A stretch of DNA of 33,220 nt from Bacteroidota bacterium. Its GTDB lineage: Bacteria > Bacteroidota > Bacteroidia > Sphingobacteriales > Sphingobacteriaceae. The position numbers were made by a program, and so were the translations under genes. Positions 1 through 33,220 of the stretch are shown one piece after another. Positions within the stretch are counted from its first letter, which is position 1, and each line of letters opens with the position of its first letter. The stretch lies in the NCBI GenBank assembly GCA_013286325.1, contig JABDFZ010000028.1, positions 1 through 33,220 on the forward strand. The letters run 5' to 3'. The notes below the pieces were generated by a model. That model was not told the DNA's origin and searched no databases. It was given only the letters and a program-made list of their open reading frames with translations.

Positions 1-1109
1 TGGAGATACACAGTTATTATACACAGAGCTACTTTACCAGCAGTACGATGAGCGCAGATGTGAAGGCTTTGTTGCATAATTACCTAAGCCTTGCCGAAAA
101 ACAGTGGATAAGCAAAAGCGTTTATGAACAAGCTCTGATTGCTTTAACCATGCAACGCAATGGCAAGCCACAGATTGCTGCAGCAATTATTAAATCGTTA
201 TTGGAAACTGCGCAGCAATCGGATGATATGGGGATGTACTGGGCCAAAAACAAATCAGGATATTATTGGTACCAGTCACCAGTGGAAACACAAAGCGTAA
301 TGATTGAACTGTTTACTGAAGCAGCTAATAACCCCAAAGCGGTTGAAGAAATGAAGATATGGCTGCTGCGGAGCAAGCAAACCAGTAACTGGCAAACTAC
401 CAAAGCTACCGCCGCAGCCTGCTACGCATTGTTGCTCAAAGGGGATAACTGGCTTGCCGACCAAACTGTACCTGATATTGATTTAGGTGGGAAAAACCTT
501 TCGGAATTAAAGCCTGACGTTAAAGCTGATGCCGGTACCGGCTATATTAAAACCAGCTGGGCCGATGAACAGGTTAAGCCGGAACTGGGTAAAGTGCAAA
601 TAAAAAATAACGGTAAAACCATAAGCTGGGGTGCGTTGCACTGGCAATACCTGGAGAACCTGGATAAGATAACTTCGTCAACAACAGACATTAATTTAGA
701 ACGTAAGTATTTTATTGTTAAACAAGGTAGTACAGGACCTGAGCTTACTGCCGTTGATGCAGTGCATCAGCCTAAAACCGGAGATTTGCTTAAGGTTGTA
801 GTTTATTTAAAGGCAAACCGTGATTTTGAATATGTACAGTTAAAAGATATGCGCCCTGCAGGTACAGAGCCTGTTGATGTGTTATCGACCTATAAATATC
901 AGGATGGTTTGTACTATTACCAGGTTACAAAAGATGTGGCTACCAGCTTTTTTATCAGCAATTTAAATAAAGGGAATTACGTATTTGAATATCAGCTGCG
1001 TGTTGCACAACCGGGGAATTTTTCAACGGGGATAAGTACCGTACAATGTATGTATGCACCCGAGTTCAATTCACACTCGGAAGGGATGCGAATGGTGGTT
1101 AAGCCGTGA
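1..1109 (+). CDS. Alpha-2-macroglobulin family protein, C-terminal part (5' truncated by window)
   Basis: The frame is open to the left edge (first full codon at position 3), so this is the last ~368 residues of a longer protein; the ATG at 48 is internal. The first ~150 residues are alpha-helical with repeated Tyr/Trp/Gln helices, as in the thioester/TED helical barrel of bacterial alpha-2-macroglobulins. The remainder is beta-rich and ends in a receptor-binding-like domain, with the typical Bacteroidetes ending QCMYAPEFNSHSEG before the last residues. Known family members are large periplasmic or surface-anchored protease traps. The thioester motif CxEQ would lie upstream and is not visible here. 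The gene converges on the TonB receptor gene, 47 bp away. The family call rests on the overall look of the C-terminal segment. Confidence 0.85.
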   Translation, partial: EIHSYYTQSYFTSSTMSADVKALLHNYLSLAEKQWISKSVYEQALIALTMQRNGKPQIAAAIIKSLLETAQQSDDMGMYWAKNKSGYYWYQSPVETQSVMIELFTEAANNPKAVEEMKIWLLRSKQTSNWQTTKATAAACYALLLKGDNWLADQTVPDIDLGGKNLSELKPDVKADAGTGYIKTSWADEQVKPELGKVQIKNNGKTISWGALHWQYLENLDKITSSTTDINLERKYFIVKQGSTGPELTAVDAVHQPKTGDLLKVVVYLKANRDFEYVQLKDMRPAGTEPVDVLSTYKYQDGLYYYQVTKDVATSFFISNLNKGNYVFEYQLRVAQPGNFSTGISTVQCMYAPEFNSHSEGMRMVVKP

Positions 1110-1137
1110 GTTGATTTCGGATTTAAGCCCAAAGCCA

Positions 1138-1177
1138 GATAATAAAACATTGAGGACTAAAAGTTAGTCCTCAATGT
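1138..1177 (-). terminator. Intrinsic terminator overlapping the 3' end of the TonB-dependent receptor gene
   Basis: A perfect 14-bp stem (1147-1160 with 1164-1177) closes a 3-nt loop. On the minus strand it is followed by TTTATTAT. The stem contains the last codons (L-R-T-N-F) and the stop codon of the receptor gene. No T-run follows on the plus strand, so it serves the minus strand best, although it could also stop read-through from the convergent alpha-2-macroglobulin gene. Confidence 0.75.
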
Positions 1178-3511
1178 AATTCCGTATGTTTTTGGGTTGC
1201 CCAAATGCGAGGCGCCGAAATCATAGGCATAATCAATATATTTCTTGTTTGCCAGGTTTTGTCCCCATAAAAATGCATCGAACCATTTGGTGCTTATGCC
1301 TAAATGGGCGTTGAACAGGCTGTATCCTTTTTGCTCTATATGATTGGCCAGATCGAAATATTGATTGCCAATGTATTTCCATTCGCCACGGGCAATAAGC
1401 TGCATGTTTGCATCAAGTTGATAGGCATATTGCAGTGCAAGCATTGATGTTACATCGGGTGTATAAACCTGGTGATTGCCCTTTAAATTTATTGCCTGCC
1501 CGTTATCCGGAACTTCAAGATCGGTGTACCTTGCATGCGTGTAGCCAAAGTTGTAGTCTACATTTAAACCTTTTAATACGGTAGCGGCAAGCTCAGCCTC
1601 AATACCTTTGCTGTTTAGTTTTCCTGCATTTTGGGTAACAGTAATGGCGCTTGGCAATATCAATGTGGGCACCTGCGCATTATTTACGAGCGTGTAAAAT
1701 GCCGAAATATTAACGCGTAATCTTTTATTAAAGAAAGAATTTTTGGAGCCAATCTCGTAATTGTCGCTGTACTCAGGCTTGTAAGCATAGAGCGGCGGCT
1801 GTGAAGGATCGGAACCTAACTGGCTGATACCGCCTGCCCTAAAGCCCCGGCTATAGGTGGCAAACAGGTTATTATTGTCGGAGAGATGATAAGCAACAGT
1901 AAGTTTTGGAGTAAAGGCTTTAAAGTTTGCCTTCGACGAAGTATCGGCCTGGGTAATTGTTCCACCGGCTCCATCGGGTTGAAATTCTCCTTTTACTTCT
2001 TCTTTTTTATGCTCGGCATCGTAACGAAGACCTGCAGTGATATCCCATTTTGGGTTGATGGTGTAAACTACCTGCCCGAATGCTGCAGCGCCATAATTAC
2101 GCTCGATATTGGTATTGATACTGGTGAAGTTATTAATTGGCGAACCTACATCCGCTGCGTCGGCGCCGAAGTGCGTGCCAACTTTGGTAGGGCTGTAACG
2201 GTAAAACCCGTAAAGACCAGCAGTCCACTTGATGGGAGATACCGATAAAGCGGGTGAACTGAATCGAAATTCCTGAGTTCCTACCTTTACATTATTCCAG
2301 TTACTGCCGTAATTATTAATGATTGATACTGCATCGATAGGTGAAAAATCGCCATCAATAGGGGTGGTGTAGTAACGGTAGTTTTCCTGATAAGAACTAA
2401 CTGATGTAAAATTGAAGTTGCTTCCAGTATAATTTGCGGATAACGAGGCATTAAATATGTTATCGATAATTTTTGTTGTAGCGTTCTGATCTACCTTAAA
2501 TGGATTGCTCAATGCATCCGCCGGGCTGCCTGCTAACTGGAATGGCCCGTTATTACGGTTCTCGTAATTTTTAACATTCAGTGTAAGTGTAAGCTTTTCA
2601 TTGGCCAAAAATTTAAGGTAATAGTTGCCTAAAAAGAAGTGCTGCTTATCAAATTTTGTATTGTTAAATACATTGGTATAAAACCCATTAAATGCCGAAT
2701 ACACTCCGGCAACACCCAAAAAGAGTTTATCTTTTATCAGCGGTGCGCGCAGACCCAGGCTATAGCGTTGTTCACCATAATTGCCAAAATTAAGCTCGGC
2801 AAAGCCACTGGTTTGGTTTGAGGGCTGTTTGGTGATCACATTTATTACGCCACCCAACGCATTGCGGCCATACAATGTTCCTTGCGGGCCGCGTAAAACT
2901 TCAATACGTTCAATATCAAAAAGCTGGGGTATATAGGTATCGAGGCTAAACTGGTTTACCCCATCGATATAAGTAACCACAGCAGGATCATAAGATGTTG
3001 TGGCAACGCCCCGCAATCCGGTTACATTCCGGTTATCACCTGGGCCTGCTGAATACAGGTTGGGAATTATCCCGGTAAGGTCTTTTAAGTTCCACAATTT
3101 ATATTCCTGTACCTGTTTTGCAGAAAGCGTTGAGATACTGACAGGTACCTGTTGAACTTCTTCTTCTCTTTTTTGAGCAGTTACAACCACTTCATCCAGT
3201 TGATTACTGACATCTTTTAGTTTCAGATTGAGAACCTGACTTTTTCCGCTTATGGTAATAACTTGATTGCTTGACGCATAGGCGATACTACTGATATGAA
3301 TAGTGTAAACACCTGCAGGAATGTTAGCGATACTAAACTCCCCCTTAGTGTTGCTGGTTGTATTGTAATTGGTATTTAACAAGGTTATGGTTGCATTTGC
3401 AACCGGTTCGGATTTGGAGTTAGTGATAACCCCTGAAACTTTGACAAGGTTTTGTGTATAAGCCGAGCAATAAATGATCAGCATAAATAATAGTAAGGAT
3501 ATTTTTTTCAT
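1157..3511 (-). CDS. TonB-dependent receptor with N-terminal carboxypeptidase-regulatory-like domain
   Basis: This is a 784-residue outer-membrane active transporter. Residues 1-20 form a signal peptide. About 22-105 is a CarboxypepD_reg-like beta-sandwich (VSGVITNSKSEPVANATITL), about 107-230 the plug, and the rest the 22-strand barrel, ending in an aromatic Phe (GITLRTNF). The plug contains RGPQGTLYGRNALGGVINV, the hallmark of FepA/FhuA-like siderophore-type receptors rather than SusC. No SusD partner lies beside it, which also argues against a polysaccharide utilization pair. The substrate cannot be told from sequence; a siderophore or other small chelate is a guess. It is downstream of the ThuA/cytochrome gene on the same strand, with a hairpin between them, so separate transcription is possible. 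Confidence 0.93.
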   Translation of the reverse strand: MKKISLLLFMLIIYCSAYTQNLVKVSGVITNSKSEPVANATITLLNTNYNTTSNTKGEFSIANIPAGVYTIHISSIAYASSNQVITISGKSQVLNLKLKDVSNQLDEVVVTAQKREEEVQQVPVSISTLSAKQVQEYKLWNLKDLTGIIPNLYSAGPGDNRNVTGLRGVATTSYDPAVVTYIDGVNQFSLDTYIPQLFDIERIEVLRGPQGTLYGRNALGGVINVITKQPSNQTSGFAELNFGNYGEQRYSLGLRAPLIKDKLFLGVAGVYSAFNGFYTNVFNNTKFDKQHFFLGNYYLKFLANEKLTLTLNVKNYENRNNGPFQLAGSPADALSNPFKVDQNATTKIIDNIFNASLSANYTGSNFNFTSVSSYQENYRYYTTPIDGDFSPIDAVSIINNYGSNWNNVKVGTQEFRFSSPALSVSPIKWTAGLYGFYRYSPTKVGTHFGADAADVGSPINNFTSINTNIERNYGAAAFGQVVYTINPKWDITAGLRYDAEHKKEEVKGEFQPDGAGGTITQADTSSKANFKAFTPKLTVAYHLSDNNNLFATYSRGFRAGGISQLGSDPSQPPLYAYKPEYSDNYEIGSKNSFFNKRLRVNISAFYTLVNNAQVPTLILPSAITVTQNAGKLNSKGIEAELAATVLKGLNVDYNFGYTHARYTDLEVPDNGQAINLKGNHQVYTPDVTSMLALQYAYQLDANMQLIARGEWKYIGNQYFDLANHIEQKGYSLFNAHLGISTKWFDAFLWGQNLANKKYIDYAYDFGASHLGNPKTYGITLRTNF

Positions 3512-3537
3512 TGAAAAAGTAGTACGTGTTAAATTGA

Positions 3538-3604
3538 TAGTCCTGAGTCTGTAGCCCTAAGTCCAGATAACGAAATCAGACTTAGGACTACAGATTAATG
3601 ACTA
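3538..3604. repeat. Intergenic imperfect inverted repeat (hairpin)
   Basis: The arms 3538-3563 and 3579-3604 share tagtc at the outer end and TCTGTAGnCCTAAGTC (15 of 16 paired) at the inner end, around a short loop. Related words (agtcctgag, ccctaagtcc, cttaggac, gactatagac) recur within it. It lies between the stop of the ThuA/cytochrome gene and the start of the TonB receptor gene, so it may act as a terminator or 3'-end stabiliser for the former. No clear T-run follows on either strand. Confidence 0.6.
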
Positions 3605-3615
3605 TAGACTGGATT

Positions 3616-6273
3616 TTATTGCTTAAGCGATAAGACCCAGTTTATAATTTGTTTGGCCTCTGCTGGTTTAAGGGCAGGATGTGCCGGCATTGAAACATCG
3701 CCCCAAACCCCTGTGCCGCCCTGAATTACCTTTTGGGTTAAGTGGGTCACTGATGCTTTGCTGTTCGGGTATTTTTTAGCAACATCAGTAAACGCAGGCC
3801 CGATTGATTTTTCGGATATTTTATGGCAGGTTTTACAATCGAGCGATAACATTAAAGCCTTACCTGGGCCGGCAGCATTAATGCCTGTTAATTTAGGAAC
3901 ACCACCTGCCAGTATACTAAGCGTTTTACTTTTTGTTGCGGCATCCTGATCGTCCTTGACTTCGACAGAAGCAGTGTAGGTACCTTTGGTTTTATAAACG
4001 TAACTGAGGCGTGGTACTAAGGTTTTCTTGGTTACACCATTGCCCAGTGTCCAGTTATAGGTCATTTTGTCTCCCTCAGGATCTTTCGCTACAACAGTAA
4101 ATAATACTGACAAAGGCAGTTTGCCGTAAGTCTTGCTGGCATTTACTTTAGCTATATCGGGTGCACGGTTTCCTCGGTTGTAATCTATTCTAGCCAAACC
4201 TGCGTCCGGATTTTTTGTGAACCAGCCATTGCCATATTCAAGTACATAGATCCTTCCATCAGGCCCTACTTCCATATCAATAGGCGCATTGAATTTTGTT
4301 GAAGGCATAAAGGCTTCCATTTTATCAAAATCGCCATTTGGCTGCAGGGTTATAGCTTTTATCCATCCACGGATCCAATCGTAAAAGATCATCTTTTTGT
4401 TATAATAATCAGGGAATCGGGTTGCCTTCGGATACAGATCGGTATAATAAACCGGGCCGGCCATTGTAGTGCGGCCACCGGAACCTACTTCCGGAAAATC
4501 AGCTGATGGGCCATAAGGATACCAGATGAATGCGGGTTGTGCCGGAGGCAACTCGGTTAAACCTGTATTATTTCTTGAATCATTAATAGGATGCAGCGGA
4601 TCAAACGCGGGACCGGATACGCCCGTAGCATAGTTATAAGCGTGATACGGGATATTCGGTCCTATAAACAGTGGCCAGCCAAAGAAGCCTGCCTTGCGGG
4701 CTTGGTTCAGCTCATCATAACCGCGTGGTCCGCGTGTTTCCAAGCTATCTTTGTTAGCATCAGGACCAACCTCACCCCAGTATAAAAAGCTGTTCTTTTT
4801 ATCAACTGAGATACGGTATGGGTTCCTGTCGCCCATTACATAAATTTCAGGGCGAGTTTTGGGTTCACCGGGTTTAAACAGGTTGCCTTCCGGAATATCA
4901 TAAGTGCCATCCGGCTTCATTTTTATACGTAGTATCTTTCCGCGTAAGTCATTGGTATTGCCTGCAGAGCGCCTTGAATCGTAATGATCGAAACCGGGGC
5001 GGTCATCCAGCGGGGCAAAGGCATGAGTGTTATACGGGGGTTTTCCATCTTCATCAAATGGGGTTGAATTATCCCCTGTTGAAAGGAACAGCATATTATC
5101 CTGACCGAACGCAATTGAACCACCGGTATGGCAGCAGATCTCCCGTTGCGAATAAAGCTGCAATACTATTTTTTCTGTTTTGTTATCGATGGTATCATTC
5201 AGCAATGTAAAGCGCGATAAACGGTTTACACTGGTATCTGTAGGGCTGTAATAAATATAAATATAATGATTGTTTTTAAAATCAGGATCAGCCTGAAGGC
5301 CCAAAACACCTTCTTCAGCATTTACACCCTTAATATGCGTTTTCCAGTAAACGTCTAAAAAACCTACCTGTTTAACCGTTTTGGTATCGTTTTTATAAAG
5401 TTTTATACCACCGCGGCGTTCTGCGATCAATACGTCGAGGTTTGGTAATATGGTCATCTCAGTAGGTTCGAAAAAGTTACCTGTTACCAGCTGGGTTTTA
5501 ACAAAACGGTTCTCTTCGGGAACACGCTCAGTAGTAGCTTTTGAATAATTAAGTTTCTGATGATCGCCAATAGCCCATTGAATACCGCCGAGGATATGTT
5601 TCAGAAAAAGCGGATCGCTGTACGATTCGTCGGTATGGCCAAGCTCTGTGTACCATGCCCTGCCGCCATCGTAATTATGATACCATGCCATAGGGTGGTT
5701 TGCGCCGTTTATGCCACCTTTATAGCTGGTTTCATCAATGGTTATCAGTACATGCATATCTTTAATCAGGTCTTTGTAATTATACCATTCATCCTTTCTT
5801 TTCCATACATCGGGTAAATGTTTGGTAGAAATATGCGCTTTATCAACCACATGCAGCACAGCCTCCTGCTGTGCTGGGTGGCTAACAAAATAACCGCCAA
5901 CTAACCTGCCATACCAATGCCAGTCATACTCTGCATCGGCAGCAGCGTGGATGCCCACATAGCCGCCACCAGCCTGAATGTATCTTTCAAAATCATTACG
6001 TTCGTTTGCAGTAAGCAGCGGGCCTGTGGTGCTTAAAAACACAACCGTACTATATTTCTGAAGGTTGCTTTCGGTAAATTTTGCAGCATCAGATGTGGTG
6101 TCCACGTCAAAATTGTTCTCCTTGCCAAGCTTTATAATAGCATCTACTCCTAATGGAATTGAGGCATGGTGAAAGCCAGCTGTTTTTGTAAAAACCAGGA
6201 TTTTTGGTTTGACAGGAGCAAAGCTCAAAAACAAAAGCGGGATAAAAAGCAGGACGGTAAATTTAAGTCGCAT
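3616..6273 (-). CDS. ThuA / PQQ-type sugar-dehydrogenase-like / PKD / cytochrome c multidomain protein
   Basis: This 885-residue secreted protein has a signal peptide (about 1-20, LLFIPLLFLSF). About 22-235 is a ThuA trehalose-utilization-like domain (KILVFTKTAGFHHASI; GGGYVGIHAAADAEYDWHWY). About 250-680 is a glucose/sorbosone-dehydrogenase beta-propeller (FFEPTEMTILPNLDVLIAER; GDNSTPFDEDG; GDRNPYRISVD; APIDMEVGPDGRIYVLEYGN). About 690-780 is a PKD domain, and the C-terminus is a class I cytochrome c with CKTCH at 813-817 and a likely axial Met in the VSMPAHP segment. Such fusions occur in Bacteroidota and may pass electrons from sugar oxidation to the attached heme. The substrate is unknown, and the PQQ or other cofactor is inferred from the family. 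The likely start is the ATG in front of the hydrophobic leader. Confidence 0.88.
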   Translation of the reverse strand: MRLKFTVLLFIPLLFLSFAPVKPKILVFTKTAGFHHASIPLGVDAIIKLGKENNFDVDTTSDAAKFTESNLQKYSTVVFLSTTGPLLTANERNDFERYIQAGGGYVGIHAAADAEYDWHWYGRLVGGYFVSHPAQQEAVLHVVDKAHISTKHLPDVWKRKDEWYNYKDLIKDMHVLITIDETSYKGGINGANHPMAWYHNYDGGRAWYTELGHTDESYSDPLFLKHILGGIQWAIGDHQKLNYSKATTERVPEENRFVKTQLVTGNFFEPTEMTILPNLDVLIAERRGGIKLYKNDTKTVKQVGFLDVYWKTHIKGVNAEEGVLGLQADPDFKNNHYIYIYYSPTDTSVNRLSRFTLLNDTIDNKTEKIVLQLYSQREICCHTGGSIAFGQDNMLFLSTGDNSTPFDEDGKPPYNTHAFAPLDDRPGFDHYDSRRSAGNTNDLRGKILRIKMKPDGTYDIPEGNLFKPGEPKTRPEIYVMGDRNPYRISVDKKNSFLYWGEVGPDANKDSLETRGPRGYDELNQARKAGFFGWPLFIGPNIPYHAYNYATGVSGPAFDPLHPINDSRNNTGLTELPPAQPAFIWYPYGPSADFPEVGSGGRTTMAGPVYYTDLYPKATRFPDYYNKKMIFYDWIRGWIKAITLQPNGDFDKMEAFMPSTKFNAPIDMEVGPDGRIYVLEYGNGWFTKNPDAGLARIDYNRGNRAPDIAKVNASKTYGKLPLSVLFTVVAKDPEGDKMTYNWTLGNGVTKKTLVPRLSYVYKTKGTYTASVEVKDDQDAATKSKTLSILAGGVPKLTGINAAGPGKALMLSLDCKTCHKISEKSIGPAFTDVAKKYPNSKASVTHLTQKVIQGGTGVWGDVSMPAHPALKPAEAKQIINWVLSLKQ

Positions 6274-6823
6274 TGGTTTATTTTTAATGGTAAATATGTA
6301 GGTAATTATAATGGGTTTAATAGCGCCTAATTTAAATAAAAAAGGGATAAAACGAACTTTGAAATAAAAATGATACTAATTGTTAATCATGCACTTAAGA
6401 TTTGTGTAATCGATTGCAGAGAAGCATGGTGTATGGCCTGTTTAAACGTTAATGAAACTTGCAGATTCATAGCATTTTACCGTGCTGATGTAAGGAATAT
6501 GTGTGGATAATACACGCTGGTATTTTGTAATACAGCTGGTAAGGATTTTTAATTAATAACCCAATATTTGTGGATTTGGAATAGGGCGTGATCTATAATA
6601 TCTATAATTTTTACTGATTAAAATTCTTAATTGTAACACCGGGCTCCGACGGAGCCAGAAAATACGCATTATTAAAGCTATAAACAGAATGCTCTTCTTG
6701 AGTTGTAAATTTGTCAGACCCCGGAGGAGCATCCTGTTTATAGAAAAATGGGAGAAATGATCAGGCCCCCAGGGAGCCTCCTAAACTCGCCTTATAATTT
6801 AGATACTAACCTCAATAGTACTA
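6274..6823. other. 550-bp intergenic region with no gene
   Basis: The region lies between the start of the ThuA/cytochrome gene and the stop of the GH2 gene, both on the minus strand. No open frame with coding character is visible on either strand. The part near 6274-6640 is AT-rich and should hold the promoter of the ThuA/cytochrome gene, but I found no perfect TAnnTTTG box there. The part at 6641-6779 holds GC-rich hairpins, listed separately. Confidence 0.7.
6641..6779. repeat. Cluster of three GC-centred hairpins downstream of the GH2 gene
   Basis: There are three dyads in a row. GGCTCC-gac-GGAGCC is at 6642-6656. A 17-bp pair of arms, 6678-6694 and 6727-6743 (CTATAAACAGnATGCTC, one mismatch), encloses ccccggagg. 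A 17-bp near-palindrome, AGGCnCCCnGGGnGCCT, is at 6763-6779. The ctccg/cggag words and the ATAAACAG arm look like a dispersed intergenic repeat family rather than a unique terminator. The cluster lies in the 3' region of the GH2 transcript. Confidence 0.6.
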
Positions 6824-9514
6824 CTATTTAATGCTGATGGTTTGTTCTTTTAAATTCCAACCACTGATGCTAACCATTGCTGCGTTTTTAATTTTAGCTG
6901 CGTTATAATTAAGGGTTATAGTTTTATGTTCGCTGGGTAAAACAGATATATAATTATCGCTGTAAAACACAGGTAATAAGCGGTTACCGCTTTGTGCATC
7001 AACCAATGATATGCGGTTAAAAAATGCTACCGGGGCATTATCAGGATTGGTTAGCGTAACTTCAATAGTACCAGGTGTAATTTGCTTAGCAACCGTTGTA
7101 ACCTGCGACGGCGCAATTTTTTTGAGGCCGGAGTAAACGCCTTTTTCATCAGGTAGCCAGTACAGATTATCGCTTACTATATTTTGTTTCAGATCGAGCA
7201 ACCTTAGGGAAAGAAATACACCTTCTTTTTTTGCCAGTGCATTTACTTCGTCTTTCATAGGCACAAAGCCTTTAACAGATTGCGGCTGGATCTCTTCAAA
7301 AACCTTTGTCAGCAGTTTTTCTTTACCCTGCATGCTATAAGCCTTTACCTCGAGCATTAAATCGCGTCTGGTTGTAAAGGTGTTATTTACAATGGTAACC
7401 ATGCCATCTAAAGGATTGTACATTACATGCAGCGGCTCGCTGCCATTATGCAGACCATATAAACAAGCATTAGGGTCGAGGTAATAATCATACATCTGCC
7501 CGCGCATGGCAGTCCACGGGTTTTGGGTTTTCCAGATGATAACACCTGTGTACCAATCCCACATGTGGGCGCTAAAACCCTCCATCAGGGCCCGGTATTG
7601 ATTGTAGTTAACCAGTTGTGCCTTGGCAGCGAAGTCTTTTGCATCGATTGCTTTTCCATATGGGTCGATAGCTGCATCGTAACCAATATACTTGTGATAG
7701 TCCCATACTGAATCTACTTTTCTTTTACCTCTATCTGTAGAAAATTCAGGAGCGATCAAATTTTCAGTCGGAATAAAACGCTTTAATGATTCAAAATCAT
7801 TTATGCCAACGGAGCCAATTTCCGAATTAAACGGAAAGGTATGCACTTTAAAAAATGCAGAGTCAGGCTGTATACCATAAGGGCCGTCGCCATTGCCACC
7901 AAGGGTATTGAGCGACATTTTATCGGAATTGGAATACTCCACAAACCAGCGTGTGCCATCGAGTTTTGGCAAAATAGTATCCCTTACAGGGATCAAAATA
8001 TCTTCGGGAGGCGTGATCTCATTGCCTCCGCACCATATAACCAGTGAAGGGTGGTTGCGCACCATTTTTATCTGGTCGGTAAGCGACTGTAGGTATAATT
8101 TATGATCGTCCGGATATTTGCGTCTTGTCCATTGATCGTCTTTTTTCATTGGATCGAGCCATCTGCCGTTTGCATCGCCTGAAACCCAGAAGTCCTGAAA
8201 AACCAGCATGCCGTATTCATCGCAAGCATTGTAAAACTCCGGCCTTTCCAGCAATGCCCCGCCCCAAACCCGGATGAGGTTCAGGTTCATATCGCGGTGA
8301 AAGCGTACTTCGGCATCATATCTTGCATCCGATAAACGCAGCATCGCATCAGAAACGATCCAGTTGCCGCCTTTAATAAATATCTTTTGGCCATTAACCG
8401 CAATCTGCCTGCTTTTTGTTTGTTCGTTCCAGCTACTTTGAATTTCCCTTACGCCAACGTTAATGAAGGCCTGGTCAGACAGTTTATTTTGAACTGTAAA
8501 CTGAATGGCGCTTTTATACAGATAAGGTTTGCCATAACCATTTGGCCACCATAGTTTAGGGTCTTTTAGTACGAGATCGTTCAGGTTAATTTCGATTGAA
8601 GAATTAGCTTTAACTATCACATTTTTAATAACCTTTTGCCCGGCAATTGTAAACTGTAAAATACCGCTTACTGCCTTACTTGTTGGGTTGCTTAAAGTTG
8701 CTGATGATTTAATAATAGCCGGCTGCTGCATGCCTTCGACCTGCCTGATACCAGGAACTATTGTTATAATATGCGGATCGGTAATTTTAACTGCCCCTGT
8801 CGTTTCTATGGTTACTTTATCCCAAATACCGGTGTTGCGGTCGCGCATGGGTTGTATCCAATCCCACCCGGCGGTATATTGCAGGCCAACGTTTTTAGCG
8901 ATCTGCCCGTCACCTCCTTGCCCGCCATTCGGGTTTCCAACCGGATCGGGAGGATAAACCAATACAGCCAAACGGTTTTTACCACTTTTATTAATCAGGG
9001 AAGTAATATTATACGATTGACGCAAAAACATACCGAAGTGCCTCTGCTTATTTACCTTTTTGCCATTTAAAAATACTTCGCAGCTATAATTAACACCTCT
9101 TAAATTGAGGTAGACCTGATTACTGCCAGTGGGAGCGGCCTGTTTAAAATCTTTTACAAACCAATAAGTATAATAATCGCGACCGGTGTTGTATATATCT
9201 TTTATGCGGGCATTGTTCATTCCCCAAAAAGGATCGGGAACGAGCTTGTTATTCAATAATGTAGTTAAAACAGTTCCGGGTACGGTTGCATTTAACCATG
9301 AATTTAACTGAAAATCATCTTTTGAGATCTGGGTACCATCTGCGTGCACATCAGCGAGTTTCAGGCATTTCCAGCCTTCATTCAGTTCGCTGCTGTTTTG
9401 AGCGGATACTTTTGTAAATGATAAAAGACAGATAAGTAATAAGAAGAAAAAAGATGAAGATGGATTCTTCAGGAGCAGTTTAAACCTGCTCCTTGTTTGT
9501 ATTTGTGTGGGCAT
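6824..9514 (-). CDS. Glycoside hydrolase family 2, beta-mannosidase / exo-beta-glucosaminidase / endo-beta-mannosidase type
   Basis: This 896-residue exported enzyme has a signal peptide that ends about SFTKVSA|QN (residue 39). The order is an N-terminal jelly-roll sugar-binding domain (about 45-240), an Ig-like domain (about 245-350), a TIM barrel (about 355-680) and C-terminal beta domains. The barrel carries NLNLIRVWGGALLE, FQDFW, the acid/base motif WCGGNE (Glu about 498) followed by PPEDI, and a likely nucleophile in NSEIG (Glu about 565). WCGGNE plus xPPxDI resembles mannosylglycoprotein endo-beta-mannosidases, whereas exo-glucosaminidases have Asp in place of this Glu, so a mannosidase-like specificity is favoured but not proven. 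It acts in the periplasm or outside the cell on beta-linked glycans. No lipobox is seen. Confidence 0.88.
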   Translation of the reverse strand: MPTQIQTRSRFKLLLKNPSSSFFFLLLICLLSFTKVSAQNSSELNEGWKCLKLADVHADGTQISKDDFQLNSWLNATVPGTVLTTLLNNKLVPDPFWGMNNARIKDIYNTGRDYYTYWFVKDFKQAAPTGSNQVYLNLRGVNYSCEVFLNGKKVNKQRHFGMFLRQSYNITSLINKSGKNRLAVLVYPPDPVGNPNGGQGGDGQIAKNVGLQYTAGWDWIQPMRDRNTGIWDKVTIETTGAVKITDPHIITIVPGIRQVEGMQQPAIIKSSATLSNPTSKAVSGILQFTIAGQKVIKNVIVKANSSIEINLNDLVLKDPKLWWPNGYGKPYLYKSAIQFTVQNKLSDQAFINVGVREIQSSWNEQTKSRQIAVNGQKIFIKGGNWIVSDAMLRLSDARYDAEVRFHRDMNLNLIRVWGGALLERPEFYNACDEYGMLVFQDFWVSGDANGRWLDPMKKDDQWTRRKYPDDHKLYLQSLTDQIKMVRNHPSLVIWCGGNEITPPEDILIPVRDTILPKLDGTRWFVEYSNSDKMSLNTLGGNGDGPYGIQPDSAFFKVHTFPFNSEIGSVGINDFESLKRFIPTENLIAPEFSTDRGKRKVDSVWDYHKYIGYDAAIDPYGKAIDAKDFAAKAQLVNYNQYRALMEGFSAHMWDWYTGVIIWKTQNPWTAMRGQMYDYYLDPNACLYGLHNGSEPLHVMYNPLDGMVTIVNNTFTTRRDLMLEVKAYSMQGKEKLLTKVFEEIQPQSVKGFVPMKDEVNALAKKEGVFLSLRLLDLKQNIVSDNLYWLPDEKGVYSGLKKIAPSQVTTVAKQITPGTIEVTLTNPDNAPVAFFNRISLVDAQSGNRLLPVFYSDNYISVLPSEHKTITLNYNAAKIKNAAMVSISGWNLKEQTISIK

Positions 9515-9597
9515 AGATAGGTATTTAGGGCTAAAGATAAAATAAATATAAAAATTAGCCCCTTTAGATTGTGTTTTTTGCTGAACAGGTTCAAATA

Positions 9598-9642
9598 CTA
9601 ATACGCCCGTTCAGGTGCGTACACTTGAGCGGGCGTATTTAG
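9598..9642 (-). terminator. Long stem-loop downstream of ychF
   Basis: Arms 9598-9617 and 9622-9642 pair over about 20 bp around a CGTA loop, with a core of TACGCCCG / CGGGCGTA. One base is bulged, and two positions are G-U wobbles when read on the plus strand (A-C mismatches on the minus). It lies 29 bp past the ychF stop and could end that transcript. The T-run is poor (tagtattt on the minus strand), so processing or stabilisation is an alternative. Confidence 0.55.
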
Positions 9643-9670
9643 TTGAAATATTAGATGAGAGCGTTTCTGG

Positions 9671-10774
9671 CTATACGTTAAACCTGAAATGCATAATATC
9701 GCCATCCTGCACAATATAGGTTTTACCTTCAATGCCTAATTTACCATTGTCTTTAATAACTGCTTCTGATCCGTTGAATTTTACAAAATCCTCGTATTTT
9801 ATTACTTCAGCGCGGATAAACCCTTTTTCAAAATCAGTATGGATAACGCCTGCTGCCTGTGGTGCAGTAAAGCCCTTTGTAATTGTCCAGGCGCGCACTT
9901 CCTGTACTCCAGCAGTAAAGTAAGTGGCAAGATTGAGCAGCTTGTAGGCGGCCTTTATCAGCTTGTTTACACCAGATTCAGTTAAACCCAGGTCATCCAA
10001 AAACATCTGGCGTTCTTCGTAAGTCTCCAGTTGTGAAATTTCAGACTCTATCTGTGCTGATATAATCAGTACTTCAGCATTTTCGTCTTTTACAGCAGCT
10101 TTAACCCTCTCAACGTAAGCATTCCCGGTATTAACAGACGCTTCATCAACATTACAAACATAAAGCACTGGCTTTGCAGTAAGCAGCCATATATCTTCAA
10201 TATATTCCTTGTCTTCTTCAGCAACAGGGGCTGTACGTGCCGATTTACCTGCCAGCAAATGATTTTTGTACACGGTAAGCACATCAAAAGTCTTTTTAGC
10301 TTCTTTATCGCCGCCTGTTTTAGCCATCTTTTCAACCTTCTGAATCTTCTTTTCTATCGAATCCAGATCTTTTAGCTGTAGCTCGGTATCAATAATTTCC
10401 TTATCGCGGATAGGGTCGACAGAGCCATCAACATGGATCACATTATCATTATCAAAACACCGCAAAACATGAATTATAGCATTAGTAGCGCGGATATTGG
10501 CCAAAAACTGGTTACCCAAACCTTCGCCCTTGCTGGCGCCTTTAACCAGGCCTGCAATGTCCACTATCTCAATAACATTGGGCACAACATTTTTGGGGTT
10601 GACTATTTCTGTAAGCTTGGTTAAACGCTCATCAGGTACGGTAATTACCCCTACATTCGGTTCAATAGTGCAAAAAGGAAAATTAGCCGCCTGTGCTTTA
10701 GCATTCGATAAGCAATTAAAAAGTGTTGATTTACCCACATTCGGCAAACCTACTATACCACATTGTAGTCCCAT
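9671..10774 (-). CDS. ychF: Ribosome-binding ATPase YchF (Obg-like)
   Basis: This 367-residue cytosolic P-loop ATPase of the Obg/YchF family binds ribosomes and takes part in translation and stress control. Visible are the P-loop GLPNVGKST at 9-17, the G3 segment VDIAGLVKGASKGEGLGNQF, and NVDE at 208-211 in the place of the GTPase NKxD. This replacement is the known reason YchF proteins prefer ATP. The C-terminus is a TGS domain (AWTITKGFTAPQAAGVIHTDFEKGFIRAEVI in two halves) ending in DGDIMHFRFNV. Length and start (MGLQCGIVGLPNVGKST) agree with the family. It is divergent from mgtE, with a strong hairpin between the two. Confidence 0.97.
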   Translation of the reverse strand: MGLQCGIVGLPNVGKSTLFNCLSNAKAQAANFPFCTIEPNVGVITVPDERLTKLTEIVNPKNVVPNVIEIVDIAGLVKGASKGEGLGNQFLANIRATNAIIHVLRCFDNDNVIHVDGSVDPIRDKEIIDTELQLKDLDSIEKKIQKVEKMAKTGGDKEAKKTFDVLTVYKNHLLAGKSARTAPVAEEDKEYIEDIWLLTAKPVLYVCNVDEASVNTGNAYVERVKAAVKDENAEVLIISAQIESEISQLETYEERQMFLDDLGLTESGVNKLIKAAYKLLNLATYFTAGVQEVRAWTITKGFTAPQAAGVIHTDFEKGFIRAEVIKYEDFVKFNGSEAVIKDNGKLGIEGKTYIVQDGDIMHFRFNV

Positions 10775-10797
10775 TTATTTAAAGATTTTAGTCCATA

Positions 10798-10863
10798 GTC
10801 GATAGTCCATGGACCATAGTAAGGAGATAAATAACCATCGACCATGGTCTATGGACTATCGAC
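10798..10863. repeat. Imperfect inverted repeat in the ychF-mgtE divergent region
   Basis: Arms 10798-10820 and 10841-10863 match at 21 of 23 positions, around a 20-nt loop. The words gatagtccat, ggaccatag, ccatggtc and tggactatc repeat within the arms, giving a structure that can fold in several ways. The element lies upstream of both genes, so it is not a normal terminator. If the box at 10874-10881 is the ychF promoter, the hairpin sits in the ychF 5' leader. Confidence 0.7.
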
Positions 10864-10873
10864 AAAAAGTCTG

Positions 10874-10881
10874 CAAAGATA
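10874..10881 (-). promoter_or_regulatory. Possible -7 box of ychF (TATCTTTG on the minus strand)
   Basis: On the minus strand the box reads TATCTTTG, a perfect match to the Bacteroidetes TAnnTTTG element. No TTG is seen at the usual 19-21 bp upstream, so the support is only half. Confidence 0.35.
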
Positions 10882-10961
10882 ACAGAAAAAATTGCCTGCG
10901 TTTTGAAAAAATAAACGACTTTTGCGCCAGTACAAAAAGCAGTCAAAAAGTTTAAATATGT

Positions 10962-10969
10962 AAAGGAGG
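10962..10969 (+). promoter_or_regulatory. Strong Shine-Dalgarno of mgtE
   Basis: AAAGGAGG stands 7 nt before the ATG at 10977 and is fully complementary to the usual 16S anti-SD. Such sites are rare in Bacteroidota, and neighbouring genes lack one. A start-stop pair ATG-TAA at 10958-10963 overlaps its first bases. The site fixes the start of mgtE. Confidence 0.75.
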
Positions 10970-10976
10970 ATTTTTT

Positions 10977-12410
10977 ATGGAAGAAATGGTTGAACAAGTA
11001 AGCGTATTACTGGAACAGGAAGACAAAAACCAATTACAGGAATATTTGAACAGCCTTAACATATCGGACGTTGAAGAGCTGATAGGTGAGCTTCCGGAAC
11101 ATGGCCCTTTATTTATTGAAACTTTATCCCTCAACCGGTCTGTAAATGTATTCCGCATCCTTGACTTTCCTACCCAGGAGCGTATTATAAAAAAACTTTC
11201 AGGGCAACGGGTAGCAGAGCTGATAAACGAACTGCCTCCTGATGACCGTACCTCGCTTTTTAGTGAGCTGCATGGCGACGCTGTTCAGAAACTAATTCAG
11301 CACCTTTCACCTGCCGACCGTAAAGAAGCTTTACAATTACTCGGTTATGAAGAGGATAGCGTTGGTCGCTTAATGACCCCAGATTATATTGCTGTAAAAA
11401 AAAACTGGGATGTAAAGCGGGTACTTTCGCATATCCGCGAATATGGTAAAAACTCTGAAACCATTGATGTAATCTATGTACTGGGCGATAAGGGCGTTTT
11501 ATTAGATGATATCCGGATCCGCGAAATTTTATTGGTTGATCCTGAAACTAAGGTGAGCCAGTTAATGGATGGCCGCCTCATTGCACTTAAAGCCACCGAC
11601 CCGCAAGAAGAAGCAATAAATGTTTTCAGGATGAATAATAGGGTGGCATTGCCGGTTACAGATGATGCCGACGTTTTATTAGGCATTGTAACCGTTGATG
11701 ATATCCTTTGGATTGCTAATGAAGAATATACCGAAGATATACAAAAGATAGGTGGTACAGAGGCATTGGACGAGCCATATCTTGACATCAACTTGCTGAA
11801 GCTTGTTAAAAAGCGTGTAGGCTGGCTTATCGTTTTGTTTTTGGGCGAAATGCTCACCGCTACTGCCATGGGTTATTTCGGCGATGAAATTGGCATTGTG
11901 GTAGCGCTGGCGTTCTTCCTGCCGCTTATTATTTCCAGCGGGGGCAACAGTGGCTCACAGGCATCAACATTAATCATACAGGCTATGGCTTTGGGTGAGG
12001 TAACAGTTGCCGACTGGTGGCGGGTTATGCGCCGCGAATTGCTTTCGGGTTTAATGCTTGGGGTAATTTTGGGTATAATCGGGTTTTTCCGCATAACTAT
12101 ATGGAGTGCATTTAGTACTGTTTATGGCCCGCACTGGCTGCTTATTGCATTTACTGTAGGCTTTGCGTTAATAGGAGTGGTGCTATGGGGTTCGCTGGCA
12201 GGCTCTATGCTTCCGCTGATATTAAAAAAACTGGGCGCCGACCCTGCAACTTCTTCCGCACCATTTGTAGCAACATTGGTGGATGTAACAGGGTTGATCA
12301 TTTATTTCACCATTGCTTCGCTGGTAATGCATGATATTTTACATCCGCCTGTAACGCATATGCATAATATTATGTCTATACATCATAATCTAAAGGTAAT
12401 TCCGCATTAA
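10977..12410 (+). CDS. mgtE: Magnesium transporter MgtE
   Basis: This 477-residue inner-membrane Mg2+ channel is gated by cytosolic Mg2+. In order it has a superhelical MgtE N domain (about 10-130, with LPPDDRTSLFSEL and LSPADRKEALQLL), a CBS pair (about 135-255, VGRLMTPDYIAV and RVALPVTDDADVLLGIVTVDDIL), a connecting helix, and five membrane helices from about residue 280. The membrane part carries GGNSGSQAST and the pore segment FVATLVDVTGLIIYF, whose Asp corresponds to the ion-binding Asp of characterised MgtE. The length is normal. No Mg2+ riboswitch was recognised in the 200-bp upstream region. The strong ribosome binding site suggests high translation capacity. Confidence 0.97.
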   Translation: MEEMVEQVSVLLEQEDKNQLQEYLNSLNISDVEELIGELPEHGPLFIETLSLNRSVNVFRILDFPTQERIIKKLSGQRVAELINELPPDDRTSLFSELHGDAVQKLIQHLSPADRKEALQLLGYEEDSVGRLMTPDYIAVKKNWDVKRVLSHIREYGKNSETIDVIYVLGDKGVLLDDIRIREILLVDPETKVSQLMDGRLIALKATDPQEEAINVFRMNNRVALPVTDDADVLLGIVTVDDILWIANEEYTEDIQKIGGTEALDEPYLDINLLKLVKKRVGWLIVLFLGEMLTATAMGYFGDEIGIVVALAFFLPLIISSGGNSGSQASTLIIQAMALGEVTVADWWRVMRRELLSGLMLGVILGIIGFFRITIWSAFSTVYGPHWLLIAFTVGFALIGVVLWGSLAGSMLPLILKKLGADPATSSAPFVATLVDVTGLIIYFTIASLVMHDILHPPVTHMHNIMSIHHNLKVIPH

Positions 12411-12459
12411 ATGATGTCAGTATAGATAGTAGTTAGTACCCTTATCTTCACTAATTTTC

Positions 12460-12489
12460 TTGTTTGGTTTAAAGAATTTAATATCTTTA
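12460..12489 (+). promoter_or_regulatory. Likely promoter of the DUF5362-like gene
   Basis: TTG at 12460-12462, a 19-bp spacer, then TATCTTTA at 12482-12489. This matches the Bacteroidetes TTG-N19-TAnnTTTG promoter except for the last base. It lies 34 bp before the ATG at 12524. Confidence 0.5.
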
Positions 12490-12523
12490 GAATACTAAAA
12501 ACTTTAAAACAATCAATTGAACT

Positions 12524-13015
12524 ATGGAAACAACAGGAAACTTTGTGGAGCCGGGTGCTGAGACCGAACTTGTCTTAACTTTCGAAGCACAAACCTATTT
12601 ACGCGAGGCTGGTAAATGGGCCGTTTTTTTAAGCATAATAGGCTTTATTATTTGCGGATTTATAGTGTTGGCTGCATTATTTGCTGGTGCTATGATGTCG
12701 GCAGTGTCCAGATTTTCTACCGGGCCAATGGCTGCAACAGCAATGGCAGGCATGGGTGGTCTTATAACGGTGGTGTATTTACTTGGTGCTTTAATTTACT
12801 TTTTCTTCTCGCTTTATTTATACCAGTTTGGCAGCAGGGTTAAAAAAGGTATCATGTTTTTAGATAGTTTACACGTTACAAATGCCCTGGGGAAATTAAA
12901 ATCATTCTTTAAATTATGGGGGATAATTACAATAGTTGTATTGTGTTTTTATGCATTGGCAATTATATGTGCAATTCTATTCGGGTTATCAACATCATCA
13001 ATGATGGGCAGATAA
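12524..13015 (+). CDS. Small three-helix membrane protein, DUF5362-like
   Basis: A 163-residue protein with a short acidic N-terminus, then LTFEAQTYLREAGKWAVFLSI leading into membrane helix 1 (about 31-58). Helix 2 is at about 76-100 and helix 3 at about 131-155. The EAQTYLREAGKWAKF-type lead into helix 1 and the YQFGSRVKKGI loop are typical of DUF5362 proteins of Bacteroidota, whose function is unknown. The gene has its own likely promoter upstream and a clean intrinsic terminator downstream, so it is probably a single-gene unit. The family call is from memory of the motif and the function is open. Confidence 0.75.
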   Translation: METTGNFVEPGAETELVLTFEAQTYLREAGKWAVFLSIIGFIICGFIVLAALFAGAMMSAVSRFSTGPMAATAMAGMGGLITVVYLLGALIYFFFSLYLYQFGSRVKKGIMFLDSLHVTNALGKLKSFFKLWGIITIVVLCFYALAIICAILFGLSTSSMMGR

Positions 13016-13029
13016 AAAACGACATAACA

Positions 13030-13057
13030 AAAAACCCCCGGTGAGTCGGGGGTTTTT
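13030..13057. terminator. Bidirectional intrinsic terminator
   Basis: A perfect 11-bp stem, AAAAACCCCCG / CGGGGGTTTTT, with the loop GTGAGT. The A-run before and the T-run after make it work in both directions. It serves the DUF5362-like gene (+) and the convergent DUF3276 gene (-). Confidence 0.92.
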
Positions 13058-13087
13058 CAAAAATAGTTTAGTTAGTTTGTTCAGTGT

Positions 13088-13417
13088 TTATATTTCAAAA
13101 GAGAAATCTTCGTCTGCTGTTTTAGCAATTTCCTGATTTTCGCTGTATTCATAGCGCTTCTCAACAACTTCCTGATTTGCTTTAATGTACTCTACAGTAT
13201 CTTTTAAGCCCTCAGCAAATTTTTCGAAATCCTCCTTGTACAAAAAAATCTTGTGTTTAATAAAAACCCCGTCCTCCAAACGCTTTTTGCTTTCGGTGAT
13301 CGTAACATAGTAATCGTTTGAACGGGTTGCTTTTACATCGAAAAAATAAGTCCGTTTACCGGCCCTTACTTTCTTCGAGTAAACCTCCTCCCGCTCTCTG
13401 TTTTCAAAATCTGCCAT
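13088..13417 (-). CDS. DUF3276 PUR-alpha-like nucleic-acid-binding protein
   Basis: A 109-residue protein. I start it at MADFENREREEVYSKKVRAG (ATG at 13417), because the 20 codons upstream in the frame do not look like the family and homologues start here. One PUR repeat is visible (KKVRAGKRTYFFDVKATRSN, then DYYVTITESKKR and HKIFLYKEDFEKFAEGL). The same family includes the Borrelia PUR-domain protein that binds single-stranded DNA and RNA, so a role as a cytosolic nucleic-acid-binding regulator is inferred. The C-terminus is acidic. It converges on the DUF5362-like gene and shares its terminator. Confidence 0.88.
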   Translation of the reverse strand: MADFENREREEVYSKKVRAGKRTYFFDVKATRSNDYYVTITESKKRLEDGVFIKHKIFLYKEDFEKFAEGLKDTVEYIKANQEVVEKRYEYSENQEIAKTADEDFSFEI

Positions 13418-13535
13418 AATATATGTGTCGTAACTAGTTTTGGTTGGCATAAATATAAATAATTTTTCAAAGTACAAGGATTAATTCCAATATAAATGAA
13501 CTTTTGTTATAATTATTTTATTTTTTAGTTGATTT

Positions 13536-15323
13536 TTATGCGTTTTCTTCTTCTTCAAGTAATTGTTTTTCGTACAATTCGAAATAAATGCCTTTTTGTT
13601 CCATTAAATCGGTGTGGTTTCCCTGTTCTGCAATTTCGCCATTATCCATCACCAAAATTTTATCTGCATTTTTTATGGTCGAGATACGATGGGCAATAAT
13701 TATGCTTGTTTTGCCAATCATATTGCGCCCCAAATTGTTTAATATCTCCTCTTCAGTGCGTGTGTCAACAGCCGAAAGACAGTCATCAAAAATAAGTACC
13801 TGTGGCTGTTTAACAATTGCCCTGGCTATAGACACGCGTTGTTTTTGTCCGCCCGAAAGCGTTATGCCGCGCTCGCCTATCAACGTTTCAAAGCCTTTAT
13901 CAAGCTCCATAATATTCTGATAAACGGCTGCATCTTTTGCCGCAACTGAAACCTTTTCCATATCAAGAACGTCAGCACTAAAAGCAATATTGTTTGCAAT
14001 CGTATCCGAAAACAGGAAAACCTCCTGTGGTACAAAACCAATTTGCGAGCGGTATCCCTCCAAATTAAGCCGGGTAATCGCTGTATTGTCAATCAAAATT
14101 TCCCCTCCGGTTGTGTCGTACATCCGCATAATTAAATTAGCGATGGTAGATTTTCCAGAACCTGTGCGACCTATTACAGCCACCATTTCGCCGGGTTTGG
14201 CAGTGAACGATACATTTTTTAAGGCTTGTATACCTGTATCAGGATAAATGAACGAAACGTTGTTAAATTCAATTTGTCCTTTTATTAATTGTTTGGCAAT
14301 ATTTGGAGAGACAATCTCCGGCTGCTGATGCAAAAACTCATTGATACGCTTTTGGGAAGCAGCCGCCCGCTGGATCAATGAGGTTACCCATCCTAAGGCT
14401 ATAACAGGGAAGGTAAGCTGGTTAAGGTAAACTATAAATTCGGCAATATTACCCGATGTAATATTACCTTTCATAACCTCAATGCCGCCAACATACATGG
14501 TGATAACATTACTCAGGCCAACAAGTAATAACATAAGCGGATAAAACATGGCCTGGACCTTAACAAGCTCCATAGAGTGTGTTTTGTAGTTCTCACTCTC
14601 CGCTGCAAACTTATCGGTAACGTGTTTCTCACGAACATATGATTTGATAACCCTTATACCAGAAAAATTTTCCTGAACAAAGCTGGAAAGTGCTGACAAC
14701 CGTTGCTGTATCTTTTCACTTCTGAAATTGATAGTATTATTAACATAATAGATAATTATAGCAAGTATAGGAAGTGGCAATACCGACCATATGGCAAGCC
14801 TTACGTTAACCGTAAGCATTACGCAAATAACCATTACAAAAAGCACAACAGTATTTATGGTATACATAATGCCCGGGCCAAGGTACATACGCACGCGGCT
14901 GACATCCTCCGTAACCCGGTTCATCAGGTCGCCGGTGTTGTGGCGGCGGTAAAAGGCAAGTGATAGCAGCTGGTAATGGGCGTAGATCTCATTTTTAAGA
15001 TCATATTCAATATGCCGCGACATCAATATGATGGTTTGCCTCATAAAAAACAGGAACAAGCCTCTTATTAAAGCCAAAACCAACACCAGTATACCAAATA
15101 AAAACAGGCTCAGGCCAAATATTTCGTAAATCATGCCTTGCCTGTTGAACCCTGAAAAAAGGCGGTAAACGCTTATGTTTTCGGTAACAAGGTCAAAGGC
15201 TACACGAATAACCTGCGCAGGCAATACACCAAAAATGTTGGATATAATTACGAACAGCACACCCGGAATAAGCCGCCATCTGTATTTGTAAAAAAACTTA
15301 TTGAGGTACGCGAGGTCTTTCAT
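13536..15323 (-). CDS. ABC exporter, fused permease and ATPase (MsbA/lipid or multidrug type)
   Basis: A 595-residue half-transporter that works as a homodimer in the inner membrane. The N-terminal ~320 residues hold six membrane helices (for example VLFVIISNIFGVLPAQVI; GLSLFLFGILVLVLALIRG). The ATPase has Walker A GRTGSGKS at 385-392, a Q-loop in VPQEVFLFSDT, signature LSGGQ at 489-493, Walker B VLIFDDCLSAVD and H-loop IIIAHR. In Walker B the usual Glu after the Asp is replaced, giving FDDCLSAVDT. Many heterodimeric exporters have such a degenerate site, so reduced hydrolysis or a partner half-transporter elsewhere is possible. The exported substrate is not evident. Confidence 0.93.
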   Translation of the reverse strand: MKDLAYLNKFFYKYRWRLIPGVLFVIISNIFGVLPAQVIRVAFDLVTENISVYRLFSGFNRQGMIYEIFGLSLFLFGILVLVLALIRGLFLFFMRQTIILMSRHIEYDLKNEIYAHYQLLSLAFYRRHNTGDLMNRVTEDVSRVRMYLGPGIMYTINTVVLFVMVICVMLTVNVRLAIWSVLPLPILAIIIYYVNNTINFRSEKIQQRLSALSSFVQENFSGIRVIKSYVREKHVTDKFAAESENYKTHSMELVKVQAMFYPLMLLLVGLSNVITMYVGGIEVMKGNITSGNIAEFIVYLNQLTFPVIALGWVTSLIQRAAASQKRINEFLHQQPEIVSPNIAKQLIKGQIEFNNVSFIYPDTGIQALKNVSFTAKPGEMVAVIGRTGSGKSTIANLIMRMYDTTGGEILIDNTAITRLNLEGYRSQIGFVPQEVFLFSDTIANNIAFSADVLDMEKVSVAAKDAAVYQNIMELDKGFETLIGERGITLSGGQKQRVSIARAIVKQPQVLIFDDCLSAVDTRTEEEILNNLGRNMIGKTSIIIAHRISTIKNADKILVMDNGEIAEQGNHTDLMEQKGIYFELYEKQLLEEEENA

Positions 15324-15369
15324 ATAATCGGGGAAGTCCGGAAATCCTGAAAACAGAAGTCCGAAAACT

Positions 15370-15400
15370 CAAAAGTACAGTAATCCGGTTAACTTTTCAA
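15370..15400 (-). promoter_or_regulatory. Likely promoter of the ABC exporter gene
   Basis: On the minus strand TTG (15400-15398), a 20-bp spacer, then TACTTTTG (15377-15370) gives a perfect TAnnTTTG box. It lies 47 bp before the start codon at 15323. The same eight-base box serves the leucine dehydrogenase promoter. Confidence 0.65.
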
Positions 15401-15421
15401 GGAGGAAAGTCGTCTTAAAGT

Positions 15422-15457
15422 AAAAACAAGAAGTAGAAGGGCATGCCCTTCTGCTTC
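15422..15457 (-). terminator. Intrinsic terminator of the DUF4440-like gene
   Basis: A stem of 13 pairs with one mismatch (15430-15442 with 15445-15457) is centred on GGGCATGCCC. On the minus strand it is followed by TTGTTTTTA. It lies 28 bp past the stop of the DUF4440-like gene. Confidence 0.8.
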
Positions 15458-15485
15458 ACTAACTATTAACTGATTTTACTAAAAC

Positions 15486-15968
15486 TTACTTACTTTCCCT
15501 GTTGCTGCTAAACGAATCCCTGAACATTTTCCAGCCTTTTGAGGTCTTTTTCCAAAGGACAAGAAACTTTCCATTATCTGTTAATATACTATTCGTATCG
15601 TACGATTCCCATAGCCCTTCCTCAGTTACATAATTCTCACCATCTCCATAAACGTTAAGGGTTATGAACCTGCCATTTCTAAGCCCGAACTGGTTATAAG
15701 CCATCTTAAAGAATTTAAGTGGTGCACCTGCTTCGCGCATGGCAGGTAAATTGGGAGGCATTATAACGCAATCCTCAGCATAACGGTTAATAAATATAGA
15801 TGAATCGCCCTTTGCAAAAGACTGGAAATAAATGCTGTTGCTTGCGGCTATGGCTTCTTTAGCCTCTTCCAGATTTGTATTGGTTTTGGTCTGTGCGTTG
15901 GCCCGGTTGTATGACAGAGAGGCTATTGTTATCAACCCGGTTAAAATTAAAAATTTGTTCGTTTTCAT
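15486..15968 (-). CDS. Secreted DUF4440/SnoaL-like protein
   Basis: A 160-residue protein. I start at MKTNKFLILTGL (ATG at 15968), because this gives a clean signal peptide ending near NRANAQ; the upstream in-frame codons look non-coding. The mature part is a single NTF2-like domain (EEAKEAIAASNSIYFQSFAK, FINRYAEDCVIMPPN, ending KFLVLWKKTSKGWKMFRDSF), as in DUF4440 proteins. No catalytic set can be assigned, and such proteins may bind small ligands in the periplasm. It is divergent from leucine dehydrogenase, with a 262-bp shared region that holds promoter boxes for both. Confidence 0.82.
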   Translation of the reverse strand: MKTNKFLILTGLITIASLSYNRANAQTKTNTNLEEAKEAIAASNSIYFQSFAKGDSSIFINRYAEDCVIMPPNLPAMREAGAPLKFFKMAYNQFGLRNGRFITLNVYGDGENYVTEEGLWESYDTNSILTDNGKFLVLWKKTSKGWKMFRDSFSSNRESK

Positions 15969-16012
15969 TTTCTTTTTGCTTATTGAATAATTGTTTTGAT
16001 TCTTATTATAAG

Positions 16013-16020
16013 CAAAAATA
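16013..16020 (-). promoter_or_regulatory. Possible -7 box of the DUF4440-like gene
   Basis: The minus strand reads TATTTTTG, a perfect TAnnTTTG box, 45 bp before the start codon at 15968. A TTG at the right distance is not seen, so this is a half-supported promoter. Confidence 0.4.
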
Positions 16021-16161
16021 AGGTGGCTGCAAATGCCGAAATTGTACAAAACGGAACAATCTGTCAGGTGTTTTTTTAATCTTAACCAGCTATAAATTAG
16101 CACTTGTTAGCCTTTCTTATTTTGCTTTTACATTCATAAGGCTAACTAATAGCTAAATTAG

Positions 16162-16192
16162 TTTGCAGCAATAAAAAAAACCGCTACTTTTG
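16162..16192 (+). promoter_or_regulatory. Promoter of leucine dehydrogenase
   Basis: TTTG at 16162-16165, a 19-bp spacer, then TACTTTTG at 16185-16192. Both boxes and the spacing agree with the Bacteroidetes primary sigma-factor consensus. Transcription should start near 16198-16200, leaving a leader of about 30 nt before the ATG at 16231. Confidence 0.75.
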
Positions 16193-16230
16193 TCACCGAG
16201 CCGAACAGAATATTTACTTTGTCACTTCTA

Positions 16231-17316
16231 ATGCCTAATTCAAACCCTAGTGAATCAATATTTAGCCAACTTGAGGCTTACGGACATAAGAAAGTTGTAT
16301 TTTGCAGTGATCCGGAAACAGGCTTAAAAGCAATCATCGCTATTCACGATACTACCCTTGGTCCAGCATTGGGTGGCACACGCATGTGGGCCTATAAAAC
16401 TGAAGCCGATGCGCTATACGATGTGCTGCGGCTGTCAAAAAGCATGACCTATAAGGCTGCTATCGCTGGTCTTAATTTAGGAGGGGGCAAGGCAGTGATC
16501 ATCGGCGATTCGCATAAAGATAAAACAGAAGCATTACTGCGTAAATTTGGCCGATTTATAAAAAACCTTAATGGTGAATTCATTACCGCCGAAGATGTGG
16601 GTACAAATCCGAGGGATATGGAATATATCCGGATGGAAACCCAGCATGTTACCGGTGTTCCTGAAACCATTGGGGGCAGCGGCGATCCTTCGCCTATCAC
16701 TGCTTTAGGTGTTTATATGGGGATAAAGGCTTGTGTAAAAGAGCTTTATGGCAATGATAATTTAACCGGAAAATCGGTAATTGTGCAGGGAATAGGCCAT
16801 GTGGGCGAAAACCTGGTGAAATTGCTCCGCGACGAAAATGCGAAAGTTTACATCAGTGATATCAATGATGAAAGAGTAGGGCAGGTAGCTAAAAAGCACG
16901 GTGCTGAAATTGTTTCGAATAATAGTATTTTTGATATAAATGCCGATATTTATGCTCCATGTGCATTAGGGGCAACTATTAATACCCAAACAATAAATAA
17001 GCTTAAATGCGGTATTATTGCAGGGTCGGCTAATAACCAGTTGGAGGATGAAAGCCTTCACGGGCAAATGCTGCTCGATAAAGGAATTTTATTCGCTCCT
17101 GACTATGTGATAAACGCGGGAGGCATTATTAATTGTTATTCCGAATTGATGGGCTTTAGTAAAAAGCGCACCATGCAGTTAACGGAAAATATTTACGAGG
17201 CTACAAGGAATGTTTTAAAACTTTCTAAGTCCGAAAGCATTTCTACAATCGTTGCAGCAAACAAAATTGCAGAGAAAAGAATTGCTGATATTAAAAAAGT
17301 GAAATCAACCTATTAA
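16231..17316 (+). CDS. ldh: Leucine dehydrogenase (Glu/Leu/Phe/Val dehydrogenase family)
   Basis: A 361-residue cytosolic NAD-dependent enzyme that interconverts leucine (and other branched-chain amino acids) with the 2-oxo acid plus ammonia. The start is the ATG at 16231; a TTG 12 bp upstream is possible but less likely. The catalytic region holds GPALGGTRMW, Lys75 in MTYKAAIAGLNLGGGKAVI and Lys87 in GGGK, with the same 12-residue spacing as the two active-site lysines of characterised leucine dehydrogenase. The Rossmann motif GIGHVGEN starts near residue 187. Length and motifs favour leucine over glutamate dehydrogenase. The role is probably in branched-chain amino acid breakdown or supply of branched fatty-acid primers, which are abundant in this phylum. 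It carries its own promoter. Confidence 0.93.
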   Translation: MPNSNPSESIFSQLEAYGHKKVVFCSDPETGLKAIIAIHDTTLGPALGGTRMWAYKTEADALYDVLRLSKSMTYKAAIAGLNLGGGKAVIIGDSHKDKTEALLRKFGRFIKNLNGEFITAEDVGTNPRDMEYIRMETQHVTGVPETIGGSGDPSPITALGVYMGIKACVKELYGNDNLTGKSVIVQGIGHVGENLVKLLRDENAKVYISDINDERVGQVAKKHGAEIVSNNSIFDINADIYAPCALGATINTQTINKLKCGIIAGSANNQLEDESLHGQMLLDKGILFAPDYVINAGGIINCYSELMGFSKKRTMQLTENIYEATRNVLKLSKSESISTIVAANKIAEKRIADIKKVKSTY

Positions 17317-17365
17317 AATAAAAACAGAATCCGCAACTTTGCGGAACTAAAATCGTTCTTACAAA

Positions 17366-18313
17366 ATGTTAAACCGCAGACACCTAAGGGTAAAAGTTCT
17401 ACAGTCGTTATACGCTTATCACCAATCAAACAGCGGCGACATCAAACAGCATGAAAAAAATTTATTGCAAAGTATTGATAAGGTATACGAAATGTATATC
17501 TGGATGCTGTCGTTAATTTCCGAAGTTACCAATTATGCCGAAACCGATGCTGAAGAGCGGGCCAATAAACACCTGCCTACTGCTGAAGACCTTAATGCAA
17601 ACGTTAAAATACTGGGCAACAGGTTTGTGTTATCGCTGCTCAAAAATAAAGAATACCTGGCCGGCCTGAAAAAATATAAGGTTGCCTGGGACTTTGAACC
17701 GGAATTGGTTAAATCGTTATTTATTATTCTTAAAAACGCTGACGAATATAAAGAATACCTGGCCAAAACAGGCGATACTATACAGACCGATAAAGACATT
17801 ATAAAATTCATTTTCAAAAAGGTGATCTTAAAATCATCAATATCCGAGCAGGTGTTTGAAGACATGTTCCTTTACTGGCCGGTAGATAAGGATGTTTTAC
17901 AGGCATTAATAGCAAAAACATTTAAAAACTTTGCTTACGATGATTTTGAGCAAAATAAACTGGCCGAAGTAACAGGTAATTGGGAAGAAGACCGGGAGTT
18001 TATTGTTGAGCTTTTTGAACAAAGCATCCGCCATAACAACGATTATCAGCAATTGATAACCAGTAAAACCCAAAATTGGGAACCTGACCGTATTGCAATG
18101 ATGGATACTTTGTTAATGAAAATGGCCATTGCCGAATTTGCCAATTTTAACTCTATCCCGGTAAAAGTTACCATAAACGAATACCTGGAAATTTCAAAAG
18201 AGTTTAGTACACCGAAAAGTAATTCATTTATAAACGGTATCTTAGACAAGATTTTAGCCGACTTAAAGGCTCAAAATAAAATAAACAAAATAGGCAGAGG
18301 ATTAATAGAATAA
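17366..18313 (+). CDS. nusB: Transcription antitermination factor NusB (long Bacteroidota form)
   Basis: A 315-residue protein, about twice the length of E. coli NusB, as is usual in Bacteroidota. The N-terminus MLNRRHLRVKVLQSLYAYHQ is NusB-like. The C-terminal ~110 residues hold the canonical end DRIAMMDTLLMKMAIAEF, IPVKVTINEYLEISKEFSTP and SFINGILDKIL. It should bind boxA RNA with NusE/S10 in the antitermination complex on rRNA operons. The middle ~150 residues are an extension of unknown use. It heads the cluster nusB - DUF1573 - yajC - ybbR-like - coaE. A weak -7-like box, CAACTTTG, lies near 17332. Confidence 0.93.
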   Translation: MLNRRHLRVKVLQSLYAYHQSNSGDIKQHEKNLLQSIDKVYEMYIWMLSLISEVTNYAETDAEERANKHLPTAEDLNANVKILGNRFVLSLLKNKEYLAGLKKYKVAWDFEPELVKSLFIILKNADEYKEYLAKTGDTIQTDKDIIKFIFKKVILKSSISEQVFEDMFLYWPVDKDVLQALIAKTFKNFAYDDFEQNKLAEVTGNWEEDREFIVELFEQSIRHNNDYQQLITSKTQNWEPDRIAMMDTLLMKMAIAEFANFNSIPVKVTINEYLEISKEFSTPKSNSFINGILDKILADLKAQNKINKIGRGLIE

Positions 18314-18318
18314 CAAAC

Positions 18319-18380
18319 GATGAATCCATCATGAGTTGCCATTTAAAAACAAATTAAATATAACTCATGATAGCTTCATC
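18319..18380. repeat. Inverted repeat between nusB and the DUF1573 gene
   Basis: The 19-nt arms 18319-18337 and 18362-18380 match at 17 of 19 positions (GATGAAnCnATCATGAGTT) around a 24-nt AT-rich loop. The element fills the 5' leader of the DUF1573 lipoprotein gene and starts 6 bp past the nusB stop. No T-run follows, so it is more likely a processing or stability element than a terminator. Confidence 0.65.
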
Positions 18381-18401
18381 ACTATTAAAAAACAATTTAT
18401 A

Positions 18402-18824
18402 ATGATGAAAAACCTTTTTTTAAGCTTAATAGCTGCGGGTATGTTACTAACTTCCTGCAACTCAAACCAGGCAGGTGCTGCAACCAGCAGTACTACAGCT
18501 AATGCTGCAAATGCCCCGGTAATGAAATTTGAAAAAGATACCCATGACTTCGGGAAGATAAAAACCGGCGATAAAGTTACCTACGACTTTAAATTTACCA
18601 ATACCGGTAAATCCCCGTTAATTATTACTGATGCCACTGCAACATGCGGCTGCACCAAACCTGAATTTGTTAAAACACCAATTAAACCCGGCGAAAGCAG
18701 CGCCATACATGTTACTTTCGACAGTGCTGCAAAACACGGCCTGCAGGATAAACAAATTACAGTTACCGCCAATACCGTACCTGCAGAAAATAGGGTACAC
18801 CTGATTGGCGAAGTAACAATGTGA
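18402..18824 (+). CDS. DUF1573 lipoprotein
   Basis: A 140-residue protein. I start at the ATG-ATG pair at 18402/18405 because it gives a perfect lipoprotein signal, MMKNLFLSLIAAGMLLTSC, with the lipid Cys at 19. A TTG further upstream would put 22 unlikely residues in front. After a Ser/Thr/Ala-rich linker comes one DUF1573 Ig-like (ASH/HYDIN-type) domain: FEKDTHDFGKIKTGDKVTYDF in part, TNTGKSPLIITDATATCGCT, IKPGESSAIHVTFDS. The ATCGCT cysteine pair is a family hallmark. It should be anchored in the envelope; its function is unknown. The position just before yajC is common in the phylum. Confidence 0.9.
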   Translation: MMKNLFLSLIAAGMLLTSCNSNQAGAATSSTTANAANAPVMKFEKDTHDFGKIKTGDKVTYDFKFTNTGKSPLIITDATATCGCTKPEFVKTPIKPGESSAIHVTFDSAAKHGLQDKQITVTANTVPAENRVHLIGEVTM

Positions 18825-18846
18825 GTTTAAATTATATAAATTAAAA

Positions 18847-19170
18847 ATGATAGCAACTATTTTATTACAAGCTGGCGGAGGCTTTGGCGGTCAGCAATTA
18901 ATCGTTTTCGGGTTAATTGCCATCGTATTTTATTTCTTTATGATACGGCCCCAGGTTAAAAAGCAAAAAGATCAAAAGAAATACGTTAATGAGTTAAAAA
19001 AAGGGGATAAGGTTGTAACAACAGCAGGTATTCATGGAAGAATAGTTGATGTTGCCGAAACTACCTTTTTGGTTGAAGTTGAAAACGGAAAGATTCGTTT
19101 TGATAAATCAGCAATATCTTTAGAAGCTTCAAAGGCATTAAATACGCCTGCGGTAGTAACAAAGGCTTAA
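18847..19170 (+). CDS. yajC: Preprotein translocase accessory subunit YajC
   Basis: A 107-residue single-pass membrane protein with one helix at about 17-33 (QLIVFGLIAIVFYFFMIRPQ) and the canonical RPQVKKQKDQKKYVNELKKG and KGDKVVTTAGIHGRIVDV. It associates with SecDF in the Sec pathway. It follows the DUF1573 gene by 22 bp. A strong hairpin follows the gene. Confidence 0.95.
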   Translation: MIATILLQAGGGFGGQQLIVFGLIAIVFYFFMIRPQVKKQKDQKKYVNELKKGDKVVTTAGIHGRIVDVAETTFLVEVENGKIRFDKSAISLEASKALNTPAVVTKA

Positions 19171-19181
19171 GTAACAAAAGA

Positions 19182-19262
19182 GGTGAAAGGATAAAGGTGA
19201 AAGGCAAAAGGTTTTAAGCCTTGCCTTTCACCTTTTAATTTTTTTACCTATAGCCTTTCACC
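19182..19262. repeat. Nested inverted repeat between yajC and the YbbR gene, with terminator-like core
   Basis: The word GGTGAAAGG occurs at 19182-19190 and 19196-19204. Its complement CCTTTCACC occurs at 19224-19232 and 19254-19262. The inner pair is part of a longer stem (19193-19211 with 19219-19236, with a 2-nt bulge) followed by AATTTTTTT, which has the shape of an intrinsic terminator on the plus strand. The outer pair can form an alternative fold that includes the T-run, so the unit could terminate partially within the cluster. Confidence 0.7.
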
Positions 19263-19279
19263 GTTTACCTTTTCAAAAT

Positions 19280-20227
19280 ATGGCAATAATAAAATTATCT
19301 GCAACAGAACGGCGAAGGTTATCAGCATTTTTTACGTGCCTGATACTTGCCATTTTTGCGTGGGTATTTACAGTATTGTCAAACAACTACAGCTATACCG
19401 TTAAACAAGTATTAAACTTTAAAAATACGCCTCAAAAAAGGGCTTTTCATTCTTTACAGTCCGATACGGTTAATGCCACAGTAAATGGCAATGGCTGGCA
19501 AATGCTGTTCTCCAAAATGAACAATGAGGTTAATACGGTTTCAATTGATCTTCGTTCGTTGGAATCCAAAAGTTATGTGGTACTTAGTTCGCAACTAAAC
19601 CAGATCAATAATAAAAAAGAGATTGGCCAGCAAATAACAGGCTTTAACCCGGATACACTTTATTTCGATTTTTCGAACAGACGTGTGAAAAGGATTCCAA
19701 TACAATTAGTATCGGCCATAAAATATAAACACCAGTTTATGCAATCGGCCAATATTACCCTTAACCCGGCTTATGTTATTGTTAATGGCCCCGCAAATGT
19801 CATCGACAACATGACTACCTGGAAAACAGATACCCTGAAACTGGATAGCGTTAGTGAGCCGGTAAATACCCGGTTAAGCCTTCAGGCAGTGAGGGAAGGG
19901 AATATGAGCATATATCCCAAAAATGTAGTGGTAACAGTCCCTGTTGATGAGTATACGGAGAAAACATTGGAAATCCCTGTTAAGTTGATCAACAACCGCG
20001 ATTATGATGATGTAAAAATCTTTCCTTTAAAAGTTAAGGTAACATTCACCACTTCGTTAAACAGGTACGCTCAAACCGATGAGGATTTTTTTGAAGCAAC
20101 AGCTGATCTTGATCTTTGGCGCAAACATGGCTATAAAGTATTGCCTGTGACGATTTTTAAATCGCCGACGTTTAGCAAAATAGTAAAAATTGAACCTCAG
20201 AACGTTGATTTTATCATAAAAAAATAA
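19280..20227 (+). CDS. YbbR-domain (CdaR-like) membrane-anchored protein
   Basis: A 315-residue protein with one N-terminal membrane helix (about 14-35, LSAFFTCLILAIFAWVFTVLS) and an extracytoplasmic part with YbbR-like beta repeats. Family features are the SNNYSY start of the mature part, RIPIQLVSAIKYKHQF, YVIVNGPANVIDNM and EKTLEIPVKLIN. In Firmicutes the YbbR protein CdaR regulates the diadenylate cyclase CdaA. Here no cyclase gene is adjacent, so that role is not implied. The stop codon overlaps the coaE start (TAATG), which suggests translational coupling. Confidence 0.85.
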   Translation: MAIIKLSATERRRLSAFFTCLILAIFAWVFTVLSNNYSYTVKQVLNFKNTPQKRAFHSLQSDTVNATVNGNGWQMLFSKMNNEVNTVSIDLRSLESKSYVVLSSQLNQINNKKEIGQQITGFNPDTLYFDFSNRRVKRIPIQLVSAIKYKHQFMQSANITLNPAYVIVNGPANVIDNMTTWKTDTLKLDSVSEPVNTRLSLQAVREGNMSIYPKNVVVTVPVDEYTEKTLEIPVKLINNRDYDDVKIFPLKVKVTFTTSLNRYAQTDEDFFEATADLDLWRKHGYKVLPVTIFKSPTFSKIVKIEPQNVDFIIKK

Positions 20228-20820
20228 TGCTTAAAATAGGGTTAACCGGGAATATTGGCAGCGGTAAAACTATCGTTAGCAAAATCTTTGAATTGTTGGG
20301 GATCCCTGTTTTTTATGCTGATGATGCCGCCAAAACTGTGATGGTGACCGATCAGGTACTTATTAACGGAATTAAATCAGCATTTGGTGATGAATCTTAT
20401 TTTGCGGATGGTGCCTTAAACAGGAAATACATTGCCGATATTGTATTTAATAATAATGAGCAGTTGGCAAAGCTAAATTCGCTGGTACACCCGGCAACAT
20501 TCAGGGCATTTGACAAGTGGGTTAGCGAAATTAAAAACACACCTTATGTGTTAAAAGAAGCTGCGTTATTATTCGAAAGCGATTCATATAAAATGTGCGA
20601 TTACTCAATAATGGTGCAGGCGCCATTAGAAACAAGGATAAAGCGGGTAATGCAAAGGGACGGCCTGACTCGTGCTGAGGTTGAAAGCCGCAACTCAAAA
20701 CAATTCTCCGAAGAAAAGAAAGCAAAACTGGCCGATTATATAATTAAGAACGATGATGTTCACTTAGTGATTCCGCAGGTTTTGGCACTTCATAATAAAT
20801 TTTTGTCATTGGCTCATTAA
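20227..20820 (+). CDS. coaE: Dephospho-CoA kinase
   Basis: A 197-residue cytosolic enzyme for the last step of coenzyme A synthesis, phosphorylating the 3'-OH of dephospho-CoA with ATP. Visible are the P-loop GNIGSGKT at 8-15, YADDAAK, the LID/CoA segments VHPATFRAFDKWV and VLKEAALLFESD, and the ending YIIKNDD. The length is normal. The start ATG shares one base with the stop of the YbbR gene, and no separate promoter is seen. Confidence 0.96.
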   Translation: MLKIGLTGNIGSGKTIVSKIFELLGIPVFYADDAAKTVMVTDQVLINGIKSAFGDESYFADGALNRKYIADIVFNNNEQLAKLNSLVHPATFRAFDKWVSEIKNTPYVLKEAALLFESDSYKMCDYSIMVQAPLETRIKRVMQRDGLTRAEVESRNSKQFSEEKKAKLADYIIKNDDVHLVIPQVLALHNKFLSLAH

Positions 20821-20827
20821 TGTTTAC

Positions 20828-20885
20828 AGGTCATTGTTCAATGACTATGGTTAACATACTTAAAGCAAAAATGACTCAATGACCT
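20828..20885. repeat. Short inverted repeat between coaE and the MBL gene
   Basis: AGGTCATTG at 20828-20836 returns as CAATGACCT at 20877-20885. Related words (caatgac, atgactcaatgac, attcaatga) are repeated around it. The repeat fills nearly the whole 74-bp gap and could weakly fold in the leader of the MBL gene. Confidence 0.5.
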
Positions 20886-20894
20886 AACGATTCA

Positions 20895-21833
20895 ATGATA
20901 ATAGACGATTTTGTTTCTTTTAACCCCAACGGACTCTACTGCAAATACGGTGATTTCTATATTGACCCTGTACAGCCTGTAGCAAATGCAGTTATCTCAC
21001 ATGCACATGCCGACCATGCCATAAGTGGAAACACTAACATTTATTGTACTGAAGCTACTTATGCCCTTATGAAACTGCGCTACGGCAAAAATGCGGGCAA
21101 GGTCTTTAACATGGCTGCTTACAATTCAGCCTTTACAATAGGTGAGGTTCAAATAACATTTATCCCTGCCGGGCACATGCTTGGCTCTTCACAGGTTTTA
21201 ATGGAATATAATGATATTAAATACTTGTATACCGGTGATTACAAACTCCAACCCGATGCTACCTGCGAGCCAATAGAATGGGTACATGCTGATGTATTGA
21301 TAACCGAAAGCACCTTTGCTGACCCTCAGATTTTACACCCCAACCCCGTTGATGAAATAAAAAAATTGAATGACATAAAGTCAAATATCCTGCTTGGTGC
21401 ATACGGATTAGGCAAAAGCCAACGGTTAATAAAAATGATAAATGAGTATGCACCTCAGAAGAAGATACTGGTGCATCACCGTATAATGCCTATTAATGTT
21501 ATATATGAAAAAATGGGGTTTCCGTTGGGCAAATACCAGATTTACAGCCGTAAACTAATGAAAGAGCAGGATGAGTTTGTTTACATTGTACCTCCTTTTA
21601 CTTTCGATAGTTATATTAAAGCAACTGGCGTTAAGCGCTTATTTGCCTCCGGTTGGAAAAAACTGCAGGTAAATTTGCAAGATACCCTGTTTATTTCAGA
21701 TCATGTGGATTGGAACGATATCCTGGAAACCATTAAACAGGTAAAGCCTGCGCAAATATGGACGTTGCATGGTAATGGCATGCATTTGAAAAAGTATTTT
21801 GGTGATGATATTTTTGTAAAAATTTTAAATTAA
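20895..21833 (+). CDS. MBL-fold exonuclease-like protein (ligase-associated / CPSF-like type)
   Basis: A 312-residue metallo-beta-lactamase-fold protein. The N-terminus GLYCKYGDFYIDPVQPVANA is typical of the DNA-ligase-associated exonuclease family. The metal motif H36-A-H38-A-D40-H41 (SHAHADH) is intact, followed by PAGHMLGSSQVLME, the Asp of YTGDYK, TESTFADP and SDHVDW. A role as an exonuclease in DNA repair or RNA processing is inferred from the family; no ligase or helicase gene lies next to it, unlike the classical ligase-associated cluster. It is followed after 1 bp by a DUF5522 gene, so the two are almost surely cotranscribed. Confidence 0.82.
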   Translation: MIIDDFVSFNPNGLYCKYGDFYIDPVQPVANAVISHAHADHAISGNTNIYCTEATYALMKLRYGKNAGKVFNMAAYNSAFTIGEVQITFIPAGHMLGSSQVLMEYNDIKYLYTGDYKLQPDATCEPIEWVHADVLITESTFADPQILHPNPVDEIKKLNDIKSNILLGAYGLGKSQRLIKMINEYAPQKKILVHHRIMPINVIYEKMGFPLGKYQIYSRKLMKEQDEFVYIVPPFTFDSYIKATGVKRLFASGWKKLQVNLQDTLFISDHVDWNDILETIKQVKPAQIWTLHGNGMHLKKYFGDDIFVKILN

Positions 21834-21834
21834 C

Positions 21835-22014
21835 ATGCTGGTAGAAGGGGTTGATTATTATATTAACGAAGACGGCAATTTTGTTTTTACAAAAGAATAT
21901 CACCTTAAACGCGGGTATTGCTGTAAAAATAAATGCCTCAACTGCCCCTGGAGTTATGGTAAGAGTACTAGGCCAGAAGTTGAAGATCCTGAGCCGGGAG
22001 AAAAATCAACTTAG
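21835..22014 (+). CDS. DUF5522 small cysteine-rich protein (59 residues)
   Basis: A very short gene whose ATG is 1 bp after the stop of the MBL gene. The product begins MLVEGVDYYINEDGNFVFTK and then has EYHLKRGYCCKNKCLNCPW. The spacing Cys-Cys-x3-Cys-x2-Cys-Pro looks like a metal or Fe-S site, and YHLKRGYCCxxxCxxCPY is the hallmark of DUF5522. The tail is Pro/Glu-rich. Its function is unknown. The tight coupling to a metal-dependent nuclease-like protein suggests a joint role. It is easily missed by gene finders because of its length. Confidence 0.85.
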   Translation: MLVEGVDYYINEDGNFVFTKEYHLKRGYCCKNKCLNCPWSYGKSTRPEVEDPEPGEKST

Positions 22015-22109
22015 AGCCCGCGTTTAAAGACCATGACTTAATGTAGTGCAAATAAGGGGTCAGGAAATCCAAATAAATAAAGATATTTGTGTTTTTAGTA
22101 AACAAGGTT

Positions 22110-22559
22110 ATGCGGATAGACGACGAAATACAAAGCAGCAAGTTTGAAAATAATTACCAGAAAGCAGTTATTAATATTTCCTACACCTACAGCTGGTTAA
22201 ATAACCAAACGCGTCATCTCTTCGAGCAGCAGAATATTACACTGCAACAGTTTAATATATTACGAATTTTAAGAGGACAATATCCTTGCCCGGCTACGGT
22301 TAATTTATTAAAAGACCGGATGCTCGACAAGATGTCGGATGCTTCGCGTATTGTTGACCGCCTTGTTCAAAAAGGCCTGGTGTCCCGCTGTACTAATACT
22401 AAAGACCGCCGCGCAGTAGATATCAGGATCAGTGAGCAGGGATTGGAAATTTTATGTAAAATGGACAATGAGTTTAAGATCAAAGATATGCTGCAGGACA
22501 ACCTTACTGAGGAGGAGGCAGCCCAACTAAGTAATCTGCTTGATAAATTAAGAGGGTAG
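22110..22559 (+). CDS. MarR-family transcriptional regulator
   Basis: A 149-residue winged-helix DNA-binding protein. I use the ATG at 22110 (MRIDDEIQSSKFENNYQKAV); a GTG 21 bp upstream is in frame but lies in a promoter-like AT-rich stretch. The recognition region reads LQQFNILRILRGQYPCPATV, LKDRMLDKMSDASRIVDRLV, then the wing VSRCTNTKDRRAVDIRISEQG. It binds as a dimer to palindromic operators, often its own. The ligand is unknown. It converges on the PAP2 gene with only 20 bp between them. Confidence 0.9.
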   Translation: MRIDDEIQSSKFENNYQKAVINISYTYSWLNNQTRHLFEQQNITLQQFNILRILRGQYPCPATVNLLKDRMLDKMSDASRIVDRLVQKGLVSRCTNTKDRRAVDIRISEQGLEILCKMDNEFKIKDMLQDNLTEEEAAQLSNLLDKLRG

Positions 22560-22579
22560 ATATATTTCGAAATCCGGTA

Positions 22580-23143
22580 TTAAAATCCCGGTTGTATCTT
22601 TTTAAATAAAAGCGCGAACATCCATCCAACTAAAATTCCATACAGTGCCCCGCAAAAAACATCAATAGGGAAATGTACGCCTACATATACCTGTGCAAAA
22701 CTGATAGTCCCCGCCCATAATATCGCCCAAAGCCAGATCCAGCGCCATCTTTTGTGAAATAGTACTATCAGGAAAAAAGCCATTGCAAAATGATCTGTAG
22801 CATGCGTAGAAGGGAAGCTGTAGCCTGTTCCGCAGCTTACACGCTCAATATCTGTGATCGAAACGACTGTATCCCTGCAAGGGCGTGCCCTTTTAACCAG
22901 GGGCTTTACAATACTTGCACTCGTAAAATCGGCAAACCCGGCAGATAGGGCTAAAAGCAGTACAATTATTAAACCCTGTTTTTTAAACTTATAGATACAA
23001 AAACCTATGATAAACAAATACAGTGGGATCCAGAATTTGGGGTTGCGCAGCCAGGGCATTATCCAGTCAAAAAATGGATTAGTTAGGTCGTGATTAATAA
23101 AATAAAATAAATGCCGGTCGAGCTGTAAAAGATAATCAGGCAT
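22580..23143 (-). CDS. PAP2-family membrane phosphatase (undecaprenyl-diphosphatase-like)
   Basis: A 187-residue integral membrane protein with about five to six helices. The three phosphatase signature motifs are complete: K80-x4-RARP (KPLVKRARPC), PSTH at 111-114 in YSFPSTHATDHF, and VGVHFPID at 154-161 with the catalytic His157. It should dephosphorylate a lipid phosphate such as undecaprenyl diphosphate or phosphatidate on the periplasmic side; which one is not decided by sequence. It is divergent from glmM (a peptidoglycan/LPS precursor gene), which fits a cell-envelope role. Confidence 0.92.
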   Translation of the reverse strand: MPDYLLQLDRHLFYFINHDLTNPFFDWIMPWLRNPKFWIPLYLFIIGFCIYKFKKQGLIIVLLLALSAGFADFTSASIVKPLVKRARPCRDTVVSITDIERVSCGTGYSFPSTHATDHFAMAFFLIVLFHKRWRWIWLWAILWAGTISFAQVYVGVHFPIDVFCGALYGILVGWMFALLFKKIQPGF

Positions 23144-23240
23144 TGCCTCGTTGATAAATAATTATAGAAATGGTAAATATAGCCAATTAACCGGAGGCTT
23201 AAAACAATACGATTTTTATTACTGCTTCGGTTAAATATAT

Positions 23241-23248
23241 TATTTTTG
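23241..23248 (+). promoter_or_regulatory. Possible -7 box of glmM
   Basis: TATTTTTG matches TAnnTTTG perfectly. Transcription would begin near 23254, only ~16 nt before the TTG start at 23270. No TTG is seen at the -33 position. It also argues against starting the protein at the upstream TTG at 23246, which lies inside the box. Confidence 0.4.
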
Positions 23249-23269
23249 CAGCTCAAAAACATTTACACT

Positions 23270-24658
23270 TTGACATTAATAAAATCAATTTCGGGAATCA
23301 GGGGTACCATAGGCGGTACAGTGGGCGAGGGCTTAACCCCGTTGGATATTGTAAAATTCACAGCTGCTTACGGCACCTGGGCAGTTAACAAAAGCGGAAT
23401 TAAAAAAATAGTTCTTGGTCGCGATGCAAGGATCTCGGGCAGTATGGTTAACAGCCTGGTTATAGGAACTTTACAAGGCCTGGGTATCGATGTTATAGAC
23501 CTCGGGTTGTCAACTACCCCGACAGTTGAAGTAGCCGTACCTGATGAAAAAGCTGCAGGAGGGATCATATTAACTGCCAGCCATAACCCGAAGCAATGGA
23601 ACGCGCTTAAATTATTAAACGCCGATGGCGAGTTTATAAGCGATGCTGATGGTAAAGAAGTACTTGAAATTGCCGAAAGCAGTGATTTTAAATTTGCTGA
23701 TGTAAACGATTTGGGCAAAGTTGATGACAGCAATAACTATTTGCAAAACCATATAGATAAAATACTGGCTTTGCCATTAGTTGATGTAGATGCTATTGCC
23801 AAAGCCGATTTCAAAATAGTTATTGATTGCGTTAACTCTACAGGCGGCATATTTGTCCCTGCTTTATTGAAAGCACTTGGAGTTAAAACAGTTCATGAGT
23901 TATATTGTGTACCTGACGGAAATTTCCCGCATAACCCGGAGCCACTTCCCGAAAATCTTACTGCGCTTTCGAAAGAAGTATTAAGTAAAAGAGCCGATCT
24001 GGGTATAGCTGTCGATCCTGATGTTGACCGCCTTTGCTTTGTTTGCGAAGATGGCAATATGTTTGGCGAGGAATATACCCTGGTTGCGGTTGCCGATTAT
24101 GTTTTAAAACATACCAAAGGAAATACAGTATCAAATCTTTCATCAACCCGGGCTCTGCGCGATGTTACCGAGAAAGAAGGTGGCGAATACCATGCTGCGG
24201 CAGTAGGAGAGGTGAACGTGGTAAATAAAATGAAGGAAGTTAAAGCAGTGATCGGCGGAGAAGGTAATGGCGGGGTAATTTATCCCGAATTGCATTATGG
24301 CCGCGATGCTTTAGTGGGTATCGCCTTGTTTTTAACTCATTTAGCAAAATATGGCAAGTCGGTTTCAAATCTTCGGAGCACTTATCCATCTTATTTTATT
24401 TCAAAAAATAAAATAACGCTCACACCCGAAATGGATATTGATGCGCTGCTATTAAAGGTTGAAGAGAAATATAAAAAACAACCTTACAGCACAATTGATG
24501 GCCTGAAAATAGAATTTGATAAAGAATGGGTACATTTGCGTAAGTCAAATACAGAACCAATTATCCGTATTTATTCTGAAGGCAATTCAGAAACGGTAGC
24601 TAACAATTTAGCCAATAAAATAATTGCCGATATAAAAGAGATTTTAAAGGTTAATTAG
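23270..24658 (+). CDS. glmM: Phosphoglucosamine mutase, TTG start
   Basis: A 462-residue cytosolic enzyme that turns glucosamine-6-phosphate into glucosamine-1-phosphate for UDP-GlcNAc, peptidoglycan and LPS. Bacteroidota homologues begin MTLIKSISGIRGTIGG; in this frame these residues follow a TTG at 23270 and no ATG is available, so the start is TTG. Motifs are the active-site Ser104 in TASHNPKQWN, the metal loop DPDVDR at 249-254, the sugar loop GEGNGGVIYPELHYGRDAL and the phosphate-binding RKSNTEPIIRIYSE. The family is long known as GlmM/ManB-like in this phylum, so mannose or glucose phosphates are possible side substrates. Confidence 0.9.
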   Translation: MTLIKSISGIRGTIGGTVGEGLTPLDIVKFTAAYGTWAVNKSGIKKIVLGRDARISGSMVNSLVIGTLQGLGIDVIDLGLSTTPTVEVAVPDEKAAGGIILTASHNPKQWNALKLLNADGEFISDADGKEVLEIAESSDFKFADVNDLGKVDDSNNYLQNHIDKILALPLVDVDAIAKADFKIVIDCVNSTGGIFVPALLKALGVKTVHELYCVPDGNFPHNPEPLPENLTALSKEVLSKRADLGIAVDPDVDRLCFVCEDGNMFGEEYTLVAVADYVLKHTKGNTVSNLSSTRALRDVTEKEGGEYHAAAVGEVNVVNKMKEVKAVIGGEGNGGVIYPELHYGRDALVGIALFLTHLAKYGKSVSNLRSTYPSYFISKNKITLTPEMDIDALLLKVEEKYKKQPYSTIDGLKIEFDKEWVHLRKSNTEPIIRIYSEGNSETVANNLANKIIADIKEILKVN

Positions 24659-24675
24659 TGAGTTAGTGAATGACT

Positions 24676-24757
24676 GAATTAGTGATTAAAAAAGCACTCA
24701 TTAATTCAACAATTCAATAACTAAAATCACTAATTCGCTAATTCAACAATTCAATAA
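24676..24757. repeat. Mixed inverted and direct repeats between glmM and the cysteine desulfurase gene
   Basis: GAATTAGTGATT (24676-24687) returns as AATCACTAATTC (24725-24736), a perfect 12-bp inverted pair. A 19-bp word starting TAATTCAACAATTC is present twice as a direct repeat (24702-24720, 24739-24757). Words like agttagtgaatgactgaatt precede it. The element fills most of the 109-bp gap. Confidence 0.7.
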
Positions 24758-24767
24758 TTATTACTAC

Positions 24768-25904
24768 ATGCGTGTTTATTTTGACAATGCTGCTACTACC
24801 CCTATCGATCAGGAAGTGATGAAACAAATGTATACCGTGATGGAAAACACTTATGGTAATCCATCATCTATCCATGCTCATGGCCGTGAAGCAAGGACAC
24901 TGATCGAAAAGTCACGCAAAACCATAGCTAACCTGCTGCATACCTCGCCTGCTGAGATCTTTTTTACCTCAAGCGGTACAGAAGCTGATAATACAGCCAT
25001 ACGATGTAGTATTGTTGACCATAACATTAAACATGCTATAACCAGCCCATTGGAACATCATGCAGTTATCCATACAATGGAAGCCATGGAAAGGGCCGGC
25101 ACAATAAAATTAAGCTTTGTTAATGTAGATAGCAAAGGCAATGTTGACTATGATCACCTTGAAACCTTGCTGAAGGACAATGAGCGCAGCCTGGTATCAT
25201 TAATGCATGCCAATAACGAGATAGGTACCCTGTCGGATATGGAGCGTGTAGGCGACATCTGTGAGGCCTATAACGCCATTTATCATTGCGATACGGTACA
25301 AACTATGGGGCATTATCAGCACGACCTGAGCAAGCTGAAAGCGCATTTCCTGGTTTGTGCAGCGCATAAACTGCATGGCCCTAAAGGTGTGGGCTTTTTG
25401 CATGTAAATCATCGTATAAAAATAAAACCGTTGATCTATGGTGGTGCGCAGGAGCGTAACATGCGCGGTGGTACCGAAAATATTTATGGCATTGTTGGCC
25501 TGGCCAAAGCTATGGAGATTGCCTATAGCGAAATGGAGCAGCACAAACAACATGTACAAGGCTTAAAAAGCTACATGATAAACCAGTTGGTTGAAAGCAT
25601 TCCCGGCATAAACTTTAATGGCGAAACAGACCCGGCTAAAAGTTTATACACAGTATTAAACGTACAGTTTCCTGAAATGGAAATGGCAGATATGTTGTTG
25701 TTTAACCTCGATATAGCCGGTATTTCCGCATCTGGCGGTAGTGCATGCAGTTCGGGTAGCGATATAGGCTCACATGTGTTAACTGCTATTGGGGCAAGTT
25801 CATCAAGGCCATCTGTTAGGTTTTCTTTTTCGAAATATAATACCAAAGAAGAGGTTGATTATACTGTTGCCAAAGTACGTGAGCTGTGCCTTGTTAATGC
25901 ATAA
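24768..25904 (+). CDS. Cysteine desulfurase (NifS/IscS family)
   Basis: A 378-residue PLP enzyme that removes sulfur from cysteine for Fe-S clusters or tRNA thiolation. It starts MRVYFDNAATTPIDQEVMKQ. Visible are the PLP-lysine motif AHKLHGPKG with Lys201, EIFFTSSGTEADNTAI, the PLP-ring His in SPLEHHAVIHTMEAM, and the catalytic Cys327 in GGSACSSGSDIGSHVL. This Cys loop is the NifS/IscS (group I) form, not SufS. No scaffold gene (iscU, sufU) is next to it, so its dedicated pathway is unclear; a gene symbol is therefore withheld. Confidence 0.93.
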   Translation: MRVYFDNAATTPIDQEVMKQMYTVMENTYGNPSSIHAHGREARTLIEKSRKTIANLLHTSPAEIFFTSSGTEADNTAIRCSIVDHNIKHAITSPLEHHAVIHTMEAMERAGTIKLSFVNVDSKGNVDYDHLETLLKDNERSLVSLMHANNEIGTLSDMERVGDICEAYNAIYHCDTVQTMGHYQHDLSKLKAHFLVCAAHKLHGPKGVGFLHVNHRIKIKPLIYGGAQERNMRGGTENIYGIVGLAKAMEIAYSEMEQHKQHVQGLKSYMINQLVESIPGINFNGETDPAKSLYTVLNVQFPEMEMADMLLFNLDIAGISASGGSACSSGSDIGSHVLTAIGASSSRPSVRFSFSKYNTKEEVDYTVAKVRELCLVNA

Positions 25905-25991
25905 TTTGCCGCACTGTATTTTTGGTTAAATTAATCTTTTAAAACAAAAGCTCGTTTTTTATAGTTTATTTAATTATAAATTAAAACGATC

Positions 25992-26291
25992 ATGAACTCA
26001 AATAATCAAAATCACGGAAAAGGTAAGGAACACTCATCAAAAAGAGATCCAAACGAAATTCCTGAGAAAAGAGAATCTGAACAGGAAAGATCAGGTTATC
26101 CGCATGAAACTGAACAGGAGCAGCAACAAGGTGGGAATGATGCCTCGTATAGCGAGCAAATTGATGTCACTCCGCCAAATCACAAAGAATTCCCTTCTGT
26201 AGGTAATCCCGAAACTGATTTCAGGCCAAGTGATCATGGCCGCACTACCGGTAGAATGGTTGGGCACGAGCCAGGTACAGAGGGAATATAA
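25992..26291 (+). CDS. Hydrophilic orphan protein, 99 residues
   Basis: I do not recognise this family. The protein is strongly hydrophilic and probably disordered: MNSNNQNHGKGKEHSSKRDP, a Glu/Gln stretch (ETEQEQQQGG), then a more ordered-looking tail with VGNPETDFRPSDHGRTTGRM. It has no Cys, no membrane segment and no signal peptide. A perfect TATTTTTG box lies at 25917-25924, 67 bp before the ATG, but without a -33 TTG. A hairpin and a second small hydrophilic gene follow. A stress or desiccation-type role would be a guess only. Confidence 0.7.
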   Translation: MNSNNQNHGKGKEHSSKRDPNEIPEKRESEQERSGYPHETEQEQQQGGNDASYSEQIDVTPPNHKEFPSVGNPETDFRPSDHGRTTGRMVGHEPGTEGI

Positions 26292-26324
26292 TTAATAATA
26301 AATTTGTCTGATAAAAGATCAGTA

Positions 26325-26370
26325 TTTAACACAGAAAGACTGTCAATATTGATGGCCTTTCTGCGTTAAA
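26325..26370. terminator. Stem-loop between the two small hydrophilic genes
   Basis: Arms 26325-26338 and 26357-26370 (TTTAACnCAGAAAG / CTTTCTGnGTTAAA) pair at 13 of 14 positions, and the loop contains TCAATATTGA, itself a palindrome. The T-run is poor, so a partial terminator or processing site between the two genes is possible. Confidence 0.5.
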
Positions 26371-26406
26371 TAGAATAATTAACCATTATAATTAAATTTA
26401 TGAGCT

Positions 26407-26643
26407 ATGGAAACTATCGATGACGATCCAATTAAAAGAAAATTGGCGAGAGACAAAAACGATGCCACCAGGCCGTTTGACAATTGTGAAAATGAGAATG
26501 CGCCTGAAATTAACAAGGCAGGGGATGCCAGGACGAGAAACTACATGAATCTGGAAAACCAGGGCATCGAGGGTCCCAACTGGACCAAAATGAGCAGGGA
26601 CATAGACGGCCCCACCGGTCCCAATGCCGGAATTTTTAAGTAA
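26407..26643 (+). CDS. Hydrophilic orphan protein, 78 residues
   Basis: I do not recognise this family. The product is acidic to neutral and rich in Asn, Asp and Gly (METIDDDPIKRKLARDKNDA; ENQGIEGPNWTKMSRDIDGP; final GPNAGIFK). It has one Cys and no membrane segment or signal. It is shorter but similar in composition to the gene 115 bp upstream, with no alignable motif. A strong terminator follows, so it ends its transcript. The ATG at 26407 is the only sensible start. Confidence 0.65.
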   Translation: METIDDDPIKRKLARDKNDATRPFDNCENENAPEINKAGDARTRNYMNLENQGIEGPNWTKMSRDIDGPTGPNAGIFK

Positions 26644-26663
26644 GATGTAAATTGCATCAAAAC

Positions 26664-26701
26664 AAAAAACGAGGCTACCTTAAAGATAACCCCGTTTTTT
26701 T
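26664..26701. terminator. Bidirectional intrinsic terminator
   Basis: AAAAAACG (26664-26671) pairs with CGTTTTTT (26693-26700), and the stem continues inward with G-C and G-U pairs around an AT-rich loop. It lies between convergent genes, the 78-residue protein (+) and accD (-), with T-runs usable in both directions. Confidence 0.85.
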
Positions 26702-26723
26702 ATATATTGAAATTCCTAAATTC

Positions 26724-27569
26724 TTAATTTGCCATCATCTTTAAAAACGATGATAATCTTTCCTTCATTTCCCTGCGGTCTATTATAAAATCAAGAAACC
26801 CGTGTTCCTGAACAAATTCGGCAGTTTGAAAACCCTTCGGCAGGTCTTTTTTAATGGTTTCCTTTATAACCCTCGGGCCTGCAAAGCCAATTAAAGAGCC
26901 TGGTTCGGCAATGTTAATATCCCCAAGCATAGCGTATGATGCGGTTACACCACCTGTAGTAGGATCTGTTAACAATGATATATAAGGTATTTTAGCCTGC
27001 GACAATAAAGCAAGTTTTGCTGATGTTTTAGCCATCTGCATTAATGAAAATGCAGCCTCCATCATACGGGCACCACCTGATTTAGAGATCATCAGGAAAG
27101 GAACCTTGTGTTCAATACAATGATCAATGGAGCGGGCTATCTTTTCACCAACAACCGAACCCATTGAACCGCCAATAAAGTTGAAATCCATACAAGCAAT
27201 AACAAGCGGTTGACCGCCCATTTTACCTACTCCAGAACGGATAGCATCTTTTAGCCCCGTTTTGCTTATCGTATCTTTAAGCCTGTCGGTATATTTTTTA
27301 GTGTCTTCAAAATGAAGGGGGTCACCCGAAATTAAATCCGGGAATAACTCTGTAAACTCGTTATTGTCAAAAAGGATGGAGAAATATTCTTTTGAACCTA
27401 TGCGCAGGTGATAGCCGCAGTAATGACAAACATATTGGTTCTCAACCTGCTCAGAATAGTGAAGAGGTTTCTTACATTCAGGGCATTTATTCCAGATTCC
27501 GTCAGGGGTTTCCTTCTTTTCTTCCGTGGTCGTAATTATCCCTTTAATTTCCCGTTTAAACCAAGCCAT
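26724..27569 (-). CDS. accD: Acetyl-CoA carboxylase carboxyltransferase subunit beta
   Basis: A 281-residue protein. I start at [11 protein letters not shown] (ATG at 27569), which is where homologues start; seven further in-frame codons upstream are not family-like. It has a C4 zinc ribbon with Cys29, Cys32, Cys48 and Cys51 ([19 protein letters not shown]), then the carboxyltransferase crotonase-like fold ([68 protein letters not shown]). It pairs with AccA to make malonyl-CoA for fatty acid synthesis; accA is not in this window. It is divergent from the aldolase gene across a 356-bp gap. Confidence 0.96.
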
Positions 27570-27925
27570 ATCTATATCTAACTCTTTCAATTGAATGCAA
27601 AGTAACGAATTTTTTTTTGAGATATGAGATGTTAGATTTGAGATTAGTGTTATCTGAACGTTATGTTATAACCGCTTTGTCATTGTTTTGTTCCTGTTAA
27701 TTATATTATTGTACTTTATCTTCGGGTCCCTTGCCTTAAGTCCCATTTCTCAGATCTGCTGAATATTGTAAAAATCAAAATTTCGGTGTCATTTATACAC
27801 TCGTTTTTAGCATAAACATAATTAACAATTGTTTATTCAAAAACTTGCAAAAAGTTCCTTTTGATTAACAGGCTAATAACTAAAACCATATTTTTTTTTA
27901 ACTTCGAGGCCCAATTAAAAGTTAA
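27570..27925. other. 356-bp divergent intergenic region accD-fba
   Basis: No gene is seen. It must hold promoters for both neighbours. Near-matches to TAnnTTTG occur at 27899-27906 (TAACTTCG, plus strand, 20 bp before the aldolase ATG) and at 27598-27605 (TTACTTTG on the minus strand, for accD), each with one mismatch and neither with a well-spaced TTG. A run of degenerate words, gagatatgagatgttagatttgagatt, lies from about 27620 (only the shape is given here), resembling one arm of the hairpins seen elsewhere but without a clear complementary arm. Confidence 0.4.
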
Positions 27926-29005
27926 ATGGATTTAAAAAATTATAAAGGCGTTCTGACCGGAGACCAGGTACAGGAGCTATTTGAAGCGGCAAAAAAGCAC
28001 CAGTTTGCCTTACCTGCTGTAAACGTAATAGGTACCAATACCATTAATGCCGTTATGGAAACTGCAAAAGCAGTTAATTCACCGGTAATTATTCAACTAT
28101 CAAACGGCGGCGCGCAGTTTTATGCGGGTAAATCGTTAGATAATTCGAAATTGCAGGCTTGCATTTTGGGAGCTGTTTCTGCTGCAAAGCATGTGCATTT
28201 ACTGGCCGAGCATTATGGCATTGCTGTAATATTACATACTGACCATGCAGCGATGAAATTTTTGCCATGGATTGATGGTTTGTTAGATCATGGTGAAAAG
28301 TTTTTTGCTGAAACAGGTAAACCACTATTCTCTTCGCACATGCTTGACCTTTCGGAAGAGCCGTTGCACGAAAATATTGAGATCTCTGCCAAATACCTTG
28401 CCCGTATGGCAAAAATGGGTATGACACTTGAGATTGAACTTGGTGTAACTGGTGGTGAAGAAGACGGTGTTGACAACTCTGATGTTGACAGCTCACGTTT
28501 ATATACTCAACCTGAAGACGTTGCTTACTCATACGAAGAACTTTCAAAAGTAAGCCCTCGTTTCACAGTTGCAGCTGCATTTGGTAACGTACATGGCGTT
28601 TATAAACCCGGTAATGTTAAGTTACAGCCTGTAATTTTACATAACTCACAGGAGTACGTTAAAAAACATTTTGGTCTTACCGCGGAAAAACCGATCAACT
28701 TCGTATTCCACGGTGGGTCTGGCTCAAGTCAGGAAGAGATCAGGGAAGCAATATCTTACGGTGCTATAAAAATGAATATCGATACAGATATGCAATGGGC
28801 ATACTGGGAAGGCATAAAAGATTACTATAAATCGAAAGAAGGCTACTTACAAAACCAGATTGGTAACCCTGAAGGTGAAGATTCGCCAAATAAAAAATAT
28901 TATGACCCTCGCGTATGGTTACGCAAGGGCGAAGAAAATTTTGTGAAAAGGCTTACTGTAGCATTCGGCGATCTGAATTGCCTGGATGTAAATAGTAAAC
29001 TGTAA
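27926..29005 (+). CDS. fbaA: Class II fructose-1,6-bisphosphate aldolase
   Basis: A 359-residue cytosolic zinc enzyme that splits fructose-1,6-bisphosphate into glyceraldehyde-3-phosphate and dihydroxyacetone phosphate in glycolysis and gluconeogenesis. Visible are LHTDHAA with the catalytic Asp106 and zinc ligand His107, MTLEIELGVTGGEEDGVDN, the second zinc His in AAFGNVHGVYKPGN, the third in VFHGGSGSS, and the phosphate and substrate loop KMNIDTDMQWAYW. The long form and these loops fit class IIA (E. coli FbaA type). A strong terminator follows 49 bp later. Confidence 0.96.
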   Translation: MDLKNYKGVLTGDQVQELFEAAKKHQFALPAVNVIGTNTINAVMETAKAVNSPVIIQLSNGGAQFYAGKSLDNSKLQACILGAVSAAKHVHLLAEHYGIAVILHTDHAAMKFLPWIDGLLDHGEKFFAETGKPLFSSHMLDLSEEPLHENIEISAKYLARMAKMGMTLEIELGVTGGEEDGVDNSDVDSSRLYTQPEDVAYSYEELSKVSPRFTVAAAFGNVHGVYKPGNVKLQPVILHNSQEYVKKHFGLTAEKPINFVFHGGSGSSQEEIREAISYGAIKMNIDTDMQWAYWEGIKDYYKSKEGYLQNQIGNPEGEDSPNKKYYDPRVWLRKGEENFVKRLTVAFGDLNCLDVNSKL

Positions 29006-29053
29006 TACATAAGGTTGAGGTGCAATTTTTTGTATCTCAATGCTGATTTTAAA

Positions 29054-29091
29054 TAAGGGGCTATGTTATAAAACATTGCCCCTTACTTTTT
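29054..29091 (+). terminator. Intrinsic terminator after fbaA
   Basis: TAAGGGGCTATGTT (29054-29067) pairs with AACATTGCCCCTTA (29072-29085), 13 of 14 pairs with a 4-nt loop, followed by CTTTTT at 29086-29091. Confidence 0.9.
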
Positions 29092-29114
29092 AGTTGTGTA
29101 TCTAAACATCTATC

Positions 29115-29612
29115 ATGGCTAAAAAGAAAAACTTATTCGAGCGGTTTGCTAACTGGGCAACCATTGCAACTGGTAGTTCTGCCGCTTTTATAATAGCAAC
29201 AAGCATAATTATAATTTGGGGAGTTACTGGTCCGGTATTCCAATACTCAAATACCTGGCAGCTCATTATTAATACTGGTACTACTATAGTTACTTTCCTA
29301 ATGGTTTTTTTGATTCAGAAATCACAGAATAAAGATTCGAAAGCTATCCACCTTAAATTGAACGAATTAATTGCATCTCACCAGGGAACAAGTAACCGGA
29401 TGGTAAATATTGAGGACCTTACAGAAATAGAACTTGACCATTTGCATAAATTTTACGTACGATTAGCTAATTTAGCCGAAAAAGAAGGAGATCTCACCTG
29501 CACTCACTCCATAGACGCTGCAGAAGAGAACAACCAAAACAAACTGGATAATTTTAAGCAAAGAAAATCATATAAAAATGCCTCCCAAAGTACAGGTAAG
29601 AAAAGTAAATGA
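29115..29612 (+). CDS. Low-affinity iron permease-family membrane protein
   Basis: A 165-residue protein with a basic N-terminus (MAKKKNLFERFANWATIATG), two membrane helices (about 18-38 and 49-68) and a polar cytosolic tail. LFERFANWATIATGS, the WGVTGPVFQYSNTWQLIINTG loop and FLMVFLIQKSQNKDSKAIHLKLNELI are typical of the low-affinity iron permease family. Actual iron transport by the bacterial members is not established as far as I know. The last 35 bp overlap the GNAT gene in another frame. Confidence 0.88.
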   Translation: MAKKKNLFERFANWATIATGSSAAFIIATSIIIIWGVTGPVFQYSNTWQLIINTGTTIVTFLMVFLIQKSQNKDSKAIHLKLNELIASHQGTSNRMVNIEDLTEIELDHLHKFYVRLANLAEKEGDLTCTHSIDAAEENNQNKLDNFKQRKSYKNASQSTGKKSK

Positions 29613-30006
29613 TCCCATCGATCTTGAAAAAGTTTTTGCTATCCGCCGTGAAGTATTTGTTGGCGAACAAAATTGCCCCCCAGAATTGGAGTGGGAGTAT
29701 GAAGATGAATCCACACACTTTTTAGCAACAGTAGATGGCGAGCCTGCCGGTGCATCGCGCTGGCGTAAAACCGATAAAGGCTACAAATTGGAACGCTTTG
29801 CCGTATTGCAAAAGTTCAGAGGGTTTGGCGTAGGGCAGGAACTGGTAAAAGCCGTCTTAAGTGACCTTCCTAAAGATGCAGGTTATATTTATTTACATGC
29901 GCAGATTCAGGCAGTAACCTTGTATGAGAAATTTAATTTCGAAAAAACCGGACCTGAGTTTGAAGAAGCAGGGATAAGGCATTTTAAAATGATTAAGAGA
30001 AGTTAA
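29578..30006 (+). CDS. GNAT-family N-acetyltransferase
   Basis: A 142-residue single-domain acyl-CoA-dependent acetyltransferase. Key parts are FAIRREVFVGEQNCPPELEW, the beta-hairpin ATVDGEPAGASRWR, LERFAVLQKFRGFGVGQELV with the acetyl-CoA P-loop-like RGFGVGQ, and LHAQIQAVTLYEKFNFEKTG, as in the ElaA/YjcF-type subgroup. The acceptor substrate is unknown. The ATG lies 35 bp inside the end of the iron-permease-like gene, so translation is probably coupled. The stop is followed after 7 bp by a repeat element. Confidence 0.92.
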   Translation: MPPKVQVRKVNDPIDLEKVFAIRREVFVGEQNCPPELEWEYEDESTHFLATVDGEPAGASRWRKTDKGYKLERFAVLQKFRGFGVGQELVKAVLSDLPKDAGYIYLHAQIQAVTLYEKFNFEKTGPEFEEAGIRHFKMIKRS

Positions 30007-30013
30007 AACCCCC

Positions 30014-30140
30014 TGTCATTTCGAACGAGGAACGAGGAGAAATCTTCTGCAACATACAAGGTGAGCTGCTATACAGGTCGGCTACCTGCATGGCGCTAAT
30101 GCCAGTCGTAGAAGATTTCTCTCTGTCGTTCGAAATGACA
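30014..30140. repeat. Gene-less palindromic element, 127 bp (sibling of the GIY-YIG element)
   Basis: The left end TGTCATTTCGAACGA and the right end TCGTTCGAAATGACA are perfect 15-bp terminal inverted repeats. A second pair, GAGAAATCTTCT and AGAAGATTTCTC, follows inward. The centre holds two small hairpins, CAGGT-cggct-ACCTG and TGGC-gctaat-GCCA. Both ends and the adjoining inner sequence (acataca... on the left, atggcg... on the right) match the GIY-YIG-carrying element 53 bp away, but the gene is missing. The element starts 7 bp past the GNAT stop and may also act as a 3'-end hairpin. Confidence 0.85.
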
Positions 30141-30193
30141 AGAATGTGTTTATGCAGTATTATATTATTTTCAAACAATGATTTGCCCACTTT

Positions 30194-30621
30194 TGTCATT
30201 TCGACGAGGAACGAGGAGAAATCTTCTACGACATACAGAGCGAACTATGCGGGGTTTTAAGATTCAATAACATCATCGTTCAAAAACCGCCAATTCGGGT
30301 TTTCAGCTTCAATCAGTAAGTTTTTCTTTTCTCTCCTCCACTTTTTGATTTCTTTTTCTCTTTCAATTGCATATTCTATGTGAGTAAAGTGCTCGTAATA
30401 AACTAAGTGATAACAATAATATTTTCCTGCAAATGTATTTTTGCTCCCCTTGTTCTCTTTATGCTCATACAAACGTCTGCTCAGATCGTTTGTAACACCA
30501 ATATATAATACTGATTTATCAAGGTTAGTAGTTATGTACACATAAAAATTATAGTTCCACATAAACTAATTGTATGGCGATGTCAGTTGTAGAAGATTTC
30601 TCTCTGTCGTTCGAAATGACA
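30194..30621. mobile_element. Putative palindrome-bounded element carrying a GIY-YIG nuclease gene
   Basis: The left end starts TGTCATTTCGACGAGG with GAGAAATCTTCT inside; the right end is AGAAGATTTCTC...TCGTTCGAAATGACA. These are the same inverted ends as in the 127-bp element. Inward of the ends, about 15-25 bp more are alike in both (cgacatacagagcg on the left, tgtatggcg on the right). The space between is filled almost exactly by one minus-strand gene (30257-30562). No target-site duplication is obvious; AAG/AAGC follows both right ends. Mobility is inferred from the architecture and not shown. Confidence 0.65.
30257..30562 (-). CDS. GIY-YIG nuclease-family protein inside the palindrome-bounded element
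   Basis: A 101-residue single-domain protein of the YhbQ/UPF0213-like GIY-YIG group. The catalytic set is complete: YVY (7-9) as GIY, YIG at 20-22, Arg29/Arg30 and His34 in SRRLYEHK, Glu69 in EREKEIKKW, and Asn88/90 in NPNW. The family cleaves DNA in better studied members; this small form is often present in many copies in Bacteroidota genomes. The start codon is about 7 bp inside the right-hand inner repeat, and the stop lies just inside the left one. No strong ribosome binding site is seen. It could be the enzyme that moves the repeat ends, or a passenger. Confidence 0.92.
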   Translation of the reverse strand: MWNYNFYVYITTNLDKSVLYIGVTNDLSRRLYEHKENKGSKNTFAGKYYCYHLVYYEHFTHIEYAIEREKEIKKWRREKKNLLIEAENPNWRFLNDDVIES

Positions 30622-30630
30622 AGCATGATA

Positions 30631-31491
30631 TTAACCAAATATCTTTCCCGAATACTCCATCGCCTCCCTGAATTTATCCATATCAAGCCCTGCAGGCTCG
30701 TTTTGTTGACTAAGGTATCCAATTAAGTTTTCTGTAGCGATGTTGCCTGTGAGCTCATCTGCTGCCATTGGGCAGCCGCCATATCCTTTCACTGTTGTAT
30801 CAAAACGCCTGCAACCACTTTTATAGGCTGCATCAATTTTCTCGTGCCAGGTATTTGGTGTAGAATGCAGGTGTATGCCAAACCCGGTACCAGGGAACTG
30901 GTTGCATAATAATGGATAAATGCTATTGATCTGCTCCGCTGTGGCCACACCTATGGTATCTGCCAGGGCAATAAATTTAATGCCTTCGCCAATAAGCTTC
31001 CCGGCCCATTGCTGTACTATGTCTGTGTTCCATTCATCGCCATAGGGGTTTCCAAATCCCATAGACAAATAAACCAATGGCTCCTTGTTTTTGGCTATAC
31101 ATAGCTCTTTAATCCTTTTTACAGTATCAAAGGCTTCATTTATTCCAGTATTTGCATTGCGCTGCTGAAAAGTCTCTGAAATGGAAAATGGGTATCCCAA
31201 ATAGGTTATTTCTTCGTGAACAGCAGCCTCTTCTGCACCGCGGTAATTAGCTATAATAGCAAGCAGTTTTGATTTTGTATTGCTTAAATCAAGTTTACTT
31301 AAAACCTCTTTTGTATCCTGCATTTGAGGGATTGCTTTGGCAGATACAAAGCTTCCAAAATCAATGGTATCAAAACCTACCTGCAGCAATAAATTAATAT
31401 ATGCTGCTTTTAGTTCTGTAGGTACAAACTGATGAAGCCCCTGCATAGCATCACGAGGGCATTCGGTCAATTTTATTTTTGATGAGATCAT
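30631..31491 (-). CDS. Hydroxymethylglutaryl-CoA lyase-type enzyme
   Basis: A 286-residue TIM-barrel lyase. Motifs are LTECPRDAMQG with the catalytic Arg13-Asp14, FGSFVSAKAIPQM, ADTIGVATAEQI, the metal His pair in GIHLHSTPNTW, and GGCPMA (from residue 238, catalytic-loop Cys240) followed by DELTGNIATEN. These are the signatures of HMG-CoA lyase, which splits HMG-CoA to acetyl-CoA and acetoacetate in leucine breakdown. The window also holds leucine dehydrogenase, the first step of that route, though far away. The start overlaps the stop of the preceding ATP-grasp gene by ATGA, so the two are translationally coupled. The stop is 9 bp from the GIY-YIG element. Confidence 0.9.
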   Translation of the reverse strand: MISSKIKLTECPRDAMQGLHQFVPTELKAAYINLLLQVGFDTIDFGSFVSAKAIPQMQDTKEVLSKLDLSNTKSKLLAIIANYRGAEEAAVHEEITYLGYPFSISETFQQRNANTGINEAFDTVKRIKELCIAKNKEPLVYLSMGFGNPYGDEWNTDIVQQWAGKLIGEGIKFIALADTIGVATAEQINSIYPLLCNQFPGTGFGIHLHSTPNTWHEKIDAAYKSGCRRFDTTVKGYGGCPMAADELTGNIATENLIGYLSQQNEPAGLDMDKFREAMEYSGKIFG

Positions 31492-32627
31492 ACTTCCGAA
31501 ATAAGATGCGGGATAAATCTACTCAAATTGTCGGTAATTAAACCGTTCGATTCCCTTATACCCATACCCGCTGGCTGCTGACCAACAACCCAGCTCCCGA
31601 TTACCGGGAAATTGCCATTGAAATCAGGAAGTTTACAAAGCTCCTGGAAAATGAAGCCTTCAGCTCCATAATTGCCATCCGAATTTGCTATCAGCTTTTC
31701 GTTTTCAACAATAGTAATATTTGTTCCCTCGCGAGACAGGAATGGTTTCTTTACATAATCCTTTAAATTACTCCTGGTAAAGTAAGCTGGTAGCAAATTT
31801 TTATGGTAAGGAAACAACTGCCATAATATTGGCAAAATGGCCTTGTTACTCAATATCATCTTCCACGATGGTTCAACCCACATAGCTTTCATTGTATCAA
31901 TAGCGAGGTTTTTCCCAAAAGCCTCATTTGCCATCCACTCATACGGATATAACTTAAATATATTTCTTATAGGCTTATTATCCAAGTCGACAAAAAATTC
32001 GTTCTCATTATCCCAGCCAATATCTTCAATATAAATAAATTCGGTCTCCAGACCGCCCTGCATGGCGCAGTCCTGCATATATGCTGTGGTCGTAAAATCT
32101 TCTAATACTCCTTTTACACAGGTGAAATAAAGTGTATCATCATATAAATAACCTTTCAGGTACTTCCAGTAATCAATAAGTTTTTCGTGTAGTGAATTAA
32201 ACTGATCTTTTGGTTCATCAAAATCCTTTAGCCAAAACCATTGAATTATTGATGCCTCAAACAACGAAGTAGGAGTATCCGCATTAAATTCCAGTAGTTT
32301 GGGCTCACCCTTACCATCAAAACAAAGGTCAAAGCGACCATAAATGGCAGGTGCATCATTATTCCAGGTATCAATAATGTGCTGAACCATAAACTGCGGA
32401 ATCTTAAACTGGTCAAAAAGGTTATTGTCTATAACATATTGCACAGCCTGCAGGCATAAATCCCAGAGTTCGGTGGTTGTACTTTCCAACTTTTCAATTT
32501 CAGCCATTGTAAAGGTGTAATAAGCCGATTCATCCCAATACGGGACATCGGCAGTATGAAAGCCAAAGCCCAGCCCTTCAACTGTTTGCTGCCAGTTATT
32601 ACGTGGTGTAATTGATATTCTTTGCAT
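31488..32627 (-). CDS. Glutathionylspermidine synthase-family ATP-grasp enzyme (YgiC-like)
   Basis: A 379-residue ATP-grasp ligase. I start at MQRISITPRNNWQQ (ATG at 32627), as homologues do; an upstream in-frame ATG would run into the lipoprotein gene. Motifs are YWDESAYYTF, YGRFDLCF, LLEFNADTPTS (near 112-121), LYPYEWM, and the ATP-binding KPFLSREGTNI (near 293). It lacks the amidase half of bifunctional E. coli Gss, so it is of the YgiC/YjfC type, whose natural substrate is not settled; a C-N ligation of a peptide carboxylate is inferred. It follows a YgiB-like lipoprotein, as ygiC follows ygiB in E. coli, and overlaps the HMG-CoA lyase gene by 4 bp. Confidence 0.9.
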   Translation of the reverse strand: MQRISITPRNNWQQTVEGLGFGFHTADVPYWDESAYYTFTMAEIEKLESTTTELWDLCLQAVQYVIDNNLFDQFKIPQFMVQHIIDTWNNDAPAIYGRFDLCFDGKGEPKLLEFNADTPTSLFEASIIQWFWLKDFDEPKDQFNSLHEKLIDYWKYLKGYLYDDTLYFTCVKGVLEDFTTTAYMQDCAMQGGLETEFIYIEDIGWDNENEFFVDLDNKPIRNIFKLYPYEWMANEAFGKNLAIDTMKAMWVEPSWKMILSNKAILPILWQLFPYHKNLLPAYFTRSNLKDYVKKPFLSREGTNITIVENEKLIANSDGNYGAEGFIFQELCKLPDFNGNFPVIGSWVVGQQPAGMGIRESNGLITDNLSRFIPHLISEV

Positions 32628-32631
32628 TGTT

Positions 32632-32913
32632 TTAGGATGAAACGTGAAATCCTTCTGAGCCGCCAAAACCTCCACGGGTTACACTTCCTTCTGAAGTATG
32701 AACACCGGCATTTGAATAGCCCTGGCGTACGTAAGAGCCACCATAATAAGTACCATATGGCCTGAAGGCGTAATACCCGTGATAGCCGGCTCTCCCGGCA
32801 GTATAATTTCCAGTGGTATCAGTACGCATGTATAACCTGTTTTGCTGGTGATTGCGGTTGCAGCTTAACAACCCAGTTACCAGTATCAGCGAAATAGCTT
32901 TTGATTTTTTCAT
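32632..32913 (-). CDS. Small lipoprotein, YgiB-like context
   Basis: A 93-residue lipoprotein with the signal MKKSKAISLILVTGLLSC (lipid Cys18). The mature part is rich in Gly and Tyr (GRAGYHGYYAFRPYGTYYGG) and ends SVTRGGFGGSEGFHVSS. The GGFG ending and the position just before the YgiC-like gene recall YgiB (DUF1190), but the match is compositional and the family call is tentative. The stop is 4 bp before the start of the ATP-grasp gene. It is likely anchored in the envelope. Confidence 0.8.
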   Translation of the reverse strand: MKKSKAISLILVTGLLSCNRNHQQNRLYMRTDTTGNYTAGRAGYHGYYAFRPYGTYYGGSYVRQGYSNAGVHTSEGSVTRGGFGGSEGFHVSS

Positions 32914-32922
32914 GCTGACGGG

Positions 32923-33220
32923 TTATTTTACAGTAACATAAAACTCATACTCCTTTTTCACTTTTACATCCTGCGTATCGCCGTTGTCATTTTCACCATC
33001 AGTTGTAAATGAACCCAATGCAGGAACGGTATCTGTTTTATCAAACTCACGCACTTTAATACCTTTATCCCAAACAGTGTAGTGCGTGATTAACAGGTCT
33101 TTTAAGGAGTCGAGGTGTGTGGTGCTTAATGATACTTCAATGCCACCGTCTTTATTAACAGCTTTTACCTGGTTATAGCCACAGGATCTACAACAAATTT
33201 CTTTGGCAACAAGGATATCG
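32923..33220 (-). CDS. Unknown protein, C-terminal part (cut by window edge)
   Basis: An open minus-strand frame from the right edge to a TAA at 32923-32925 encodes 98 visible residues. The visible part begins with DILVAKEICCRSCGYNQVKA, then SLSTTHLDSLKDLLITHYTVW, and ends KKEYEFYVTVK. A Cys-Cys-x2-Cys motif lies near its start. I do not recognise the family. The stop is 9 bp upstream of the lipoprotein start, so it belongs to the same operon and is its most upstream visible member. Confidence 0.75.
   Translation of the reverse strand, partial: DILVAKEICCRSCGYNQVKAVNKDGGIEVSLSTTHLDSLKDLLITHYTVWDKGIKVREFDKTDTVPALGSFTTDGENDNGDTQDVKVKKEYEFYVTVK

Follow-up and report, generated by a model that had tools for sequence, protein, structure and literature searches.

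The window, i.e. the whole stretch of DNA that was analysed, covers 33,220 nucleotides and is a contig (G000:C28) of a 61%-complete draft genome of the genus Mucilaginibacter. A small GIY-YIG nuclease gene is found here between inverted repeats, next to a palindrome of related sequence that carries no gene. The features of the locus are:

29578..30006, plus strand: GNAT acetyltransferase, left border of the orthologous site in the between-species site comparison
30014..30140, no strand: complete gene-less palindrome (REP dimer) of 127 bp, TGTCATTTCGAACGAGGAACGAGGAGAAATCTTCT - loop - AGAAGATTTCTCTCTGTCGTTCGAAATGACA, which aligns with 16 other gene-less copies in the same genome
30194..30227, plus strand: left repeat arm of the gene-bearing unit, TGTCATTTCGACGAGGAACGAGGAGAAATCTTCT, TGTC tag pointing outward
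30228..30256, no strand: left loop remnant, from the repeat arm to the gene end; similar by eye to long-loop gene-less copies, not significantly so to the average loop
30257..30562, minus strand: GIY-YIG nuclease gene, 101 amino acids (PF01541, 63.1 bits; AlphaFold pLDDT 92.5; invariant catalytic residues)
30563..30590, no strand: right loop remnant, homologous to gene-less loops by alignment (0 of 1000 shuffles)
30591..30621, minus strand: right repeat arm, inverted, AGAAGATTTCTCTCTGTCGTTCGAAATGACA, tag pointing outward
30631..31491, minus strand: HMGL-like lyase, right border of the orthologous site in the same comparison

Gene and repeats at the locus

The initial annotation had described a 428-bp unit with inverted ends and a single gene inside, and this is what is seen at 30194-30621. 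The ends are TGTCATTTCGA../..TCGAAATGACA and GAGAAATCTTCT/AGAAGATTTCTC, and the interior consists of one open reading frame of 101 amino acids on the minus strand (30257-30562). The ends are indeed inverted arms but not simple mirror copies, as the left arm has GGAACGAG where the right arm is shorter, and the left head is without one A. The gene had furthermore been placed about 10 bp from the inner repeat borders; the measured distance is 28-29 bp for arms of 12 bp, or approximately 18-19 bp if the longer imperfect arms are used. Each arm resembles a short repeat with a GTC tag, having a weak core of 5 bp (ATTTC/GAAAT) and an unpaired TGTC tag at its outer end, and a single arm folded as single-stranded DNA gave no strong or stable fold.

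Overlooked at first was the complete gene-less palindrome at 30014-30140, which adjoins the unit on its left with a gap of 53 bases. As a whole dimer it folds strongly as single-stranded DNA (z -8.2). The head GTCATTNCGA occurs in four copies in the window, all at this locus, where 0.17 are expected by chance. Searching the host genome for the end sequences gave many copies, mostly gene-less dimers: 35 GAGAAATCTTCT sites are present, together with none of the same word reversed, and 17 gene-less dimers of 110-134 bp can be aligned end to end. The second GIY-YIG gene of the host genome (contig C40) has complete palindromes of another class on both sides, TGTCATTGCGAG..GGCAATC. No RNA family was found in an Rfam search of the element.

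The loops of the gene-less dimers were aligned with the two segments that separate the gene from its arms. For the right loop remnant the mean score was 24.9, a value reached by none of 1000 shuffles (13.6 +- 1.5). The left loop remnant scored 13.5 against the average gene-less loop, which is not significant (shuffles 13.3), and by eye it resembles the loops of the two longer-loop gene-less copies. Judged from these alignments, the unit in the window is best described as a dimer of the gene-less type with a gene in its loop.

The GIY-YIG protein

A complete GIY-YIG domain with its catalytic residues had been proposed, and both parts of this description hold. The protein matches PF01541 with 63.1 bits (cut-off 22.6), and Y9, G22, H34, E69 and N88 are invariant in 46 homologues, while R30 is nearly so (>90%). 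Apart from GIY-YIG and the overlapping T5orf172, Pfam reports no domain in the 101 amino acids, and a separate DNA-binding domain such as NUMOD was sought in the same search without a match. The AlphaFold model is a confident single domain (pLDDT 92.5). Structure comparison of the model gave Slx1 as the nearest fold (Z 7.5-7.8, sequence identity 15-18%), followed by UPF0213 1zg2 (Z 7.2, 32% identity) and by I-TevI and UvrC (both Z 5.7). Z values below 8 show a GIY-YIG fold and nothing further. The closest solved sequences are UPF0213 (1zg2 and 1ywl, E 7.7e-6).

Other origins were considered for the gene. A defence system was rejected after a PADLOC search without a convincing match (best E 0.004), and so was a phage origin, as PHROGs gave weak matches to homing endonucleases only. 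NCBIfam returned only a group I intron endonuclease, far under the cut-off.

In-frame stops are present in several Mucilaginibacter copies of the gene, and on the Sphingobium plasmid of TomTYG73 the gene is broken by a 1-nt deletion while both repeats remain; decay of the gene beside intact repeats is thus common.

Association of the gene with the repeats

Relatives of the gene are found in 88 of 101 genomes of the genus. Among the 111 loci, 81 are bordered by GTCAT hairpins on both sides, a further 22 on one side only and 8 on neither; comparing the two 250-bp flanks of each locus gave a median inverted-repeat score of 58. A displaced-flank control falls mostly inside genes and is too lenient, and UvrC, HMG lyase and other GIY-YIG genes were therefore used as fairer controls. 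For UvrC in the same genus the hairpins are on both sides in 2 of 19 loci, on one side in 4 and absent in 13 (median score 19). For HMG lyase none of 26 loci has them on both sides and 9 have them on one side. Ten unrelated small GIY-YIG genes of other clades, taken from the same genomes, have no GTCAT hairpin at all (0/10). The low values of all three controls mean that it is this subfamily that is paired with the repeats, and not GIY-YIG genes or intergenic space in general. The tags of the nearest repeats point away from the gene in 50 of the 81 loci with hairpins on both sides, i.e. the gene is usually located where the loop of a dimer would be.

The same arrangement is found outside the genus. 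Hairpins are on both sides in 45 and on one side in 15 of 69 loci from other Bacteroidota. For 79 named loci sampled across the bacteria (Cyanobacteria, Chloroflexi, Deltaproteobacteria, Planctomycetes, Acidobacteria, candidate phyla and others, with three from Mucilaginibacter) the corresponding numbers are 53 and 18. Genes without repeats exist, both within the genus (the 8 of 111, e.g. L100 and L105) and beyond it (Rhizobium tumorigenes). The suggestion that the gene would nearly always be found inside or beside such ends is borne out by these counts (81 + 22 of 111 in the genus), and the repeats are not distributed independently of the gene.

A second, related GIY-YIG clade in Mucilaginibacter ('YILLC..', 'QYFVYILLCSDNSYYTGITN..LLPEL'; L346-L352, L355, L359) is flanked by a palindrome class of its own, GTCAxxCTGAG..GTCGAAG, which extends the system beyond the clades analysed. 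A separate observation concerns an unrelated small GIY-YIG open reading frame (L363, G020:C6:224112-226651, and G020:C8:156709-157621), which is found in an almost perfect tandem triplicate of 350 bp that includes tRNA-like GGGTTCGAACC segments. ARAGORN called one poor tRNA, and the reading frame may be a GIY-YIG gene that resides in a tRNA array.

Co-variation of protein clade and repeat class

The repeats were divided into classes by the bases that follow GTCAT (TTC, TGC, CT types and GCC). On the protein tree of the genus, five groups including 'none' require 9 label changes, against 55.6 with shuffled labels. Over all loci from all bacteria the values are 39 and 104.2, and for loci outside the genus 29 and 53.5, neither being reached in 200 shuffles. 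In the 25 genomes with at least two clades, 57 of 58 genes carry the repeat class of their own clade, and none of 10000 within-genome permutations reaches this number, so that species history cannot explain the co-variation. The sole mismatch (L105) lacks inverted repeats in its own flanks (score 18). On sequence comparison, the link between enzyme and repeat put forward in the initial annotation is thereby strongly supported, since the two are associated and the class follows the clade even within one genome. The refuting conditions named in that annotation were examined as well and did not overturn the link.

Besides the repeats that flank the gene, each genome contains numerous gene-less dimers of the class concerned. 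The number of repeats also varies with the gene. TTC arms have a median of 21 per genome where a TTC-clade gene is present and 2.5 where it is absent (p 1.5e-5). Six genomes (G025, G006, G040, G071, G001 and G099) hold orphan families of 31-73 TTC arms with no TTC-clade gene, which means that the repeats can persist or spread without the gene, or that the gene has been lost.

Mutual information between protein positions and the repeat core places residues 74-76 (K74, W75, R76), directly after E69 and K73, among the top four as three of them. They read K-W-R with TTC repeats, (A/G)-G-S with TGC and G-W-x with the CT types. This correlation could come from shared ancestry alone. A test on independent pairs had at most 7 supported pairs, with which significance is out of reach, and the residue code for repeat recognition is therefore kept as a lead.

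The repeats might merely keep company with the gene, if small intergenic genes acquire them by chance or if an unrelated transposase mobilises both. Repeats are common between genes in this genus and their density is not negligible, as 9 of 52 HMG-lyase flanks carry a GTCAT hairpin. However, GIY-YIG genes of other clades that match it in size lack repeats in the same genomes (0/10), and chance can produce neither the 57/58 match of clade and class nor the recurrence across phyla. We regard this explanation as hardly credible, and in its general form, as chance or a simple passenger, it is ruled out by the control genes and the within-genome permutation.

Filled and empty sites

Orthologous sites were compared between species, and both filled and empty ones exist. 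At the site in the window, between the GNAT and HMGL-like genes, three Mucilaginibacter genomes have the gene (G000, the host genome, G096 and G094), a further one has a gene-less dimer (G052), and three have spacers of 34-83 bp (G014, G048 and G098), of which G014 retains a fragment of TGTCATTTCGA. On plasmid AZO_p3 of Azospirillum lipoferum 4B a dimer-gene-dimer lies between sufB and sufC, while A. oryzae, A. ramasamyi and B510 have a short spacer at this position (93.7-94.7% identical); the element splits a gene pair that is contiguous in the relatives. Seven Sphingobium plasmids have the gene between two repeats and that of TomTYG72 has none. Here TomTYG64 and TomTYG74 carry a single hairpin, CGTCACCCCGGGTCAAGCCCGGGGTGACG, a hybrid whose left half comes from one repeat and whose right half comes from the other; it is either an excision scar or an ancestral target. 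In Shinella, WSC3-e and HZN7 are filled and H4-D48 is empty. Rhizobium CIAT894 was discarded as a filled/empty pair, as an adjoining IS4 copy leaves no clean empty site. Sites with the gene, with a repeat only and with neither are thus all found in Mucilaginibacter and Sphingobium.

The contexts of the gene are varied. In draws of 19 loci the TTC clade has 16 distinct contexts, the TGC clade 18 and the CT clade 12, compared with 6 for UvrC; HMG lyase has 7 in 26. In Planktothrix agardhii plasmid p1 a homologue and its repeats have an MmeI-type restriction gene on one side and the DISARM gene drmA on the other. Presence of the gene is patchy across the genus, and certain copies occupy the same site in several species. 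No two copies within a genome are more than 89% identical, which gives no sign of recent bursts. No target-site duplication was evident by eye at the filled/empty pairs, whose junctions are too diverged, and none of the compared sites caught a transposition event with defined ends. The mobility initially proposed is accordingly backed by the filled and empty sites and the many contexts, which are indirect, and not by a defined event; it looks slow and old, by analogy with what is described for RAYTs.

The comparisons bear on two further explanations. One is homing, where a selfish gene would cut gene-less dimers of its class and be copied into their loops by gene conversion, the repeats being spread otherwise. 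The match of the right loop remnant to gene-less loops, the gene-less dimer of G052 at a site that is filled in G000, G096 and G094, and the single hybrid hairpin of TomTYG64/74 where relatives have the gene between two repeats are all consistent with it, as are the GIY-YIG fold, which is that of homing endonucleases, and the weak matches to homing families. However, the whole Azospirillum dimer-gene-dimer is absent from the empty relatives, a gene-less state could equally be a deletion product, and the rise of repeat numbers with the gene is left unexplained. We consider homing unlikely.

The other is a host function. A domesticated nuclease might process REP hairpins or cruciforms (or their RNA), or bind its flanks for self-regulation, with the repeats spread otherwise or long ago. 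Copies fixed at one site in several species, low dN/dS values (0.04-0.35 in the few usable, unsaturated pairs) and the Slx1-like fold would suit such a role, but the patchy presence and very varied contexts look more mobile than housekeeping, stop codons occur occasionally in the gene, and several clades coexist in a genome, each with its own repeats. This is somewhat less probable still than homing.

Relation to CGTC REPs

The CGTC superfamily was defined in five phyla by Di Nocera et al. 2013 (PMC3733652), who name Sinorhizobium, Azospirillum, Novosphingobium, Sphingobium and Neisseria among the carriers. In their survey no transposase gene was flanked by CGTC units and CGTC REPs were without a dedicated transposase; a GIY-YIG gene goes unmentioned (PMC3733652). 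The superfamily is found in several phyla and includes the dRS3 of Neisseria and the rickettsial RPE-4 and RPE-6.

In a collection of plasmid replicons, homologues of the gene are flanked by canonical CGTC REPs in Azospirillum, Sinorhizobium, Rhizobium (CIAT894, with R. tumorigenes as the exception), Shinella, Novosphingobium, Sphingobium, Neisseria and Aeromonas. The alphaproteobacterial, Neisseria and Aeromonas flanks match the published form, and several of the genera or species are listed in the 2013 survey (PMC3733652). Azospirillum lipoferum has full dimers on both sides (CGTCATCCCCGCGAAGGCGGGGATCCA), the Sinorhizobium meliloti flank is CGTCATCCTCGGGCTTGACCCGAGGATCCA, and the Neisseria gonorrhoeae flank is CGTCATTCCCGC..GCGGGAAT, which we read as dRS3. 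As criteria for a CGTC REP we used a CGTC or TGTC tag, a stem of 8-9 bp starting with AT, a loop of 4-5 nt and a CCA tail. The Azospirillum and Sinorhizobium repeats agree with this definition (CGTC-ATCCTCGGG-CTTGA-CCCGAGGAT-CCA and CGTC-ATCCCCGC-GAAG-GCGGGGAT-CCA). The repeats of the window share with the superfamily the unpaired (C/T)GTC tag, the stem starting with AT, the inverted dimers and the many intergenic copies (PMC3733652), but the arms differ in stem, loop and tail, having a 5-bp core, a long imperfect loop and a CTT end instead of CCA, and they are therefore called CGTC-like and not members.

Nothing joining a GIY-YIG gene to CGTC REPs was found in the open-access papers searched, though subscription papers and preprints may differ; a 2006 survey of GIY-YIG proteins and a 2025 survey of REPs contain no such link. 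Strings of the element sequence searched in the text of papers gave only primer coincidences among the matches listed.

Interpretation

The gene probably encodes a nuclease dedicated to a family of GTC-tagged palindromic repeats, the CGTC-like REPs. In our reading the whole is a REP system similar to REP/RAYT, in which an unrelated nuclease that acts by hydrolysis takes the place of the RAYT. The term 'self-moving palindrome element' of the initial annotation is too narrow in that most copies are gene-less dimers, for which reason the gene is better seen as a putative dedicated enzyme of a repeat population.

We infer that the protein binds, cleaves and mobilises its repeats. It would recognise repeats of its own class, as hairpin or cruciform, by the tag and the stem core, and cut at or near the repeat. 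GIY-YIG enzymes hydrolyse DNA without joining it, and replication and repair by the host would therefore have to reseal or copy the break. By this route dimers may be copied to new intergenic sites, or a unit may be deleted, and the gene would sometimes be carried along inside or between dimers. What moves may be the palindrome together with its gene, the gene by itself through homing into dimers, or mainly the gene-less dimers.

For a large repeat class said to lack a spreading enzyme, the GIY-YIG gene is the best candidate so far. A wider proposal is that a minimal single-domain GIY-YIG nuclease of approximately 100 amino acids reads the stem core through residues 74-76, spreads GTC-tagged palindromes throughout bacteria by cleavage and host repair with no transposase, and is the missing enzyme of the CGTC REP superfamily; our judgement on this is evenly balanced. 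If it is right, RAYT and an unrelated hydrolytic nuclease have reached the same arrangement by convergence, and the hundreds of proteins annotated as 'GIY-YIG nuclease family protein' gain a function and a predicted substrate. As the candidate is one gene, whose cognate repeat can be read from its flanks in each genome, the question of spread is directly testable, and the diverse protein and stem-core pairs found in nature are a ready set for asking how a nuclease of 100 residues reads a hairpin.

Comparison with known systems

Slx1, the top fold match, is a structure-specific nuclease for branched DNA, but it is eukaryotic, works with Slx4 and has only 15-18% identity to the window protein. 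The uncharacterised UPF0213 proteins (1zg2, 1ywl) are the closest in solved sequence and fold and also consist of the domain alone in approximately 100 amino acids; other small GIY-YIG clades of the same genomes are without repeats. The free-standing GIY-YIG homing endonucleases of the I-TevI type share the catalytic fold (Z 5.7) and the mobile gene, whereas the window gene has no intron and no separate DNA-binding domain, and its presumed target is a repeated palindrome instead of one allele.

RAYTs are Y1/HUH transposases of GTAG repeats and act through a covalent intermediate. The initial comparison with REP/RAYT systems (REPtron, REPIN) was well chosen, as in both cases one small nuclease gene lies between its palindromes, many gene-less dimers are present in the genome, and several classes of gene and repeat occur per genome, each with its own partner. 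The only gene of the unit encodes a GIY-YIG protein and no Y1 (HUH) transposase, and the tag is GTC, not GTAG. By analogy the system would work like REP/RAYT, of which it is not a member, having neither the HUH enzyme nor the GTAG tag.
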